64,000 nt of DNA from the NCBI GenBank assembly GCA_019694975.1, contig JAIBAY010000003.1, positions 372,001 through 436,000 on the forward strand, written 5' to 3'. Numbering within the stretch: position 1 is the stretch's first letter; each line of letters starts with the position of its first letter. This DNA comes from Chitinophagales bacterium (GTDB taxonomy: Bacteria > Bacteroidota > Bacteroidia > Chitinophagales > UBA10324). The position numbers and the translations under genes were made by a program. This document shows, in pieces, positions 1 through 64,000 of this stretch. Under the pieces are notes generated by a model that was given only the letters and a program-made list of their open reading frames with translations, was not told where the DNA came from and did not search any database.

Positions 1-47
1 CAATAGATGGAGATAATACGTATCAGGTGAAATTTACAAAGGACTGA
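1..47 (+). CDS. C-terminal end of an unidentified protein (partial)
   Basis: The third forward frame is open from the left edge and ends at a TGA at 45-47, giving the tail IDGDNTYQVKFTKD. This could be the last residues of a gene that begins before the window. The residue mix (charged, alternating hydrophobic) looks like a real beta-strand terminus, but 14 residues cannot identify a family. The next gene is on the opposite strand and converges on it from about 170 bases away. It could equally be chance read-through. Confidence 0.35.
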   Translation, partial: IDGDNTYQVKFTKD

Positions 48-218
48 AAGTGTAGTAATCAACTCTGCTCAAACACGAATCTTGGATTGCTGAACAGCGC
101 AGGATTCGGTAATGGTGCGAAAAATAGTTGGTGATTTTAGCAATGAAAAATTCACTTTCAAGCATTGCAGTGAATACAGTGATGCATGCTTCATCAACAG
201 TAATTTTGTGGCCAGGCG

Positions 219-1109
219 CTATGTTGCCAGCAGCACCTTCCATGCAGCCGGCAGGTTTCCTTCCTCCAGGAATTGCCGGGCCAGCAGATGCCGGTGATAC
301 TCCAGTGATTCTTCATCATTGCTGAATCGTTCATTCAATTCATCTGCAGCATCCTTTATATCTACGGAAGCCAGCTCATCTTTGCCGGGGATCCGTTCAG
401 CGTTTCCCAATTGGCCGAGATTGTTGCCAGTAAGCACTTTACTTAACCGGATGAAGCCGGGCAGCTGATCAATGCCAATAGCGGGTTTTGTATTCGGTTT
501 ATGCACTTCAAATAATGCAGCACCCGAAGCGCGAACATAAAAGTCGCCTCCGAGCCGTGCAACCAGGTCTATTTTATGCTGATCAATGCGTGATTGATCA
601 TTCAATACCGATTCGTTGATGTGCATCAATAAGATTTCGCAAATGATCAGATTTGCTGCACCACCCTGATCGCCCATTGGTTTCACTTCAATTACGCTGC
701 ATTCAAATTGCACCGGCGATTCTTTAACACGAAAAGGTTTTATTCTTTCAGATGGAATAGCCGTAAAACCAGCTTTTTCAAATTCATTTACTCCTCTTTC
801 AAACTCAACACTGGATAAGGAAGTCTGATGTACCATGTCATAATTCACGGTATTAATCACCACTTCCGGCACTTCCAGCACATTGTCGAGGGTATGCTTG
901 GTGGTATTATCACGAACACGGCGCGCAGGAGAAAAGACAAGAACCGGCGGATTGCTTCCAAAAGCATTAAAAAAACTGAATGGTGCGAGATTAGGTTTCC
1001 CTTCCCTGTCCACCGTGCTTGCAAAAGCAATGGGCCGCGGTGCTATGGAAGATAACATGTAAGCATGCAGCTGGGCGACAGAAATATCCTTTGGATTTAT
1101 GGTTATCAT
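219..1109 (-). CDS. flavin reductase family protein
   Basis: A 296-residue protein starting at ATG. The N-terminal half matches the flavin reductase-like FMN-binding barrel (DIM6/NTAB type): residues about 20-60 contain SSIAPRPIAFAST followed by NLAPFSFFNAF, the usual flavin-contacting stretch of this family. Family members bind FMN or FAD and use NAD(P)H, supplying reduced flavin to oxygenases or acting as stand-alone oxidoreductases; the substrate here cannot be read from sequence. The C-terminal 90 residues are charged and not part of the core fold. It lies downstream of, and on the same strand as, the YCF48-like lipoprotein and the aminotransferase, with a 99-base gap, so co-transcription is possible but not shown. 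Confidence 0.85.
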   Translation of the reverse strand: MITINPKDISVAQLHAYMLSSIAPRPIAFASTVDREGKPNLAPFSFFNAFGSNPPVLVFSPARRVRDNTTKHTLDNVLEVPEVVINTVNYDMVHQTSLSSVEFERGVNEFEKAGFTAIPSERIKPFRVKESPVQFECSVIEVKPMGDQGGAANLIICEILLMHINESVLNDQSRIDQHKIDLVARLGGDFYVRASGAALFEVHKPNTKPAIGIDQLPGFIRLSKVLTGNNLGQLGNAERIPGKDELASVDIKDAADELNERFSNDEESLEYHRHLLARQFLEEGNLPAAWKVLLAT

Positions 1110-1208
1110 ACTGTGTAAATTGAAGTTAGCTGAATGAATTTTTGTGTATGATCTGAAATTCTGTTTTTTTGGAACGGGTAGCCTCCATGTAATGATTGCT
1201 ACAACGCA

Positions 1209-2189
1209 TCATTCAAGAAATCTGTAAATACTGCCGCCTTCACCGCACAGATAACCACCGTCCTTTGTCAAAAAAATGCCATGCAAATCAATGGCTGGCG
1301 CATTGGCTACATGTTCCCAGTTTGCTCCGGCATCTGTTGTCTTTAAAAAACAACCCTTCTCCCCGATGACATACCCCGTGGTGGCATTCCTGAAAACAAT
1401 CTGTTCAAGGTGCCAGGTGTCCTGCAAGAGGTTATTCCCGTTCCGGAGCATCTCCCATGTATTGCCTCCGTCTTCTGTCTTAATTATAGTTCCTTCATAG
1501 CCTGCCGAATAGCCTGTCATCGGATCAGTGAAAACAACGGATTGAAAAAAATCGCCCTTCGCCGTCGTGAGTTGCCATACAGCGCCACCATCAGTAGTTT
1601 TGAAAATTGCTCCGTATCCGGCAACAAAACCGGTTAGTTCATCGGTAAAAAAGAGGCTGCGGAATTCCTGCGGAAAGGTATCAATCTGCCAATGGTTTCC
1701 GCCATCGGAGGTGGAATAGATATATCCCGTTTTGTATCCGTCACCTCCACAACAAAATGCTTTTTGTGGCGTCAGTATCAATACATCATGCAAGGGCTGA
1801 TAACGGGGCGACTGATACAGACTCCAGTATTCTCCGGCATTAGTGGTTTTATAAATCTTGCCATCGACGCCAACGGTGAAGCCGGTATCAGCAGCATAAA
1901 AATCCTGCTTGTATAAAGCTTTTCCGAGGTGCTCACCTTGTGAAAACCAGGTGTTACCCCTGTCGGTGGTCTTTAGTATATTCCCTTCTACGTAACGTTC
2001 CCCGCCGCAGGCATAACCTGTTGAGTCATTCACAAAATAAATATCCCTCAGATCTTTGGATATACCTGAATGCAACTCAGTAAATATGAATGTGGCAGCT
2101 TCCTTCCGGCACGATGAATGAATGATAGAAAGTATTCCGAAGAAGAAAATTGTAACTGCACAGTTTCGAAAGCGTGGAAGAAAATTCAT
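1209..2189 (-). CDS. YCF48/BNR-repeat lipoprotein
   Basis: A 326-residue exported protein. The N-terminus is a lipoprotein signal peptide with cleavage before Cys27 (context IIHSSC), so it is probably anchored to a membrane facing the periplasm or surface. The rest is a run of repeats about 45 residues long, each ending in a T-x-D/N-x-G-x-x-W motif: TTDRGNTW, TTNAGEYW, TSDGGNHW, TTDGGAVW, TEDGGNTW and TTDAGANW. That pattern is typical of YCF48/photosystem II assembly-factor-like and BNR beta-propellers; six repeats would make a closed propeller. In Bacteroidota such proteins are common and of unknown function, with binding or scaffolding likely. The ATG lies 12 bases after the end of the aminotransferase gene, suggesting one transcript. 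Confidence 0.85.
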   Translation of the reverse strand: MNFLPRFRNCAVTIFFFGILSIIHSSCRKEAATFIFTELHSGISKDLRDIYFVNDSTGYACGGERYVEGNILKTTDRGNTWFSQGEHLGKALYKQDFYAADTGFTVGVDGKIYKTTNAGEYWSLYQSPRYQPLHDVLILTPQKAFCCGGDGYKTGYIYSTSDGGNHWQIDTFPQEFRSLFFTDELTGFVAGYGAIFKTTDGGAVWQLTTAKGDFFQSVVFTDPMTGYSAGYEGTIIKTEDGGNTWEMLRNGNNLLQDTWHLEQIVFRNATTGYVIGEKGCFLKTTDAGANWEHVANAPAIDLHGIFLTKDGGYLCGEGGSIYRFLE

Positions 2190-2201
2190 GCTGCACTTGC
2201 C

Positions 2202-3398
2202 TTATGATTCACTAATTGCTTTATCAATAGCCTGTACTATCAGGTTACACGCCAAAACTATTTCTGCATCGGAGATGGTTAATGGTGGTGCCAGGCGCAG
2301 GCAGTGCCCGGCAAATAAAAACCAGTCGGTGATTATGCCGGCTGCAATACAGTTTGCGATCACTTTTTTGCAAAATTGCTCATCACTGAATTCAACTGCC
2401 ATCAGCAAGCCCGCACTTCTGAATGCCTTGATGGCAGCATGTACCAATTGCTTTTCAAACAGGCTCCGGCGGTGTTCCACACCGTTCATCAGGTTTTCGT
2501 TCAGCAGCACTTCCAGGGCTGCCTTACCTGCTGCGCAGGAAACCGGATGACCGCCGAATGTGGTGAGATGACCAAGAACAGGATCATGTGTCAGCACCTG
2601 CATATTTGAAGCAGATGATATAAATGCACCTAAAGGCATTCCACCGCCAAAAGCTTTTGCCGTCAACAGTATATCAGGAATAACACCGTAATGTTCGAAA
2701 CAGAACAAGGAACCTGTACGGCCCATACCGGTCTGTATTTCATCAAATATCAAGAGCGCTCCGGTTTCATCGCATCGCGATCTGACACGTTGCAGAAAAT
2801 CATCTGTTGGAAGCACCACGCCTGCTTCTGCCTGCACTGGCTCCATTACCAAGGCGGCAGTGTCGGCAGTAATAAACTCAAGGCCTTTCCGGTCATTAAA
2901 CTGCAGTATTATGTTGCCCGGCAACAGTGGCCTGTAAGCCTGTTTCCAATATTCACTTCCCATGATGCTGAGCGCACCGTGTGTATGCCCATGATAACTG
3001 TTTCGAAACGAAATAAAAGAAGATCTTCCGGTCAGCCGTTTAGCAAGTTTCATGGCACCTTCTGTTGCTTCGGTGCCCGAGTTGGTGAAATAGACTGCAT
3101 TCAGTTGTTCCGGCAGTTTTGACACAATCAGGCTGGCATAATGCACTTGCGGCGACTGCACATATTCGCCATACACCATCAGGTGCAGGTGCTTTTTCAA
3201 TTGTTCATCTATCGCTGCGAGCACAGCGGGATGACGATGACCAATGCTGCTTACACTGATGCCGGAGATAAGGTCAATGTACGCTTTGCCATGAATGTCG
3301 TACAGGTAAATTCCCTCGGCTCTGTCAATCTCCAGCATCATCGGTACATCAGAAGTCTGTGCAAGATGCCTGAGAAACAGTTGGCGGTTGGAAAGCAT
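2202..3398 (-). CDS. class III PLP-dependent aminotransferase
   Basis: A 398-residue protein of the acetylornithine/ornithine/GABA aminotransferase family. Visible landmarks, in order, are the substrate-side motif GISVSSIGHRHP, the phosphate-binding NSGTEATEGAMKLAK, the YHGHTHG loop, the cofactor-ring Asp in LLIFDEIQTGMGRTG, and the PLP Schiff-base lysine in LLTAKAFGGGMPLG. All catalytic elements are present and the length is normal. Family enzymes transfer an omega- or alpha-amino group to 2-oxoglutarate in the cytoplasm. No arginine, lysine or GABA genes lie nearby, so the substrate is uncertain; acetylornithine, ornithine and lysine-type activities all remain possible. It heads a likely operon with the lipoprotein downstream. 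Confidence 0.88.
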   Translation of the reverse strand: MLSNRQLFLRHLAQTSDVPMMLEIDRAEGIYLYDIHGKAYIDLISGISVSSIGHRHPAVLAAIDEQLKKHLHLMVYGEYVQSPQVHYASLIVSKLPEQLNAVYFTNSGTEATEGAMKLAKRLTGRSSFISFRNSYHGHTHGALSIMGSEYWKQAYRPLLPGNIILQFNDRKGLEFITADTAALVMEPVQAEAGVVLPTDDFLQRVRSRCDETGALLIFDEIQTGMGRTGSLFCFEHYGVIPDILLTAKAFGGGMPLGAFISSASNMQVLTHDPVLGHLTTFGGHPVSCAAGKAALEVLLNENLMNGVEHRRSLFEKQLVHAAIKAFRSAGLLMAVEFSDEQFCKKVIANCIAAGIITDWFLFAGHCLRLAPPLTISDAEIVLACNLIVQAIDKAISES

Positions 3399-3483
3399 GG
3401 AATCGGAAAAGGATGATTTATTGACAGCAAAATACGCCGATTAATAATTTACTTCCATTTTTGCGGATGCAAAATGCAATCTA

Positions 3484-3987
3484 TTGAAAAACCTCGTGAA
3501 GACACTCCATTTCATTAGCTGCCCAATAATCAAAGAAAAAAATAGCCGGCATCTGCTGCTTGTGAGCCTGCGTCAGAAAGTGTGGAACCCTGTTTTTCTG
3601 ACAGGAACCATCACCTTTATCTGCTCCATGCTTTTCAGGGGATTTCTGGACGCATCCATTGCAGTTTGGCCCCTTGCATTTTCAACGATCCTGCTGTTTT
3701 CCGGTATATGGATTTTATCCTCCAACGGCTTGCTGGTATTTGATATGGCTGATTCCAATTGCTACTGCATCTATAAGCACCTTGGTTACCTGCAGAAAAG
3801 CTATGCTTATCCGATAACTTCTATTGATAAAATTTTACTGGAGAAAACGAACTTAGGCCGGTTCAGCGTGCTATTGATAAAAGATGATGGTTCCAGGGTA
3901 AAAGTTATGGTATCGGCGGATGAACAACAGTTGCTTAATGCGGCGCGTGAAATTTCCGGGTTTCTCAGGATTCCATTGGATGCTTAA
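3484..3987 (+). CDS. small membrane protein of unknown function
   Basis: A 167-residue protein not assigned to a named family. The only in-frame start that keeps the N-terminus is TTG at 3484; the two nearby ATGs at 3467 and 3474 are in other frames. Two hydrophobic segments at about residues 37-53 and 58-80 form a membrane hairpin. They are followed by a soluble domain of beta character (residues 85-165) containing YPITSIDKILLEK and VSADEQQQLL-type segments, reminiscent of PH-like or bPH2 membrane proteins. That resemblance is only an impression. It is divergent from the aminotransferase gene, with 85 bases between them. Confidence 0.6.
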   Translation: MKNLVKTLHFISCPIIKEKNSRHLLLVSLRQKVWNPVFLTGTITFICSMLFRGFLDASIAVWPLAFSTILLFSGIWILSSNGLLVFDMADSNCYCIYKHLGYLQKSYAYPITSIDKILLEKTNLGRFSVLLIKDDGSRVKVMVSADEQQLLNAAREISGFLRIPLDA

Positions 3988-4026
3988 ACAAAAATGCATG
4001 CTGTGGTAATATTACTGCCGCTGAAT

Positions 4027-4056
4027 TTTGCTTTTTTGCCAAAACGATTACTTTTG
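4027..4056 (+). promoter_or_regulatory. Bacteroidota-type promoter of tRNA-Phe
   Basis: TTTG at 4027-4030 and a perfect TAnnTTTG box (TACTTTTG) at 4049-4056 are separated by 18 bases. This is the -33/-7 arrangement recognised by the Bacteroidota housekeeping sigma factor. Transcription would begin near 4062, leaving a short leader before the tRNA at 4109. Confidence 0.75.
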
Positions 4057-4108
4057 CAGTCCTTTCAAAAATTCGGGCGTTTGATGTTAGCGGTGGCTGC
4101 AAAAATTT

Positions 4109-4181
<73 letters not shown>

Positions 4182-4192
4182 CATGCTGGTTT

Positions 4193-4226
4193 AAAAGCGT
4201 TTCTGAAAAGAAGCGCTTTTTTATTT
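4193..4226 (+). terminator. intrinsic terminator of tRNA-Phe
   Basis: AAAAGCGTTTC and GAAGCGCTTTT can pair over about 11 bases (one T-G) around a six-base loop. A run of T residues follows. It begins 12 bases after the tRNA end. Confidence 0.75.
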
Positions 4227-4227
4227 T

Positions 4228-4355
4228 GAAGCTATCTCAAAATACCTGGAGTTATCCTGTCCCGATTAATCAGGATCAGGATCTCTTCAATTCATTGACA
4301 GATGAAGAAATAAATCCGGCATGACCGCATTGATTGCTCATTTTGAGATAGCTTC
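4228..4355. repeat. 128-bp element with perfect 16-bp terminal inverted repeats
   Basis: GAAGCTATCTCAAAAT at 4228-4243 is repeated as its exact reverse complement at 4340-4355. Pairing stops abruptly outside both arms. The 96 bases between contain no gene. The layout and the arm sequence resemble the ends of a small non-autonomous transposable element (MITE) or an insertion-sequence remnant. No convincing target-site duplication is visible in the flanks, so decay or a simple large stem-loop are alternatives. It lies immediately downstream of the tRNA-Phe terminator. Confidence 0.55.
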
Positions 4356-4460
4356 TAATTATATGAGCTGAGCATCCCGACTTTTAAAACGAGTTGATGG
4401 AATATTGACATCGATGCTTGCATTTTCCAGGATGGCTGATTCCTTTTTATGCGACTAACT

Positions 4461-5123
4461 TCAGCTTTCCGATTGTATTTTCCCCTTCTGTTGCTTTTCA
4501 TAATAACTACAATACTGAGATATTCCGCAGGCATTGCACTTCGGGGTACGGGCAAGGCATACGTACCTTCCATGCAATATTAACCAATGATGAGCGAGAG
4601 AGATTTTATCTTTCGGGATGTGCTTTATGAGTTGCATTTCAGCCTGTTGGGGATTTTTTGCCCTTTTAGTCAGTCCCAATCGTGCCGAGACTCTGAAAAC
4701 ATGCGTATCAACGGCCATCTTAGGCTGATTGAAAATACAGGATGCAATCACATTAGCTGTTTTGCGTCCGACGCCCGGCAGTTGCTGAAGCAGGTCAACG
4801 TCGGCCGGCACTTCACCGTTGAATTTTTCCATGAGCATGCGTGCCATGCCGGCCAGGTGCCTGGATTTATTATTGGGATAACTTATGCTCTTAATAAACG
4901 GGTAGACCTCTGTTTCATTTGAACCGGCAAGCGAAGCCGGATCAGGGAAACGCCTGAAGAAGGCAGGTGTGGTCTGATTAACCCGCTTATCCGTGCATTG
5001 AGCCGAAAGAATCACGGCGACCAGCAACTGATACGGCGAATCATATTCGAGTTCTGTTGCAGCATCAGGAGCATGTAATTCGAAGTAAGCCAGCACACCG
5101 GCATAACGTTCCTTTAAAGTCAT
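4461..5123 (-). CDS. nth: endonuclease III (DNA glycosylase/AP lyase)
   Basis: A 220-residue base-excision repair enzyme that removes oxidised pyrimidines and cleaves the DNA at the resulting abasic site. The helix-hairpin-helix LPGVGRKTAN carries the catalytic lysine (about Lys121), and the activating aspartate is in VDTHVFR (about Asp139). The C-terminal iron-sulfur loop is intact with spacing C-x6-C-x2-C-x5-C (CLARTPKCNACGISQYC). The length is normal for Nth. An upstream in-frame TTG at 5129 exists, but the ATG at 5123 is preferred. It is a single gene on this strand; the small gene upstream belongs to the sigma-factor pair. Confidence 0.96.
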   Translation of the reverse strand: MTLKERYAGVLAYFELHAPDAATELEYDSPYQLLVAVILSAQCTDKRVNQTTPAFFRRFPDPASLAGSNETEVYPFIKSISYPNNKSRHLAGMARMLMEKFNGEVPADVDLLQQLPGVGRKTANVIASCIFNQPKMAVDTHVFRVSARLGLTKRAKNPQQAEMQLIKHIPKDKISLAHHWLILHGRYVCLARTPKCNACGISQYCSYYEKQQKGKIQSES

Positions 5124-5393
5124 GATCAAAGGTAAGCCCTGCCTGTGAGGATAATAAATTTAGACTCCGGTAATTCAATCGGTAAATCCTATAATGCTAT
5201 CATGAAAAACTGCAATGGGTTGGCCCGATATGGCTGAAAAAGCAATTGATTCATAAAACAAACTGCACTTCAACGGTAGCGATAAACCCGGCTAAATTTT
5301 GAGATGTACAATGTGGGTTAAGCAGGATGAACCTGTGATTCAGAAAGTCAGCTGCGTGGTTATGCCAAACCCTGATTTACCGGCAATTACTTA

Positions 5394-5639
5394 TCAGACA
5401 GGACTTGCCTCATGCGCTGTTTCCCTGCTGAAATCAAGAATGATATTCACTGATGATTCGGCGGGTTCCAAATCAACGGTATCCAGCAAATTGAAGGTTT
5501 CCGTGAATTGCTGTAAAAGCCGTGCAGCAGAAGAATCCTCTTTTATCCATTGCCTGATGGCAATTTCTTCCTGTGGACTGGTTTCCCTGTAAAGAAATCG
5601 GAGGAGGTCATTAGGTGTAAAGTTGTTTGTCATAGGCAT
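5394..5639 (-). CDS. small protein downstream of ECF sigma factor (anti-sigma-like N-terminus)
   Basis: A protein of about 81 residues starting at ATG 5639 (a second ATG is at 5633; longer upstream reading gives an implausible N-terminus). It reads NDLLRFLYRETSPQEEIAIRQW followed by an amphipathic stretch. That layout resembles the short zinc-less anti-sigma domain at the start of Bacteroidota regulators, where helices sense or bind the sigma factor. No transmembrane helix follows, so it would be a soluble, free-standing version. It sits 152 bases downstream of the sigma gene on the same strand, which supports a regulatory partnership. The function is inferred from position and a weak pattern. 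Confidence 0.7.
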   Translation of the reverse strand: MPMTNNFTPNDLLRFLYRETSPQEEIAIRQWIKEDSSAARLLQQFTETFNLLDTVDLEPAESSVNIILDFSRETAHEASPV

Positions 5640-5791
5640 CTTTAGGTTACGTCCTGTTTTGAAAAGAACACCTAAACAACGCCAAACTTTCAGCATATTG
5701 TATATGCAGGGCTAATTTTTTCCGTCATCCGGTATTGCTGACCTTTCTCCTGACAGGCGAAGGTTACCGGCTCCGTAGCGGAGCATTTCCG

Positions 5792-6370
5792 CTATAAAGC
5801 AATCTGCTTTTCTTTTTGAAGCTTACGCAAATTGATCAGTGCATAACGCATGCGGCCCAGAGCAGTGTTGATACTCACATTCGTAATATCGGCTATCTCT
5901 TTAAAGCTTAAATCGGCGTAATGACGAAGAATGACCACTTCTTTTTGTTCAGCCGGCAAATGATCCACCATTTCCCGCACTTTCTGATGCGACTGCTGCC
6001 GTATCATCATCTTTTCCGGGTTACCATCTGAAAATTGCAGCACATTAAAGATGTCAAACCCATCCGGTGTGGTGATTTGCGGAGTACGCCTGGTTTTCCT
6101 GTAATAATCAATACACAGGTTATGCGCAATACGCATTACCCAGGGTAAGAACTTCCCTTCTTCCTGGTATTGCTGCGCTCTTAACTTTTTCACCACTTTG
6201 ATAAAGGTATCCTGGAAGAGGTCTTCCGCCAGGTATTGATCACGTACAAACATGAAAATGGAAGTGAATACTTTACTTTTGTGCCGCCTGATTAAAATTT
6301 CAAGCGCTTGTTCATTGCCATGCATGTACTGAAGCACAAGGGCTTCATCATTAAGAACCTGAGTTTGCAT
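5792..6370 (-). CDS. ECF-type RNA polymerase sigma factor
   Basis: A 192-residue sigma-70 family protein lacking regions 1 and 3. Region 2 runs from about residue 15 to 85 (ALEILIRRHKSKVF, then DQYLAEDLFQDTFIKV, and the -10-contacting FLPWVMRIAHNLCIDYYRK). Region 4 spans about residues 125-180, with the helix-turn-helix YADLSFKEIADITNVSINTALGRM that reads the -35 element. The start at ATG 6370 aligns with family N-termini; an ATG at 6451 would add 27 unrelated residues. ECF sigmas direct RNA polymerase to a small regulon in response to an envelope or stress cue. The adjoining 81-residue protein is the candidate partner. Confidence 0.9.
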   Translation of the reverse strand: MQTQVLNDEALVLQYMHGNEQALEILIRRHKSKVFTSIFMFVRDQYLAEDLFQDTFIKVVKKLRAQQYQEEGKFLPWVMRIAHNLCIDYYRKTRRTPQITTPDGFDIFNVLQFSDGNPEKMMIRQQSHQKVREMVDHLPAEQKEVVILRHYADLSFKEIADITNVSINTALGRMRYALINLRKLQKEKQIAL

Positions 6371-6789
6371 CTCTACAGTGTTTGATCTCCGGCTGAGCGG
6401 AGTTGTTAAAAATGGCAGCAGTTCTTCATTGAAAACGGCTGAAAAAATCAAAACGTGTAGAGGTCAGGCCAGTAGGATCTGCTATTTAGTTGAATAATCT
6501 GTTTGCCATCCGGTAAGAAGACAAACAATCCGTTTATTGAATGTTAAAATGTATTCCAATTGATTCAGATTCCCGGTTAACAGGCAATACCGCAGGAACA
6601 TAATCCACGGCAATGCGTTGTTTCACATATCACTGCTCATGAGATTTGATAATGGCAGCGATGCTAACTAAGAATGACTGAATGAATTGGTGTAAAATTG
6701 CAACTGATAAAAATCCCTTGTTTTAGTAGTGTAAAACCTGTTGCGATAGAAGATGTAGTTTTAAATTAAAAGGTTGCTTTATTTCAACG
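6371..6789. other. intergenic region between sigma factor and uvrA
   Basis: This is 419 bases between two divergent genes, AT-rich near uvrA. No conserved coding signal, tRNA or strong hairpin is visible. A partial -7 match (GAGATTTG near 6640) has a TTG about 20 bases upstream, but it is 130 bases from uvrA and unconvincing. The promoters of both genes should lie here. Confidence 0.5.
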
Positions 6790-9615
6790 ATGAGTCAAAT
6801 ATCAAATATAAGTTTGGAAAAACCAAATGTGAAAGGGTCAGAAAAATTAATTTTTATAAAAGGCGCCCGCACCCACAATCTGAAAAACATAGATGTCGGC
6901 ATACCTAGAAACAAACTGGTGGTAATTACCGGCGTTTCAGGATCCGGTAAATCGTCACTCACCATTGATACATTGTATGCGGAAGGCCAACGCAGGTATG
7001 TGGAATCACTGTCGGCATATGCAAGGCAGTTTCTGATGCGGATGAACAAGCCGGACGTGGATTATATAAAAGGCATTTGCCCTGCAATTGCCATTGAACA
7101 ACGTGTCGGCACGCGCACTTCCCGGTCCACAGTAGGTTCTCTCACCGAAATTTTTGAATACCTGCGCATCCTGTATGCAAGAGTAGGAAAAACGATTTCA
7201 CCAGTTTCAGGAAAAGAAGTAATCAAGCATGATGTGAGCGATGTGGTGAACTATGTGAATACCCTGCGTAATGGCACCCTTGTTTATGTTGCTATTCCAT
7301 TCCGGAAAATACATCACCGCAGCGTGAAAGAAGAACTGAATGTACTCCTGCAAAAAGGCTTTACACGTTTGAAAATGGATAGCGAGGTGGTGAAAGTAGA
7401 AGATTTCCTTGCGGGGTTAAAAGCAAAGGATGAAGCAAAAGTTGCAGAAAAAATCAATATTATCATTGACCGCATTGCCTGGAAAAAAGAGGACAAGGAC
7501 AACCAGATACGATTAGCTGATTCTGTGCAAACGGCTTTCTTTGAAAGTGAAGGTGACTGCATAATTTATACAGAAGAAGCAGGCGCCATTCCGTTTTCAA
7601 ACCGGTTTGAGCTGGATGGGATGCAGTTTGAAGAACCCACTCCCCAGTTTTTCAGTTTCAATAATCCGTTTGGTGCCTGCAAAACCTGTGAAGGCTTCGG
7701 ATCTGTTATTGGTATTGATGAAGACCTTGTGATTCCCAACAAGAATTTATCAGTGTATGAAGGCGCCATTGCCTGCTGGAAAGGTGAAAAGATGAGTGAA
7801 TGGAATGAGGAAGTCATTAAATATGCCCGCAAATCTGATTTTCCCATTCACCGGCCGTACAAAGATCTGTCTGAAAAGCAAAAACAGCTGTTATGGGAAG
7901 GCAACCAATATTTTCACGGGCTCAACGAATTCTTTAAATACCTCGAAACGCAAACCTATAAGATACAATACCGCGTAATGCTTTCACGCTTTCGGGGCAA
8001 AACATCCTGTCCTGATTGCAAAGGTTCAAGGTTACGAAAAGATGCTTCCTATGTTAAAGTAGGTGGTGCTTCCATTATTGATATCGTGCTCCTGCCGGTT
8101 GCGGATGTGTTTCATCACTTCAGGAACCTGAAATTGTCACCTAAAGAGTATGCCGTATCTAAAAGAATTTTGCTCGAAATCAACAACCGCCTGCAGCTCA
8201 TGATGGAAGTCGGCCTCGGCTACCTCACTTTAAACAGGCTCTCTTCAACCCTCTCCGGCGGAGAGACGCAACGCATTCATCTTACCCGAACGCTGGGAAG
8301 CAACCTGACCAGCTCGCTGTATATTCTTGACGAGCCCAGTGTCGGCCTCCACCCTCGCGATACAGATCAGCTTGTTAAGGTATTACATAAACTGCGCGAC
8401 CTCGGTAATACGGTTATAGTGGTGGAGCATGAAGAAGAAATCATGCGCAACAGTGATCACATCATTGACATGGGGCCGCTTGCCGGTATATATGGCGGAG
8501 AGGTGATTTATAACGGGAGCTATCAGGATATCTTTCAAGACAGCGAAAGCCTGACAGGTAAATACCTTTCCGGCGAGCTGTCCATTCCTGTTCCTGCTCA
8601 ACGACGCAAGTGGATCAATTCATTGCAGCTGACCGGCGCAGCTGAACACAATCTGAAATACATCAATGTAACATTTCCATTGCAGGTTATCACCGTTGTC
8701 AGCGGTGTCAGCGGCTCCGGTAAAACAACGCTCGTCAAAAAGATTCTCTATCCTGCATTACAAAAACTTATCGGAGGTTACGGTGAAAAAGCAGGCCTCT
8801 TTGAGCAACTCACCGGTGACTACAAGATGATTTCACAAGTAGAAATGGTGGATCAAAATCCATTGGGAAAGTCGTCACGCTCCAATCCTGTAACCTATAT
8901 CAAAGCTTACGATGCCATACGCGATTTATATGCCGATCAGCGGGCAGCAAAAATCAAAGGACTGAAGCCGAAGCATTTTTCTTTTAATGTGGAAGGCGGC
9001 CGGTGTGAGGTATGCAAAGGCGAAGGTGAAATTATCGTGGAGATGCAATTCCTGGCAGATGTGCACCTGCTGTGTGAAGAATGCGGCGGTAAACGCTTTA
9101 AGGAGGAGGTGCTGGAAGTGAACTACAAAGAAAAAAATATTGCTGATGTTCTCTCCATGAGCGTTACGGAAGCAATCGAATTTTTTTGGGAAGAAGAAGA
9201 TATCGTCAAGCGTTTGCAACCGCTCGCTGACGTGGGGTTGGGTTACGTTAAACTGGGACAGTCATCCAGCACACTCAGCGGCGGCGAAGCACAACGGGTT
9301 AAGCTTGCATCATTCCTTGGAAAGGGAAATTCGTCAAAACCGGTGCTGTTTATTTTTGATGAACCCACAACCGGACTTCACTTCCATGACATCAGCAAAC
9401 TGCTGCGGTCATTCGAGATGCTGATTGAAAATAATCACACCGTCCTGATTATTGAGCATAATATGGAAGTAATAAAATGCGCGGATTATGTGATTGATCT
9501 CGGACCGGAAGGCGGCCTGCAGGGCGGGAACCTGGTCTACCAGGGCACACCGGAAGGACTGGCGGCGGTCAAACAATCCTGGACAGGCCGGTTTCTGAAA
9601 AAGCACCTACGGTAA
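6790..9615 (+). CDS. uvrA: excinuclease ABC subunit A
   Basis: A 941-residue damage-recognition ATPase of nucleotide excision repair, acting as a dimer with UvrB on DNA. Two ABC modules are present. The first Walker [10 protein letters not shown], starts near residue 48, with its signature LSGGETQR near 488. The second Walker [10 protein letters not shown], is near 639, with LSGGEAQR near 829. Walker B sequences are [10 protein letters not shown] and [10 protein letters not shown]. Zinc-module cysteines are visible as [25 protein letters not shown] and CEECGGKR. The length is typical and all motifs are intact. It converges on the endonuclease IV gene with 11 bases between stops. Confidence 0.98.
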
Positions 9616-9626
9616 ATGCATGCAGC

Positions 9627-10469
9627 TCAACCGGCGAGTTTCCGCAACAGCTTTAAATTCTTCTCATCCCACTGATCCTCTTTTGGTGTTTCAATCACCT
9701 TCGGTATATGATGGAAATTTCTCATGATATATTGAAACGGGATCAATCCCAACCTGCCTTTGCCTATATGTTCATGACGATCGAGATGTGAGCCAAGATC
9801 TCCTTTGCTATCGTTCAGATGAAAGGCGCACAATTTTTCAAGGCTGCAGGTTTTATCAAAAGAAGTGATGGAGTCTTCTATGCCGTTTTTAGTCCTGATA
9901 TCAAAACCCGCAGCAAAGGCATGGCAGGTATCCAGGCAAAAGCCTATACGCGGGCTGGAGACTTCAGCTGCAATAAATTGCAAATTTTCGAAAGTTCCTC
10001 CCACACTGCTGCCTTGTGCAGCCGTGTTTTCCAGCGCAATCTTTACCTGGCTGTCGGGTGTGCTTTCAATTACCTGCTGAAGTCCTTTGGCAATGCGCAG
10101 CATCGCTGCTTCCAATGATTGCGATCCTGCTGCGCCCGGATGCAATACACAAAAGGAAAGGCCAAGTTGCGTACAGCGGATTACTTCTTCTGTAAGTGCA
10201 TCGACTGCTTTTGCATGGGCACTGTCATCCGCGGCTGCAAGGTTTATGAGGTAGGAACAATGCGAGAAGACTGATTTTACTTTTGATACCCTGAAAGCCT
10301 GGCAAAAGTGCAGTTGCTCCACTTCCGTGACCGGTTTGGCTTTCCATTGCCTTTGGTTGCGGGTAAATATCTGGAACGTATCAATCCCCAGGTGTTCCGC
10401 TTCTGTAAAGGCATTTTCCAGGCCTCCTGCAACTGAACAATGCACTCCAAGCAGCAAATTCATTCCCAT
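9627..10469 (-). CDS. nfo: endonuclease IV (AP endonuclease)
   Basis: A 280-residue TIM-barrel phosphodiesterase that nicks DNA 5' to abasic sites and trims blocked 3' ends. The family signatures are clear: the start LLGVHCSVAGGLENA, IFTRNQRQWKAKP, the zinc-ligand segments VFSHCSYLINLA and CVLHPGAAG, ALENTAAQGSSVGGTF, GFCLDTCHAFAAGFD and FHLNDSKGDLGSHLDRHEHIGKG (zinc His/Asp/Glu residues). The length is normal. ATGs at 10469 and 10463 are both usable. It is the last gene of a minus-strand run that begins with gltX, 47 bases after the crotonase, and may be read from that transcript. Confidence 0.96.
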   Translation of the reverse strand: MGMNLLLGVHCSVAGGLENAFTEAEHLGIDTFQIFTRNQRQWKAKPVTEVEQLHFCQAFRVSKVKSVFSHCSYLINLAAADDSAHAKAVDALTEEVIRCTQLGLSFCVLHPGAAGSQSLEAAMLRIAKGLQQVIESTPDSQVKIALENTAAQGSSVGGTFENLQFIAAEVSSPRIGFCLDTCHAFAAGFDIRTKNGIEDSITSFDKTCSLEKLCAFHLNDSKGDLGSHLDRHEHIGKGRLGLIPFQYIMRNFHHIPKVIETPKEDQWDEKNLKLLRKLAG

Positions 10470-10516
10470 CGTTCAACAAGAATAAGTGATACAAAGTAAA
10501 GTGAGCAACCGGCCGT

Positions 10517-11296
10517 TTATTTCCCTTTAAACACAGGAGACCGTTTTTCCAGAAATGCCGCTGTTCCCTCTTTGAAATCTTCGGTATTGATACATTTGGA
10601 AAATTCGTCAATCTCCAGTTCAAAACCATCTTCCTCTTTGCTGTAGTAAGCGTTAGCACAGGCAATCAACTGATCGATTACCAACGGTGATTTTGTAATT
10701 ATTTTGCTGAGTATTGCACTGCACTTTTGCATTAATTCAGACTGTGCTACCACATAGTTCACTAATCCGAATTGCAATGCTTCCGCTGCCGAAATCATGT
10801 CGGCTGTAAGGAGCAATTCCAAACCCTTCGCCTTCCCAATATAACGGATCAACCTTTGCGTGCCGCCATATCCCGGAATCAGTCCGAGGTTGATTTCAGG
10901 CTGACCGAACTTCGCATTCTCACTGGCAATCCGGAAATGGCAAGCCATAGCCAGTTCACAGCCACCACCCAATGCGAAACCGTTAACGGCTGCCACAACA
11001 GGTTTGGGGGAGGCTTCTATTTTATTAAAAACACGGTGCCCATTGGCAGACATCGCCTTAGCCTGTTCAGGGGTGAGTGAAGTGAACTCCGAGATATCGG
11101 CACCGGCCACAAACGCTTTGGTACCTGCTCCGGTTATGATCACGCCAAGGATAGCATCCTTGTCATACACATCAGTAAACAATGTATCAAGTTCATCAAT
11201 CACCTCGCGGTTAAGTGCATTTAATTTCTCAGGCCTGTTGATAGTGATAATGAGCACACCATCCTTCATTTCTGTAAGCAAATGTTTGAATATCAT
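10517..11296 (-). CDS. enoyl-CoA hydratase/isomerase (crotonase) family protein
   Basis: A 259-residue crotonase. The oxyanion-hole segments are present (KAFVAGADISEF and FALGGGCELAMACHFRIAS), and both catalytic glutamates of true enoyl-CoA hydratases are kept: one in GGGCELAMACH and one in FGQPEINLGLIPG. It therefore probably hydrates short-chain 2-enoyl-CoA in fatty acid or amino acid degradation; a role in butyrate-type metabolism is also possible. The start at ATG 11296 gives the family N-terminus (IFKHLLTEMKDGVLIITINRP); an upstream ATG at 11395 would add 33 unrelated residues. It lies 105 bases downstream of the B12-binding protein on the same strand. Confidence 0.92.
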   Translation of the reverse strand: MIFKHLLTEMKDGVLIITINRPEKLNALNREVIDELDTLFTDVYDKDAILGVIITGAGTKAFVAGADISEFTSLTPEQAKAMSANGHRVFNKIEASPKPVVAAVNGFALGGGCELAMACHFRIASENAKFGQPEINLGLIPGYGGTQRLIRYIGKAKGLELLLTADMISAAEALQFGLVNYVVAQSELMQKCSAILSKIITKSPLVIDQLIACANAYYSKEEDGFELEIDEFSKCINTEDFKEGTAAFLEKRSPVFKGK

Positions 11297-11401
11297 AACT
11301 GATGAAATTGTGTAAAAAATGTTTGACACTTTAGAATGTGACAGCAATTTGATCCTGCTTATTTTGCATGTAAGCCCAGCTATCATCGATGGCAACCTCC
11401 A

Positions 11402-11830
11402 TCAGAAATCACGATGGCTTTTCACCCAATCTTTAATGTATCCGGAGATTTCCTGCGTGGAAGTGCCCGGAGGAAACAACTTACCTACTCCCATTTCATG
11501 CAAAGCATTCATGTCTTCTTCCGGTATAATGCCTCCGCCGGTCAGCAACACATCATGCATTTCCTTTCCCTTCATCAGGTTAATGATTTTTGGAAATACG
11601 GTCATATGAGCGCCTGAAAGAATAGAGATACCAATAACATCCACATCCTCCTGCAGGGCCGCATTGACCACCATTTCTGGCGTCTGTCTTAAACCGGTAT
11701 AAATCACCTCCATGCCAGCATCACGCAAGGAAGATGCGATAACCTTTGCGCCGCGATCATGGCCGTCAAGACCAACCTTGGCAACCAGCACCCTTACCGG
11801 GCGATCTGCATGATGAGTTGACATATTCAT
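11402..11830 (-). CDS. stand-alone cobalamin-binding domain protein (methylmalonyl-CoA mutase C-terminal type)
   Basis: A 142-residue protein consisting only of a B12-binding Rossmann-like domain. The base-off/His-on signature is complete: [12 protein letters not shown] supplies the cobalt-ligating histidine (DxHxxG), then [10 protein letters not shown] (SxL) and LLTGGGII (GG). In acyl-CoA mutases this domain holds adenosylcobalamin and rotates onto a separate TIM-barrel subunit. No large mutase subunit, MeaB chaperone or cobalamin riboswitch is visible in the window, so its partner must be encoded elsewhere. The neighbours (crotonase, gltX) are compatible with organic-acid or branched-chain metabolism but do not settle it. 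Confidence 0.92.
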
Positions 11831-11836
11831 TTTATT

Positions 11837-12061
11837 TTATTTGCCCCGCTGCTTTCCTTTTTTCGGGTCGCTGCTGTTACGACGATCATGCTGTTTCTTC
11901 TCCTCGAGTTTCCTGTCCACCACTTTTCGGTCGAGGAAATCATTCAGCTTATCAATTGCCACATTGGCAACAACCTCCCCAAATTCATTCACACTGATGG
12001 CAAGTCCTTTCAATTCAGGATCAACCTGCGCTTCGCTTTTCCTGTTTGCTTTTCGTTTCAT
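11837..12061 (-). CDS. small lysine-rich protein of unknown function
   Basis: A 74-residue protein beginning MKRKANRKSEA and ending in a basic tail (DPKKGKQRGK). A short core, ELKGLAISVNEFGEVVANVAIDKLNDFLDRKV, looks folded and helical, while both ends are charged and probably disordered. The gene is only six bases upstream of the B12-binding protein and 53 bases downstream of gltX on the same strand, so it is likely expressed with them. No family is recognised. Basic small proteins of this type may bind nucleic acid, but nothing here proves it. Confidence 0.75.
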   Translation of the reverse strand: MKRKANRKSEAQVDPELKGLAISVNEFGEVVANVAIDKLNDFLDRKVVDRKLEEKKQHDRRNSSDPKKGKQRGK

Positions 12062-12114
12062 GATTTAAGAGCGTGTTACCATTATGTTTTAGCAAATCAA
12101 AAATTAATCCTTCA

Positions 12115-13653
12115 TTAAACGATAGTCAGCAGTTCATCAAATTTTACTACAGCCTTCCTCATTCTTGTGATCGTTTCTTCCCTGCCGAGTAATGATACAA
12201 TCTCAAATACGGCCGGGCCATTTTTTGTTCCGATTAACATGACTCTTAAAACGGGTAACAGGTCGCCCCCTTTCAGGTTATTTTGTTTTAAGAAAGCTTG
12301 CAAAAAAGCGTCTGTAGATTGCATGGAGAAATCGCTTTGTTTCGCCAGTTCCTGCTCTAATAATTCAAGGTTTCCGGCTACCTGATTATTCCATTTTGAT
12401 TTCACAACCTGCAGATCAAATTCGCCGGGCGGAATAAAAAACACTGCCGCCTGCTGCCACAGCTCATTTATCAGGGTGCATCGCATTCTGATCACCTCAC
12501 ATACACTTTCAACATAAGCCTGTGAAACGGATATCTTATGATTTTCCAGTTCCGGCTGTATATAAGCAGACAGTTCGCGGCCGGATTTCTGTTTCATGTA
12601 TTCATGATTGAACCACTTCGCTTTCTCAAAATCAAATTTTGCCCCCGCCTTATGAATGCGCTCAACAGAAAAGTCATTGATCAGTTCATCAAGTGTCATC
12701 ACTTCCCTGTTTCCGGGTGATGCCCAGCCAAGCAATGCCAGCATATTGGTAAAAGCATCCGGAAAAAATCCGCGCTCACGAAAACCCAATGAGTGCTCAC
12801 CGGATGAAGGATCCTGCCAGTTGATCGGAAACACTGGAAATCCCAGTCTGTCACCATCTCGTTTGCTTAGCTTGCCATTTCCATCAGGTCGCAAAATCAA
12901 TGGCAGGTGAGCGAAGGCCGGACGCTGTTCTTCCCATCCAAAAAAACGGTAAAGGAGGTAATGCAAAGGAGCCGACGGCAACCATTCTTCTCCCCGAATA
13001 ACATGTGTAATTTTCATCAGATAGTCATCCACCACGTTTGCCAGGTGATAAGTAGGCATGCCATCGCTTTTAAACAGCACCTTATCATCCAACTGGCTTG
13101 TATTCACAGCGATCTCGCCCCGGATCAGGTCATTGAACCGGAGTTCTTCATTGGCGGGCATCTTAATGCGAATCACATAATGATCCCCGCGCTCCAGGCG
13201 CTGCTTAACCTCTGCCGCAGACAATGTCAGTGAATTTATCATGGCATCGCGTGTAACAGCATCGTACTGCAAGGAGGAACTGCCGGCAGCTTTCAATCGC
13301 TCCCGCATGGCTTCAAGTTCTGCTGCAGTGTCGAATGCATAGTAGGCATGCCCTGATGCTATCAGCTGTTCGGCAAACGGGTAATACAGATGCTTTCGCT
13401 CCGATTGCCTGTAAGGTCCAAATGGGCCGCCGCTGACCGGTCCTTCATCTGCCACAAGGCCGCACCAACTTAGTGCCTCCAGCATATAATCCTCCGCTCC
13501 TTTAACAAGTCGATTCTGATCAGTGTCCTCCACGCGGATAATAAAGGTGCCCTGATGTTGCCTGGCAAAAAGAAAATTATACAAAGCAGTGCGAACGCCA
13601 CCGATATGCAGTGGCCCTGTAGGACTTGGCGCAAACCTTACTCTTACAGACAT
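12115..13653 (-). CDS. gltX: glutamyl-tRNA synthetase
   Basis: A 512-residue class I aminoacyl-tRNA synthetase charging tRNA-Glu in the cytoplasm. The N-terminus RFAPSPTGPLHIGGVRTALYN contains the HIGH-equivalent (HIGG), and the KMSKS-equivalent is KLSKRDGDR. The catalytic insertion VIRGEEWLPSAPLHYLLY and the C-terminal anticodon-binding helical region (residues about 340-510) are present. The length is slightly above the bacterial average, which is usual for Bacteroidota. The first gene of a minus-strand series, it has a clear -7 promoter box 13 bases or so upstream of the predicted transcript start. Confidence 0.97.
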   Translation of the reverse strand: MSVRVRFAPSPTGPLHIGGVRTALYNFLFARQHQGTFIIRVEDTDQNRLVKGAEDYMLEALSWCGLVADEGPVSGGPFGPYRQSERKHLYYPFAEQLIASGHAYYAFDTAAELEAMRERLKAAGSSSLQYDAVTRDAMINSLTLSAAEVKQRLERGDHYVIRIKMPANEELRFNDLIRGEIAVNTSQLDDKVLFKSDGMPTYHLANVVDDYLMKITHVIRGEEWLPSAPLHYLLYRFFGWEEQRPAFAHLPLILRPDGNGKLSKRDGDRLGFPVFPINWQDPSSGEHSLGFRERGFFPDAFTNMLALLGWASPGNREVMTLDELINDFSVERIHKAGAKFDFEKAKWFNHEYMKQKSGRELSAYIQPELENHKISVSQAYVESVCEVIRMRCTLINELWQQAAVFFIPPGEFDLQVVKSKWNNQVAGNLELLEQELAKQSDFSMQSTDAFLQAFLKQNNLKGGDLLPVLRVMLIGTKNGPAVFEIVSLLGREETITRMRKAVVKFDELLTIV

Positions 13654-13672
13654 TTCAAAGATTTCATGCTTG

Positions 13673-13680
13673 CAAAAATA
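13673..13680 (-). promoter_or_regulatory. -7 promoter box of gltX
   Basis: Read on the minus strand the sequence is TATTTTTG, a perfect TAnnTTTG box. It is 20 bases before the gltX ATG, implying a leader of about a dozen bases. No clear TTTG box is seen at the usual distance upstream. Confidence 0.5.
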
Positions 13681-13941
13681 GCCGAATTATCACAAAAACT
13701 TAGCCGTCGGCAGAGGCAAGTACGGCAAGAAACCGTTCCCGGCCAATCAGAACATGTGGATGGGTAAAATAAAGTTAAGCAGGTTATATCTTGCCTTAGA
13801 AGATATTAGTCACATGCATTATTCCCTGCGCCTGCAACCTTTTTATCAATGCGGTCATCTTGAAATAAGTTTTACGGAAGTAAAATAATCGTTCGCTTCG
13901 TTCGTCAAAACACGTATTAAAAACAAGCCGTCCAATTGGGA

Positions 13942-14559
13942 ATGTATTTTATCAAAACGCCTGAGATACTTAAACGTCTGTATCCGCGGCAGGTATGGAG
14001 TTATCCGGAAACACAACAGAAGCTTTACCTGACTTTCGATGATGGCCCTACACCTACTATTACAGATTGGACCCTGAAGGAATTGAAGAAATTTGGCGCT
14101 AAAGCCACCTTTTTCCTCGTCGGACAAAATGCGGAACGTTACCCCGAGATCATTTCGACGATTAAAAAAGATGGGCATGCTATCGGAAATCACACCTATA
14201 AGCATTTGAATGGCTGGTCAACCAGCACCAATACTTATATTAAAGATATTCTTAAATGTAACGAAATCGTTTCGAGCCGGCTATTCAGGCCTCCTTACGG
14301 TCGCATCACCAAGTCGCAGACAAGCATTATGCTGAACCGTTATAAAGTGATCATGTGGGATGTATTGAGCGGCGATTTCGACCGCACTATCACCAAAGAA
14401 CGGTGCCTGAAAAATGTGCTGGAGAATACGCAGCCGGGTTCTATCATCGTGTTTCATGATAGTGTGAAAGCGGCTGACCGCATGCAATATGCATTGCCGC
14501 GTGTGCTGGAGTATTATTCAGAGAGAAACTTCTCCTTCGCTCCCTTAATTGTGAACTGA
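13942..14559 (+). CDS. polysaccharide deacetylase (NodB-type)
   Basis: A 205-residue carbohydrate esterase 4 enzyme. The metal- and base-binding motifs are complete: TFDDGPTP (catalytic Asp and metal-binding Asp), GNHTYKH (two metal His), RPPYGR and IVFHDS. Such enzymes remove N-acetyl groups from peptidoglycan, chitin-like or capsule polymers. No signal peptide is evident; the N-terminus MYFIKTPEILKRLYP resembles short cytoplasmic or membrane-associated members common in Bacteroidota. The ATG at 13942 is preferred over an in-frame TTG at 13936. It stands alone, convergent with the outer-membrane protein gene whose stop touches its own. Confidence 0.9.
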   Translation: MYFIKTPEILKRLYPRQVWSYPETQQKLYLTFDDGPTPTITDWTLKELKKFGAKATFFLVGQNAERYPEIISTIKKDGHAIGNHTYKHLNGWSTSTNTYIKDILKCNEIVSSRLFRPPYGRITKSQTSIMLNRYKVIMWDVLSGDFDRTITKERCLKNVLENTQPGSIIVFHDSVKAADRMQYALPRVLEYYSERNFSFAPLIVN

Positions 14560-15225
14560 TTATTTAAGCAATATTCCAATATCAAAACCTGCAGCAAACG
14601 TCAGGGGAATTTCCGGCACTTGAATATGGCTGTATTTATGGCTTTCATCAAATGAATCAGGGTATCCATAGGAAGGTGCAGTGGTGTCATAATGATAGAA
14701 GGAAGTGCCATAGCCCGCACCTGCATGCAAATCGAGGGTAACTATTCTCGCCAGCACCCACTGCTTTCCCAGATTCAGCATCAGTGCGATGGAGTTGTTG
14801 GTACCACGTTCCGTAGTGTAAGTACCATTCTGCGAATTATAGTTATCGTAATCAAAGCCGAAACCACTGTAAATAAACTCCGGCTTAAAATAGGCGCCCT
14901 GAAAATCGTTATAACGCTTCATTCCATCCAGGAGATAATCAGGGGCGAAATAAAGCCGCGGGCCTGCTTTGATGAACAGTCCTTTGGCGTGGTTCCCATC
15001 TTCAATAAGACTGATGCCTATGATCCCCAGGTTACCTTCCAGTGTGATATTATTGGCCAGTACCTGCTCATAACCAAAGGTGATATTTCCTGTTAGGGGA
15101 GAAAAAAAATCCATTTTAATGACTCTGTTTTTTATTACCGGAGAAGGAACCGTTTCCATCTGTGCATTCGCAATCTGAGTTCCGAAGTACAGGAAAGTCA
15201 GCAGCAGGAAGATTAATCTTTTCAT
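14560..15225 (-). CDS. predicted outer-membrane beta-barrel protein
   Basis: A 221-residue exported protein. The signal peptide MKRLIFLLLTFLYFGTQIANA is followed by alternating hydrophobic strands rich in Tyr, Phe and Gly (NITFGYEQVL, GLFIKAGPRLYF, ALMLNLGKQWVLA, LDLHAGAGYGTSFYHY). It ends in a hydrophobic strand with terminal LLK. This is the look of a small barrel of the DUF3575/OmpW-like kind in Bacteroidota. No specific function can be given. It is preceded by a good promoter and faces the deacetylase tail to tail. Confidence 0.75.
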   Translation of the reverse strand: MKRLIFLLLTFLYFGTQIANAQMETVPSPVIKNRVIKMDFFSPLTGNITFGYEQVLANNITLEGNLGIIGISLIEDGNHAKGLFIKAGPRLYFAPDYLLDGMKRYNDFQGAYFKPEFIYSGFGFDYDNYNSQNGTYTTERGTNNSIALMLNLGKQWVLARIVTLDLHAGAGYGTSFYHYDTTAPSYGYPDSFDESHKYSHIQVPEIPLTFAAGFDIGILLK

Positions 15226-15249
15226 AGTTGTAACGATTAACTAACCGTA

Positions 15250-15280
15250 CAAAGATACGTTGAATAGCGCTGCCAGCCAA
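15250..15280 (-). promoter_or_regulatory. promoter of the outer-membrane protein gene
   Basis: On the minus strand a perfect -7 box TATCTTTG (15257-15250) is preceded by TTG (15280-15278) at a spacing of 20 bases. Transcription would start about 20 bases before the ATG at 15225. Confidence 0.65.
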
Positions 15281-15313
15281 TAACGACTCCCTGCCAGCTG
15301 AGTTATTCAGGCA

Positions 15314-15321
15314 TATATTTG
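15314..15321 (+). promoter_or_regulatory. -7 promoter box of the TatD-family gene
   Basis: TATATTTG is a perfect TAnnTTTG match 25 bases before the ATG at 15346. The matching upstream box is weak. Its presence argues against initiating at the in-frame TTG at 15319, which overlaps it. Confidence 0.5.
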
Positions 15322-15345
15322 CGCAGGAATCAAGCTAACCCGAAC

Positions 15346-16116
15346 ATGGTAGATACCCATTGTCACCTTTACCTTCCGGAATTTGATGCAGACCATGAAG
15401 CCATGATGCAAAGAGCATTTGATAAAAACATTGATACCTTCTTGCTTCCGAATGTAGAAGCAGCCACTATTCCAAGCATGCTTAACCTGGTGGAAAAATA
15501 TCCGCATTCATGCTTTCCGATGATGGGCCTGCATCCTTGTTCAGTTAAAGAAAACTGGAAAGAGGAAGTCGCCGCTATTCACGAGTACCTGTTTGACAGG
15601 CCTTCAATCAAATTTTATGGCATTGGCGAAACAGGCCTCGACTATTACTGGTCTAAAGAATTCCTATCACAACAAAAGGAGAATTTTCAACTGCATATTG
15701 ATTGGGCAAAAGAGCTTTCACTGCCTGTCATTATTCACAGCCGCGAATCGACGGATGATTGCATTGAGATGATTCGCAAAAACAAATCTGAAAGACTGCG
15801 CGGCATCTTTCATTGTTTCTCCGGCAATGCTGAACAGGCAACGCAGATCACCGGGCTTGGGTTTTACCTGGGAATTGGCGGTGTTGTAACATTTAAGAAC
15901 GGAGGACTCGACAGCGTATTGAACATGATTGAGCTTGATTACATTGTGCTGGAAACAGATGCTCCTTATCTCGCTCCGGTTCCTCACCGCGGAAAACGGA
16001 ATGAAAGCAGTTACCTGCCCCTGATTGCCGAAAAGATTGCCGCCATCAAAAAAGTGTCGGCCGATGAAGTGGCTGCCATCACCACTTCCAATGCAAAACA
16101 TCTCTTTATGTATTGA
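15346..16116 (+). CDS. TatD family metal-dependent hydrolase/DNase
   Basis: A 256-residue TIM-barrel hydrolase. Metal ligands and family motifs are visible in order: DTHCHLYLPEF near the start, MGLHPCSVKE, GIGETGLDYYW, IIHSRESTDD, GIFHCFSGNAEQ and LETDAPYLAPVPHRGKRNESSY. TatD-type enzymes act as 3'-5' deoxyribonucleases or quality-control nucleases; the biological role of most homologues is not settled. The ATG at 15346 gives the canonical N-terminus MVDTHCH. The 3' end overlaps the promoter region of the following tRNA-Ser. Confidence 0.92.
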   Translation: MVDTHCHLYLPEFDADHEAMMQRAFDKNIDTFLLPNVEAATIPSMLNLVEKYPHSCFPMMGLHPCSVKENWKEEVAAIHEYLFDRPSIKFYGIGETGLDYYWSKEFLSQQKENFQLHIDWAKELSLPVIIHSRESTDDCIEMIRKNKSERLRGIFHCFSGNAEQATQITGLGFYLGIGGVVTFKNGGLDSVLNMIELDYIVLETDAPYLAPVPHRGKRNESSYLPLIAEKIAAIKKVSADEVAAITTSNAKHLFMY

Positions 16117-16117
16117 T

Positions 16118-16148
16118 TTTGATCAACAAGCAAATTTTATGACCTTTG
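16118..16148 (+). promoter_or_regulatory. promoter of tRNA-Ser (GGA)
   Basis: TTTG at 16118-16121 is followed after 19 bases by GACCTTTG at 16141-16148, a near match to TAnnTTTG (first base differs). The tRNA begins 19 bases downstream. The promoter directly adjoins the preceding stop codon. Confidence 0.55.
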
Positions 16149-16166
16149 CGTCCCGCTCAAAAAAAA

Positions 16167-16254
16167 GGAGAGGTGTCCGAGTGGTTGAAGGAGCACGCCT
16201 GGAAAGTGTGTATACTCCTAAAGGGTATCGCGGGTTCGAATCCCGCCCTCTCCG
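16167..16254 (+). tRNA. tRNA-Ser (GGA)
   Basis: A class II tRNA of 88 nt with a long variable arm. The acceptor stem GGAGAGG pairs with CCTCTCC, and the anticodon stem CACGC/GTGTG (one G-U) holds loop CTGGAAA with anticodon GGA at 16201-16203. The T loop is GGGTTCGAATCCC-type, and the discriminator base is G, as expected for serine. CCA is not encoded. Confidence 0.96.
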
Positions 16255-16688
16255 CATATCTTAATTTGTCACACAACCAGGTGTAATGGCAAGCAGCAGT
16301 TGAACCTGATGCCATCCGCGCCTTTTCCAAACGAGGCCACGGACCATTCGAACGATGCTTTTCGATGCTAAACTAAAGATCTCATCTGCCAGGGATCGTA
16401 TCGTTTATTTGTTTTACTGAATATCAGGTATGTCATCACCGGTTGTTGGAGAAATCCTTCCGAAACCCGAGAGATCAGCATTGAAAATGGCGAAGTCCAC
16501 AGCAATGACCTTTTGCAAAGCAAAATGTGGGTTAATTTGTTCATCTGCATATTTCAATGATATAAATCATATTGAGGCGTAACTGTCATCAGTATCAGCA
16601 GCATCCTTTCACTATTATTTTCGCCGGTCCGGATCACCATGGCATTGCATGCAATAGTAAAATCATTTTTCCTGCTAACACTTCCAAG
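16255..16688. other. intergenic region upstream of the tryptophanase
   Basis: These 434 bases have no conserved protein-coding gene. The one item of note is a tiny reading frame with a tryptophan codon at 16525-16560, listed separately. No strong terminator hairpin follows the tRNA. An upstream TTG-initiated extension of the tryptophanase into this region would be unlike the family and is rejected. Confidence 0.5.
16525..16560 (+). CDS. possible Trp-containing leader peptide upstream of tryptophanase
   Basis: An 11-codon frame, MWVNLFICIFQ then TGA, begins after an A-rich stretch (AAAGCAAA) that is typical of translation starts in Bacteroidota. It lies 128 bases before the tryptophanase ATG and carries Trp at codon 2. 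Classic tna operons of Enterobacteria are controlled by a short TnaC peptide containing an essential Trp, so the position is suggestive. The peptide does not resemble TnaC otherwise, and frames of this size occur by chance, so this is a speculative call. Confidence 0.2.
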   Translation: MWVNLFICIFQ

Positions 16689-18062
16689 ATGACGAAAACA
16701 ATCATTGAACCATTCAGAATCAAAACCGTAGAGCCGATTACACTTACCACCAAATCGCAACGGCAGCGGTTGCTTTCATCGGCACATTACAATCCTTTCC
16801 TCCTTCATTCAAAAGATGTAATCATTGACCTGCTTACTGACAGCGGCACGTCTGCAATGAGCATCCACCAGTGGGCAGGCATCATGCTGGGCGATGAATC
16901 TTATGCCGGAGCGGGCAGCTGGCTGAAACTGCAACAGTCGATTCATGACCTAACCGGCATGCCGCATATACTTCCCACCCATCAGGGCAGGGCGGCAGAG
17001 CGGATTCTCTACGGTCAGCTTGGTGGTAAAGGAAAGATCTTTATTGCCAACACGCATTTTGATACAACACGCGCCAATATTGAATTTACCGGTGCCACTG
17101 CCATCGATTGCCTCACACCGGAGGCAAAAGATCTTAATTCGGAATTTCATTTCAAGGGTAATCTTGACACGGATCAGCTTAAAAAACTGATCAGGCAGCA
17201 TGGCAGGAAAAACATTGCTGCCATAATTCTCACCGTCACGAATAATACGGGTGGCGGTCAACCGGTTTCCATGAGTAATGCCATGGAAGTGAGAAAAATC
17301 TGTGATGAACACGGATTAATGCTGGTGCTTGATATGTGCCGTATTGCCGAAAACAGCTACTTCATACATCACTTTGAAAAAGGATATTCGGCCCAATCCT
17401 ATGAAGATATAGCACGGCTGATGTGTCGCCTTGCCGATGCCTGTGTGATGAGCGCCAAAAAGGACGGGCTCGCCAACATGGGTGGATTCCTTGCCATCAA
17501 AGATGATAAGGTGGCAACCGCTTGCACAAACCTGCTGATCATTACAGAAGGTTTCACGACGTATGGCGGACTTTCGGGCCGCGATATGGAAGCTATAGCT
17601 GTTGGGCTGAAAGAAGTTTTTGAACCCGGCTATCTGAAATACAGGATTGAAAGCACGAAGTACCTTGGCAACCATTTATATGAGAAAGGAATACCATTGA
17701 TGCATCCGATCGGCGGACATGCCGTATATATTGATGCCAAAGAGTTCTATCATCATATTCCTGTTGAACAATACCCGGGGCAGGCACTCGTGTGTGAATT
17801 ATTTCTTGCAGGTGGCATCCGGTGCGTGGAAATCGGCAGTGTTATGTTTGGCAAGTACAATACAAAAGGAAAATTAGTGCCTGCCACGCAGGAACTTGTC
17901 AGGCTGGCAATTCCCAGAAGAGTGTATACACAAAGTCATATTGATTATGTAATTGAAGTGTTTGATGAAGTTTACAAAAACAGGAGCCATGCCAGGGGCT
18001 TGCGTATCACCTATGAACCGAAGTTCCTGCGACATTTCACAGCGGAATTCGAAAGAATGTGA
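16689..18062 (+). CDS. tnaA: tryptophanase (beta-eliminating lyase)
   Basis: A 457-residue PLP enzyme of the tryptophanase/tyrosine phenol-lyase family, which splits tryptophan to indole, pyruvate and ammonia. The Schiff-base lysine lies in SAKKDGL (Lys258). Family knowledge separates the two activities at three sites, and all are of the tryptophanase kind here: Asp125 in HFDTT (Thr in tyrosine phenol-lyase), Ile382 in VEIGS (Arg there) and His449 in LRHFTA (Phe there). Other landmarks are DLLTDSGTSAM, PTHQGRAAE, GGQPVSM and GGLSGRDME. ATG 16689 gives the normal N-terminus. No tryptophan permease is adjacent. Indole production is the inferred role. Confidence 0.9.
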   Translation: MTKTIIEPFRIKTVEPITLTTKSQRQRLLSSAHYNPFLLHSKDVIIDLLTDSGTSAMSIHQWAGIMLGDESYAGAGSWLKLQQSIHDLTGMPHILPTHQGRAAERILYGQLGGKGKIFIANTHFDTTRANIEFTGATAIDCLTPEAKDLNSEFHFKGNLDTDQLKKLIRQHGRKNIAAIILTVTNNTGGGQPVSMSNAMEVRKICDEHGLMLVLDMCRIAENSYFIHHFEKGYSAQSYEDIARLMCRLADACVMSAKKDGLANMGGFLAIKDDKVATACTNLLIITEGFTTYGGLSGRDMEAIAVGLKEVFEPGYLKYRIESTKYLGNHLYEKGIPLMHPIGGHAVYIDAKEFYHHIPVEQYPGQALVCELFLAGGIRCVEIGSVMFGKYNTKGKLVPATQELVRLAIPRRVYTQSHIDYVIEVFDEVYKNRSHARGLRITYEPKFLRHFTAEFERM

Positions 18063-18193
18063 ACCGTGAAAAAACCGGCAACAGCCCACTTGCATCTCGC
18101 CGGCAAAACCTTAAAAGAAGGGAATGGAAATTTGAAGACACTCTATTGCCTGTACGTGGAAATCTAAATTTCCGCAAAACGGATCTTTGGATT

Positions 18194-18201
18194 TATTTTT
18201 G
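18194..18201 (+). promoter_or_regulatory. -7 promoter box before the small secreted protein
   Basis: TATTTTTG is a perfect TAnnTTTG match 20 bases before the ATG at 18221. A clear -33 partner is lacking. It suggests the gene is transcribed independently of the tryptophanase. Confidence 0.45.
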
Positions 18202-18220
18202 CCGGTCAGAAAAAAATATC

Positions 18221-18724
18221 ATGAAAAAAATTGCGTCCGTATTGCTCATACTGCTATTCGCCATCCGTGTTTCATCAGGACAAGAGATCATTAAAGGTGT
18301 CACCAATACCGTTTCACTTGTCAAAAAAAGCGCTAAGCTGCCGTCCATTAAAAACAAGGATGGCTCCACCATTGTACTCTCCTATAAAGAGCCCGACGGA
18401 TTAAAAGTTATGATGGGCAAAAACGGGAAAAATTTTCCACTATGCGATCCCTTTCCCAATGCACTGATGGTGCAGGTGGCGGAAGCCGATATTGATAATG
18501 ATGGCAAGCTGGAAATTCTCGTTGGTGCACGCACCTCTGCCGAATCAGTAGAAATAAAAATCTATAAAAAGCCTGAATTTGAAACGCTCTATAAGATCTG
18601 GTCATCATTCACCGGAGTGCAGTCGTTTGAATTTCCGGGCGATGGTACCGTAAAACTTTATGATATGAATGGCAAGTCAGGCTTATTTAAGATTAGTGCC
18701 GAGGGTAAGCTGACGGAGATATAG
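18221..18724 (+). CDS. small secreted protein with FG-GAP/VCBS-like motif
   Basis: A 167-residue protein with a signal peptide (MKKIASVLLILLFAIRVSSG). The mature part contains VAEADIDNDGKLEILVGAR, a D-x-D-x-D-G calcium-loop of the FG-GAP/VCBS propeller type, and several beta-strand-like segments (TIVLSYKEPDG, VKLYDMNGKSGLF). It is too short for a full propeller, so it may be a single-blade or divergent domain. No family name can be given. The ATG at 18221 follows a promoter box; the frame upstream overlaps the tryptophanase end and is not coding. It sits between tryptophanase and tRNA-Ser (CGA). Confidence 0.75.
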   Translation: MKKIASVLLILLFAIRVSSGQEIIKGVTNTVSLVKKSAKLPSIKNKDGSTIVLSYKEPDGLKVMMGKNGKNFPLCDPFPNALMVQVAEADIDNDGKLEILVGARTSAESVEIKIYKKPEFETLYKIWSSFTGVQSFEFPGDGTVKLYDMNGKSGLFKISAEGKLTEI

Positions 18725-18927
18725 CCGAACGCCGCTTCATCTTTTTCCCGGTTCAACTGTTCTTAAGCTTAAACTGCTGTGCAGCAATTGCTCGCCAAAG
18801 TGTAACTACTGAGTTGCACCTCTTTATTCATGCATAGCGGCATACTTATCCATTCTAAAATTTCCCAGCAGAAAGATCGAGCGCCACTGCCCGACAGCAT
18901 CCGGAATTATTTGATACTTTCGCCCAC

Positions 18928-19014
18928 GGAGAGATGCCAGAGTGGTTGAATGGGACGGTCTCGAAAACCGTTTACCGACTTGTCGGTACGAGGGTTCGAA
19001 TCCCTCTCTCTCCG
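18928..19014 (+). tRNA. tRNA-Ser (CGA)
   Basis: An 87-nt class II tRNA. The acceptor stem GGAGAGA pairs with TCTCTCC, and the anticodon stem ACGGT/ACCGT holds loop CTCGAAA with anticodon CGA (18962-18964). A long variable arm (ACCGACTTGTCGGT) and T arm GAGGG/CCCTC follow, with discriminator G. CCA is not encoded. A weak -7-like sequence TACTTTCG lies just upstream at about 18916. Confidence 0.96.
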
Positions 19015-19080
19015 CTATATCCATCTTACAACCCGCTATTCTTATTTTAGCATTATCATAAGCAGTTTGCCCGGTAAACA

Positions 19081-19974
19081 ATGAAAAATTCCCGTGCTAA
19101 AATTCCGCAGCTGGCACTTCTATCCGGCGATAAGCCGGTAAATTTTTTATGCAAGACCATGCAGCAGGTTGAGGAGGAAGAAAATGAGCACCTTCATATT
19201 CCGCACCGGCATCATTACTATACGATCATCTGGATTGAAAAAGCAGCAGGCACGCACCATATTGATTTCAAGTCGTATCCCGTACGCAATCAAACGATCT
19301 ACTTTATCGGGCCTGAACAGGTTCATCTGCTGCAGATAAAACCGCATCCGAAAGGAAGAGTGTTTCTTTTTACGCCTGAATTCCTTGAAATCCATGGCAT
19401 TCCGCCGCAATTTCTTTCCGGGCTGGGATTGTTTTTTGCCTGTGATGAATTCACGCCAATCCGGTTGAAGCAGTCGCAAATTCCACTACTGAAAAACTAT
19501 GCAGATCAGATCTTCCTTGAATCTGAAAAGGATGAATACCTGCAACAGGAAGCCATCGCCACCTGGTTAAAACTTTTTCTGATTGCCTGTAAACGCTCGA
19601 AAGCTGAGATGGCTGCTTTGGATGCGCCTCCGCAAAATGCAAGGTCAAAGACAGTGAGGGAATTCAAAAGCCTGCTGGAGAAAAAATTTGCAGCGCAGCA
19701 CAAAGTGCACTACTATGCAAGTGAACTCCACCTTACACCCAACTATCTCAATGAAGTGCTCCGGCAGGAAACCGGACAATCCGCCAAAGACCTGATTCAA
19801 AACCGTATTATACTGGAAGCCAGGCGGCTGGCCACCTACTCGGAAAACTCTTTAAAGGAAACAGCCTATCAGCTGGGCTTCGATGATCCTTCTCATTTCA
19901 GCAAGTTTTTCCGGAATTGCACCAGGACCGGCTATAGCAATTTCAGGCAGCAAATCCGTAAAATATACCTGTAA
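19081..19974 (+). CDS. AraC family transcriptional regulator
   Basis: A 297-residue regulator. The N-terminal half is a cupin-like sensor (HIPHRHHYYTIIWIEKAAGTHHIDF, then IYFIGPEQVHLL). The C-terminal 100 residues hold the double helix-turn-helix: YYASELHLTPNYLNEVLRQETGQSAKDLI, and SLKETAYQLGFDDPSHFSKFFRNCTRTGYSNFRQ. This matches AraC-type activators that respond to a small molecule bound by the cupin. The pirin and YceI genes follow on the same strand and may be targets, but the intervening gap of 88 bases and a separate -7-like box make this only an inference. Confidence 0.92.
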   Translation: MKNSRAKIPQLALLSGDKPVNFLCKTMQQVEEEENEHLHIPHRHHYYTIIWIEKAAGTHHIDFKSYPVRNQTIYFIGPEQVHLLQIKPHPKGRVFLFTPEFLEIHGIPPQFLSGLGLFFACDEFTPIRLKQSQIPLLKNYADQIFLESEKDEYLQQEAIATWLKLFLIACKRSKAEMAALDAPPQNARSKTVREFKSLLEKKFAAQHKVHYYASELHLTPNYLNEVLRQETGQSAKDLIQNRIILEARRLATYSENSLKETAYQLGFDDPSHFSKFFRNCTRTGYSNFRQQIRKIYL

Positions 19975-20062
19975 GACAATGGTTTTTACATCGCCGGCTC
20001 CCAATAAGGGCCGACCTTTGTGCCGTTAATTGCTTCATCTAAAAATTCAGGGGATAATCATT

Positions 20063-20779
20063 ATGGCAACAATCATTCTTCATGAAGCCGGTACACGCGG
20101 CCATGCAAACCACGGCTGGCTTGATTCTCACCACACTTTCAGCTTTGCCGGCTATCAAAATGCAGAACGTATTCATTTCGGCGCACTTCGCGTGATGAAC
20201 GATGACATCGTAAAAGCTGGCACCGGATTCGGAAAGCACCCTCATGATAATATGGAGATCGTTTCCATTCCGCTGAAAGGTGCGCTGGAACACCGTGATA
20301 CGACGGGCAGGCATGCCATTATCCGCTCAGGCGATGTACAGATCATGAGTGCCGGCTCGGGCATTGCTCATTCAGAAATGAATGCATCAAAATCGGAAGA
20401 TGTGAACTTCCTGCAGATTTGGGTGTTTCCTAAGCTCCGTGATATTGCACCACGTTACGGTCAGCTGACGTTTGATGCAGCCGGCAGGGTGAATAACTGG
20501 CAGGTAGTGGTTTCGCCAGAAGAAACCCCGGAAAGGCTATGGATAAACCAGGATGCCTGGTTTGTGCTGGGCGACTGGGACAAGGGAAGAGAAACCACTT
20601 ACAGCATCCATAAAAAGGGCAATGGCGTTTATGTATTTAACATCAGCGGAGGGGTAACAGTGAACGGACAGTTGTTGAAGGCACGGGATGGGGCAGGCAT
20701 CAGCGGTGTTGAGGAAATTGCAATACAGGTACAGGAAAAGGCACAACTGCTGATGATAGAAGTGCCGATGAAGTTCTAA
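20063..20779 (+). CDS. pirin family protein (bicupin)
   Basis: A 238-residue bicupin of the YhhW/pirin family. The metal-binding set is complete in the N-terminal cupin: His59 and His61 (GKHPHDNME), His103 and Glu105 (SGIAHSEMN). Characterised relatives include quercetin 2,3-dioxygenases, but most pirins have no proven substrate. The C-terminal cupin is degenerate (NISGGVTVNGQLL). The start at ATG 20063 gives the usual N-terminus MATIILHEAGTRGHANHGWLDS-like; an upstream start is not supported. It is followed by the YceI gene 66 bases later and is probably co-transcribed, both being linked in many genomes to oxidative or organic stress. Confidence 0.92.
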   Translation: MATIILHEAGTRGHANHGWLDSHHTFSFAGYQNAERIHFGALRVMNDDIVKAGTGFGKHPHDNMEIVSIPLKGALEHRDTTGRHAIIRSGDVQIMSAGSGIAHSEMNASKSEDVNFLQIWVFPKLRDIAPRYGQLTFDAAGRVNNWQVVVSPEETPERLWINQDAWFVLGDWDKGRETTYSIHKKGNGVYVFNISGGVTVNGQLLKARDGAGISGVEEIAIQVQEKAQLLMIEVPMKF

Positions 20780-20845
20780 CCTGAATCATTCAGGAGAAGT
20801 TTGCTCACCTATTTTTTAACCAATAAATCTAAAACAACAACCAGC

Positions 20846-21385
20846 ATGGCAACAGTTAAATGGGCCCTTGATACTTCCCACTCTCAACTCCAGTTTAAAG
20901 TAAGGCACATGATGCTTACTACGGTGACCGGCGAATTCAAAAAGTTCGATATACAGGTGGATACCGAAGGCAATGATTTCGGAACAGCGAAGATTAACGT
21001 CAGCGTCGACATCGACTCCATCACTTCCGGCGCCGAACAACGTGATGTTCATCTTAAATCAGATGATTTCTTTAATGCGGAAAAATTCCCGCAGATGACC
21101 TTTAAAGGTGAGTCGCTGATGCATGTCGGAGATGATCACTGGATTCTGAACGGAGATCTCACCATCCGCGACATCACGAAAAAAGTATCTTTTGAAGTTC
21201 TTTACATGGGCATGATTGATGACCCATGGGGCAACAAGAAGGTAGGATTTGAAGTGAATGGTAAAGTGCAGCGCAAAGAGTTTGGGCTCTTATGGAACGT
21301 TGTGACGGAAGCCGGTGGTGTGGTGGCAAGTGATGATGTGCGCATACATGGCAATGTGCAATTCATCAGGCAGAAAGAGGCATAA
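20846..21385 (+). CDS. YceI-like isoprenoid-binding lipocalin domain protein
   Basis: A 179-residue protein made entirely of a YceI domain: WALDTSHSQLQFKVRHMMLTTVTGEF at the start, then VDIDSITSGAEQRDVHLKSDDFFNAEKFPQMTFK, DLTIRDITKKVSFEV and the C-terminal VGFEVNGKVQRKEFGL. YceI proteins form a long lipocalin-like barrel that binds a polyprenyl chain; many are periplasmic, but this one lacks a signal peptide and so is probably cytoplasmic. ATG 20846 is chosen because it begins at the conserved domain edge. A strong terminator lies directly after the stop, ending the pirin-YceI transcript. Confidence 0.94.
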   Translation: MATVKWALDTSHSQLQFKVRHMMLTTVTGEFKKFDIQVDTEGNDFGTAKINVSVDIDSITSGAEQRDVHLKSDDFFNAEKFPQMTFKGESLMHVGDDHWILNGDLTIRDITKKVSFEVLYMGMIDDPWGNKKVGFEVNGKVQRKEFGLLWNVVTEAGGVVASDDVRIHGNVQFIRQKEA

Positions 21386-21390
21386 TGACA

Positions 21391-21434
21391 TTAACCCGGA
21401 TATTTCCATTGAAGTATCCGGGTTAATAATTTTT
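21391..21434 (+). terminator. intrinsic terminator after the YceI gene
   Basis: A perfect 12-base-pair stem, TTAACCCGGATA with TATCCGGGTTAA, encloses a 12-base loop. It is followed by TAATTTTT. It starts five bases beyond the stop codon. Confidence 0.85.
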
Positions 21435-21585
21435 AGCTCCTTCAGCATAAAAGCATGTTAATCCATGAAAGTTTTCATCCGGCAGTTATTCAACTTTCTA
21501 TCCTTACATCTTATGCGGCTGATTTTGAAAAACCACGGTAGTATTTTACAGAGTGCACGCATGAAATAATTTGCGAAGCCGCCTG

Positions 21586-22290
21586 TTAATCAATTCCTGC
21601 CTGTTTGGATTTCAGACCTTCGATCATCTGCTGCTCTAATTCCAATTCTTCTTTCTTCGTGTCCTGGCTCAGGCGATTGGCTTTCTGATCAATCACAGCC
21701 TGATTTATTATCAATTGGCAATCACGAATTTTTTTGGAGTAGGCGGAATCCTGCCGCACAAGATTGTCAAAGTCTCTCATTTTTGCATCCAGGACTCTCT
21801 GCGCCGCGGTAATCTCTATACCTACAGCAGCCACTGCTTCGTCGCGCGCAAATTTCCGCACAATACTTTCGGCTGATTTATATTTGTCGGGCTGCCCTGC
21901 GGAAGATATGAAAGCACCTCCAAGATCAAAGAAAACCTTCAGGTCAACGCCGCCTGCTTTCTGCTCAACCTGTGCATATACATCAACCAGGTTATTGCCG
22001 AATACTTTGATCTCCGCATTGTCGAAGAAATACTCACTTTTCCTGGCATCACCCTTCACATTGTAATTCTTCATATACTTCAGCAGGTCACGCTCGACAT
22101 CTTCTTTTGATGCGCCAGGTATGTAGACCTGCAGGCAATTATTTACACCCAGTGACATCCTTTCCTTTGATTCCTTCACTTCAATTACAATTTTTTCAAC
22201 AGGCGCGGCTGCAGCCTTATCGGTTTCCTGCGCCAGCACGATCCTTACTGTCATCAGCAAGGTTGCAAATACCATCAGAAGCTGTTTCAT
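21586..22290 (-). CDS. secreted protein of unknown function
   Basis: A 234-residue exported protein with signal peptide MKQLLMVFATLLMTVRIVLA. The mature part has an N-terminal beta-rich region (VEKIVIEVKESKERMSLGVNNCLQVYI), a middle with predicted strands (NAEIKVFGNNLVDVYAQVEQKAGGVDLKVFFDLGGAFIS) and a long charged alpha-helical C-terminus (residues about 170-234) likely to form a coiled coil. No named family is recognised. The gene is convergent with YceI and 58 bases downstream of the phospholipase C-like gene on the same strand, with which it could share a transcript. Confidence 0.78.
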   Translation of the reverse strand: MKQLLMVFATLLMTVRIVLAQETDKAAAAPVEKIVIEVKESKERMSLGVNNCLQVYIPGASKEDVERDLLKYMKNYNVKGDARKSEYFFDNAEIKVFGNNLVDVYAQVEQKAGGVDLKVFFDLGGAFISSAGQPDKYKSAESIVRKFARDEAVAAVGIEITAAQRVLDAKMRDFDNLVRQDSAYSKKIRDCQLIINQAVIDQKANRLSQDTKKEELELEQQMIEGLKSKQAGID

Positions 22291-22348
22291 ACAAGCATGA
22301 TTTCACGGTTTACTTTTCAGAACACAATTTATCATTAACAAGGATCAC

Positions 22349-23377
22349 TTATTGATCGTCATGTTCGCGGCCATATATCTTTCCATCCCGCCACGCCCTG
22401 TCCATCTCTTCCAGTTCCTGTTGTTCATCGGGCGACACCGGCACTTCCTTCAAATCGTTTAAATTGGGTTTCCCTGCATTTACCCAGGCAGTATACCAGA
22501 AGCTTCCGACAGCCAGGATGGCGGCTCTCATTTTACGTTCCTGCATATCATTCAGCTGTTGTTGGTAAGCAGCGGCAAATTCTTTTGAATAGGTCCGCAC
22601 TGTGGTTTCTCCCTTTTGCTCAAATGCGTATTTGGTGTCGGCATTAAACTGCCGGGATAATTCCTTTTCCATCGTTAGCACTGAATCTACCTGCAGGCTG
22701 CTGTTGAGCACAACGTTCCACATATACTCGGATGGCGATTTGATATACTCCGCCTTTCCAACAAAGTAATCGTAGTCATCTCCAAATAGCTCCGGAATGC
22801 GCGATTCCCAGAATCCATGAATGCCAACTTGATCGGTGAGCTGTCCGTTATAATTATGCGTACAATGCAACGGTACGTGTGCATCAGCGATGTAGTGTCC
22901 GATATCGGCGGAATAATGCAGTATTTTATACTTGTTCTTTTCCTTAAACGCTTCTGTTAACCGGCTCATCATCAGTGGCACATACCATGGCACAATACCA
23001 TGCATCGTTAAAAAGTCTTCCCCATACTTTGACACCGCATCATTCCAACGGCGCGGCAGGCTGTCGTACGGATATGTTCCATACATGTCAAGATCAATGT
23101 AGTGCCGCGGGGCTTCGTCGGGATTGCTGTACCGTCGTTTGTCAGGGTCGACAGCATGTACGGTGATGTATTCAATATTGGATTTGTACAGTGATAACAT
23201 CTGCGGTGGCAGCGTAAATACCGCAATCCGGTTAATTCTCTGGTGACCCCAGAATCCCCACGAGAGAACGGCGGAATTGGCTATAATCAAAACAGCCAGC
23301 GTCATGAATGCTATTACTGTAAACTTGCGCACTATCGTACCAATGAATTTAACGAACAATATTATTGAACGGGCCAC
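22349..23377 (-). CDS. zinc-dependent phospholipase C / S1-P1 nuclease-like protein
   Basis: A 342-residue protein with an N-terminal membrane or signal segment (residues about 18-39), followed at once by WGFWGHQRINRIA. In this superfamily the new N-terminal Trp and the nearby His are zinc ligands. Further ligand motifs are ADIGHYIADAHVPLHCTHNY (D, H, D, H) and GIHGFWESRIPELF (H, E). The enzyme would hydrolyse phosphodiester bonds of lipids or nucleic acids in the periplasm or outside; the sequence does not tell which. The start is GTG at 23377; a shorter start at ATG 23305 would leave a poor signal peptide. Family members are common in Bacteroidota. Confidence 0.85.
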   Translation of the reverse strand: MARSIILFVKFIGTIVRKFTVIAFMTLAVLIIANSAVLSWGFWGHQRINRIAVFTLPPQMLSLYKSNIEYITVHAVDPDKRRYSNPDEAPRHYIDLDMYGTYPYDSLPRRWNDAVSKYGEDFLTMHGIVPWYVPLMMSRLTEAFKEKNKYKILHYSADIGHYIADAHVPLHCTHNYNGQLTDQVGIHGFWESRIPELFGDDYDYFVGKAEYIKSPSEYMWNVVLNSSLQVDSVLTMEKELSRQFNADTKYAFEQKGETTVRTYSKEFAAAYQQQLNDMQERKMRAAILAVGSFWYTAWVNAGKPNLNDLKEVPVSPDEQQELEEMDRAWRDGKIYGREHDDQ

Positions 23378-23448
23378 TTACCAATGCACTGCTGCAATAT
23401 GTTATTCAACTTTGTTTCAAATTTAAATCAATCCAATTGATTCCTGTT

Positions 23449-24048
23449 TCAGTCAGTCTCCGGCTTATATTTTTTACCACTTTCAATTCCTGTAATGCCA
23501 CCTGAGACAATAAACTTCAGCGCTTCAGTTGCTTCAAATGAATCCAGCACCGTAATGTTTTCCTTAGGTACAAGGTATAGGTTTCCTGAAAAATTATAAG
23601 AATGCGGAAAGTACACGGCCGACATTCCGCTGATACCAATCTCGGCCAGGTCTTCTTTAGTGATGAAACCCAGCTTCTGGATTCCGGTATCTTTAAAAAA
23701 AGTAACCATGACCGGCTGCGTGAATGATTTTTTGTTTCCGGCAAAAGCTTTAAATAAATCTTTTATCGAATTGTAAATCACTTTGGCAAAAGGCGTTCTT
23801 GAAAAAATACTTTCAATAAAATCCATGACCGGATTGAACAAAAAAATGGAGGAGATCAAACCAACCATTGTAACAGTGGTGAGAATAATCAAAAGTCCTA
23901 ACCCCGGAAATAAGCCGGGGATCAACCCATCGAGCCAACGAATCAGGTATACAATCGTATAAACAGTTATCACGATCGGTGAAACGAAGAGCAATCCGCG
24001 GAAGAAGTAATTCGTAAGCTGCCGCATCCATTTTGGATAGTTTTTCAT
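23449..24048 (-). CDS. DUF502 membrane protein
   Basis: A 199-residue integral membrane protein. Two hydrophobic segments at about residues 13-34 and 46-72 are followed by the conserved DUF502 body: DFIESIFSRTPFAKVIYNSIKDL, GFITKEDL, VYFPHSYNFSGNLYLVPKENI and a final VSGGITG. The function is unknown; homologues in other bacteria and plants are linked to membrane integrity or trafficking. It has its own promoter box upstream and is followed by the phospholipase-like gene after 71 bases. Confidence 0.88.
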   Translation of the reverse strand: MKNYPKWMRQLTNYFFRGLLFVSPIVITVYTIVYLIRWLDGLIPGLFPGLGLLIILTTVTMVGLISSIFLFNPVMDFIESIFSRTPFAKVIYNSIKDLFKAFAGNKKSFTQPVMVTFFKDTGIQKLGFITKEDLAEIGISGMSAVYFPHSYNFSGNLYLVPKENITVLDSFEATEALKFIVSGGITGIESGKKYKPETD

Positions 24049-24112
24049 AAGTGGTTGGTTTGCGTCATGAAGATCAATGTTGTTTGCCGTAAAGATTTCA
24101 GGACTTTGCCGT

Positions 24113-24120
24113 CAAAAATA
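24113..24120 (-). promoter_or_regulatory. -7 promoter box of the DUF502 gene
   Basis: On the minus strand the sequence is TATTTTTG, a perfect TAnnTTTG, with the continuation ACGG. It is 65 bases upstream of the ATG. The upstream partner is weak. Confidence 0.4.
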
Positions 24121-24320
24121 GCCGTAATGCATGAATTGAATGGCTTTGACACTGAAAAGCAGTGTTATTAAAAGTATTATCCTGTCACATAAAATGCATG
24201 CACTCCAATGGTAATCTCGTAAATGCAGATTGCTCTATTAAAGTCTCCGCTTACCGGACAAGGATAAAAGTCTTTAGCGAAAGATTTCTATTTTTACCAC
24301 CATTCAGAAAAACATAGCCG

Positions 24321-25475
24321 ATGAATTTCCAATTGACCGAAGAGCACCTGATGATTCAGAAAGCAGCACGTGATTTTGCACAGCAGCAATTGTTGCCCGG
24401 TGTGATTGAGCGTGATGAGAAACAAAAATTTCCGTTAGAGCAGGTGCAGCAACTCGCTGAACTTGGATTTATGGGCATGATGGTATCCGATGAATACGGG
24501 GGTAGTGGCCTCGATACCATTTCCTATGTCACTGCCATGGAAGAAATTTCCAAAGTAGATGCCTCTGCATCGGTTTGCATGTCGGTCAATAATTCGCTGG
24601 TATGCTGGGGACTGGAGACGTATGGTTCTGAAGCACAAAAACAGCAATACCTGGTGCCATTGGCTCGCGGCATGAAAGAGGGTGCTCTTTATCTTGGTGC
24701 CTTTTGCCTTTCAGAACCGGAAGCCGGCAGTGATGCCACTTCACAACGCACCACTGCAATAGATATGGGCGATCACTACCTGCTGAATGGCACTAAAAAC
24801 TGGATTACAAATGGCAACACGGCTTCCGTTTATCTTGTTATTGCGCAGACTGACGTGGCAAAAGGAAGTCGCGGCATCAATGCCTTTATAGTGGAAAAAG
24901 CATGGCCGGGAGTAACGGTGGGTGCAAAAGAAAACAAGTTAGGTATACGGGGAAGTGACACGCACTCTATCATGTTCCAGGATGTGAAGGTTCCGAAAGA
25001 GAACAGGATTGGAGAAGATGGTTTCGGATTCCGCTTCGCAATGAAAACACTGGCGGGCGGCAGAATCGGTATTGCTTCGCAGGCATTGGGCATCGCTTCC
25101 GGTGCTTACGAACTGGCACTTGCCTATTCCAAACAACGGAAGGCCTTTGGTAAAGAAATTTCACAACACCAGGCTATTCAGTTCAAGCTGGCTGACATGG
25201 CCACAGAAATTGAAGCTGCACGGTTGCTTATCCTTAAATCTGCCTGGGAGAAGGATCAACATCTTGACTATACCTTATCAGGAAGCATAGCCAAAGTATT
25301 TGCTTCAGAAGTGGCGATGAAAACGACGGTGGAAGCGGTACAGATTCACGGCGGTTACGGATATGTGAAGGAATACCATGTGGAAAGACTGATGCGCGAC
25401 GCTAAAATCACACAGATTTATGAAGGAACGAGTGAAGTGCAACGCATCGTTATATCGCGCTCCATTCTTAAATAA
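24321..25475 (+). CDS. acyl-CoA dehydrogenase (short-chain type)
   Basis: A 384-residue flavoenzyme catalysing alpha,beta-dehydrogenation of acyl-CoA. The three domains are recognisable: the N-terminal helical part with GFMGMMVSDEYGGSGLDT, the middle barrel with LSEPEAGSDATSQRTTA and NGTKNWITNG, and the C-terminal helices with the catalytic base in ITQIYEGTSEVQRIVISR (Glu of IYEGTSE). This closely resembles butyryl/short-chain acyl-CoA dehydrogenases of Bacteroidota. It would use an electron-transfer flavoprotein, not encoded here. It is a single gene converging on radC with 12 bases between stops. Confidence 0.94.
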   Translation: MNFQLTEEHLMIQKAARDFAQQQLLPGVIERDEKQKFPLEQVQQLAELGFMGMMVSDEYGGSGLDTISYVTAMEEISKVDASASVCMSVNNSLVCWGLETYGSEAQKQQYLVPLARGMKEGALYLGAFCLSEPEAGSDATSQRTTAIDMGDHYLLNGTKNWITNGNTASVYLVIAQTDVAKGSRGINAFIVEKAWPGVTVGAKENKLGIRGSDTHSIMFQDVKVPKENRIGEDGFGFRFAMKTLAGGRIGIASQALGIASGAYELALAYSKQRKAFGKEISQHQAIQFKLADMATEIEAARLLILKSAWEKDQHLDYTLSGSIAKVFASEVAMKTTVEAVQIHGGYGYVKEYHVERLMRDAKITQIYEGTSEVQRIVISRSILK

Positions 25476-25487
25476 ACCTTCACCGCA

Positions 25488-26216
25488 TCACATCATGCCT
25501 TCATCTGCGAAACTGTAATAGCTGCCATCGCCGATGATCAGGTGATCAAATACAGTGATTTCAAGTGTCTTTCCTGCCTCCTTCATTTTTTTAGTCAGCT
25601 CAATATCGGCCTGGCTGGGCTGCAGGTTACCGGAAGGATGATTGTGAGAAAGTATCAGCGACGTGGCATCGGCCTTGATAGCTACATTAAATATCTTTCT
25701 CGGGTCGGCCACCGTTCCGGTTAAGCCGCCTTCGCTGATGCGTTCTGCTCCTATCACTTTGTTGGCCCGGTTTAATAGTAAAATCCAGAATTCTTCATAC
25801 ATGAAATCTGCCATCTTCGGATAAAGGATATCGAATGCATCACGGCTTGAGGTAATTTTTTCCTTTTCCTTTACCGCCGACATCTGTCGCCTTCTTCCCA
25901 GTTCCAGCGCCGCAACAATAGTAATTGCTTTGGTGGCTCCCAAACCCTGAATGCCCATAGCCAGTATCTCATGAACACCTAACTTACTCAGTGCGGCGAG
26001 GTCGTAGTTTGACCGCCTCAGTAGTTCCATAGAGATATCCACGGCAGTTTTGTCGCGGGAACCGGTACGCAGTAAAATCGCAATCAGTTCTGATTCGGTG
26101 AGTGTATGCCGGCCTTTAATCATCAGCTTTTCCCGTGGCCGGTCTTCTTCTGCCCAACTCCTGATACCTGCAGGTTCGGGATATAATCCCGCATGCATTC
26201 CTTCCTTTTTTGCCAT
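25488..26216 (-). CDS. radC: RadC/JAB-domain protein
   Basis: A 242-residue RadC-family protein. The N-terminal part has a UPF0758 helix-hairpin-helix region (LGVHEILAMGIQGLGATKAITIVAALELGRR). The C-terminal half is the JAB/MPN metalloprotease-like domain with its JAMM zinc motif intact (LSHNHPSGNLQPSQADIELT: H-x-H then Asp). Historically named as a repair protein, but the actual function is uncertain; many genomes carry it as a chromosomal housekeeping copy like this one. ATG 26216 is a clear start. Confidence 0.94.
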   Translation of the reverse strand: MAKKEGMHAGLYPEPAGIRSWAEEDRPREKLMIKGRHTLTESELIAILLRTGSRDKTAVDISMELLRRSNYDLAALSKLGVHEILAMGIQGLGATKAITIVAALELGRRRQMSAVKEKEKITSSRDAFDILYPKMADFMYEEFWILLLNRANKVIGAERISEGGLTGTVADPRKIFNVAIKADATSLILSHNHPSGNLQPSQADIELTKKMKEAGKTLEITVFDHLIIGDGSYYSFADEGMM

Positions 26217-26429
26217 AGTATATAAGATATAAGAATGGAAAAGGTAATGATTTTTTCAGAATTGCAGCGAGGCCGTTGATAAAGGAAAATAATTTATTCC
26301 TGCTTCCTGCTTTAAATGAAATAGCCCCTCATAATAAATAAATAGCTGCCTGCTGCTTTGCTGAACTTGCAGTGTGATTAGATCACCGGTGATTAAGCCG
26401 GCGATGGATTTCCGGGCAACAGGAGTTGA

Positions 26430-26470
26430 TATAAAAAGAACAGAGGTGCAACTGTTCAGCTACACCTCTG
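26430..26470 (-). terminator. intrinsic terminator of rpsT
   Basis: On the minus strand CAGAGGTG and CACCTCTG form an eight-base-pair stem, extended inside with a few mismatches. TTCTTTTTAT follows. It begins about 20 bases after the S20 stop codon. Confidence 0.75.
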
Positions 26471-26489
26471 CATCTTACGAAAACAAAGT

Positions 26490-26744
26490 TTATTTCAATC
26501 CATTCATCCGCTTCATCAGCCCTGACTTGAGGTTATCTGCTTTCTTTTTATGGATGATATTACGTTTTGCCAGCTTATCAATCATAGCTACGGTATCTGG
26601 AAGTAATTTTTTTGCCTCTTCCTTGGTATCCACAGCACGCAAATCCCTTACGGCATTCCTGGTTGTTTTGCCAAAATAGCGGTTATGTTCCCTTCTTTTC
26701 TTTGCCTGGCGATCGGCTTTTTTCGCATTCCTGGTATTTGCCAT
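26490..26744 (-). CDS. rpsT: 30S ribosomal protein S20
   Basis: An 84-residue basic helical protein of the small ribosomal subunit, contacting 16S rRNA. MANTRNAKKADRQAKKRREHN at the start and the C-terminal helix KRNIIHKKKADNLKSGLMKRMN are typical of S20. The length and isolated position are normal. A near-perfect promoter precedes it and a terminator follows, so it is a monocistronic unit. Confidence 0.96.
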   Translation of the reverse strand: MANTRNAKKADRQAKKRREHNRYFGKTTRNAVRDLRAVDTKEEAKKLLPDTVAMIDKLAKRNIIHKKKADNLKSGLMKRMNGLK

Positions 26745-26772
26745 TGAACTTTACTTTTAATTTTTGAGGACG

Positions 26773-26802
26773 CAAAGATAACCCAATCCGCTTATTTACA
26801 AA
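26773..26802 (-). promoter_or_regulatory. promoter of rpsT
   Basis: On the minus strand TTTG (26802-26799) and TATCTTTG (26780-26773) are separated by exactly 18 bases. This is a textbook Bacteroidota -33/-7 pair. The -7 box continues as CGTCC. Confidence 0.8.
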
Positions 26803-26824
26803 ATCAAATCCTGCATTATTTCAA

Positions 26825-26854
26825 TTGCCGGACGCGGTTTTATCACTACTTTTG
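26825..26854 (+). promoter_or_regulatory. promoter of the DUF5606 gene
   Basis: TTG (26825-26827) and a perfect -7 box TACTTTTG (26847-26854) are spaced by 19 bases. The ATG is 24 bases downstream. It lies back to back with the rpsT promoter. Confidence 0.65.
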
Positions 26855-26877
26855 AGACGCAAAAAAAACGATACTTC

Positions 26878-27327
26878 ATGGAGTTTAAAGACATCCTGTC
26901 CATCAGTGGCCTTCCCGGCCTTCATTCATTAATTTCCACGAAGGGAAACGGCATTGTGGTAAAATCCCTGGAAGATGGCAAAACACAATTCGTTTCGTCG
27001 CGCATTCATGGTATTTCATCGCTTGATAACATATCCGTTTACAGGAGCCAGGACGAAACAATCAGCCTGAGAAATGTATTGGCTGAGATGCATAAGCAGG
27101 AAAGCACGCTGCCACTTCCCGACCCAAAATCAGATCCTGAAACGCTGAAAAACTATTTCAGGCAAATCATTCCCGATTATGATGAAGAAAGGGTGCACTT
27201 CAGTGATATGAAAAAGATGATTAAGTGGCACCAGTTGCTCAGGCAGCATGATTCCATTCCAAGTGCAGAAGAGCCGGAAATTGCTGATACCGCCGAAGAT
27301 AAAAGCGGTAAGGAAGCAGAAGCGTGA
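26878..27327 (+). CDS. DUF5606 domain protein
   Basis: A 149-residue cytoplasmic protein. The N-terminal 70 residues match the Bacteroidota-specific DUF5606 pattern: MEFKDILSISGLPGLHSLIST, GNGIVVKSLEDGKTQFVSSR, and SSLDNISVYRSQDETISLRNV. The C-terminus is acidic and probably disordered (EEPEIADTAEDKSGKEAEA). The function is unknown; the domain is widely conserved next to housekeeping genes in this phylum. It has its own promoter and converges on dnaN. Confidence 0.88.
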   Translation: MEFKDILSISGLPGLHSLISTKGNGIVVKSLEDGKTQFVSSRIHGISSLDNISVYRSQDETISLRNVLAEMHKQESTLPLPDPKSDPETLKNYFRQIIPDYDEERVHFSDMKKMIKWHQLLRQHDSIPSAEEPEIADTAEDKSGKEAEA

Positions 27328-27402
27328 ATATTTCCACTACATCGCTTAACTGCGCATTATTAGCAATGAGCGCTTATTTGCTTCAGGCAGGAATTCAGCC
27401 TA

Positions 27403-28521
27403 TCAACTGTTGGCCATAATCGGCATTACCAGCATCAAAAGGTCTTCGTTATCCTTTTTATTTACCGGAGTCATGATGCATGCACGGGAAGGAGTTGAAA
27501 ATTCAAACTGAACCTCTTCCTCATTCATGGAAGCAATCATGTCGATGACAAATTTCGCATTGAAGGCAATCTCCAGGTCTTCGCCATCATACTGACAGGT
27601 AAGTGTTTCATTCCCTTCATTGGAAAAATCTATGTCGCGCGTGTTGATACTCAGTTCACTGCCGCTCATTTTCAACGTAGCCTGATGTGTTGTTTTGTTG
27701 GACAATACCACCAACCTGCGCAATGAACTCAGCAGATCACCGGAATTGATCGTGAGTTTATTAGGGTTCTCCGTCGGAATTACAGCCATATAATCGGGAT
27801 AACGTGCATCAATCAGGCGGCAGATAAGTTTCACATAACCGAAATTAAAAAAGGCATTCGAGCTGTTGTAAGAGATCTTCACCTGCGTTTCTTCGGCAGG
27901 CAATGCATTCCCAAGTAATTGCAGGGCTTTTTTCGGAACAATGAAAGACGTTGATTTCACTGCCTTTGCATCCAGTCGCTTGTACCGTACCAAACGGTGT
28001 GCATCCGTTGCCACGAAAGTGATGCCTTCCGGCGAAAGTTCGAAGTTGACACCGGTCATTGCAGGCCTCATATCATCGGCGCCTACTGCAAACAATGTTT
28101 TACCGATGGCATTGGCAATAACTGATGAGGGCAATTTGATTTCCTTTGTTTCTTCAGGAACAGGTATCCTGGGAAAATCATCGCCATTCTCGCCGGTCAG
28201 CCTGTACTTTCCTTTATCGGAAGTTATCTCAATGGCGAGGCTATCATCGTTTATAGTGAAAGTCAGCGGTTGCTCGGGAAGTGTCTTCAATATATCCATC
28301 AGTAATTTGGCCGGAATGGCAATCTTTCCTTCTTCATTGGCTTCCACATCAAGCGATGAACTCATGGATGTTTCCAGGTCAGTGGAAAAGACCGTCAGCT
28401 TGCTTTCCCTAATGTCGAAAAGAAAATCTTCCAGAATCGGAAGCACCGTGTTTGAACTCACCACACCTGCTATCAGTTGCAATTGTTTAAGCAATGAACC
28501 TGACGACACTATAAATTTCAT
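27403..28521 (-). CDS. dnaN: DNA polymerase III beta subunit (sliding clamp)
   Basis: A 372-residue protein that dimerises into the ring tethering DNA polymerase to DNA. The three repeated clamp domains are visible. N-terminal: MKFIVSSGSLLKQLQLIAGVV, with LFDIRESKLTVFSTDLE. Middle: LFAVGADDMRPAMTGVNFEL, with FVATDAHRLVRYKR. C-terminal: FNAKFVIDMIASM, ending in LLMLVMPIM (the peptide-binding pocket edge). The length is normal for the family. It is not next to dnaA or recF here, as is common in Bacteroidota. It diverges from the amino-acid permease. Confidence 0.97.
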   Translation of the reverse strand: MKFIVSSGSLLKQLQLIAGVVSSNTVLPILEDFLFDIRESKLTVFSTDLETSMSSSLDVEANEEGKIAIPAKLLMDILKTLPEQPLTFTINDDSLAIEITSDKGKYRLTGENGDDFPRIPVPEETKEIKLPSSVIANAIGKTLFAVGADDMRPAMTGVNFELSPEGITFVATDAHRLVRYKRLDAKAVKSTSFIVPKKALQLLGNALPAEETQVKISYNSSNAFFNFGYVKLICRLIDARYPDYMAVIPTENPNKLTINSGDLLSSLRRLVVLSNKTTHQATLKMSGSELSINTRDIDFSNEGNETLTCQYDGEDLEIAFNAKFVIDMIASMNEEEVQFEFSTPSRACIMTPVNKKDNEDLLMLVMPIMANS

Positions 28522-28685
28522 ACGATCCTGATTTTTTTAAAGACCCGCAAGATAATGATTTTAGAAAAATGGTATAATTAAGTAGTTAACAGCTTGTGGA
28601 CATCAGTCTGAACAACTTCCGCTGATTGCTTATAATTTGTCCTCACCATTTTTTTTCTCATTTTGTACTCCATAAAAACATTTTC

Positions 28686-30437
28686 ATGAATCTGAATCAG
28701 CTCTTCCGGCGAAAATCTGTGGATTATATATTGAAACAAGTGAAGGCCGGAGAAAGCGATGCCGATCACGTCTCCTTATCAAAACATCTCGGCGTACGCG
28801 ATCTCACTGCATTCGGTATTGCAGCCATCATTGGTGCCGGCGTTTTCAGCACAATCGGCAATGCAAGTTTTAACGGTGGCCCGGGCGTGGTGTTGTTATT
28901 TATTTTCACTGCTTTTGCCTGCGGATTTGCAGCTTTTGCCTATGCAGAATTCGCTTCACTCGTACCGGTGTCGGGCAGTGCATACACGTACTCTTATGTT
29001 GCTTTCGGTGAACTGGTAGCCTGGTTTATCGGATGGGCTTTAATTATGGAATATGCCGTTGGTAATGTGGTGGTGGCTGTATCATGGTCTGACTATTTCA
29101 CCGGTCTCCTCGATAAGATAACCATTCCCTTTCTCGGCATTCAGGGCATTCACGTTCCCGAATGGGCAAGCATCGATTACCTTTCAGCGCAGAGTGGATT
29201 TAAAGCGGCAGCGGCGGAAATGGCTGCAGGCAGAGGCCTTCATGAGCTGAATACTGCGCAGCAGACAGCCTACCTCGCCTGGACACAAGCACCCTTACTG
29301 GGCAGCTTCCACCTGATTGCAGATCTGCCGGCAATAGCAATCGTTTTGCTGATCACTGCACTCATCTACCGTGGCATTAAAGAAACCCGTAACGCAAGTA
29401 ACATTATGGTCGCCATCAAGCTCACCATCGTGCTGCTTGTGATTGCCATCGGTGTCTTTTATGTCAATACCGATAACTGGAACCCATTTCTGCCCAATGG
29501 CATTGTCGGTGTATTGTCCGGCGTTTCCGCAGTTTTTTTCGCCTATATTGGTTTTGATGCCATTTCTACAACGGCAGAAGAATGTGTGAACCCTGAGCGG
29601 GACCTGCCAAAGAGCATCATGTATTCCATCATCATCTGCACGATCCTGTATGTGGCCATAGCGCTGGTATTAACAGGCATGGTAAGTTACGATCAGCTGG
29701 CAGTGGGTGATCCGCTGGCTTTTGTTTTTGAAAAAGTAAACCTTAACTGGATATCCGGTGTAATTGCCATCAGTGCTGTTGTAGCGATGGCCAGCGTTTT
29801 GCTGGTGTTTCAGATGGGGCAACCCAGGATCTGGATGAGTATGAGCCGCGATGGTTTACTTCCTGATAAGTTCGCCACGGTGCACCGCAGGTTTAAAACA
29901 CCCTCCTTCTCTACCATTGTAACCATGCTGGTAGTCGTGATACCAATACTGGTTATTCCAACCAATATCGTTTTGGATCTCACCTCTATGGGCACCTTAT
30001 TTGCCTTTGTGCTCGTTTGCGGAGGCGTGCTGAGAATGCAAATTGATCCGGATGCACCTAAGGGCAAGTTTAAAACACCTTACATCAACGCGAAGTACAT
30101 TTTGCCAATATTGCTGGCAGTGTCTGTGTACCTGGTATTCACGCAGGCCACCGGCTGGAAAAATCAGATGCTTGATTTTTCCGGGTGGGATGTTATTGCT
30201 TCCAATTTTCCCATGTGGCTCTTCGTGCTGCTTTGCTTCGCCCTGAGTTATTTCTCATTTACCCATAGCCTCTCCCTGATACCGGTGCTGGGTTTGATAT
30301 TCTGTTTCTATATGATGGCGCAAATACATTATGTAAGCTGGATCGGCTTCGTGATATGGCTGGTGATAGGATTGGCTATCTACTTTTCTTATGGCTTTTA
30401 TCACAGCCGGCTGCATATATTAGGTAAGCAAAGTTGA
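28686..30437 (+). CDS. APC-superfamily amino acid permease
   Basis: A 583-residue inner-membrane transporter with about 12-14 hydrophobic segments. The N-terminal motif GVRDLTAFGIAAIIGAGVFSTIGNASFNGGPGV and the substrate/ion site in helix 1 (GAGVFST), together with VSGSAYTYSYVAFGELVAWFIGW and FFAYIGFDAISTTAEECVNPERDLPKSI, place it with YfnA/cationic amino acid transporter-type members. A loop insertion of about 60 residues (around residues 135-205) separates helices and is typical of this subgroup in Bacteroidota. The substrate is not readable. ATG 28686 follows the family; the upstream frame is not conserved. Confidence 0.92.
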   Translation: MNLNQLFRRKSVDYILKQVKAGESDADHVSLSKHLGVRDLTAFGIAAIIGAGVFSTIGNASFNGGPGVVLLFIFTAFACGFAAFAYAEFASLVPVSGSAYTYSYVAFGELVAWFIGWALIMEYAVGNVVVAVSWSDYFTGLLDKITIPFLGIQGIHVPEWASIDYLSAQSGFKAAAAEMAAGRGLHELNTAQQTAYLAWTQAPLLGSFHLIADLPAIAIVLLITALIYRGIKETRNASNIMVAIKLTIVLLVIAIGVFYVNTDNWNPFLPNGIVGVLSGVSAVFFAYIGFDAISTTAEECVNPERDLPKSIMYSIIICTILYVAIALVLTGMVSYDQLAVGDPLAFVFEKVNLNWISGVIAISAVVAMASVLLVFQMGQPRIWMSMSRDGLLPDKFATVHRRFKTPSFSTIVTMLVVVIPILVIPTNIVLDLTSMGTLFAFVLVCGGVLRMQIDPDAPKGKFKTPYINAKYILPILLAVSVYLVFTQATGWKNQMLDFSGWDVIASNFPMWLFVLLCFALSYFSFTHSLSLIPVLGLIFCFYMMAQIHYVSWIGFVIWLVIGLAIYFSYGFYHSRLHILGKQS

Positions 30438-30578
30438 TTTGCTGAAGTGTGAAGAAAATGACATCAGCAGCATGGCTGTAAAATTATCTGCAGCGACTCA
30501 ATTTGCACATTGACAGATAACCTCATTCCTGATATACTGTGCAAGCTATCGGTAACGTCCTGGATAAAATTAAAGGCA

Positions 30579-31619
30579 CTATTTATTTGCCAGTTGCCCG
30601 CAGGCTGCATCAATGTCTTTGCCCCTGCTTCGCCGGATAGTGGCAATGACACCATGGTTATTGAGAAAATCACAGAAATGCTGCGCTCTGTCGTCAGCAG
30701 CGCGCCGGAATGGAACATTTTCCACCTTATTGTATTCAATGAGGTTTACCCTGGCAGGTATACGTTCACAGATCTTCGCCAGTTGACGTGCATCCTCCAC
30801 ATAATCATTGAAATGATCGAGTAATATATATTCAAAAGAAATGCGGTTACCCGTTTTCGTGGCGAAATAGTGAAGCGCCTCAATGAGTGACTCAAGATCA
30901 TTGGTTTCATTAATCGGCATGATCTCGTTGCGTTTCGTATCATTGGCAGCATGCAGCGAAAGCGCCAGCCGGAAACGCACCTCATCATCGCCTAATTTGC
31001 GGATCATCTTTGCAATACCGGCTGTTGAAACAGTAATTCTCCTGGGAGACATGCCCAATCCTTCCGGCGATGATATCTTCTCCACTGCTTTCATCACCTC
31101 GGCGTAATTTAAAAGGGGTTCACCCATGCCCATGAAAACGATATTCGTAAGGCCCCGGCCATGCACCGATAATGCTTCCCTGTTGATGAGCACTACCTGG
31201 TCAAATATTTCATCAAAATTCAAATTGCGCTTACGTCCCATTTTGCCCGTTGCACAAAACTTACAGGTGAGTGAACAACCAACCTGCGAAGAAACACAGG
31301 CTGTGAGGCGGTCAGTAGCCGGTATCAGCACGCCTTCAATAAAATAACCTTCATAAGTTTTGAAGCGCATCTTCACCGTTCCGTCTCTGCTCTGTTGCTT
31401 TTCATCAGCTGACAATGAGTTGATCACAAAATCATCGTTCAGTTTACTGCGCAGTTCTTTTGAGAGGTTTGTCATCTCCTCAAATGACCCTGCTCCTTTC
31501 TGCCAGAGCCATTCATAGATTTGTCTGGCGCGAAAAGTTTTCTCGCCTGCATTTTCGAGATATGACTTAATATCCGCTAAACTCAGGGTGCGGAAATCTT
31601 TTTGTGCTGACGCAATCAT
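30579..31619 (-). CDS. rlmN: dual-specificity 23S rRNA/tRNA adenine-C2 methyltransferase
   Basis: A 346-residue radical-SAM enzyme methylating A2503 of 23S rRNA and A37 of some tRNAs. The iron-sulfur cysteines form C-x3-C-x2-C (Cys115, Cys119, Cys122 in GCSLTCKFCATG). The methyl-carrying C-terminal cysteine (about Cys340 in DAACGQLANK) is also present, so the catalytic pair is intact. Other landmarks are IVFMGMGEPLLNY, SPRRITVSTAG and LALSLHAANDTKRNEIMPIN. Length and start are normal. It is convergent with the permease gene. Confidence 0.96.
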   Translation of the reverse strand: MIASAQKDFRTLSLADIKSYLENAGEKTFRARQIYEWLWQKGAGSFEEMTNLSKELRSKLNDDFVINSLSADEKQQSRDGTVKMRFKTYEGYFIEGVLIPATDRLTACVSSQVGCSLTCKFCATGKMGRKRNLNFDEIFDQVVLINREALSVHGRGLTNIVFMGMGEPLLNYAEVMKAVEKISSPEGLGMSPRRITVSTAGIAKMIRKLGDDEVRFRLALSLHAANDTKRNEIMPINETNDLESLIEALHYFATKTGNRISFEYILLDHFNDYVEDARQLAKICERIPARVNLIEYNKVENVPFRRAADDRAQHFCDFLNNHGVIATIRRSRGKDIDAACGQLANK

Positions 31620-31862
31620 GGATTAAAGATAAGGAAATAGGTACTGGAATAACGGTACTCTTCCGTGAGCAGAGAAAATCCGGATTAGCAAGTTAGTGCT
31701 ACACAACAGGCCTTAATTGATGCATTAATGGTAGTCAGGAACCCAAAACCAATTTTGCGATACCGGATCTTCTGCTCGTCAACAGGTCAGCCTGCAATTA
31801 ATTCTCCAGGGATCAACCAATCTTTAATTTCCTTTTCTAAATTGCATAAAATGTATTTCTGA

Positions 31863-33419
31863 ATGGCAGATCAACAAAAGTTCGCTGAAGAACTGGATGC
31901 ATCCTATCAGTTTTCCGGCGCCGCTATCACCTTGGGTGCAGGAATGATTGATGGCGCATGCATGACTAATCACCTGGTAAAAATTCCACTTAAAACAATT
32001 AACCGCCATGGGTTGATTGCCGGAGCTACGGGCACGGGTAAAACGAAATCGCTGCAGTTGCTGGCAGAAGGACTTTCGGCCAATGGTGTACCTACCCTGC
32101 TGATGGATATCAAAGGTGACCTGAGCGGAATCGCCATGGCGGGTTCACTGAATCCAAGGATTGAAGAGCGTTCGAAAAAAACCGGTGTCGCATGGAGTCC
32201 GGCCTCCTTTCCGGCGGAGTTGCTGAGTCTGACGGCACAGGAGGGTGTTCGGTTACGGGCCACCGCTTCTGAATTCGGACCGGTATTACTGGCGAAGATT
32301 TTAGACCTGAACGAAACACAACAAGGTGTACTGGCCATGATCTTCAAATATTGCGATGATAAAAAGCTACCGCTGCTTGACCTGGAAGACCTCAAAAAAG
32401 TGCTGCAATATATTGCCGCCGAAGGCAAAGCTGAAATTGAAAAAGATTACGGTGCTGTTTCCACCGTGTCGTCCGGCACCATCCTTCGGAAAGTGATTGA
32501 GCTGGAACAACAGGGCGCAGCGGGATTTTTTGGAGAACCTTCATTTGATCCGCACGATTTGCTGCGTACGGATGCCAATGGCAATGCTTTTATCAATGTG
32601 ATCCGTTTAACGGATATACAGGATCGCCCGAAACTATTCTCCACTTTCATGTTATCGCTGCTTGCCGAAGTGTACAGCTCCTTTCCGGAAATCGGCGATG
32701 CGGATAAACCAAAGCTGGTTTTATTTATTGATGAAGCGCACCTGATTTTCAGTGATGCTTCCAAGCAATTACTCGATCAGCTGGAAACCACCATCAAACT
32801 CATTCGCTCAAAAGGTGTCGGTGTGATTTTTTGTACGCAAAATCCACAGGATATTCCGGCAGTGATTCTCAGCCAGCTTGGGTTGAAGATTCAGCATGCA
32901 TTGCGCGCCTTCACCGCAGCCGACCGGAAGACGATTAAAACGGCGGCAGAGAACTTTCCCGAATCAGCTTATTACAAGACCGATGAGTTGCTTACACAAC
33001 TGGGAATTGGTGAAGCATTGGTAACTGCTCTTAATGAAAAAGGAATACCCACGATGCTCACTGCCACGATGATGTGTTCGCCTTCATCAAGGATGGATAT
33101 ACTGACTGATGACGAAATTAAAAAACTGGTGCAGCAATCGCAGCTGGTGCGCGTGTACAACCAGGTGCTTGACCGCGACAGTGCATTTGAGATGCTTAGC
33201 AGGCGCATGAAGGATGCAACCGAATCCGGTAACGGCGATGTAAAGACAAAAGCATCAACGGAGAAAGCAGAAAAGAAAAAAACTACGCGCGAAGAGCCGG
33301 GCTCATTTGAGAAAATCCTGAAAAGCCCTGTGGTGAGATCGATGGGAGTTGCAGTGGCAGGCCTGGTAACACGCAGCCTGCTGGGGTCATTAGGGTTGAA
33401 GAGCAAAACGAGGAGATAA
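31863..33419 (+). CDS. HerA-like/DUF853 ATPase
   Basis: A 518-residue P-loop ATPase of the DUF853 (YjgR) family, related to HerA/FtsK translocases. The Walker A is GATGTGKTKS (residues 54-63), followed by LLMDIKGDLSGIA; the Walker B is KLVLFIDEAHLIF, and a sensor segment GVGVIFCTQNPQDIP follows. The C-terminus is basic and of low complexity (KTKASTEKAEKKKTTREE) before a hydrophobic stretch VRSMGVAVAGLVTRSLLGSLG. Family function is unproven; a role in DNA handling or phage response has been suggested for HerA relatives in general. The gene stands alone with no NurA-type partner beside it. Confidence 0.9.
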   Translation: MADQQKFAEELDASYQFSGAAITLGAGMIDGACMTNHLVKIPLKTINRHGLIAGATGTGKTKSLQLLAEGLSANGVPTLLMDIKGDLSGIAMAGSLNPRIEERSKKTGVAWSPASFPAELLSLTAQEGVRLRATASEFGPVLLAKILDLNETQQGVLAMIFKYCDDKKLPLLDLEDLKKVLQYIAAEGKAEIEKDYGAVSTVSSGTILRKVIELEQQGAAGFFGEPSFDPHDLLRTDANGNAFINVIRLTDIQDRPKLFSTFMLSLLAEVYSSFPEIGDADKPKLVLFIDEAHLIFSDASKQLLDQLETTIKLIRSKGVGVIFCTQNPQDIPAVILSQLGLKIQHALRAFTAADRKTIKTAAENFPESAYYKTDELLTQLGIGEALVTALNEKGIPTMLTATMMCSPSSRMDILTDDEIKKLVQQSQLVRVYNQVLDRDSAFEMLSRRMKDATESGNGDVKTKASTEKAEKKKTTREEPGSFEKILKSPVVRSMGVAVAGLVTRSLLGSLGLKSKTRR

Positions 33420-33529
33420 ACGCTGACTTCGGATTTCTTACTTATCAGATCCGTTTTCCCCTCTATTCGGCTCAACAACTTCCTTTCGTTTATTCATGCA
33501 ATCAGAAAAGTCGGAATACACCACAAGTT

Positions 33530-35431
33530 TTATCTCGGATAAGGCATAATATCGACCTGTGTTTTCGACCTGGGAAAATAACCGAGTGTCAATACATTCA
33601 CTGAATATGGACCGATGAGTACCTGGCCTGTTACCGTTTCTGTTTGCGGCACAATAACATCCTGATCATTGTCTGTATTCTCCGCCAGGTAATCACTGCC
33701 GCCGATCCAGTCATGAACGATCGTGCCGGTGACAGGTTTACCTCCCCATGATACATCAATGGTTTGTGCGGATGCTGATTTATTCACGATGATCAGCCTA
33801 CCCGTACCATCATAATCGCGGAATGCACGCATGCATAAGGATGCCCCTTCGGTAATGGAACTGCCAATTTCAGAAACAAACGGTGAAACCGGCTGAGGAC
33901 CATATTGCACCATGGCCATCATGCCACCGGATATATCCACCCCGTATGACATTTGTGCCTGTGACAAACCTTCATTTACAATCTGCAAAGCGCGGCCATG
34001 AGCGCTGAAATAAACTTCATAATCTTTAAATGCCGGATCAGACGATGCAGATGGAAGTGTGCTGACGGCACTTAAATCTAAAAGGCCGGCCTTACGCGAC
34101 AGATCGGGATAATCTGTAAATGAAAGCAATCCATTTGCAGCAAAGGGAATCACCGAAGGAAGAATATTATCCGGTGTTGAGCAGTAAGCATCACTGGCAA
34201 TAGTTTGCCAGTTGAGTGTTTTCTTCAATTTAAAAGAACCCCAGCTTAAGGCGCTGTTTGGCGCCAGGCTTTGTATATCCACATTCTTTACCTGCGGAAA
34301 TTGTGTGAGCCCGGTAAGCACTTCAGAAAGAAAGACGGCATCATACAGCGTACCGCGCAGCAGGCATTCACTGCTCACATTCAATTCGCTGATGAGAATG
34401 GGCATATCCGGCTTGCCGCCATAGGTAGTATTGTTGGCGATATAATAGTTCTGAATCAGTTCATACAGGTATAGAGGATTGCCGGCCAGTGTTTTCAATG
34501 CATCAGCAGTGGTTTCATTATCCTTTGCTGCCGCAGGATACCAGTGAAAAGAGATCGCATCCCAGAAAGGGCCGTTATTTTTAGCATAGTCCCAAATGGC
34601 CTGGTCAAAATGGCCGCAGTAGTCATCATCGGTTTCTCCGTTGTAGGTTACTGAAACCAGCTTACCCGGACTGAACATCACAGCCGTTTTTGCATCCGGC
34701 ATCTCTGATTTTATGGCATCATTAAAGAGTTTAACCCAGGCGACATATACACGGCCGTTGAAATGACCGAGATGTTCATCTGTCTTAGGTGTCATGCCGA
34801 GTTGCGCTGCAATAATTTCATAGAAATTGATTTTCTTCTGCAGGTAAGGCTCATTCATCAGGTCGAAATAGGCCACACGAATTCCGTTGTCGCGCACATA
34901 GGCGGCAAGTTCCCTGGCCGAAGCAGTGAAATCAGTGGCAGGAAAGGCAGGGATATCCGTGATGCTGTTGATTGCGATAATCGCTTTCGCATTCAGTGGT
35001 GCGAGTATCAGGTTAGAAAAATCAAGCAAACTTGTGCCGCCTTTGCTGCGGTTGATGGCCTGCCCTTTATACTCATCACTTGTGGATGCAGCTTCGTCGA
35101 GGCCGAATTCCACAGAGCGTTCAATATAACTTGTAGGGATATCACCGGTGTGCCAGTCAAATTTGGCCGATGCTCCGCCGGGCCAACGAATCATTTTAGG
35201 ATAGAGTGATTGTGTGGCGTTCACAAAAAGCGGGTCGTTGTAACGCCAGGTGGTCTTTGCTTCATTCGAAGCGAATCCGGAGTAACCGGCTGGAAGCACA
35301 TAGGGCATGTTGCTGATCACGTTAACACTCACATGATAGTCCTGTGCATGTACAAGAACTGGTGCAAAGCCGAAAGCTATCGCAACCGGCAGGAAGAAAG
35401 CTTTCAGGGCTTCCTTAACGGGTGTATGCAT
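33530..35431 (-). CDS. secreted clan GH-A-like glycoside hydrolase
   Basis: A 633-residue exported protein. The signal peptide begins at ATG 35431 (MHTPVKEALKAFFLPVAIAF, cleaved after VHA); the longer reading from 35488 adds a Cys/Arg-rich stretch unlike any signal. The TIM barrel shows RWPGGASAKFDWHTG, the candidate acid/base Glu194 in FDLMNEPYL and nucleophile Glu349 in ILISELNVSS, spaced as in clan GH-A families such as GH39, GH51 and GH79. A C-terminal beta-sandwich (residues about 430-630) follows. There is no type IX tail. The substrate is likely a plant or microbial polysaccharide or glycoside, but the family is not fixed. Confidence 0.75.
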   Translation of the reverse strand: MHTPVKEALKAFFLPVAIAFGFAPVLVHAQDYHVSVNVISNMPYVLPAGYSGFASNEAKTTWRYNDPLFVNATQSLYPKMIRWPGGASAKFDWHTGDIPTSYIERSVEFGLDEAASTSDEYKGQAINRSKGGTSLLDFSNLILAPLNAKAIIAINSITDIPAFPATDFTASARELAAYVRDNGIRVAYFDLMNEPYLQKKINFYEIIAAQLGMTPKTDEHLGHFNGRVYVAWVKLFNDAIKSEMPDAKTAVMFSPGKLVSVTYNGETDDDYCGHFDQAIWDYAKNNGPFWDAISFHWYPAAAKDNETTADALKTLAGNPLYLYELIQNYYIANNTTYGGKPDMPILISELNVSSECLLRGTLYDAVFLSEVLTGLTQFPQVKNVDIQSLAPNSALSWGSFKLKKTLNWQTIASDAYCSTPDNILPSVIPFAANGLLSFTDYPDLSRKAGLLDLSAVSTLPSASSDPAFKDYEVYFSAHGRALQIVNEGLSQAQMSYGVDISGGMMAMVQYGPQPVSPFVSEIGSSITEGASLCMRAFRDYDGTGRLIIVNKSASAQTIDVSWGGKPVTGTIVHDWIGGSDYLAENTDNDQDVIVPQTETVTGQVLIGPYSVNVLTLGYFPRSKTQVDIMPYPR

Positions 35432-35911
35432 AAATTGGTGTTTAGCACATCTGCATCCAAAGCGAAACCTCCGGAAGACGCGGCACACATGTGCTTTTGC
35501 TTTCCGGCCTGTTGCAGCAATGAATTCACATTAATTCATAGCATCCACACACAGCGGGGAGTGCTTGTGCCTGTAATCATGGATGCTGCAATGGAAAAAT
35601 ACAGTACCCAATGCAGCAGCCACCGCCTGATACAGCGGCTATTGCATTTGAATAAAAATTCAGGTACTGTACTGATGATGGCTTTCCAAATATCAGCTCC
35701 CCCCCCAACTTCACAATATCTTTTTGGATTACAGCCGGCAATCAGCAGGCACAAATGTTATGAATTAACTTAACACTTCCAAGCCGCCTTAAATAATGCG
35801 GACTGATTTCAATTTAAGATCCTCAATCAGCAGGTACAACTTTTACATTCTCTGCTTACATTTACCGGTCGATTCTATAATTATCATACTATTCCTAAAA
35901 TCGAACCCATT
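35432..35911. other. intergenic region upstream of glycoside hydrolase and exonuclease
   Basis: These 480 bases lie between two divergent genes. They contain no recognisable gene, tRNA or strong terminator. A homopolymer of eight C residues occurs at about 35699-35706, a possible slippage tract, but it is not inside a recognisable coding frame. The promoters of both flanking genes should lie here; no clear -7 box is seen. Confidence 0.45.
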
Positions 35912-36652
35912 ATGTTAGATCATCTGCAACCGGGCCATCTGTTATGCCTGGATATTGAGACCGTTCCCGGTGAAGCGTCGTTTCACCTCTTGCCGGATGA
36001 ATTGAAAGAGCTTTACCTCCGCAAATCAGAGCGGCTGAAATCGGCAGGCGAAACAATGGAAGAACAATACTTCCAGCATGCCGGTATTTACGCTGAATTT
36101 GGCAAGGTGATTTGCATTTCCGTCGGCTTATTTATCAAAGAAAAGGAAACCGGTGAATGGGCCTTCCGGATAAAATCCATGTATGGCGATGATGAAAAAA
36201 AAGTACTGCTTGAATTTTCAGCATTGCTGCAACACTATCCGCCGTCTAAACATTTTCAGTTTTGCGGACACAATATCCGTGAATTTGATGTACCGTACCT
36301 CTGCCGCCGGATGCTGATACAGGGCATACCATTGCCTTCCATGCTTGACATCTCCGGCAAAAAACCCTACGAAGTATTCATGGTTGACACCATGCAACTC
36401 TGGCGTTTCGGCGACTACAAACATTTCACATCCTTAAGATTACTTGCCGCACTGTTCAACATACCCTCGCCAAAAGATGATATAGAAGGAAAAGATGTGG
36501 GAAGGGTTTACTGGACAGATAAGGATTTGCGCCGGATTGTCGAGTATTGTCAGAAGGATGTGGTGACGGTGGCGCAGCTGATACTGCGTTTCAAAGGAAT
36601 GCCCCTGATAAAGCCGGAAAACATCCACGTCGTTGACGGCGCTGTCAGCTAA
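35912..36652 (+). CDS. predicted 3'-5' exonuclease, PolB-exonuclease-like
   Basis: A 246-residue protein of the DnaQ-like superfamily resembling the exonuclease domain of family B DNA polymerases, but free-standing. The three acidic motifs are visible: LCLDIETVPG (Exo I, D-x-E), CGHNIREFDVPYLCRR (Exo II) and VEYCQKDVVTVAQL (Exo III, Y-x3-D). The length fits the single-domain family. A proofreading or repair role is likely but unproven. ATG 35912 begins directly before the domain. It is followed, after 154 bases, by the beta-helix cargo gene with its own promoter. Confidence 0.85.
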   Translation: MLDHLQPGHLLCLDIETVPGEASFHLLPDELKELYLRKSERLKSAGETMEEQYFQHAGIYAEFGKVICISVGLFIKEKETGEWAFRIKSMYGDDEKKVLLEFSALLQHYPPSKHFQFCGHNIREFDVPYLCRRMLIQGIPLPSMLDISGKKPYEVFMVDTMQLWRFGDYKHFTSLRLLAALFNIPSPKDDIEGKDVGRVYWTDKDLRRIVEYCQKDVVTVAQLILRFKGMPLIKPENIHVVDGAVS

Positions 36653-36769
36653 TGTTAATGCATGACTGAAGTGCCTGAAATGATGCATTACAACTTTCAC
36701 GGTTCTGTCCGCGTCCTCCTTTTCCGGGCTGATGCTGTGCATGCTTGCAGGCCGCCGCCTTCGTTTTCA

Positions 36770-36798
36770 TTTGCATTGGTTTTGATTTTATAACTTTA
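36770..36798 (+). promoter_or_regulatory. promoter of the beta-helix cargo gene
   Basis: TTTG (36770-36773) and TAACTTTA (36791-36798, one base off TAnnTTTG) are spaced by 17 bases. The ATG at 36807 lies only eight bases beyond the -7 box, so the transcript would be almost leaderless. Confidence 0.55.
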
Positions 36799-36806
36799 GC
36801 GACATC

Positions 36807-39545
36807 ATGCATCACAGGTGTCAGCTGGTAAAAATATCCGCAGGCTTTGGATGGCTGATGCTGCTGCAGTTGCCGGTTGCATGGGCCACCAGTTATTACT
36901 TCTCCAATGCAGGAAACGACAACAACAGCGGAATTTCAGCCAGCGATCCATGGTATTCCACCGGTCAGTTAAATAACGTGTTACTGCAGCCCGGCGACAG
37001 TGTTCTCTTTCTTTCCGGAAATATTTTCCGCGGTCAAATCAATATCTCCGCCGGCGGTAATGAAACCACACCCGTTTATATCGGAACGTATGGCGGAAGT
37101 TTGCCTGCCGTTATTTCCGGCGCTGAAACGGTGACTGCCTGGACTGCCTACGCAACCAGTATATTTCAAGCTGTTCAGGTTAATTTACCAGCACAACTTT
37201 TTGCCAGCCAAAAAAGGATGGTCATCGCGCGATTTCCCAACAGCGGTTACCTGTATCAGCAGGCCGGGCTGTACCACAACGGGTTCATTGATACGGCACT
37301 TACGCAGGCCGGCCACTATTGGGATAGTGCCGGCATTCACCTGCGCACTACCGACAGACTTTACGAATACAATACAGTCAGCAGTTTCTCCGGAGATTCC
37401 ATCCTGTTCAAAGCACCATCCGTCGGATCTGTTGAAAAAGGCTATGGCTATTATCTCGATAATCGCTTCACTGAACTCGATACTGCAGGTGAATGGTTTT
37501 ATGACACGGATAATAACATCCTTTACTGCTATTCTGCCGGTGGCATTGACCCGAACACATTGTCAATGGAAGCATCGGTGCATGAATATGGAATCCGTTT
37601 TGAAAATGATGCCGGTTACTGTATCGTGGAAAACCTGCAATTCGAAAAGCAGTCGCGATCCGCGATTTTTTCCAATCATATGATAACAAACCTGACGGTG
37701 AAACACTGCATCATGCTATCGCAGGGCGAACGCGGCATTGCACTGATGAACGGAGCCGTTAACTGCCTCATTTCCGACAATACGTTGCGCGATATCAGTG
37801 GTGCAGCCATTGGCGCCAGCCAGGTTACGAATACACTAATTAACAGGAATGCCATCACAGCCATCGGGCTGCTGACCGGCTATGGCATTAATACATTACA
37901 GCAGGGAATGGGCATTTCAGTTGACGATGGAAACGCTGTTATCATTGCTGAAAACAGTATCGACAGCACCGGAAACTCATCCATCAACGTGAACGGCCTG
38001 CACACCATCATCGAAAACAACAACTGCAATCATGCCCTGCTCCATTTCAACAACCAGGGATGTATCTACAGCTATGGCAGCAATTCCGACTCTGTTATTA
38101 TCCGTCATAACATCATTGAAAATACCGGTGGCAGCACAGAGGCCAGCCCTGCGGTATTGATCAGCACGGCCGGCATTTTTCTTGATGAACAGACTCATCA
38201 TTACCTGTTGGAAAACAATACGATTGCTATGGCTGACTGCTATGGCATCGCACTATACAGGGGAGGAACACATCATACGCTGAGAAAAAACACTGTGTTT
38301 GGAAGCGGTAAAGCACAACTCTATTTCGAAGAGATCAATGCAGGAACAAATAACAGCCATACCGTTTACGGCAATATATTTTACGCTTTACAGGAAGACG
38401 CCGATGTGGTTGCATTGAAAGCTTATGATGAATCTTTCACTCCTGCAGTATTTGACAGTAATTATTATTTCAATCCCTATAATTATTATGCCGTCAGAAA
38501 GCTTCCTGTTTCTGCGATGGAACCTTATGGTCACTTTTATACACTGGAACAGTGGCGCCAATTTTATGGGGATGATGACGCTTCAAAAACAACTTATTTC
38601 TATCGTGACAGGCATATCGTTGCTGATTATTTGGGAGACAACCTCGTGGGTAACGGAACATTCACCAACAATACAGATGGCTGGAGTAACAGCACACCGC
38701 AAAACCTGCTGCTGCTCCTCGACAATTCAACGCCGCTTGACAATGGCTGCATGAAACTGCTGTCGACATCAGATCAGGATATCAGCTACGGAGAAGCGCA
38801 TTGCGATGGCATTGCCAGTGAACCAGGTGCTTATTACCGTTTTGATTTGAGTTGTTATGCATTGCATGATGGTAATATTGGCTTTATCCAGAAACAAAGT
38901 GTTTCGCCTTACCTTCCGCTCGACCTCATCCGTTTTTTTCCATTTCTTTCCGGCAGGCGTGATTATCAGTGCACCTTTCAATACCTGTCTGGCGACGGCA
39001 GTACCAGCCTGTACACCCATCTGCCTTTTCAGGATTCACTAACCTGGCTCGACAATATTTCAATACGGAAGGTGAGTGTCGTCACAGAAGATCCGGTTAA
39101 GAAGTCAAGATTGTTTGTTAATCATACAGCCTCACCACAGTCATTCAACCTGGCAGATTCTGTTTTCTATGACCTCGATCAGCAGATGTTTACCGGAACC
39201 ATTACCGTACCCGCCTTTACGTCAACGATCCTCATATTTGACAGTGCCCTCATTACGCATGATGACGGCACTGTTCAGGCTTTCGCCTCAATACCCACGC
39301 TGCAGATATTTCCTTCCATTACGCCAGCAGGAAGCACCGTCCATATTTTTATCGATGTACATGCCAGCGAATCAGCTGTGCTGCTGCTCACCGATCTGCA
39401 TGGACGCAACATAATGCAGACTCCGGTTTCTCGGTCAACATCGCCTGTCTTCTTCAAGCTTCCTGACGAGCTATCACCGGGCATGTATTTCATTACATTG
39501 CAGCAGCCATATTCCCGTTTAACGGGAAGGATTGTGGTGTATTAA
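36807..39545 (+). CDS. right-handed beta-helix protein with type IX secretion tail
   Basis: A 912-residue exported protein. A signal peptide ends near residue 27 (LPVAWA). The first part (FSNAGNDNNSGISASDPW, then LQPGDSVLFLSGNIFRGQI) is the usual start of parallel beta-helix proteins of the pectate-lyase-like group. Repeated N-x-I/V-rich coils occupy about residues 150-550 (LLENNTIAMADCYGIALYRGG). A beta-sandwich, probably carbohydrate-binding, lies at about 610-770. The last 80 residues (LQIFPSITPAGSTV to LSPGMYFITL and RIVVY) form a type A secretion signal. It is probably a surface polysaccharide-binding or -cleaving protein; catalytic residues are not evident. Confidence 0.82.
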   Translation: MHHRCQLVKISAGFGWLMLLQLPVAWATSYYFSNAGNDNNSGISASDPWYSTGQLNNVLLQPGDSVLFLSGNIFRGQINISAGGNETTPVYIGTYGGSLPAVISGAETVTAWTAYATSIFQAVQVNLPAQLFASQKRMVIARFPNSGYLYQQAGLYHNGFIDTALTQAGHYWDSAGIHLRTTDRLYEYNTVSSFSGDSILFKAPSVGSVEKGYGYYLDNRFTELDTAGEWFYDTDNNILYCYSAGGIDPNTLSMEASVHEYGIRFENDAGYCIVENLQFEKQSRSAIFSNHMITNLTVKHCIMLSQGERGIALMNGAVNCLISDNTLRDISGAAIGASQVTNTLINRNAITAIGLLTGYGINTLQQGMGISVDDGNAVIIAENSIDSTGNSSINVNGLHTIIENNNCNHALLHFNNQGCIYSYGSNSDSVIIRHNIIENTGGSTEASPAVLISTAGIFLDEQTHHYLLENNTIAMADCYGIALYRGGTHHTLRKNTVFGSGKAQLYFEEINAGTNNSHTVYGNIFYALQEDADVVALKAYDESFTPAVFDSNYYFNPYNYYAVRKLPVSAMEPYGHFYTLEQWRQFYGDDDASKTTYFYRDRHIVADYLGDNLVGNGTFTNNTDGWSNSTPQNLLLLLDNSTPLDNGCMKLLSTSDQDISYGEAHCDGIASEPGAYYRFDLSCYALHDGNIGFIQKQSVSPYLPLDLIRFFPFLSGRRDYQCTFQYLSGDGSTSLYTHLPFQDSLTWLDNISIRKVSVVTEDPVKKSRLFVNHTASPQSFNLADSVFYDLDQQMFTGTITVPAFTSTILIFDSALITHDDGTVQAFASIPTLQIFPSITPAGSTVHIFIDVHASESAVLLLTDLHGRNIMQTPVSRSTSPVFFKLPDELSPGMYFITLQQPYSRLTGRIVVY

Positions 39546-39676
39546 ATCATCCTGTTGATGAAATGATCTTTCCCGCAAAACATGATTGATCTGTTTTGTT
39601 GAGGGTATGAATAACCTGCCGGTACAGTTGCTGCAAAAATTGATATACTTGTTGTTGCATAATTTTACCCGCTATC

Positions 39677-41044
39677 GTGAAACAGTTATTGCACCCGTTT
39701 TCCTTTATTGCCTGCTGTATCATGGCACTGGTTTTTACATGGACTGTTTATTCCATCGGCAATTTCCGTGACTGGCACTCGCCGATCAGTTATGATGTGG
39801 CTAATTACTATTGCTACCTGCCGGCCATCTTTATTCAAAAAGATATTGCATTGCATTTTTATGATGAACACCCCGAATGGTATGTGCAGAAATTTGCGCC
39901 CAATAAAGCGCCTAACGGGAATAATGTGATAAAAATGACCATGGGGCTTGCATTTTATTATGCGCCTTTCTTTTTTATCGCACATGGATATGCATTGTTA
40001 TTTGACAACCCGGACGGTTTTTCTTCACCGTACCGTTTCATGCTGTTGTTCAGCGCTGTCTTTTATACTGTTGTGGGACTTTTTTTTCTCCGTAAAATTT
40101 TATTGCGCTATTTTTCAGATGTAGTCAGCATGCTTGTACTGATAAGTTTAGGCATTGGCACCAACCTGTTTTATTACACGGTACATGAACCGATGAGTCA
40201 TGCTTACCTGTTCTTCACTTTCATTATCATCATGTTCCTTACAATTCGCTGGCATGACAGGCCATCAGCGGGCACCGCTGCAATGCTTGGTCTTTGCTGC
40301 GGGCTTGCCATACTGGTGAGGCCAACCGATGGTATCATACTGCTCATTCCTTTGTTTTATAGCATAACTTCCCGGCAGGCAATCATCAATAAGTTCCGGC
40401 TGATCACAACGCATTGGCCACACCTCTTACTCTTGACGCTTTTATTGGCATGTCCGTTATGCTTACAAATGCTTTATTGGAAAAAGATGACCGGTCAGTG
40501 GCTATTCTTCTCCTATGTTGGTGAAGGATTTTTGTGGAATGATCCAAGAATTATGGAGGGCTTATTCAGTTACCGCAAAGGATGGTTCCTCTATACACCC
40601 ATTATCGGATTTTCATTTTTGGGAGCATGCGTAATGTGGAAATATTGCCGGGAGTTTTTGGTTCCTGTGTTGCTTTTTACCATCATCAATGTGTATGTAG
40701 TGTTAAGCTGGTGGTCGTGGTGGTATGGCGGCAGTTTCGGTTTAAGGGCATTTATTGAAAGCTATGCATTACTGGCATTGCCTATGGGCGCTTTTTATCA
40801 GCAGCTGTTTAGCATAGCATGGAGCAGGTATGCATTGTTACTTGTCATTACCGTACTATGCGTAATTAACCAGGTGCAGATTTATCAATACAGGCATGCC
40901 ATCATCAATTATGATTCGATGACAAAAAAAGCATACTGGTATGTCTTCCTTAAAACAACGCTCAGCGAAGAGGAGAAGAAAACGCTGGACACTTTACTGG
41001 AGCCGCCTGAATGGCAGAGGGCTGAAAAACTGAAAAGAAAATAA
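39677..41044 (+). CDS. multi-pass membrane protein, GT-C-like glycosyltransferase candidate
   Basis: A 455-residue inner-membrane protein with about ten hydrophobic segments and short loops. The first extracytoplasmic loop contains paired acidic residues after the first helix (YDVANYYCYLPAIF), and WSWWYGGSFGLRAFIESYALLALP lies near the C-terminus. Both are commonly seen in lipid-linked-sugar-using GT-C transferases of Bacteroidota. The start is GTG at 39677 with a -7-like TAATTTTA just upstream. The sugar and acceptor are unknown; glycosylation of secreted or surface material fits the neighbourhood. It converges on the next membrane protein with 17 bases between stops. Confidence 0.72.
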   Translation: MKQLLHPFSFIACCIMALVFTWTVYSIGNFRDWHSPISYDVANYYCYLPAIFIQKDIALHFYDEHPEWYVQKFAPNKAPNGNNVIKMTMGLAFYYAPFFFIAHGYALLFDNPDGFSSPYRFMLLFSAVFYTVVGLFFLRKILLRYFSDVVSMLVLISLGIGTNLFYYTVHEPMSHAYLFFTFIIIMFLTIRWHDRPSAGTAAMLGLCCGLAILVRPTDGIILLIPLFYSITSRQAIINKFRLITTHWPHLLLLTLLLACPLCLQMLYWKKMTGQWLFFSYVGEGFLWNDPRIMEGLFSYRKGWFLYTPIIGFSFLGACVMWKYCREFLVPVLLFTIINVYVVLSWWSWWYGGSFGLRAFIESYALLALPMGAFYQQLFSIAWSRYALLLVITVLCVINQVQIYQYRHAIINYDSMTKKAYWYVFLKTTLSEEEKKTLDTLLEPPEWQRAEKLKRK

Positions 41045-41061
41045 CGGCAGACCCGACTGCG

Positions 41062-43371
41062 CTATCTTGACGGAGCTTTTATGAAATAATTATTCACGAC
41101 GAATGAACCATCATTCCCAAGTGCATAGTACACATCTGTTTCGGGCGGCCTGATCATGAACCTGCAGGCCGAGATAGAATCATCACAGGTCAGCGCGATC
41201 TGAACACGGTTTTCCCGCTCCGTCAGCATAAATGAAAGATGTATCCGTGACCATCCATCTTCAATATCAGGGCTGCTCTTTGCCTGCACGTACTGATTGC
41301 TCACCGTGTCACCGGCCTCATTTATCTGCATTACATGCATGTCGGGACTTGCATAACTGCTCATTAAGATTTTTACCCAGACTGAAGCATCATACAACGC
41401 GGAATCAGCTGCAGCCTTCAGCTTTCCATTAAACAGTTCAACCGCACTTCCGGAGCTTGCAATACCTCCGCTTGTGAATAATTGTCCGGTGGTAAAATCC
41501 TTAATCACCACGGAGGAATCAACCTGTGTGGTATAATATTTCCCGTCCTGCAGCACAAGCGACTGCCCTTTGTCTTCATACACTTTCCTTACATGATCAT
41601 AAGAAGTGATAAAGGCAGTCAGTGGAAGCGCATACATCGCATAAGGTCCGCGTTTATCGATAAAGGTTGCTTTGTCAAGCAGGTACTTTTCATAGGGAGT
41701 ATGCTCTTCACCGGAAGTAACCACTAAAAAAGGTTTGTCGCTGCTTATGGAATGCAGTAATTCCTTATCCATCAGTGAATCTGAAATGAGCTGAACAAGT
41801 TTGGAAGCCTGATCAACTGACGTTCGCCCAAGATAACTGGCAACTATGGGCAGCCCTGTATTCAGTGATGCCCAGGAAGAAACATACATACTTATCGGAT
41901 GATCAATCCATATTTTTTCAGAACCGATGTGATAAAAAGGAATCGGGAAAATCGCCTGGAAGTCCTGTACGGAATACCCCTTGCCTGCCAGCCAGCCGGT
42001 AAAATTATCTTCTGCAAAAAATTCACGGGCGTAATTGTTATTGGGGTATGCATCTTTCATAATCTTTAAGTTTGAATAACCATCGGCCCACCACAAAACA
42101 AACACCACTGCTGTAATCAGCCACGCCGCAGCTTTTAACCCATATTGCAATATGGCATTGATAAAAGCATACAATATCACGGCAGAATAAACGGCTGCCA
42201 CATAATAGAAGACATAAGCAAACCGGTCGAGCGCCCTGAACTGCCTGATGAACGTAAGGTCATTGAGCAGTGCCTGCATATTCCATCGCCATGGAAGGCA
42301 CATGGCAAACATTAAAACCGGTACGGCTGCAACCATAGCGATAAGCGGGAATGCAGGAATGGCCGTGATTATTTTCCGGATAACCTGAATCCTTAAGAAA
42401 TACAAAAGCAGCAGGCTGACGGACAATACAATGGAAATATCCGCTACAAGGCCGATGTAAGCATACCCTTGCGATGTGCGGCTGTAAAGATTTTCAAATC
42501 CCCACGTGCGCCAATAACTCCAGGCAGGCGGATTGAATACACTTTCTGCAGTTGCATAACTCTGAAAAAAACCATAAGGTATTTTGATACGGTCGGCAAC
42601 AGGATCAGTCAAAAATAAAAAGCCCTGCAAAAACAGGAACGGTATCAGTATAGCCAATAGGAGCCATACAAACTGAAAGCTGATTTTGCCGGTTGAAAAA
42701 TAATCAAAGCACACCTTCACCACCACATAAGAAAGCAGGAAGGCGCCAGCCATTGGCAGGTAATACAGATGGGTAAGCGAAAAGAAAATAATGACGGCTG
42801 CAAAGAGCAGCATCCGGCTGAACTTGCTTTGCGACTGATGAAAGTGCGCCAGCAGGTAAAGCATCAGCGGCATAAAGAAAACATAAGCGAGGCTGTAATG
42901 CCCGATCATCCGTTGCAGTTGCGGTGAAATAACGGCTATGGCTATTGCCGCAGGAATGGCGAACCAGCGTTTCACGCTGAGGTCATACAACAGCAGGTAC
43001 AAAAACACGGCAGAGAGCAAAAGTGAAATAATCATCACATAGTTGATGATGCCAACGGTACAGTCAGCAACAGCAATATGCGCAGCCTGCAACAGGCGCA
43101 TCACATACGCCAGCGGGAACTGATTGTCGGTGTACAGCACATGCTCGCCGTATGGATAATTCATACCGGAAAAATGCAGGCCGCTGTCATACTTCACATA
43201 ATATGCTACCGTGTAATAATTGCGTATTCCATCGCCTCCCGCAGATAAATAATAGTGATTGGGATCAGAGATTACCGGACCGAATGTCCAGGCAAGCACA
43301 ACACACATCAGCAAAATCAGAAACAGCAGCCCGGTTATCTTCTCTTTCCGTAACATGCTGTCATTATTCAT
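41062..43371 (-). CDS. large polytopic membrane protein (GT-C/YfhO-like)
   Basis: A 769-residue protein. About 12 hydrophobic segments occupy residues 1-430, with acidic residues in the first large loop (VISDPNHYYLSAGGDGIRNYYTVAYYVKYD), as in GT-C enzymes. The remaining 330 residues form a soluble extracytoplasmic part containing a beta-sandwich-like region (SALYDASVWVKIL, and DGWSRIHLSFMLTERENRVQIAL). It resembles DUF6311/YfhO-type predicted glycosyltransferases, but the assignment rests on architecture. The gene is on the opposite strand to the preceding one and lies 120 bases from purE, which is oriented alike. Confidence 0.7.
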   Translation of the reverse strand: MNNDSMLRKEKITGLLFLILLMCVVLAWTFGPVISDPNHYYLSAGGDGIRNYYTVAYYVKYDSGLHFSGMNYPYGEHVLYTDNQFPLAYVMRLLQAAHIAVADCTVGIINYVMIISLLLSAVFLYLLLYDLSVKRWFAIPAAIAIAVISPQLQRMIGHYSLAYVFFMPLMLYLLAHFHQSQSKFSRMLLFAAVIIFFSLTHLYYLPMAGAFLLSYVVVKVCFDYFSTGKISFQFVWLLLAILIPFLFLQGFLFLTDPVADRIKIPYGFFQSYATAESVFNPPAWSYWRTWGFENLYSRTSQGYAYIGLVADISIVLSVSLLLLYFLRIQVIRKIITAIPAFPLIAMVAAVPVLMFAMCLPWRWNMQALLNDLTFIRQFRALDRFAYVFYYVAAVYSAVILYAFINAILQYGLKAAAWLITAVVFVLWWADGYSNLKIMKDAYPNNNYAREFFAEDNFTGWLAGKGYSVQDFQAIFPIPFYHIGSEKIWIDHPISMYVSSWASLNTGLPIVASYLGRTSVDQASKLVQLISDSLMDKELLHSISSDKPFLVVTSGEEHTPYEKYLLDKATFIDKRGPYAMYALPLTAFITSYDHVRKVYEDKGQSLVLQDGKYYTTQVDSSVVIKDFTTGQLFTSGGIASSGSAVELFNGKLKAAADSALYDASVWVKILMSSYASPDMHVMQINEAGDTVSNQYVQAKSSPDIEDGWSRIHLSFMLTERENRVQIALTCDDSISACRFMIRPPETDVYYALGNDGSFVVNNYFIKAPSR

Positions 43372-43491
43372 CTTTCAATAACTTGTTAGTGGGAATAATA
43401 TATCGGATAATCTTAGCGCGGAACAATTGCTTTCAGCAATAGGTGACTGATAAATTCCATTGCCATCCATGGCATCAAGCCGGAGCATTCA

Positions 43492-44025
43492 TCATTCATG
43501 CTCTTTCAGGTATTCCTTATATCCTGCCTGTTCCAGTTCCTGCGCTTTATCTTCCACGCTGCTCTTCAGTTTGTTTTTATATGCAAGCAGTTTTTCAGCC
43601 AGTATTCCTCCATCGGTGAGTGCAAGAATCTGCAAGGCAAGCAACCCTGCATTGAATGCACCATTGATGGCTACCGTGGCCACGGGCACACCTTGTGGCA
43701 TTTGCACGATGGAATAGAGTGAGTCTATTCCATTCATTGCCTTCGACTGCACCGGCACACCAATGACAGGAAGGTGCGTAACAGCAGCTACCATACCGGG
43801 CAAATGTGCAGCACCACCGGCACCGGCAATGATTACCTTGATTCCTTGTCCTGCCGCCGACCTGGCAAAACTGATCAGACGGTCTGGTGTACGATGTGCC
43901 GACACGATCGTCAATTGGTATTGTACATTGAACTCTTCTAACACGGCTGCGGCATCCTTCATCACGTGAAGGTCGCTGTCGGAACCCATGATAATGGCAA
44001 CACTGCGTTGATTGGAATTTGTCAT
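43492..44025 (-). CDS. purE: N5-carboxyaminoimidazole ribonucleotide mutase
   Basis: A 177-residue class I PurE, converting N5-CAIR to CAIR in purine synthesis. The catalytic and substrate-binding motifs are present: [22 protein letters not shown] (active-site His), [17 protein letters not shown] and [29 protein letters not shown]. The length is normal. It lies 39 bases downstream of purK on the same strand, the usual operon order. Confidence 0.96.
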
Positions 44026-44064
44026 TGTATGGCGGATAAGTTTAATCGTGCAATTAATCTATGT

Positions 44065-45252
44065 TCATTTGCCGGATGAGGCTTGTACCGGATCTGCCTG
44101 TGTCAATTTGCGTATCGCGCAATGATCCCGAACCCACCGGGCTTTTTGTCGTGCTGCTCTTACATTATCAGCCAGGATCGTGATATGCCCGAGTTTGCGC
44201 ATCGGTCTCGATTCCTTTTTACCATACAGATGCACATAAACTCCCGGAAGACTCAGTATCTCATCGTAACCGTGAAGATAATATTGCCCTGTAAAATCTA
44301 CCGGCCCGAGCAGGTTGATCATCACAGCTGGTTTTATTACCTCGGTGTTGCCCAGTGGCAGGCCTAAAAGAATACGCAATAACTGTTCGTATTGTGAAGT
44401 ATAACAGGCTTCAATGGTATGATGTCCGCTGTTGTGCGGGCGTGGCGCCATTTCATTTACATACCATTTGTCTTTGTTATCGAGGAAGAGTTCAACAGCA
44501 AAGATTCCTACGCCACTCATGCAAGCCACCACCTTCATCGCCAGGTCATTTGCCTTCTTCAGCAAATCTTTGTTGAGTGAAGCGGGACAAACAAGCCATG
44601 TTACGAGGTTGGCCACCGGATCAAACTCCATTTCCACCGGCGGATAACAGCACATATTACCTTTCAAATCCCTCGCTACAATAATAGAGACCTCTTTTTT
44701 GCATTCAATAAAGGCTTCCAGTACTGATGGCGTCTTAAAGGGAATACCTCCCTGCTTCAACACTTCGTCAGCATGCATGATGCGGACACCTCTACCATCA
44801 TATCCGTCTTTTCTCGATTTAGCAACAAATTTCTTCCAGCGGTTTGCTTTAATCGCTGCAGGCCATTCCTTTTCACTGTTTACCAGCTGAAATGGCGCCG
44901 TCGGTATTTTATTATCGTGGTAAAACTGCTTCTGCAAGCCCTTATCCTGCACCATCTGAAGAATCTGTGGTGCCGGAATCAGCATCTTCCCTTCTCGCTG
45001 CAGTTCCAACAGCGGAACAGTGTAAATATGCTCAATTTCATAGGTGAGTACATCTGCTACTTCACCTAATCTCCTGATGGGTCCGGCTTCAGCAATACTG
45101 CCAACTATATGATCATGAGCGATAACAGCAGCCGGGCAATTTTTGTCGGCGTCTACGATGATGCATTCAATATTGTACCGAAGTGCTTCTTCAATAAACA
45201 TGCGGCCCAGTTGTCCGCCACCTATCACTCCTATTACCGGCTTATTTTTCAT
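44065..45252 (-). CDS. purK: N5-carboxyaminoimidazole ribonucleotide synthase
   Basis: A 395-residue ATP-grasp enzyme making N5-CAIR from AIR, bicarbonate and ATP. Motifs are GVIGGGQLGRMF near the start, KSRKDGYDGRGVRI (ATP-grasp loop), VEAFIECKKEVSIIVARD-like central strands, and VNEMAPRPHNSGHHTIEACYTSQYEQLLR (Mg/ATP site). ATG 45252 gives the canonical N-terminus; a longer in-frame reading to 45432 is unrelated to the family. Two CTTTGCGTC boxes lie upstream. Together with purE it forms a two-gene purine unit. Confidence 0.96.
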   Translation of the reverse strand: MKNKPVIGVIGGGQLGRMFIEEALRYNIECIIVDADKNCPAAVIAHDHIVGSIAEAGPIRRLGEVADVLTYEIEHIYTVPLLELQREGKMLIPAPQILQMVQDKGLQKQFYHDNKIPTAPFQLVNSEKEWPAAIKANRWKKFVAKSRKDGYDGRGVRIMHADEVLKQGGIPFKTPSVLEAFIECKKEVSIIVARDLKGNMCCYPPVEMEFDPVANLVTWLVCPASLNKDLLKKANDLAMKVVACMSGVGIFAVELFLDNKDKWYVNEMAPRPHNSGHHTIEACYTSQYEQLLRILLGLPLGNTEVIKPAVMINLLGPVDFTGQYYLHGYDEILSLPGVYVHLYGKKESRPMRKLGHITILADNVRAARQKARWVRDHCAIRKLTQADPVQASSGK

Positions 45253-45278
45253 TTGATAACAGCGGCTAAACGCCGTTA

Positions 45279-45314
45279 CAAAGGACGCAAAGGATTTGGA
45301 AAGACGCAAAGAAT
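45279..45314 (-). repeat. pair of CTTTGCGTC boxes upstream of purK
   Basis: On the minus strand the word CTTTGCGTC occurs twice, about 19 bases apart, each in a T/C-rich setting, just before the purK start. The word is the same as the tail of the Bacteroidota -7 box seen at rpsT (TATCTTTGCGTCC). It may be a pair of overlapping promoter-like sites or a copy of a dispersed intergenic repeat known in many genomes of this phylum. Confidence 0.4.
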
Positions 45315-45574
45315 ACTTTTCGAAGAAAAGATCATGGTGCGCAGATGAAGCAAATCGCATGGTGCTGTTGGCTATAAAACATCGGGCAGCAATAATTTCT
45401 ATCAATACGGTGATTGCACTACCGGTAACCATTATTTTTCAAATCAGAAAAACCGCGGAAGTGAAGAACAGGAAAAGTAACGCGCCTGCTTATCTCAGTT
45501 GAAATCAATTGATGAGCTCAGTCACTTCTTTGTCAATTCATAGCAGCCTCTCTGTCGTGTTGTTCACCGTAAAT

Positions 45575-45610
45575 TCAAAAAAAATACATCCCGGCGATTC
45601 CGGGATGTAT
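45575..45610 (-). terminator. intrinsic terminator of the M13 peptidase gene
   Basis: ATACATCCCGG and CCGGGATGTAT form a perfect 11-base-pair stem with a five-base loop. On the minus strand it is followed by eight T residues. It lies about 85 bases after the stop codon. Confidence 0.8.
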
Positions 45611-45695
45611 CTGCGCTTCAAATGCAATTTGCAATTTCAACCTGCTATGTGAGATGTCCGGCATGCATATAAAGTGCAGCCTGCCATAGTATACG

Positions 45696-47741
45696 CTACC
45701 AGACTTTGCCGCGTACCGATTCGCTGCGGTACATCTTATCGCCTTCCTTTACGCCGAAGGCCTGATAGAATTCCGGCATATTGGATAATGTTCCGATCAC
45801 GCGGTATTTGCCGGGTGAATGTGGATCCATCACCAGCCGGCGCTTCTGCTCCTCCGGCCTGAATGATCCGGCCCACACTTTTGCAAAGCTGATGAAGAAC
45901 CGCTGATCCGGTGTCATTCCGTTAATCACCATCGTGTCCTGTTTATTGGAAGGCGATGCCTTTTTAAAAGCATAATAGGAAATGGTAAGTCCACCCAGGT
46001 CAGCAATATTCTCACCTTGCGTCAGTTCACCGTTAATGAAGAAACTGTCGATCGGCGAATAGCCATTGAATTGCTCGGTGATCAGTTTGGTGCGACTTTC
46101 ATATTGCTCGGCGTCAGTCTTTGTCCACCAGTCGCGCAGGTTACCGTCGGCATCATACTGCCTTCCCTGATCGTCAAACCCATGCGTAACTTCATGACCG
46201 ATCACCGCACCGATGGCGCCATAATTTACCGCATCATCCCCATCTGCATAGAAAAACGGCGGTTGCAGGATAGCTGCGGGAAACACGATTTCATTATTAA
46301 CCGGGTTGTAATATGCATTCACCGTTTGTGGTGTCATCAGCCACTCTGACCTGTCCACTTCGGTTCCTAACTTATTGAGATTCCTGCGCGATTCAAAAGC
46401 AATGGCACGGGCCACGTTCATAATGAACGGACCTCTGTCAATTTCCACGCTTGAATAGTCGCGCCACTTATCCGGATAACCAACCTTGATCGTCAGCTGA
46501 CTCAGTTTCTTTTGCGCGTATTCCTTCGTGCTGTCTGTCATCCAATCCACGTTTGCTATCCGTTCGCTGTATGAGGCAATCAGGTTGTGAATAAGTTCGA
46601 GCATTCGCTCTTTGGATGATGCCGAAAAATTAGCCTTTACATATTCTTCACCCACCAATTCTCCCAGACAAAAATTCTCAAGATCCTGTATCCTTTTCCA
46701 TCTCGGATCAATCTGCTCAATACCACGGATAGTTTTGCTGTAGAAGTTAAAGTCTTCCATAGCATAGGCTGTGCTCAGGTTGCTGGCAGCACTGTTAATA
46801 ACATGAAATCTGAAATATGTTTTCCAATCATCAATCGCAGCAGTTTTCAATACCTCATTTACCTGTTTCAGGTAGAGCGGCTGACTGACGATCAGCGAAT
46901 CAAATGGCTTAAGTTCCAGTGTTTTATAATATACATCCCAATTGATAGCCGGATAGCTTTTTTTCAGATCTGTTAATGCCACCTTATTGTAAGTTGCATA
47001 AGGATCGCGTTGCTGTACCCTGGTCATGGAAGCTTTTGCAAGTCCCGACTCAATCCTGAGAATGGCAGCGGCATTTTTTTCCGCAGTGGCCTGGTCATCA
47101 CCCATCATTGTAAAGTACTTAATGATGTGCCTGCTGTATTCGTCCCTGATCTGCTTTGATTTTGCATCGGTCAGGAAATAATAATCACGGTCGGGAAGGC
47201 CCAGTCCGGTTTGGTTGAGATAGAAAATATACATCTTGCTGTTTTTCTGATCCTGATCAACATAGCCACTCAGCAATGCAGTAATATTGACAAGGTTGGC
47301 TTGTGCGGTAAACCGGATAACATCATCGGTTGTCTTGAATGCAGCTATGGAATCAAACCATGGCTTCAGCGGTGTGATGCCAGCCTCATCTATGGCAACG
47401 GAGTCCATGCCGGATGCAAAGAAGTCGCCCACTTTCTGTGTGCTGCTGCCTTTTGCCGCATTCTTGTCGGCGGCTGCCGACTCAAGCACTTTACGCACCT
47501 TGCTTTTCACGGAATCATCCACAACCTCAAATGCCCTCCAGGAGCTTTCCGTAGCCGGTATCGGGTTGGCAGCAACCCATTTTGCATTGACAAACTCGTA
47601 AAAATCCTGCACCGGACTGTAGGTTGAATCAAAGGTTGATACATCAATTGCGGTGTACATTTCAGGCATTTCTTTTTTGGACGTTGTGCAGGATGCAAAA
47701 AGCAGGAACCCTGCAACGGGAGCAAGCATTAATTTCTTCAT
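45696..47741 (-). CDS. M13 (neprilysin-like) metallopeptidase lipoprotein
   Basis: A 681-residue zinc peptidase. ATG 47741 opens a lipoprotein signal (MKKLMLAPVAGFLLFAS, lipid-anchored Cys18). The zinc site is GHEVTHGFDDQGRQ with HEVTH at residues 516-520, and the third ligand is in ENIADLGGL. The substrate-binding NAYYNPVNNEIVFPAAILQPPFF and the C-terminal SFAKVWAG and RVIGTLSNMPEFYQAFG are also present. Members degrade oligopeptides in the periplasm or at the surface. A longer in-frame start at 47990 has no support. A -7-like box TATCTTTG lies about 98 bases upstream and a terminator follows. Confidence 0.94.
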   Translation of the reverse strand: MKKLMLAPVAGFLLFASCTTSKKEMPEMYTAIDVSTFDSTYSPVQDFYEFVNAKWVAANPIPATESSWRAFEVVDDSVKSKVRKVLESAAADKNAAKGSSTQKVGDFFASGMDSVAIDEAGITPLKPWFDSIAAFKTTDDVIRFTAQANLVNITALLSGYVDQDQKNSKMYIFYLNQTGLGLPDRDYYFLTDAKSKQIRDEYSRHIIKYFTMMGDDQATAEKNAAAILRIESGLAKASMTRVQQRDPYATYNKVALTDLKKSYPAINWDVYYKTLELKPFDSLIVSQPLYLKQVNEVLKTAAIDDWKTYFRFHVINSAASNLSTAYAMEDFNFYSKTIRGIEQIDPRWKRIQDLENFCLGELVGEEYVKANFSASSKERMLELIHNLIASYSERIANVDWMTDSTKEYAQKKLSQLTIKVGYPDKWRDYSSVEIDRGPFIMNVARAIAFESRRNLNKLGTEVDRSEWLMTPQTVNAYYNPVNNEIVFPAAILQPPFFYADGDDAVNYGAIGAVIGHEVTHGFDDQGRQYDADGNLRDWWTKTDAEQYESRTKLITEQFNGYSPIDSFFINGELTQGENIADLGGLTISYYAFKKASPSNKQDTMVINGMTPDQRFFISFAKVWAGSFRPEEQKRRLVMDPHSPGKYRVIGTLSNMPEFYQAFGVKEGDKMYRSESVRGKVW

Positions 47742-48106
47742 GAATGAATGGGGGAATTTTTTAATGTCGAAAAGTGAATTAACAGAATCACGGAAGTTAT
47801 CCTGTAAAGCCGGAATGCCGTGGCCTTTTTTGGCGCCGCAAAGATAACAGGGTTTGCTGTGAATTATAGATAAGCCTCGAATATTTCGGCAAAAGCGCTT
47901 GAATATTCGACATATTTTTGCCGTAGTCCGACTTTTCAATTGGTGTGCAAGGGGTGGAATGATGTATTTTCGCCCGCCACCGGCAGCCATTCATTCACTG
48001 AACTTCAAACCAACTTGAAAAAGTTATAATTCACACGACCAAATTTGTATTTTTAAATCTGACGTGCCTGAACGTACCCTTTAAAATTCTTCATAAAATT
48101 TCAACT
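47742..48106. other. intergenic region between M13 peptidase and arylsulfotransferase
   Basis: These 365 bases lie between two divergent genes. A perfect -7 box for the minus-strand peptidase is listed separately. On the plus strand TATTTTTA near 48051 could serve the sulfotransferase. No small gene or tRNA is seen. Confidence 0.5.
47839..47846 (-). promoter_or_regulatory. -7 promoter box of the M13 peptidase gene
   Basis: TATCTTTG on the minus strand followed by CGGCGCC; a perfect TAnnTTTG. The upstream partner is not clear, and the leader would be about 90 bases. Confidence 0.4.
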
Positions 48107-50206
48107 ATGAGATTGATCCTTACCCTGTCTGTGTACCTTCTGTTTTCCAGGTTTGCCATTGCACAGTTTAATTATGTGAATCCCATCCCGGGTTCCTCCC
48201 ATCATCTTCCACAGACGACCATACTGCTGAAGAACGGCGATTTTATAGACCATTCATCTGTGGCCGACAATAGCTTAATGGATATTGCCGGATCTAAAAG
48301 TGGGAAACATGACTGGATCGCACGCCTGTCGGATGATGATAAAACCATCATCATCAAACCAACGTTGCCATTTGAATTTGGTGAAACTGTTTTCGTGGAG
48401 GTCCATCCTAAACTAAGAAAGGTAACTGGGGAAAAGATCAATGGTATTTCATTCAGCTTTGGCATACGCGAAAAGAATTCAGCAGCGCAGGAAGAACAGA
48501 TCAGGCAGTCAAGAATACAGTTTTTCATAGACGAATACGGTTATGATCCGACCGTGAAGCCGGCAGCAAAAATCACCTACCCGCTGGACTCGATGCCTCC
48601 TTATACTATCAGCACAAACAACAATCCTGCTCCGGGCCGTATCTTCTATACCAATCATGAAGATCAGTCAGGGGAACAGCCCGGCACCAATTCCTTCTCC
48701 ACCATCATTGAAAATAATGGCAAGATGATCTGGGCAAGGGATCTTGGCCAGAATGGCCGCGATTTTAAACTGAACGAAAGTGGTTATCTCTCCTACTTCT
48801 CGAGGGATAATGCGCAATGGATGATACTCGATTCCAACTATTATGTGATCGATTCTGTTCAATGCAAAAATGGTTATGAACTCTCCACCAATGATCATGA
48901 TGTGATGATGTATTCCGATGGACATATATTTCTGCTGGCATACGATATAATGATTACGGATCTTACAGCGTATGGCGGCTTGCCGGATGCAAACGTTCAA
49001 TACCTCGTGTTGCAGGAACTGGATCAGAACAGGGATGTGGTATTTGAATGGCGGAGTGAAGACCACTTTCAATTTACCGATGCCAATCAATATACGCCGC
49101 TCAGCAATCTAAATGTTGATTATGTACATGGAAATTCGATCGAACGCGATTTTGACGGCAACATATTAATTTCCTGTCGCAACATGGACGAACTCACAAA
49201 GATCAGTCATCAAACCGGTAATATAATCTGGCGGATGGGTGGCGAAAACAATCAATTCACCTTCGTCAATGACAATAACATAAAACATTTTGCCTCTCAG
49301 CATGATTTGCGAAGAATTGCGAATGGCAACATCATGATTTTTAACAATGGCAATAAGATGACGCCGCAAATCTCCAGCGCAAAAGAGTATGCGCTTGATG
49401 AGGCAAATAAAATTGCCACCCTCGTTTGGTACTATGAACATCCTGACGTGAATGGAATTAAGGTGTATGGTGCAGCCACCGGTAATGCGCAACGGCTGCC
49501 TAACGGCAACACGCTGATTGACTGGGGGCTGGTCGCCAATGGTGTACCCAATCATACGGAGGTAGATTATAACAAGAATATTGTATGGGAAATGAGTTTC
49601 GACAGTACTGACCAGAAGAGCTACCGTATTCATAAATACGATTGGTATCCTTGCAGCAGAATTTCAGGGTTTACCATGTCGGCGACGCCAAAACCTTCCA
49701 AGACAACACTGGCCTGGGGCCCTGCAACCGGTGTAAAAAAATATAAGCTGCAATACCGCCCGATTGGTACTGCCAACTGGATTGTAGCGCCGGCCCTTAC
49801 CAAAAACAAACTTCAGTTAACCGGATTACTGCCATCTACAACTTATGAATGGCAGGTGCAGACCTTATGTTCTTTTTCACCAATGAAAGTTTCAGCATTT
49901 TCGGTGCTTGACACGTTTACTACACCGCCTCAAAAATTGGCAGAATCCACGATTGCAGATGAAAACCCGCTTTTGCTTTTCCCTGTTCCTGCAGGCAACC
50001 TGTTAAATATTACGGCAAGCCAGTCATTAAAAGCAGACATCACGATCATGAATATGCTGGGGTCCGTCATGTATTCAACGCAGTTCAACAATGAAACAGA
50101 ACCGGTGCTGCATATCAATGTGGAGCAATGGCCGGCGGGCACCTACCTGGTGAAACTGGATGACGGGATACATGCGTTTGGACTCAGGAAGTTCGTGAAA
50201 GACTAA
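48107..50206 (+). CDS. arylsulfotransferase-like protein with FN3 domain and type IX tail
   Basis: A 699-residue secreted protein. The signal peptide MRLILTLSVYLLFSRFAIA is followed by a beta-propeller of the arylsulfate sulfotransferase type. Motifs include ILLKNGDFIDHSS, VDYVHGNSIERDFDGNILISCRNMDEL, IWRMGG, FASQHDLRRIANGNIMIFNNGN (the His of SQHD is the likely catalytic site) and LPNGNTLIDWG. A fibronectin-III domain spans about residues 520-605, and the last 80 residues form a type A secretion tail (PVPAGNLLNITASQSL, WPAGTYLVKL). It might transfer sulfate between aromatic or glycan acceptors, or act as a binding propeller; activity is inferred. Confidence 0.83.
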   Translation: MRLILTLSVYLLFSRFAIAQFNYVNPIPGSSHHLPQTTILLKNGDFIDHSSVADNSLMDIAGSKSGKHDWIARLSDDDKTIIIKPTLPFEFGETVFVEVHPKLRKVTGEKINGISFSFGIREKNSAAQEEQIRQSRIQFFIDEYGYDPTVKPAAKITYPLDSMPPYTISTNNNPAPGRIFYTNHEDQSGEQPGTNSFSTIIENNGKMIWARDLGQNGRDFKLNESGYLSYFSRDNAQWMILDSNYYVIDSVQCKNGYELSTNDHDVMMYSDGHIFLLAYDIMITDLTAYGGLPDANVQYLVLQELDQNRDVVFEWRSEDHFQFTDANQYTPLSNLNVDYVHGNSIERDFDGNILISCRNMDELTKISHQTGNIIWRMGGENNQFTFVNDNNIKHFASQHDLRRIANGNIMIFNNGNKMTPQISSAKEYALDEANKIATLVWYYEHPDVNGIKVYGAATGNAQRLPNGNTLIDWGLVANGVPNHTEVDYNKNIVWEMSFDSTDQKSYRIHKYDWYPCSRISGFTMSATPKPSKTTLAWGPATGVKKYKLQYRPIGTANWIVAPALTKNKLQLTGLLPSTTYEWQVQTLCSFSPMKVSAFSVLDTFTTPPQKLAESTIADENPLLLFPVPAGNLLNITASQSLKADITIMNMLGSVMYSTQFNNETEPVLHINVEQWPAGTYLVKLDDGIHAFGLRKFVKD

Positions 50207-50292
50207 TTTTCACTGAAAGGTATTGACCGTCCGATAAACCATGGAGAGATACTAATTGCCAGCATTAAGAAAGTTGAACGATATATTGCCAA

Positions 50293-50772
50293 TCAACAGG
50301 ATTCAATGAGCGCCACTGCATAAGCAGCCACACCTTCTTCTCTGCCGATAAATCCCATCTTTTCATTTGTGGTGGCTTTGATGGAGATGTCATCCGCCGG
50401 TATATCAAGCACTTCAGAAAGCGTCTTTTTCATGGCAGGAATGTGCGGGTTGATCTTCGGCTGTTCCATGCAAAGCGTGGCATCAATGTTACCCACCTTG
50501 TATTTCATTGCGGAGAGTTTCCCCATCACATTTTTCAACAATACCTTGCTGTCAATATTTTTATACTGCTGATCGTTATCCGGGAAATGAAATCCGATAT
50601 CTCTTAGTCCGGCGGCACCTAAGAGCGCATCGCAGATTGCATGAATTAATACATCCGCATCCGAATGGCCTGCAAGACCTTTGGAGAAAGGAACAATGAC
50701 ACCACCAAGCACGAGTGGCCTTTCAGCCGCCAATTGATGCACATCGAATCCAAAGCCGACTCTGACTGACAA
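50293..50772 (-). CDS. ispF: 2-C-methyl-D-erythritol 2,4-cyclodiphosphate synthase
   Basis: A 159-residue enzyme of the MEP isoprenoid pathway, closing CDP-methylerythritol phosphate to the cyclodiphosphate. The zinc ligands are visible: Asp10 and His12 (GFGFDVHQL) and His44 (LIHAICDALLGAAGLRDIG), with HFPDND and the C-terminal TTNEKMGFIGREEGVAAYAV. The only usable start is TTG at 50772, since a stop lies upstream in frame and no earlier ATG exists. It is 49 bases downstream of porV on the same strand and may be co-transcribed with it, an unusual partner for secretion genes. Confidence 0.95.
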   Translation of the reverse strand: MSVRVGFGFDVHQLAAERPLVLGGVIVPFSKGLAGHSDADVLIHAICDALLGAAGLRDIGFHFPDNDQQYKNIDSKVLLKNVMGKLSAMKYKVGNIDATLCMEQPKINPHIPAMKKTLSEVLDIPADDISIKATTNEKMGFIGREEGVAAYAVALIESC

Positions 50773-50821
50773 GATCTTGGAAATTTAATCCGGTTGGGAA
50801 AAACAAAAAGCGATCAGGAAA

Positions 50822-52012
50822 TTATTCACTTTCTGTTGGTGCTTCTTCCGGCACTTTCTTCAACGCATCAAAATCAAACAACAACGAGAAGCGCAGTGTG
50901 TTATCAAGCGGCGTTTTCTGGCTGGATGTAGGAATGAGGTAAGAAAAATTCAAACCGAACACATTGTACTTGATACCAAATCCGGCGGTGATATATTGCC
51001 GGGCACCTTTAGTTGGATCTTCATAGAAGAAACCGGCCCGCACGGCAAACAATTCGCGATACCAATATTCAGCACCGGTGGAAATCATGATCTCCCGCAT
51101 CTCTTCAGAGAAGCCGCCGGGCGCATCCGTGAAGGAAGTGAATATTCCTTCAGCAACACCGAGGCTTCTGTAGGTGCCGGCTGAGTCCGGTGTAGGAACA
51201 AGTAATTTATTAAGGTCAAGATTGAAGGAAAGTTTGTTATAATCATCAAACTGGAAAGTCAGATCAGTTCCGAGGCCGAGGTTGCAAGGAAGAAAGTCTT
51301 TATTCTCCGCGGATTCCGTATAAGTGATTTTGTTACCGATATTGGCTATCGTTGCGCCGATGCTGTAGGAGCCTTTTATTTTCCCAAATTTTGCCGGATG
51401 ATTGTAAATAGTGGAGATATCAGCCTTCACCGCTTTCCCGGCCTTAATCGGCACATTATTCACCACATAAGATGCAGCAAGATTGGAGTACACAAAGCCA
51501 AGGTTTAGTCCTACGCTCAGATGATTGGCAAGTTTCCTGGCATAACCAAGATCAATGGCAAATTCCTGCGGATTAAAATCACCGATTACATTGCCGGTAG
51601 TGCTGGTAAAAGTGATGCTTCCCAATGAAAAGTAGCGCAGGCCGAATGCAAGCGCCGAATTATCATCTACTTTATAATATCCACCAAGCGATGCAAGGTA
51701 AATATCGTTAACGAGCGCCCGCAGCCATGGTGTATACGTCACGCCCAATGCCAGCTTTTTGGTGGCAAAAGGAATTTTGGCAGTATTCCAGAAAACAGCA
51801 TTCGCATCCGCTGAAAGTGCGACACCTACGTCACCCATTGCGCCGGAACGGGCATCAGGTGTAATGCGTAAAAAAGGTACTGCGGTATTGATAACATTTA
51901 CACGGCCATCCAGCGAATCAGCTGCTGTCTGCGCATTTACAATCACAGAACTGCATACGGTTACCATGACAATAAAAATGCTTACTGTTCGCAATTGAAA
52001 GTTACTTTTCAT
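50822..52012 (-). CDS. porV: type IX secretion outer-membrane shuttle protein PorV
   Basis: A 396-residue outer-membrane barrel of the FadL-like fold. After a signal peptide (cleaved after VNAQ-type sequence) comes the PorV hallmark NTAVPFLRITPDARSGAMGDVGVALSADANAVFWNTAK. Barrel strands of alternating Gly/Tyr/Phe follow, and the C-terminus is FSLLFDFDALKKVPEE. PorV collects cargo with type A tails from the translocon and presents them to the PorU sortase. It lies 52 bases downstream of porU on the same strand, the standard pairing. No missing segment is seen. Confidence 0.94.
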   Translation of the reverse strand: MKSNFQLRTVSIFIVMVTVCSSVIVNAQTAADSLDGRVNVINTAVPFLRITPDARSGAMGDVGVALSADANAVFWNTAKIPFATKKLALGVTYTPWLRALVNDIYLASLGGYYKVDDNSALAFGLRYFSLGSITFTSTTGNVIGDFNPQEFAIDLGYARKLANHLSVGLNLGFVYSNLAASYVVNNVPIKAGKAVKADISTIYNHPAKFGKIKGSYSIGATIANIGNKITYTESAENKDFLPCNLGLGTDLTFQFDDYNKLSFNLDLNKLLVPTPDSAGTYRSLGVAEGIFTSFTDAPGGFSEEMREIMISTGAEYWYRELFAVRAGFFYEDPTKGARQYITAGFGIKYNVFGLNFSYLIPTSSQKTPLDNTLRFSLLFDFDALKKVPEEAPTESE

Positions 52013-52064
52013 CAGGAATTCTACTTGTTTTTTTAAGAATTAAAAAAGCGGGCAAAGTTAAGTT

Positions 52065-55000
52065 TTATTTGAGAATGACCAATTTTTCAAAGGCATCCGC
52101 CTTCATGCCATTGTCAGCCTCTACGGTTAATTTATAGACATAAACTCCTTTGCCGATTGGGTCACCGTAATCATCTTTTCCATCCCAGAAAATATTGTTT
52201 ACGCGGTATCCGCCTGATGTTCCCGCGTCACTGCAGCCGGCGCCGCTGAAAGCGACCATTTCGGGAAGAACGGATTGCTGAATGGTTTTTACCAGCTTGC
52301 CGGAAATTGTATAAACCTGCACCATCACTTCCAGCATCTCGCCCGGCATATTGTGTTCAAACATGAATTCCGTGCGTGTCGTAAACGGATTGGGGTAATT
52401 CAGTATGTGCGCCAGTGCCAGTTCCGCTGACGCAGAAACAATAAAATCGGTACTTCCTTCGGAAGAGTTGTTATAAACATCCCAGGCTTTTACTACTATG
52501 CTGTGCGGACCTTCACTCAAACCATTAAGCGGATACCGTGCTTCACCGGATTGATAGCTATCCAAATCGGCTGAATAGAAATCATTCATTACGAGCGTAT
52601 TTTTCGAATCATTATCCAGCGTACCGGCGATGTCATGACCAATTCCGGTGCCTACCGTATTTACACCATTATCATCACTCAGTTTTACGAGTATGCTAGG
52701 ATTTTCATCCGTGATTCCTCCGCGAACAAATTTCTCATCATTCATATATACGTTCACCTGCGGGCCTTTATCGTCGAGGCTGGCCGTATCGCTTACGCCG
52801 CCAATAATAATGTCGTTTTTGTAGCCATGCGCGTCCACAGCGCCGTTTTCTGCATAATAGCTCAGTTTGCCGAAGCCATATTGATAAGAAATGTCTTTAG
52901 GCACCACAAATGAAAAGGTAAACACACCGTTCTTTACGCTGGCCTTTCCATTATATATGATGTTTTTCTGCAAGACAAAATTACGCACCTGGCTGCCGGC
53001 ATCATTGGAAAGCGTTTGATAGGTAATGGGTTTATCATACACTGTTGGATAAAGCGTTCCATTGAAACTGGTCATCGTACTACCGCTGAAATCATTCACT
53101 GTGCCTTCAATAGTCACCTGTTGCAATGCTTTAATGGTGTCACTTACAGTTTGAACGGGATGCGAATTAATGGCAGTTGTAACTACATTATATGCAGGAT
53201 AATTTAATGTCAGTGCGGGATCGCCTAACAAGGTGAATTTCCTGTTATTCGTATCTCCGCCAATACTGTTTTTTCCTTTCCTGAAGACCTCTCCCAATGG
53301 CGGAATCACACCATTGACAGGAAGAAAGACATTATCCATAAATCCCTGGTTCATCAATTTATTGGCAGAAGAGTAAACCAGCCGCACCGTGGTTACCAAA
53401 GCAATGGCACCGCCTTTGGTGTTTGACAACAGCATTTCACCGGCTGATTCTATTGCGGGATCATCATACTTGCTGAATTCACAGGTAGCGGTGACAAATA
53501 GTGTGAGTTTATACAGGTTAGTATAACTTTCGATATCTGTGATCTGCAATACGCGTTCATGCGCCCAGCCACCGACACCACCATGCCCAACATAATTCAT
53601 GAGCAGCGTTCCATTGCAAATACGGTTGTTGATGGCCGTATTCGCATCCGGATAACGGGTTCCGCCGGGTATTGATATTTGCTGATAGGAATCAAAATAG
53701 ATCTTGTCGAAATTATATACCGGATAATTCGCCGCCACTTCCACTGCCACTTCATCGGCATCCTTGATATGCGTATTGTTATCCTCATCATCGGCCACAA
53801 ACGTGACTACATTCCGCCAGTTACCGAATGACTGGGAAGATCCGTAAATCTTGATTTTATTCAGTACCGATGCAGCTTGTTCAACATCATTAACAGGAAG
53901 CCGGCCGATGGCGATATCAAGTTTCGCATTAGGGTCGAGTACATTTCCGCCTTCATTATTGTCAAGCAATCCGTAAAAGTCATCACTGACAAAGGAACTG
54001 GTTGCACTCACGGAATTGGCACTTTGAAAGGTCGGAATCAATCCCTGGTTTCCTGCTATATTTCCTTTGTTATCGTAAGACCCGTCACCAAAAAGGCAAA
54101 TATATTTTGGCATGGACGCAGGGTCTGTACCTGCCCTTTGGTAAAACATCCTCGTAAAATCACGGATGGCAGTTATATCTGCTGCGCCTGAAGAGAATTC
54201 ATTATAGACCTGATCGGTGGTAACTACATTCACCGACATGCCCGATGCACGATGAAAATCGGCCAGTTCATTGGCATAACTCAGCAGCACCGGCGGAGTG
54301 ACAATCAGGTATGCTGCCTGTGGCAATCCATGCAGATCCTGGTTCGGTATCTTCCCCACTGCTATCGGAACATATCCTTCACCCTCCGCAAGTATGACAA
54401 ACTCATGCAACGTATCACCCGATACTACAAACTGTAACCCATTCCCAGCGGAAACAACAGCCTGCCTGTGGCAATTCACCGGGTCCGTTACATCCAGCAC
54501 CATTAATGAAGCATTCGTATTACTTACCGTGTACTGAGCGATACTTCCCGGCGACCATGAAGCAATGCTCCTGAAAGCCATCTGCGATCCTGACCACGAC
54601 AGATTCCGCTGCGCATTTACCTCAATATAGTTCAGCCATCCAACAGCATCCTGTGCATTCCGTGTGTAATTGAGCTGCACATCAAAGTTGCCGGAGGTGG
54701 CATTAAAGATTCCTTCCAATGCAGCAATATTTGCAAACGGACAGGTATAATCGCTGCACACTTTAGTAATGTCAGCCACATCAATGGTTTGTCCGGATGA
54801 TGACAGCTTAAACGAATTGGTGGAATAAATGCTTTTAGAGGCGACTAAGGCAGTTACTTTGACAGGCACCGTGGTAACCAAATTACCAAAGCTGAAAGGA
54901 AAGGATTGCGATGTTTCGAACTCAAATGTTTCACCATACCAGTCTCTGCCGCTCTCGAGAAAATTTTCAGATTCCACTTCATGAAAAGCGTGATCGTCAA

Positions 55001-55973
55001 AGGTGCTGATTTGTTTATTCGGCACCAGAACGGAAGATGGCTGCTCTGCCATGCGCTTGCCGGCTCCGAGATCGGTGGTTATGAAATAAAAAGCTTCATT
55101 GGAGTAGATGTTCAGTTTATGAATAAATTTCTCAGCCACGGTATCGTAAGTCCATCGGTGCGGCCCCCTTGCATAAAACTGTACATAATCTCCGGCATCA
55201 AATCTTCCGTCTTCTTCTCCTTTTACTATGATGGCATTCTCCTGCAAATCATCATACCTCGCAGCGGCATTCGGTTCCGGCAACATGCCTCCGCCGTTTC
55301 CATAGACGCGTATATTTCTCGGATCAATAGCTGCCGTATTGATGCCGAGTGCATCCAGGAAGCTTTTATCCAGTTTAAACACGCCATCATTCTTTACGGA
55401 TATCTTATACCATGAGCCGGAAGCCAGAAAGGAATGTTCAGCATAGCTGTCTCCACCGCGTGTACCGGAAAGCGTTCCAACTCCGGAAATATTGATATGA
55501 TAGGAGAATGAAATCAGGCGTTCGATCTGGCCGGTGGACTGATTGCGGCGGAATGGCACAATGGACATTTGAACATAAGGTGCCTTTCGCTCATAGCCTA
55601 TGGATGCTTTTATGACCGGTGCATTACCAACTGATTTAAAATAATCTGCAGGAATCATCCCTTTGCCTGCAGCAGCAGTGGCGTAAACTTCATCGGTTAA
55701 TACAACCTCCGGAAGCCCGTCGGCAGGCACAGCAACCGACTCGTAATAGATTGGCAAGTAGCCATACACCTGATCATCATAGGAAGCTCCGTCAAAATAC
55801 ATGGCAGGGTGAAGCCGATAATCGGAAAATTCCAGTGACTGCAATGTATCCGACCAGTTCAACGTTTTATCCGCCGATACCACCTGTGCAAGGGCTGCGG
55901 TGCAGCATAACAGGAATGAAAAAAGTGTAGTAATTTTTCTGATGGCTACCGGCAAAGAATTCAGGATTTTCAC
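52065..55973 (-). CDS. porU: type IX secretion system sortase PorU
   Basis: A 1302-residue C25 (gingipain-like) cysteine peptidase that removes the C-terminal tail of secreted cargo and attaches it to the surface. The start is GTG at 55973 with signal peptide ITTLFSFLLCCTAALAQ. The catalytic pair is visible as His797 (NYVGHGGVGGW) and Cys831 (FVTATCEFSKYDD), with the usual spacing of about 34. Before it lie PorU-specific beta-domains, and after it an Ig-like region and a C-terminal domain (LNYPNPFTTRTEF, then GKGVYVYKL) similar to cargo tails. The upstream 94 bases separate it from the divergent PorP/SprF-like gene. Confidence 0.95.
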   Translation of the reverse strand: MKILNSLPVAIRKITTLFSFLLCCTAALAQVVSADKTLNWSDTLQSLEFSDYRLHPAMYFDGASYDDQVYGYLPIYYESVAVPADGLPEVVLTDEVYATAAAGKGMIPADYFKSVGNAPVIKASIGYERKAPYVQMSIVPFRRNQSTGQIERLISFSYHINISGVGTLSGTRGGDSYAEHSFLASGSWYKISVKNDGVFKLDKSFLDALGINTAAIDPRNIRVYGNGGGMLPEPNAAARYDDLQENAIIVKGEEDGRFDAGDYVQFYARGPHRWTYDTVAEKFIHKLNIYSNEAFYFITTDLGAGKRMAEQPSSVLVPNKQISTFDDHAFHEVESENFLESGRDWYGETFEFETSQSFPFSFGNLVTTVPVKVTALVASKSIYSTNSFKLSSSGQTIDVADITKVCSDYTCPFANIAALEGIFNATSGNFDVQLNYTRNAQDAVGWLNYIEVNAQRNLSWSGSQMAFRSIASWSPGSIAQYTVSNTNASLMVLDVTDPVNCHRQAVVSAGNGLQFVVSGDTLHEFVILAEGEGYVPIAVGKIPNQDLHGLPQAAYLIVTPPVLLSYANELADFHRASGMSVNVVTTDQVYNEFSSGAADITAIRDFTRMFYQRAGTDPASMPKYICLFGDGSYDNKGNIAGNQGLIPTFQSANSVSATSSFVSDDFYGLLDNNEGGNVLDPNAKLDIAIGRLPVNDVEQAASVLNKIKIYGSSQSFGNWRNVVTFVADDEDNNTHIKDADEVAVEVAANYPVYNFDKIYFDSYQQISIPGGTRYPDANTAINNRICNGTLLMNYVGHGGVGGWAHERVLQITDIESYTNLYKLTLFVTATCEFSKYDDPAIESAGEMLLSNTKGGAIALVTTVRLVYSSANKLMNQGFMDNVFLPVNGVIPPLGEVFRKGKNSIGGDTNNRKFTLLGDPALTLNYPAYNVVTTAINSHPVQTVSDTIKALQQVTIEGTVNDFSGSTMTSFNGTLYPTVYDKPITYQTLSNDAGSQVRNFVLQKNIIYNGKASVKNGVFTFSFVVPKDISYQYGFGKLSYYAENGAVDAHGYKNDIIIGGVSDTASLDDKGPQVNVYMNDEKFVRGGITDENPSILVKLSDDNGVNTVGTGIGHDIAGTLDNDSKNTLVMNDFYSADLDSYQSGEARYPLNGLSEGPHSIVVKAWDVYNNSSEGSTDFIVSASAELALAHILNYPNPFTTRTEFMFEHNMPGEMLEVMVQVYTISGKLVKTIQQSVLPEMVAFSGAGCSDAGTSGGYRVNNIFWDGKDDYGDPIGKGVYVYKLTVEADNGMKADAFEKLVILK

Positions 55974-56067
55974 AGTGAATCTTTAAAAAATGCCGTTCTT
56001 TAACGGCTGATGATGATTATTATTTCAGGTTATACTTAAAGTTACAATAAAACTGCAAAACGGAATT

Positions 56068-57060
56068 TTGGTTCTGAAACGCGCAATATTAGTTATTATT
56101 TTCTTCAGCCTTTTTACCAGCAAGTCCGGTGCGCAGGATGCTGAATTCAGCCAGTTTTTTAATGCACCGCTCTATCTGAATCCTGCCTTTGCCGGTGTCG
56201 GTGAAGGCCCGCGATTCTGCATTAATTACAGGAATCAATGGGCAAGCCTGAACAATGCATTCATCACCTATGCAGCATCTTACGATCAGAACTTTGAAGC
56301 CATCAATGGTGGAATCGGCATACAATTGTCATCAGACCGGCAGGCAAGTGGCTTGCTCACTGCAACAACAGTGTCAGGTATTTACTCCTATCAGCTGAAC
56401 CTTAGCCCGGATGTCGGAATCAAAGCAGGCGCATCTGTTTCTTATGTACAAAAAAGGATTGATGCCGGCCAATTGATTTTTGCAGAAAACATCAACCCGA
56501 ACAATGGTGCAACCAATGGAACGGTATCAGCGGACTTACCGGATGAAACCTCAAAAAGTATAGCAGACATCGGCGGCGGCATCATTATTTACACTAAAAA
56601 AGTTTATGCAGGACTGGCTGTCAAGCATGTGACTTCACCTGATGAATCATTTATTTCAACACAGGTTAGTCCATGGCCGGTAAGGATTGCAGCAAATGCC
56701 GGAATTGAACTGCATTCCAGGAAGAGCGCACAGACTCCGGTTTACTTTGCACCTAACCTGCTGTTTGTCCAGCAGGCTTCTTTCAGGCAACTGAATGCAG
56801 GTGCAATTTTGGGCATAGGTGTGCTCTATGGAGGAATCTATTTCAGGACAGCCTTCGGAAACAGTGACGCGGCAATCATCATCATGGGTTTGAAGAGGGG
56901 TATTTTCAAGTTTGGATACAGCTATGATGCAACGGTTTCCAACCTGGCGAAGAGTGGCGGAACGCATGAACTTTCTGTAGTGATGAATTTTCATGATTCC
57001 AAGAAAGTACAGTTCAGGAGAAGTGCGAAAAGGTTTAGCGATTGCCCGGAGGTTTTTTGA
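56068..57060 (+). CDS. PorP/SprF-family type IX secretion membrane protein
   Basis: A 330-residue outer-membrane protein. There is no ATG; TTG at 56068 (or CTG 56074) opens the signal peptide LVIIFFSLFTSKSGAQ. The mature start QDAEFSQFFNAPLYLNPAFAGVGEGPRFCINYRNQWA is the PorP/SprF hallmark. Repeated strands GIGIQLSSD, GIYSYQLNLS, VSYVQKRIDAGQL, then KRGIFKFGYSYDATVSNL, ending in NFHDSKK, complete the barrel. Members are partners of the secretion or gliding machinery and stabilise SprB-type adhesins. It is divergent from porU and 145 bases before gldJ on the same strand. It could be a paralogue rather than the core PorP. Confidence 0.9.
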   Translation: MVLKRAILVIIFFSLFTSKSGAQDAEFSQFFNAPLYLNPAFAGVGEGPRFCINYRNQWASLNNAFITYAASYDQNFEAINGGIGIQLSSDRQASGLLTATTVSGIYSYQLNLSPDVGIKAGASVSYVQKRIDAGQLIFAENINPNNGATNGTVSADLPDETSKSIADIGGGIIIYTKKVYAGLAVKHVTSPDESFISTQVSPWPVRIAANAGIELHSRKSAQTPVYFAPNLLFVQQASFRQLNAGAILGIGVLYGGIYFRTAFGNSDAAIIIMGLKRGIFKFGYSYDATVSNLAKSGGTHELSVVMNFHDSKKVQFRRSAKRFSDCPEVF

Positions 57061-57163
57061 TTAAGCATACCATGGCACTTTTGCCATCCTGCGAAAAAAA
57101 TCAGTGGCCATTAGCCACATCACGCCATTGCTGTGAATAGTGCTGATTTTGAAATAAATAATT

Positions 57164-57171
57164 TACATTTG
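57164..57171 (+). promoter_or_regulatory. -7 promoter box of gldJ
   Basis: TACATTTG is a perfect TAnnTTTG and continues as CG. It is 34 bases before the ATG. The -33 partner is imperfect, but the box suggests gldJ has its own promoter despite following the PorP/SprF-like gene. Confidence 0.5.
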
Positions 57172-57205
57172 CGTTTACCTCTCTCTTCACGTAATTTAAC
57201 TAAAC

Positions 57206-58696
57206 ATGCTGAAGCGGTCTCTTATCAATACCGGTTCGCTGATGTTCGTATCAGCAACCCTGCTTTTTTCGCTGAGCTCTTGTAAAAAAGAGCAGTCTGC
57301 TACCACTGGCTGGAACTATAACGACAGCAAATGGGGCGGATTTGAAGTCAGGGCCTTTGATGGCCAGGAAACCGGACCCGGTTTGACTTTGGTGGAAGGC
57401 GGTTCATTTGTGATGGGCAATACTGAACAGAACCTCACTTACGATTTTGACAATATTCCCAAAAAGATTACGGTGTCATCTTTTTATATGGATGAGACAG
57501 AGGTTGCCAACGTACACTATCGTGAATATCTATACTGGTTGGGACGCACCTTTGGTTCTGATTTTCCTGAAGTAGTGAAAAGGGCCCTGCCCGATTCATT
57601 GGTATGGCGCGATGAACTTGCTTATAACGAACCATATGTGGAATACTATTTCCGGCATCCGGCTTTTAATAATTATCCGGTTGTGGGTGTTAGCTGGGTG
57701 CAAGCCAATGACTATTGTGCCTGGCGGACCGATCGCGTTAATGAATGGATCATGATACGCGAAGGCATCCTGGATAAGAATCCTAGCCAGGTGGATGAAG
57801 ACAACTTTAATACGCAGTCCTATCTTGTCGGACAATACGAAGGAGCTATCAAGAAAAACCTGAAAGATCTCAATCCGAATGGAACAGGCGAAAGGAAAGT
57901 ACGGATGGAAGATGGCATCCTGTTGCCTGAATACCGCTTACCTACGGAAGCAGAATGGGAATACGCAGCTCTTTCACTGATTGGCAATAACCCATATAAA
58001 GATGAGGAGTTGTATACTGACCGCAGGATTTACCCATGGAACCGTGATCAGATGCGTGATCCGCAGCATGGCGGATGGCAGGGTGATTTTCTCGCCAACT
58101 TTAAACGCGGCAATGGTGATATGATGGGCGTTGCCGGCGGGCTGAATGACAATGCCGACATCACTGCACAGGTTACTTCCTTCCTTCCAAATGATTTTGG
58201 TCTTTATAATATGGCGGGCAATGTGAGTGAATGGGTGGCTGATGTTTACCGGCCGAATACATTTTATGATGCCAGTGATTTCAACGGTTTCCGGGGTAAT
58301 GTATTTATGAAAGACAGCCTGGATGAAGAAGGTTATCATGTTGACAAGGATTCCCTTGGAAGAGTAATCAAGGTGCCGATGTCTGATGCTGAGAGTGCCA
58401 ACAGGCTGAATTATCGCCGAAGCGATGTAATCAATTTCCTCGATGGTGACTCATTGTCAGAAGTGCAATACAATTATTCCGTTTCTTCACTCATCAATGA
58501 CAAAGCACGTGTTTACAAAGGCGGCTCATGGGCTGATATGGCCTACTATCTTTCACCCGGCACCAGGAGATTTCTGGATGAAAATCTTGCATTGTCAACG
58601 CTTGGATTCCGGTGTGCAATGGTGAGACTGGGTAGTCCTACAGGAAATGACTTCCCCAGCGGCAAAGAGTTTGATGCACCGAAAAAGAAGAAGTAA
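57206..58696 (+). CDS. gldJ: gliding-motility lipoprotein GldJ
   Basis: A 496-residue lipoprotein (lipidated Cys26 in FSLSSCKKE). The early segment GWNYNDSKWGGFEV is typical of GldJ. The body is a formylglycine-generating-enzyme-like (SUMF1) domain: LVEGGSFVMGNTEQ, VSSFYMDETEVANVHYREYLYWL, YPVVGVSWVQANDYCAWRTDRVNEW, YRLPTEAEWEYAA, FGLYNMAGNVSEWVADVYRP, and near the end KGGSWADMAYYLSPGTRRFLDENLALSTLGFRCAM. This fold is structural here. GldJ supports stability of the motility and type IX machinery in Flavobacteriia. The basic C-terminus (DAPKKKK) is unusual but short. Confidence 0.92.
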   Translation: MLKRSLINTGSLMFVSATLLFSLSSCKKEQSATTGWNYNDSKWGGFEVRAFDGQETGPGLTLVEGGSFVMGNTEQNLTYDFDNIPKKITVSSFYMDETEVANVHYREYLYWLGRTFGSDFPEVVKRALPDSLVWRDELAYNEPYVEYYFRHPAFNNYPVVGVSWVQANDYCAWRTDRVNEWIMIREGILDKNPSQVDEDNFNTQSYLVGQYEGAIKKNLKDLNPNGTGERKVRMEDGILLPEYRLPTEAEWEYAALSLIGNNPYKDEELYTDRRIYPWNRDQMRDPQHGGWQGDFLANFKRGNGDMMGVAGGLNDNADITAQVTSFLPNDFGLYNMAGNVSEWVADVYRPNTFYDASDFNGFRGNVFMKDSLDEEGYHVDKDSLGRVIKVPMSDAESANRLNYRRSDVINFLDGDSLSEVQYNYSVSSLINDKARVYKGGSWADMAYYLSPGTRRFLDENLALSTLGFRCAMVRLGSPTGNDFPSGKEFDAPKKKK

Positions 58697-58724
58697 CCAC
58701 TCCGGCATTAATACTAAATGATTC

Positions 58725-58757
58725 AAAGCCCTTTCGTAATCCGGAAGGGCTTTTGCT
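58725..58757 (+). terminator. intrinsic terminator of gldJ
   Basis: AAAGCCCTTTCG pairs with CGGAAGGGCTTT over 12 positions (one G-U) with a five-base loop. It is followed by TGCTTTTTC. The hairpin starts 29 bases after the stop. Confidence 0.85.
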
Positions 58758-58954
58758 TTTTCTATCCAATGTGATCCAAAACCTTTACTGATAGATTAGG
58801 AATCGTCAGCTACGATTTTACCATCTGCTGTGATTTATCCCTGGTTCAATATGCATCAGGCTGCAAGTAGTAAAACCTGTCGTGAGCAACCGGAACACCG
58901 CTCTATGGCTTTCATTTAACGCTATCTGTTCATTCAGGCGTATCCAATGCCTAA

Positions 58955-58972
58955 AACTGACAAAGATCAGTT
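58955..58972. promoter_or_regulatory. CRP/FNR-type palindrome upstream of the sulfur operon
   Basis: AACTGA and TCAGTT, exact inverted repeats, are separated by six bases. The inner TGA-N6-TCA spacing is that of CRP/FNR-family sites. It lies 92 bases before the first gene, where an activator or repressor operator would be expected. No regulator gene sits beside it, and an 18-bp palindrome could arise by chance. Confidence 0.45.
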
Positions 58973-59064
58973 CAATACATATCAAAGGTCATATATTATG
59001 AAGCAGATCAGTCGCTCCTTTGTACCGCAAATATTACCCTGAAAATCCACTAAAATCTTAGACA

Positions 59065-60324
59065 ATGACCACTATGAAACGCATCATGATCCTTGGAGCC
59101 GGCACCGCCGGAACAATGATGGCGAATCACCTGCGACACGAACTTGATCCGCTCGAATGGGAGATCACCATTATCGATGAAAGCGACACACATTATTATC
59201 AGCCGGGTTATTTATTCCTTCCATTCGATATCTATGAACCGGAAGATATTAAAAAACCAATCCGCGATTTCATACCGCACGGAGTCAATTTCATGCAGGA
59301 GAAGCTCGCAAAGATCCTACCGGAAGAAAAGAAAATCATTTCTGAAAACGGAGATACTTTTCATTACGACCTGCTGATAATCGCTACCGGCACCAAACCC
59401 GCACCGGAAGAAACAGAGGGCATGCTGGGCGCAGAATGGAAGAAAAGCGTTTTTGATTTCTACACCTACGACGGCGCATTCAATCTCCGCAACAAACTAC
59501 GCGATTGGGAAGGCGGAAAACTGGTGGTACACATTACAGAGATGCCGATCAAATGCCCGGTGGCCCCGCTGGAATTCGCCTTTCTCGCCGACTCCTACTT
59601 CCGGCATAAACATATGCGCGACAAGGTGGACATAACATTCGTGACACCGATGAGCGGCGCTTTTACAAAGCCAAAAGCAACGGAAGCGCTTGATCACCTG
59701 CTGACAGAGAAAAATATCCATATCGTAGCGGATTTTGCCATTGAACGGGTGGACAATGAACATAAAAAAATTATTGACTATGGTGGTGCCGCCGTTGAGT
59801 TTGATCTGCTGGTAACCGTCCCCACCAATAAAGGCGACGAACTGATTGGCCGGTCAGGGCTGGGCGATGAATTGAATTATGTGCCTACTAATAAAGGCAC
59901 CCTTCAATCTAAAGCGTATCCGGAAATCTTCGTTTTGGGTGATGCCAGTAACCTGCCTGCCTCCAAAGCAGGTTCCGTTGCACATTTTGAAGCGGAAATA
60001 CTCACTGAAAACATCAAGCGCTACATTGAAGGACAGCCATTGAAGGCAGACTTTGACGGACATGCCAATTGCTTTGTAGAAACCGGAAACGGCAAAGCAC
60101 TGCTGCTCGATTTCAATTATTCGCACGAACCGGTAGCAGGCGAATTTCCCATTCCCGGTATTGGTCCGCTGCGATTATTGAAAGAAAGCAGGATGAACCA
60201 CATGGGAAAAATGGCGTTCCGTTGGATTTACTGGCATATGCTTTTGAAAGGAACTCATATTCCTTTCGTCTCCACGGCCATGTCGGAAAGCGGTAAACAT
60301 TATGACTCACCTAAAAATAACTAA
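59065..60324 (+). CDS. sulfide:quinone oxidoreductase-like flavoprotein
   Basis: A 419-residue FAD enzyme. The dinucleotide-binding motif is GAGTAGTMMANHL (residues 11-23), and the second FAD motif is IFVLGDASNLPASKAGSVAHFEAE. Only two cysteines are present: Cys164 (PIKCPVAPLE) and Cys336 (HANCFVETGNGK). They match the positions of the redox-active pair in SQR enzymes; a third cysteine found in some subtypes is absent. The C-terminus is a membrane-associating amphipathic region (RMNHMGKMAFRWIYWHMLLKG). It probably oxidises sulfide at the membrane, passing electrons to quinone; a related flavocytochrome-type role is possible. It is the first gene of the operon, with two bases before the next. 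Confidence 0.86.
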   Translation: MTTMKRIMILGAGTAGTMMANHLRHELDPLEWEITIIDESDTHYYQPGYLFLPFDIYEPEDIKKPIRDFIPHGVNFMQEKLAKILPEEKKIISENGDTFHYDLLIIATGTKPAPEETEGMLGAEWKKSVFDFYTYDGAFNLRNKLRDWEGGKLVVHITEMPIKCPVAPLEFAFLADSYFRHKHMRDKVDITFVTPMSGAFTKPKATEALDHLLTEKNIHIVADFAIERVDNEHKKIIDYGGAAVEFDLLVTVPTNKGDELIGRSGLGDELNYVPTNKGTLQSKAYPEIFVLGDASNLPASKAGSVAHFEAEILTENIKRYIEGQPLKADFDGHANCFVETGNGKALLLDFNYSHEPVAGEFPIPGIGPLRLLKESRMNHMGKMAFRWIYWHMLLKGTHIPFVSTAMSESGKHYDSPKNN

Positions 60325-60326
60325 TC

Positions 60327-60635
60327 ATGGAAAAGATCATTGCAGGCAAAACCATTGCCGTAAATGAAGAAGGTTACCTCACCAACTTCAGCGAATGGAA
60401 TAAAGAAGTAGCAGAGGAAATTGCCAAAGAGGCAAGCATCACACTGACGCCCCGTCATTGGCAGGTATTGAGCTACTTGCAGGACGAATACAGGAAAGAA
60501 GTGCCACTCAGCATCCGGAAAGTAGGCAAAAGCGGCGTGGTTGACATCAAAGAATTCTATCAGCTATTTCCGCAAGGGCCGCTGAAAACCGCTACCAGGA
60601 TTGCTGGCATTCCAAAACCTGTAAGCTGTATCTGA
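60327..60635 (+). CDS. DsrC/TusE-family sulfur-relay protein
   Basis: A 102-residue cytoplasmic protein of the DsrC/TusE family. The domain is evident from VNEEGYLTNFSEWNKEVAEEIAKEASITLTPRHWQVLSYL and the C-terminal arm QGPLKTATRIAGIPKPVSCI. The penultimate cysteine (Cys101) that carries persulfide is present, but the second arm cysteine found ten residues earlier in dissimilatory DsrC is replaced by threonine. In sequence terms this is the TusE-like form, used for sulfur transfer rather than forming a trisulfide with sulfite reductase. It starts two bases after the flavoprotein and 24 bases before the DsrE-like gene, so it is co-expressed. Confidence 0.9.
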   Translation: MEKIIAGKTIAVNEEGYLTNFSEWNKEVAEEIAKEASITLTPRHWQVLSYLQDEYRKEVPLSIRKVGKSGVVDIKEFYQLFPQGPLKTATRIAGIPKPVSCI

Positions 60636-60659
60636 TTCACCATCTTAAATCCAACTACT

Positions 60660-61142
60660 ATGAACACAAATAATGGTATCATCAAAAAAATGATGATCAT
60701 TCTCTCAAAAGCAACTCTGGAGAGTGTTTACGCAGCCTTCATTCTCGCTAATGGCGCAAGGTCGGAAGGCATAGAAGCCGAGATGTTCTTTACCTTTTTC
60801 GGACTGGAAGCAGTTCACAAGCAACGGCTGAATCATTTGCATATCGCCACGGTAGGAAATCCAGCCATGCATCTTCCAACACTCGTTGGCGGATTACCCG
60901 GTATGGAAGCAGTAGCCACCACCATGATGAAAAAGGAAATGGAAAAAATTGATATACCGGATGTACCGGAATTTCTCGACATCCTGAAGGCATCCGGCGT
61001 AAAGATGTGGGCCTGCAAACTGGCGATGGACATGTTCCATTATAAGCAAGAAGACCTCAGTGAGAATATCGAAGGTGTGCTGACCGTTGGCGGATTTTAT
61101 AACCGCGCTAACGGTGAAGGCACCCATATGCTCTTTATCTGA
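60660..61142 (+). CDS. DsrE2-like sulfurtransferase/peroxiredoxin-family protein
   Basis: A 160-residue protein of the DsrE/DsrF/DrsH superfamily (COG2210-type). Starting MNTNNGIIKKMMIILSKATLESVYAAFILANGARSEGIEAEMFFTFFGLE, it includes the conserved cysteine in VKMWACKLAMDMF, which corresponds to the persulfide-binding residue of DsrE2 proteins. Members accept sulfane sulfur and hand it to TusA or DsrC-like carriers; here a DsrC-like partner is encoded just upstream. There is no transmembrane hairpin in this version. It is the third and last gene of the operon, ended by a strong terminator. Confidence 0.85.
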   Translation: MNTNNGIIKKMMIILSKATLESVYAAFILANGARSEGIEAEMFFTFFGLEAVHKQRLNHLHIATVGNPAMHLPTLVGGLPGMEAVATTMMKKEMEKIDIPDVPEFLDILKASGVKMWACKLAMDMFHYKQEDLSENIEGVLTVGGFYNRANGEGTHMLFI

Positions 61143-61161
61143 AACGATCATACAAGCATAA

Positions 61162-61202
61162 AAAACCGGCGCTGATGAACGATCAGCGCCGGTTTTATTT
61201 AT
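61162..61202. terminator. bidirectional terminator after the sulfur operon
   Basis: AAAACCGGCGCTGAT and ATCAGCGCCGGTTTT form a perfect 15-base-pair stem with a five-base loop. T runs exist on both sides, depending on strand. It serves the sulfur operon and the convergent large surface-protein gene. Confidence 0.88.
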
Positions 61203-61235
61203 GCTGTTCTTAAACTGAATTTCCCCGCTTCTGCC

Positions 61236-64000
61236 CTATTGCTGAATGGTCAGTTTCCGGTAGGAAGTTTTTCCATCCACAATCACCTGCATGTAATAGG
61301 AACCTGCTGCCCATTGACTGAAATCAAATGTTTTCTTTATTTCATCAGCCGCTTTTCCTAAAGCAGTTTCGTAAACAGGCTGACCAACCATATTAAACAC
61401 TTTGATTACTATTTCATCTGCAGGTTTGGCAAGTTTCAGATCCAAAGTAACAAGGCCATTACCCGGATTAGGATACAAGAGTAATTCGTACTGATCATAA
61501 AGGCCTGCTATACCCGACAATATCACTACATGTACATCCTGCGTAACAGAACCTGTACAGCCATGTGTATCTGTGTAAGTATAGGTGACTGCATAGGTAC
61601 CCGGACCAACTGTTGAAGGGCTGAAGACATTGCCTGACACACCCTGCCCACTGAAAATGCCTCCTGCAGGGATGCCTTCCATCACCACATCTGGATCGGT
61701 GACATAATACTGGGTTGCAAGATTGCCAATGAGTACGCCCGGTGTAGGATGCACCACCACATTTACCGATACAACGGTATCACAATCAGCAGTGGGGTCA
61801 GTCACTGTAACTGTAAAAGTCATCGATGCGGGCGGTACTACCGTAACCGATTGCGCCATGCCATTCTGAGGATCCATGCCGGCAATTGCTGGCGACCATT
61901 CATAGTTGAAACTACCTGTTGTGGCGCTTTCTGCATTCAGTTCAATCATATCACCTTCGCAGATGTCGTTATCCGATGCTGTAGCCAGTACTTGCGGCGA
62001 ATAGATTGTAGCAAGTACAGGAACTCTTTCGCTGGCACAGCCCGGCGCCAGGTAATGCACTGTTCCATTCCATTTGTATGGAGCACTTGGGTAACCAAAC
62101 GGATAATAGTCTGCGGCACCTTCTTTAACCTGGATATTCGCATCGGATGCATAAACGTTTCCAACGGATGTGCCGATATCGTAATAGATATAGCTGTAGT
62201 TGGTTGAAGCTATATAGAAAGCATATGTTGCTCCGGCATCCATGTGAATGCTGAAGTCGGCAGGTATGGCCGTAGGCTGTCCGTAACCTGCAGCCGGCAC
62301 ACCGGTGGCAATACCGGCAAGTGTCCACGCCGCGGGATTTTGTTCAAACCCTGCATAGGATCCCTGCTTGTAGTAGATTTCAAAATCTCCGGTGCCATAT
62401 TGAAGATGAACGTCAAATCCGGTAATGAATACTTCATTGACAGCCGTGATATCGAACATGGAGCCGGTTTGCGAATAGAATCCGGTATAAGCTGTCGCTA
62501 ATGGTGCCGGCGCGGGCAACCCTTCTTCCACCCAGAAAGTGGTGGTGGTATTGATAACCGGTGTATTGAATGGAGAACCTGATCCGAGGTAAGAATTTCC
62601 TGTTTGAGCATAATACCAGTTAAGGCTGCCGTTTCCGGTACCTGTTGCACCTAACAGTACTGAACCCGGGCCGCAATGCCCTCCTTCAATGCCAACGGGT
62701 CCATCCGGCGGATAATTGATTACGATTGGTTCCTCCGGAGAAGTAATTGCATTCTGGCAGCTTACTTTCACTACATAATAGGTGGTAGTATTCAGCAATG
62801 GTGTACTGTATTGATCTGATGTTGCACCCGGTATATTGGTATAAGGTCCACCGCTGTTCAACGACTGTTGCCAGTGAAGCGTTGCTCCCGGAGAATAGTC
62901 ATTTAATGTCAGCAAAGCCTGGCCACTTTCGCAGAACTGTTCCTGGCTGGAAGCAATGGTTCCGGCGACGGGTGTAGTCAATACGTTAACGGTAGCCGTT
63001 CCGGTTGTTGCACACAGTGAGGCCGGATCGGTAACAGTGACTGTATAAGTGGTAGTTGACGATGGTGAAGCAGCCGGATTCATAATCGCAGCATTGTCAA
63101 GCGAGCCGGCCGGTGTCCAGCTATAATTATATTCCGGCAGGCTGAACTTCCATGCATCATTCGTCGCTGCCCAGGTGGCATCTGCATTTCTTCCGGGAAC
63201 AGTGAGTGCAACGGTACCATCTGCATTTTCAATGCCTTCGGTATGTGGCAGCCAGCTGGTGGAAGGATTGCCGGGCATAGCGGTTGTATGAATCTCAATC
63301 TTATTGGAGGTTTCGTAGAGGATTACCTGCACGGTAACAGGATCACCGCCGAGATAATGCTGAATATTATCGAAAGTGACCACCAGTTTTCTGGCTGGTG
63401 CAGTGCCGGTAGTGTAGTAAGTGACCGATCCACCGAGCCCCGGGTTCAGATCCTCCCATGCAAAGGCGATAAGGTTTTTCAGGAAGTTATAATTAGGCAA
63501 ATACTGTCCTGAACAGCAACCTGCCCCAGTAAACGGATCAAAAGTGATAAATCCATTGGCAGAGATATAAAACTGCGAATAGTCAATACCATAAAATTTA
63601 AAAGAGAACCCGACGGGCAGTGCTTCACTAACCGATTCGTCAGTAAGCGATACGTTGATACCCGCCGTGGTTGATAACGGGGCAAACGGAATCTGGCTGA
63701 CTGAATACTGTGCTGCCGGGCTTTCAGCCAACAGGTTGGCAACACCGCCGGAACAAACTGCATCAGGGCTTGCTGTTACGGTAATCTGCGGCGGATCCAC
63801 CACGCTCACTGTTATGGTGTCTGAATTGGTGCAGGTAGTATTTGTTGCCGTTACAATATAACTGGTTGAAACAACAGGGTTAGCTGTTATGGAAGAACCT
63901 GAAGTGCTGCTCAATCCGTCTGCCGGCGACCAGGTATAGGAAGTATACGGGCCTGCGGCTACAAGTGCAACGGAGGTACCTGAACCGCTACAGATAGCAG
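61236..64000 (-). CDS. large secreted surface protein with type IX tail (partial, N-terminus beyond window)
   Basis: At least 920 residues; the frame is open to the right edge, so the start is outside the window. It is built from repeated Ig/PKD-like domains (ITVTASPDAVCSGG, TYTVTVTDPASLCATTGTATV, VTVVPPASMTFTVTVTDPTADCDTV), many holding Cys pairs and W-S/T-P motifs (YSWTPAGS, YEWSPAIAG). A central segment (EGLPAPAPLATAYTGFY and NWYYAQTGNSYLG) belongs to an Ig-like domain with a beta-sandwich insertion. The last 80 residues are a type A secretion tail (LLLYPNPGNGLVTLDLKL, WAAGSYYMQVIV, KLTIQQ). It is probably an adhesin exported and processed by PorU. Confidence 0.9.
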   Translation of the reverse strand, partial: AICSGSGTSVALVAAGPYTSYTWSPADGLSSTSGSSITANPVVSTSYIVTATNTTCTNSDTITVSVVDPPQITVTASPDAVCSGGVANLLAESPAAQYSVSQIPFAPLSTTAGINVSLTDESVSEALPVGFSFKFYGIDYSQFYISANGFITFDPFTGAGCCSGQYLPNYNFLKNLIAFAWEDLNPGLGGSVTYYTTGTAPARKLVVTFDNIQHYLGGDPVTVQVILYETSNKIEIHTTAMPGNPSTSWLPHTEGIENADGTVALTVPGRNADATWAATNDAWKFSLPEYNYSWTPAGSLDNAAIMNPAASPSSTTTYTVTVTDPASLCATTGTATVNVLTTPVAGTIASSQEQFCESGQALLTLNDYSPGATLHWQQSLNSGGPYTNIPGATSDQYSTPLLNTTTYYVVKVSCQNAITSPEEPIVINYPPDGPVGIEGGHCGPGSVLLGATGTGNGSLNWYYAQTGNSYLGSGSPFNTPVINTTTTFWVEEGLPAPAPLATAYTGFYSQTGSMFDITAVNEVFITGFDVHLQYGTGDFEIYYKQGSYAGFEQNPAAWTLAGIATGVPAAGYGQPTAIPADFSIHMDAGATYAFYIASTNYSYIYYDIGTSVGNVYASDANIQVKEGAADYYPFGYPSAPYKWNGTVHYLAPGCASERVPVLATIYSPQVLATASDNDICEGDMIELNAESATTGSFNYEWSPAIAGMDPQNGMAQSVTVVPPASMTFTVTVTDPTADCDTVVSVNVVVHPTPGVLIGNLATQYYVTDPDVVMEGIPAGGIFSGQGVSGNVFSPSTVGPGTYAVTYTYTDTHGCTGSVTQDVHVVILSGIAGLYDQYELLLYPNPGNGLVTLDLKLAKPADEIVIKVFNMVGQPVYETALGKAADEIKKTFDFSQWAAGSYYMQVIVDGKTSYRKLTIQQ

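Follow-up and report, generated by a model that had tools for sequence, protein, structure and literature searches.

A conserved operon of a type III sulfide:quinone oxidoreductase with DsrC- and DsrE-family proteins in Bacteroidota

Sulfide:quinone oxidoreductase (SQR) is a common entry to sulfide oxidation, and for most bacteria it is uncertain which molecule accepts its sulfur in vivo. In Sulfolobales, a DsrE-type gene lies downstream of the SQR gene, and the group encoded there was named DsrE4 by Liu et al., with Mcup_1724 as its prototype (PMC4175335). The operon analysed here likewise has a DsrE-type gene downstream of SQR but carries a gene for a single-cysteine DsrC between the two, which the Sulfolobales description does not name; the comparison is with that description rather than with the Mcup_1724 sequence. 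In Allochromatium vinosum, sulfur transfer from DsrEFH to Cys111 of DsrC has been reported in vitro (PMC3397948), and the likeness to our operon would be a DsrE-type cysteine that passes persulfide on to DsrC at its penultimate cysteine. Our operon differs in encoding one DrsE_2 protein and a DsrC from a separate clade that lacks the second cysteine, in a genome with no DsrA. The TusBCD-TusE-MnmA relay of E. coli also has a single-cysteine, TusE-like carrier, whereas here TusA is missing, the carrier gene is tied to SQR and its product falls under the TusE equivalog cut-off. The cst-type systems and the mitochondrial SQOR-ETHE1-TST pathway resemble our host genome in combining SQR with a metallo-beta-lactamase-rhodanese fusion, a rhodanese and TauE, which in some relatives are encoded beside the operon; the operon differs by adding two protein sulfur carriers at the SQR step. 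Each component is already known, as is the linkage of SQR to DsrE. For an SQR-(DUF1641)-DsrC-DsrE unit, we found no description in the open-access literature, although an earlier one is possible.

Our operon lies in a 64,000-nucleotide stretch of a Chitinophagales genome (the window). On the sequences, we consider it reasonably probable that it serves sulfide oxidation or detoxification, and that sulfane sulfur is handed on in protein-bound form, probably to a persulfide-dioxygenase/rhodanese set.

Layout and conservation of the operon

The three open reading frames share one strand (Table 1), and the gaps of 2 and 24 nt given in the original prediction are exact to the base. The strong terminator that it placed at the end of the operon was also recovered, as a GC-rich hairpin within a 55-nt fold of -33.5 kcal/mol, which could terminate both the SQR operon and a convergent gene (61236-63998, - strand). 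The SQR start codon lies 368 nt past the end of the upstream gene, and inspection of the window sequence upstream of SQR revealed no convincing sigma-70 or Bacteroidetes-type promoter. Further 5' of the operon (56068-58696) are a PorP/SprF gene (type IX secretion) and a gene for an FGE-sulfatase-domain protein, which we take to be GldJ/GldK-like; neither is related to sulfur.

Table 1. Coordinates of the operon genes and of the hairpin in the window
Feature	Position	Strand	Family or basis
SQR, type III sulfide:quinone oxidoreductase, 419 aa	59065-60324	+	NF049943
DsrC/TusE-family sulfur carrier, 102 aa	60327-60635	+	PF04358, TIGR03342
DsrE-family (DrsE_2) protein, 160 aa	60660-61142	+	PF13686
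Intrinsic terminator-like hairpin, 15-bp stem	61162-61196	both	sequence fold

The trio occurs in the same order in all eight genomes of the host's order that encode an SQR over the cut-off. A scan of contigs from one genome per species yielded 559 or more SQR relatives, and we inspected the best 80 named loci. SQR, DsrC and DsrE are intact, in the same order and on the same strand, in 78 of these 80, nearly all from Bacteroidota and including cultivated genera such as Flagellimonas, Maribacter, Limnovirga and Flavisolibacter. One exception is a contig that stops inside DsrC (L131); the other, L090, lacks both carriers. In L090 (8293-9750), the only full locus where SQR stands alone, a FixG-like ferredoxin-type gene occupies the carriers' place directly 3' of it. 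A locus labelled Planctomycetaceae (L084) has an intact trio on a 5-kb contig of a metagenome-assembled genome, which may reflect binning contamination or transfer.

We also searched an even sample of the phylum (296 genomes, about 247 of them outside a dsr-bearing family, f37). Outside f37, each of the 28 genomes with the SQR has a co-directional DsrC gene that follows it at 35-835 bp; DsrC occurs in 29 of the roughly 247 genomes, and only one strong-scoring DsrC is found without SQR. The co-occurrence of SQR and DsrC outside f37 has a Fisher p of about 4e-36, a value that ignores kinship among genomes. The DsrE gene is also present in the 18 sampled loci that we read, as well as in those of the window and of genome G096, from the host's order. 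Since the order is kept in 8 of 8, 78 of 80 and 28 of 28 cases, the trio is conserved beyond chance. The original prediction named an adjacency limited to this genome as a result that would refute it; the arrangement clearly recurs across the named loci and the sampled genomes. We set aside the DsrC of genome G249 (L193, G249:C73:23294-23581), which has no type III SQR and ends differently (QCLCE). This odd variant sits among chemotaxis-type genes.

The conservation bears on the main rival to a protein-bound route, in which bacillithiol or cysteine, as a low-molecular-weight thiol, would take up the SQR sulfur, while DsrE and DsrC would form a sulfane-sulfur buffer or a biosynthetic side branch towards Fe-S clusters, lipoate or other thiolations. 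L090, with its SQR but no carriers, indicates that SQR can act alone; it counts against a relay and favours this rival. The near-perfect co-occurrence and fixed order of the trio across many genera argue for a shared step, however, and we regard the small-thiol route as rather unlikely.

The three proteins

The flavoprotein scored 643.6 bits against NF049943 (SQR_III_seleno; cut-off 525). Human SQOR is its closest solved chain in sequence and profile searches, and is also the best fold match (TM 0.84, 2.7 A rmsd) of its AlphaFold2 model (pLDDT 86.8). Human SQOR uses small thiols, which is a further point for transfer to such a thiol. Two cysteines, Cys164 (KCPVAP) and Cys336 (HANC), align with cysteines of human SQOR and are invariant in an alignment of 106 relatives. 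In the tree, the SQRs of the operon and of f37 cluster together with good support, to the exclusion of other SQR-like proteins; no relative was found in viral contigs. By its sequence, then, the protein labelled an SQR-like flavoprotein in the original prediction can be refined to a type III SQR in its cysteine form, from a family (NF049943) that also contains selenoproteins. A recent review lists the type III SQR family with a selenocysteine motif, HxxU (PMC13188914). We ruled out the selenoprotein subtype here, because the motif H333-A-N-C336 is encoded with a cysteine codon, and the residue is cysteine in 106 of the 106 relatives read.

SQR activity would follow from membership of this family. 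Conceivably the enzyme acts on selenide, a persulfide or a CoA-type thiol instead of sulfide, with the carriers taking up what is formed. Such a substrate would be reflected in the family's selenoproteins, which have selenocysteine at the HANC position, and the literature that we looked at gave no measured activity for this SQR branch. Both catalytic cysteines, the FAD-binding start and the fold match those of proven SQRs, however, and we consider another substrate very improbable.

The middle gene had been predicted to encode a DsrC/TusE carrier with a C-terminal cysteine, and this proved correct: its product passes both PF04358 (102.4 bits, cut-off 24.9) and TIGR03342 (88.6 bits, cut-off 53.5). 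It contains one cysteine, the penultimate Cys101, which is kept in 103 of 104 aligned sequences. At position 90, 11 residues upstream, these 104 sequences have T, S or A and never C, whereas the DsrC of f37 has both cysteines in 30 of 30 cases. In organisms without DsrAB, the second cysteine of DsrC is swapped for A, S or T (PMC3397948), and the operon DsrC agrees with this rule. With this cysteine absent, and no dsrA in the genome, we rejected an assignment to DsrC sensu stricto, the partner of DsrAB. In the tree, a 100/99 branch separates the operon DsrC from that of f37 and from solved Dsr-type DsrC. We also rejected the TusE equivalog NF008562, against which the protein scored 72.2 bits (cut-off 191), in a genome without TusA.

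These results argue against a further possibility, that DsrC works here as a TusE, supplying MnmA with sulfur for 2-thiouridine formation in tRNA, with the DsrE protein in place of TusBCD. Its single penultimate cysteine is TusE-like, and the host genome encodes MnmA. The shortfall against NF008562 argues against such a role, however, as do the ties of the operon genes to SQR rather than to mnmA. Moreover, MnmA is present in 14 of 14 control genomes and DsrC in only one, so MnmA is independent of DsrC. Because TusA is absent and the operon is patchy, with DsrC in 29 of about 247 sampled genomes, we judge a role in tRNA thiolation to be most improbable.

The third protein scored 120.8 bits against PF13686 (DrsE_2; cut-off 25) and 105.9 bits against NF047629 (DsrE2), under the cut-off of 210. 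It has a sole conserved cysteine, Cys119, invariant in 102 of 102 aligned sequences; in the best fold match, 2QS7 (SSO1126), a cysteine aligns with it. No transmembrane helix pair was detected, the maximum 19-residue hydropathy being 1.58, within the first strand/helix of the fold. DsrE2 is defined by two conserved cysteines (PMC4175335) and two transmembrane helices (PMC12998232). The protein thus belongs to the DsrE family, as the original prediction held, but is not DsrE2 proper (NF047629/DsrE2A), given its score, its one cysteine and the missing helix pair. Its linkage to SQR, kept in the same 78 named loci, fits DsrE4. DsrE2B of Metallosphaera cuprina, a homologue of the closest solved fold, was inert toward all sulfur compounds tested (PMC4175335), which counts against a relay through the DsrE-family protein.

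Deep lineages and archaeal relatives

In seven deep lineages, the gap between SQR and DsrC is larger and contains a DUF1641 gene (e.g. L142 2729-3436, and six other loci), so that the deep operons in the phylum read SQR-DUF1641-DsrC-DsrE. A gene for a MerR-type regulator lies directly 5' of SQR in five of the deep loci (L142, L143, L146, L147 and L159). This regulator has a cysteine-rich C-terminal tail and may be a sensor of sulfide or persulfide. Relatives of DUF1641 and of the MerR-type regulator were found in deep lineages only, and in none of the 80 named loci. In ten f37 genomes, an SQR of the same type and DsrC are 1.7-11 kb apart. At one such locus (L192), two sulfite-reductase-type genes, a DsrL-like flavoprotein gene and a CobB-like gene surround SQR and DsrC; judging from its gene content, f37 resembles green sulfur bacteria.

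Haloarchaeal relatives of the SQR, 30-35% identical to it, are arranged TusA-SQR-DUF1641 (L199 and L200). As in the Bacteroidota, a homologous SQR adjoins a small single-domain carrier, and DUF1641 is common to these clusters and the deep-lineage operon; the haloarchaeal clusters differ in that the carrier is TusA rather than DsrC, and the stretches read contain no gene for a DsrE protein. The archaeal arrangement suggests that DsrC fills the carrier place of TusA.

Genome context and the proposed sulfur route

Searches of the whole host genome (4.3 Mb, estimated completeness 100%) detected one DsrC and one DrsE_2 protein, and neither TusA nor DsrA. The operon proteins are thus the genome's only members of the two carrier families. 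The original prediction had noted no dsrAB, tusA or rhodanese genes beside the operon; the absence of TusA and DsrA extends genome-wide, while rhodaneses occur elsewhere, with 15 rhodanese-domain matches in total. The genome also encodes the bacillithiol enzyme BshC, and SQR could therefore transfer its sulfur to a small thiol; this counts against a relay and in favour of the small-thiol route. A glutathione-synthetase domain gave a weak match, which a different ATP-grasp enzyme might explain, and we make no claim about glutathione.

At 253-258 kb of contig C3 (L187), the host genome encodes a metallo-beta-lactamase-rhodanese fusion, a rhodanese, a TauE/SafE protein, an OsmC protein and a Crp-type regulator. 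Among the fusion's PDB relatives are 3tp9, 3r2u and ETHE1, a persulfide dioxygenase. In four relatives of the operon locus (L073, L074, L077 and L078), genes for the fusion, the rhodanese and TauE/SafE lie at most about 7 kb from the operon. Across the 0.97 Mb examined, we counted seven fusions in six loci, several from related organisms, against an expectation of ~0.5 from our estimate of about two per 4 Mb. The dioxygenase set stands beside the operon in few loci only and about 170 kb away in the host, which counts against the relay. The original description of a minimal module therefore holds locally, but not in the four loci with the added set, which the host encodes elsewhere, nor in the deep lineages, where the operon gains DUF1641 and the MerR-type regulator.

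For the protein-bound route that we favour, we infer an order of transfer and a final acceptor as follows. SQR, at the inner membrane, would oxidise sulfide and feed electrons to the quinone pool, linking the operon to respiration, with sulfane sulfur held between Cys164 and Cys336. Sulfur would then leave SQR on protein, instead of or besides a low-molecular-weight thiol, and pass to Cys119 of the DsrE4-like protein and on to the DsrC/TusE-like carrier, at Cys101 in its flexible tail. This last step is modelled on transfer from DsrEFH to DsrC and from TusBCD to TusE. Loaded DsrC would probably deliver to the persulfide dioxygenase-like fusion and the rhodaneses encoded elsewhere, and their products, sulfite or thiosulfate, would be exported by TauE/SafE-type proteins. 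The carrier cysteines of DsrC and DsrE are kept and the DsrAB-specific cysteine of DsrC is lost, which supports this route. More tentatively, and at somewhat less than even odds in our estimation, SQR sulfur in many Bacteroidota may go directly, rather than by way of a small thiol, to DsrE4 and then to the single-cysteine DsrC, which would replace TusA, before reaching a persulfide dioxygenase.

Matches to dsrC and 'dsrE2' in Bacteroidota should not be taken as a Dsr pathway, a caution that matters for the annotation of the sulfur cycle in metagenomes. If direct transfer to DsrE4 and DsrC is correct, DsrC would have a role independent of DsrAB, as a cytoplasmic acceptor of SQR sulfur. The fixed SQR-DsrC-DsrE unit in cultivated genera offers a tractable test of protein-mediated sulfur acceptance.
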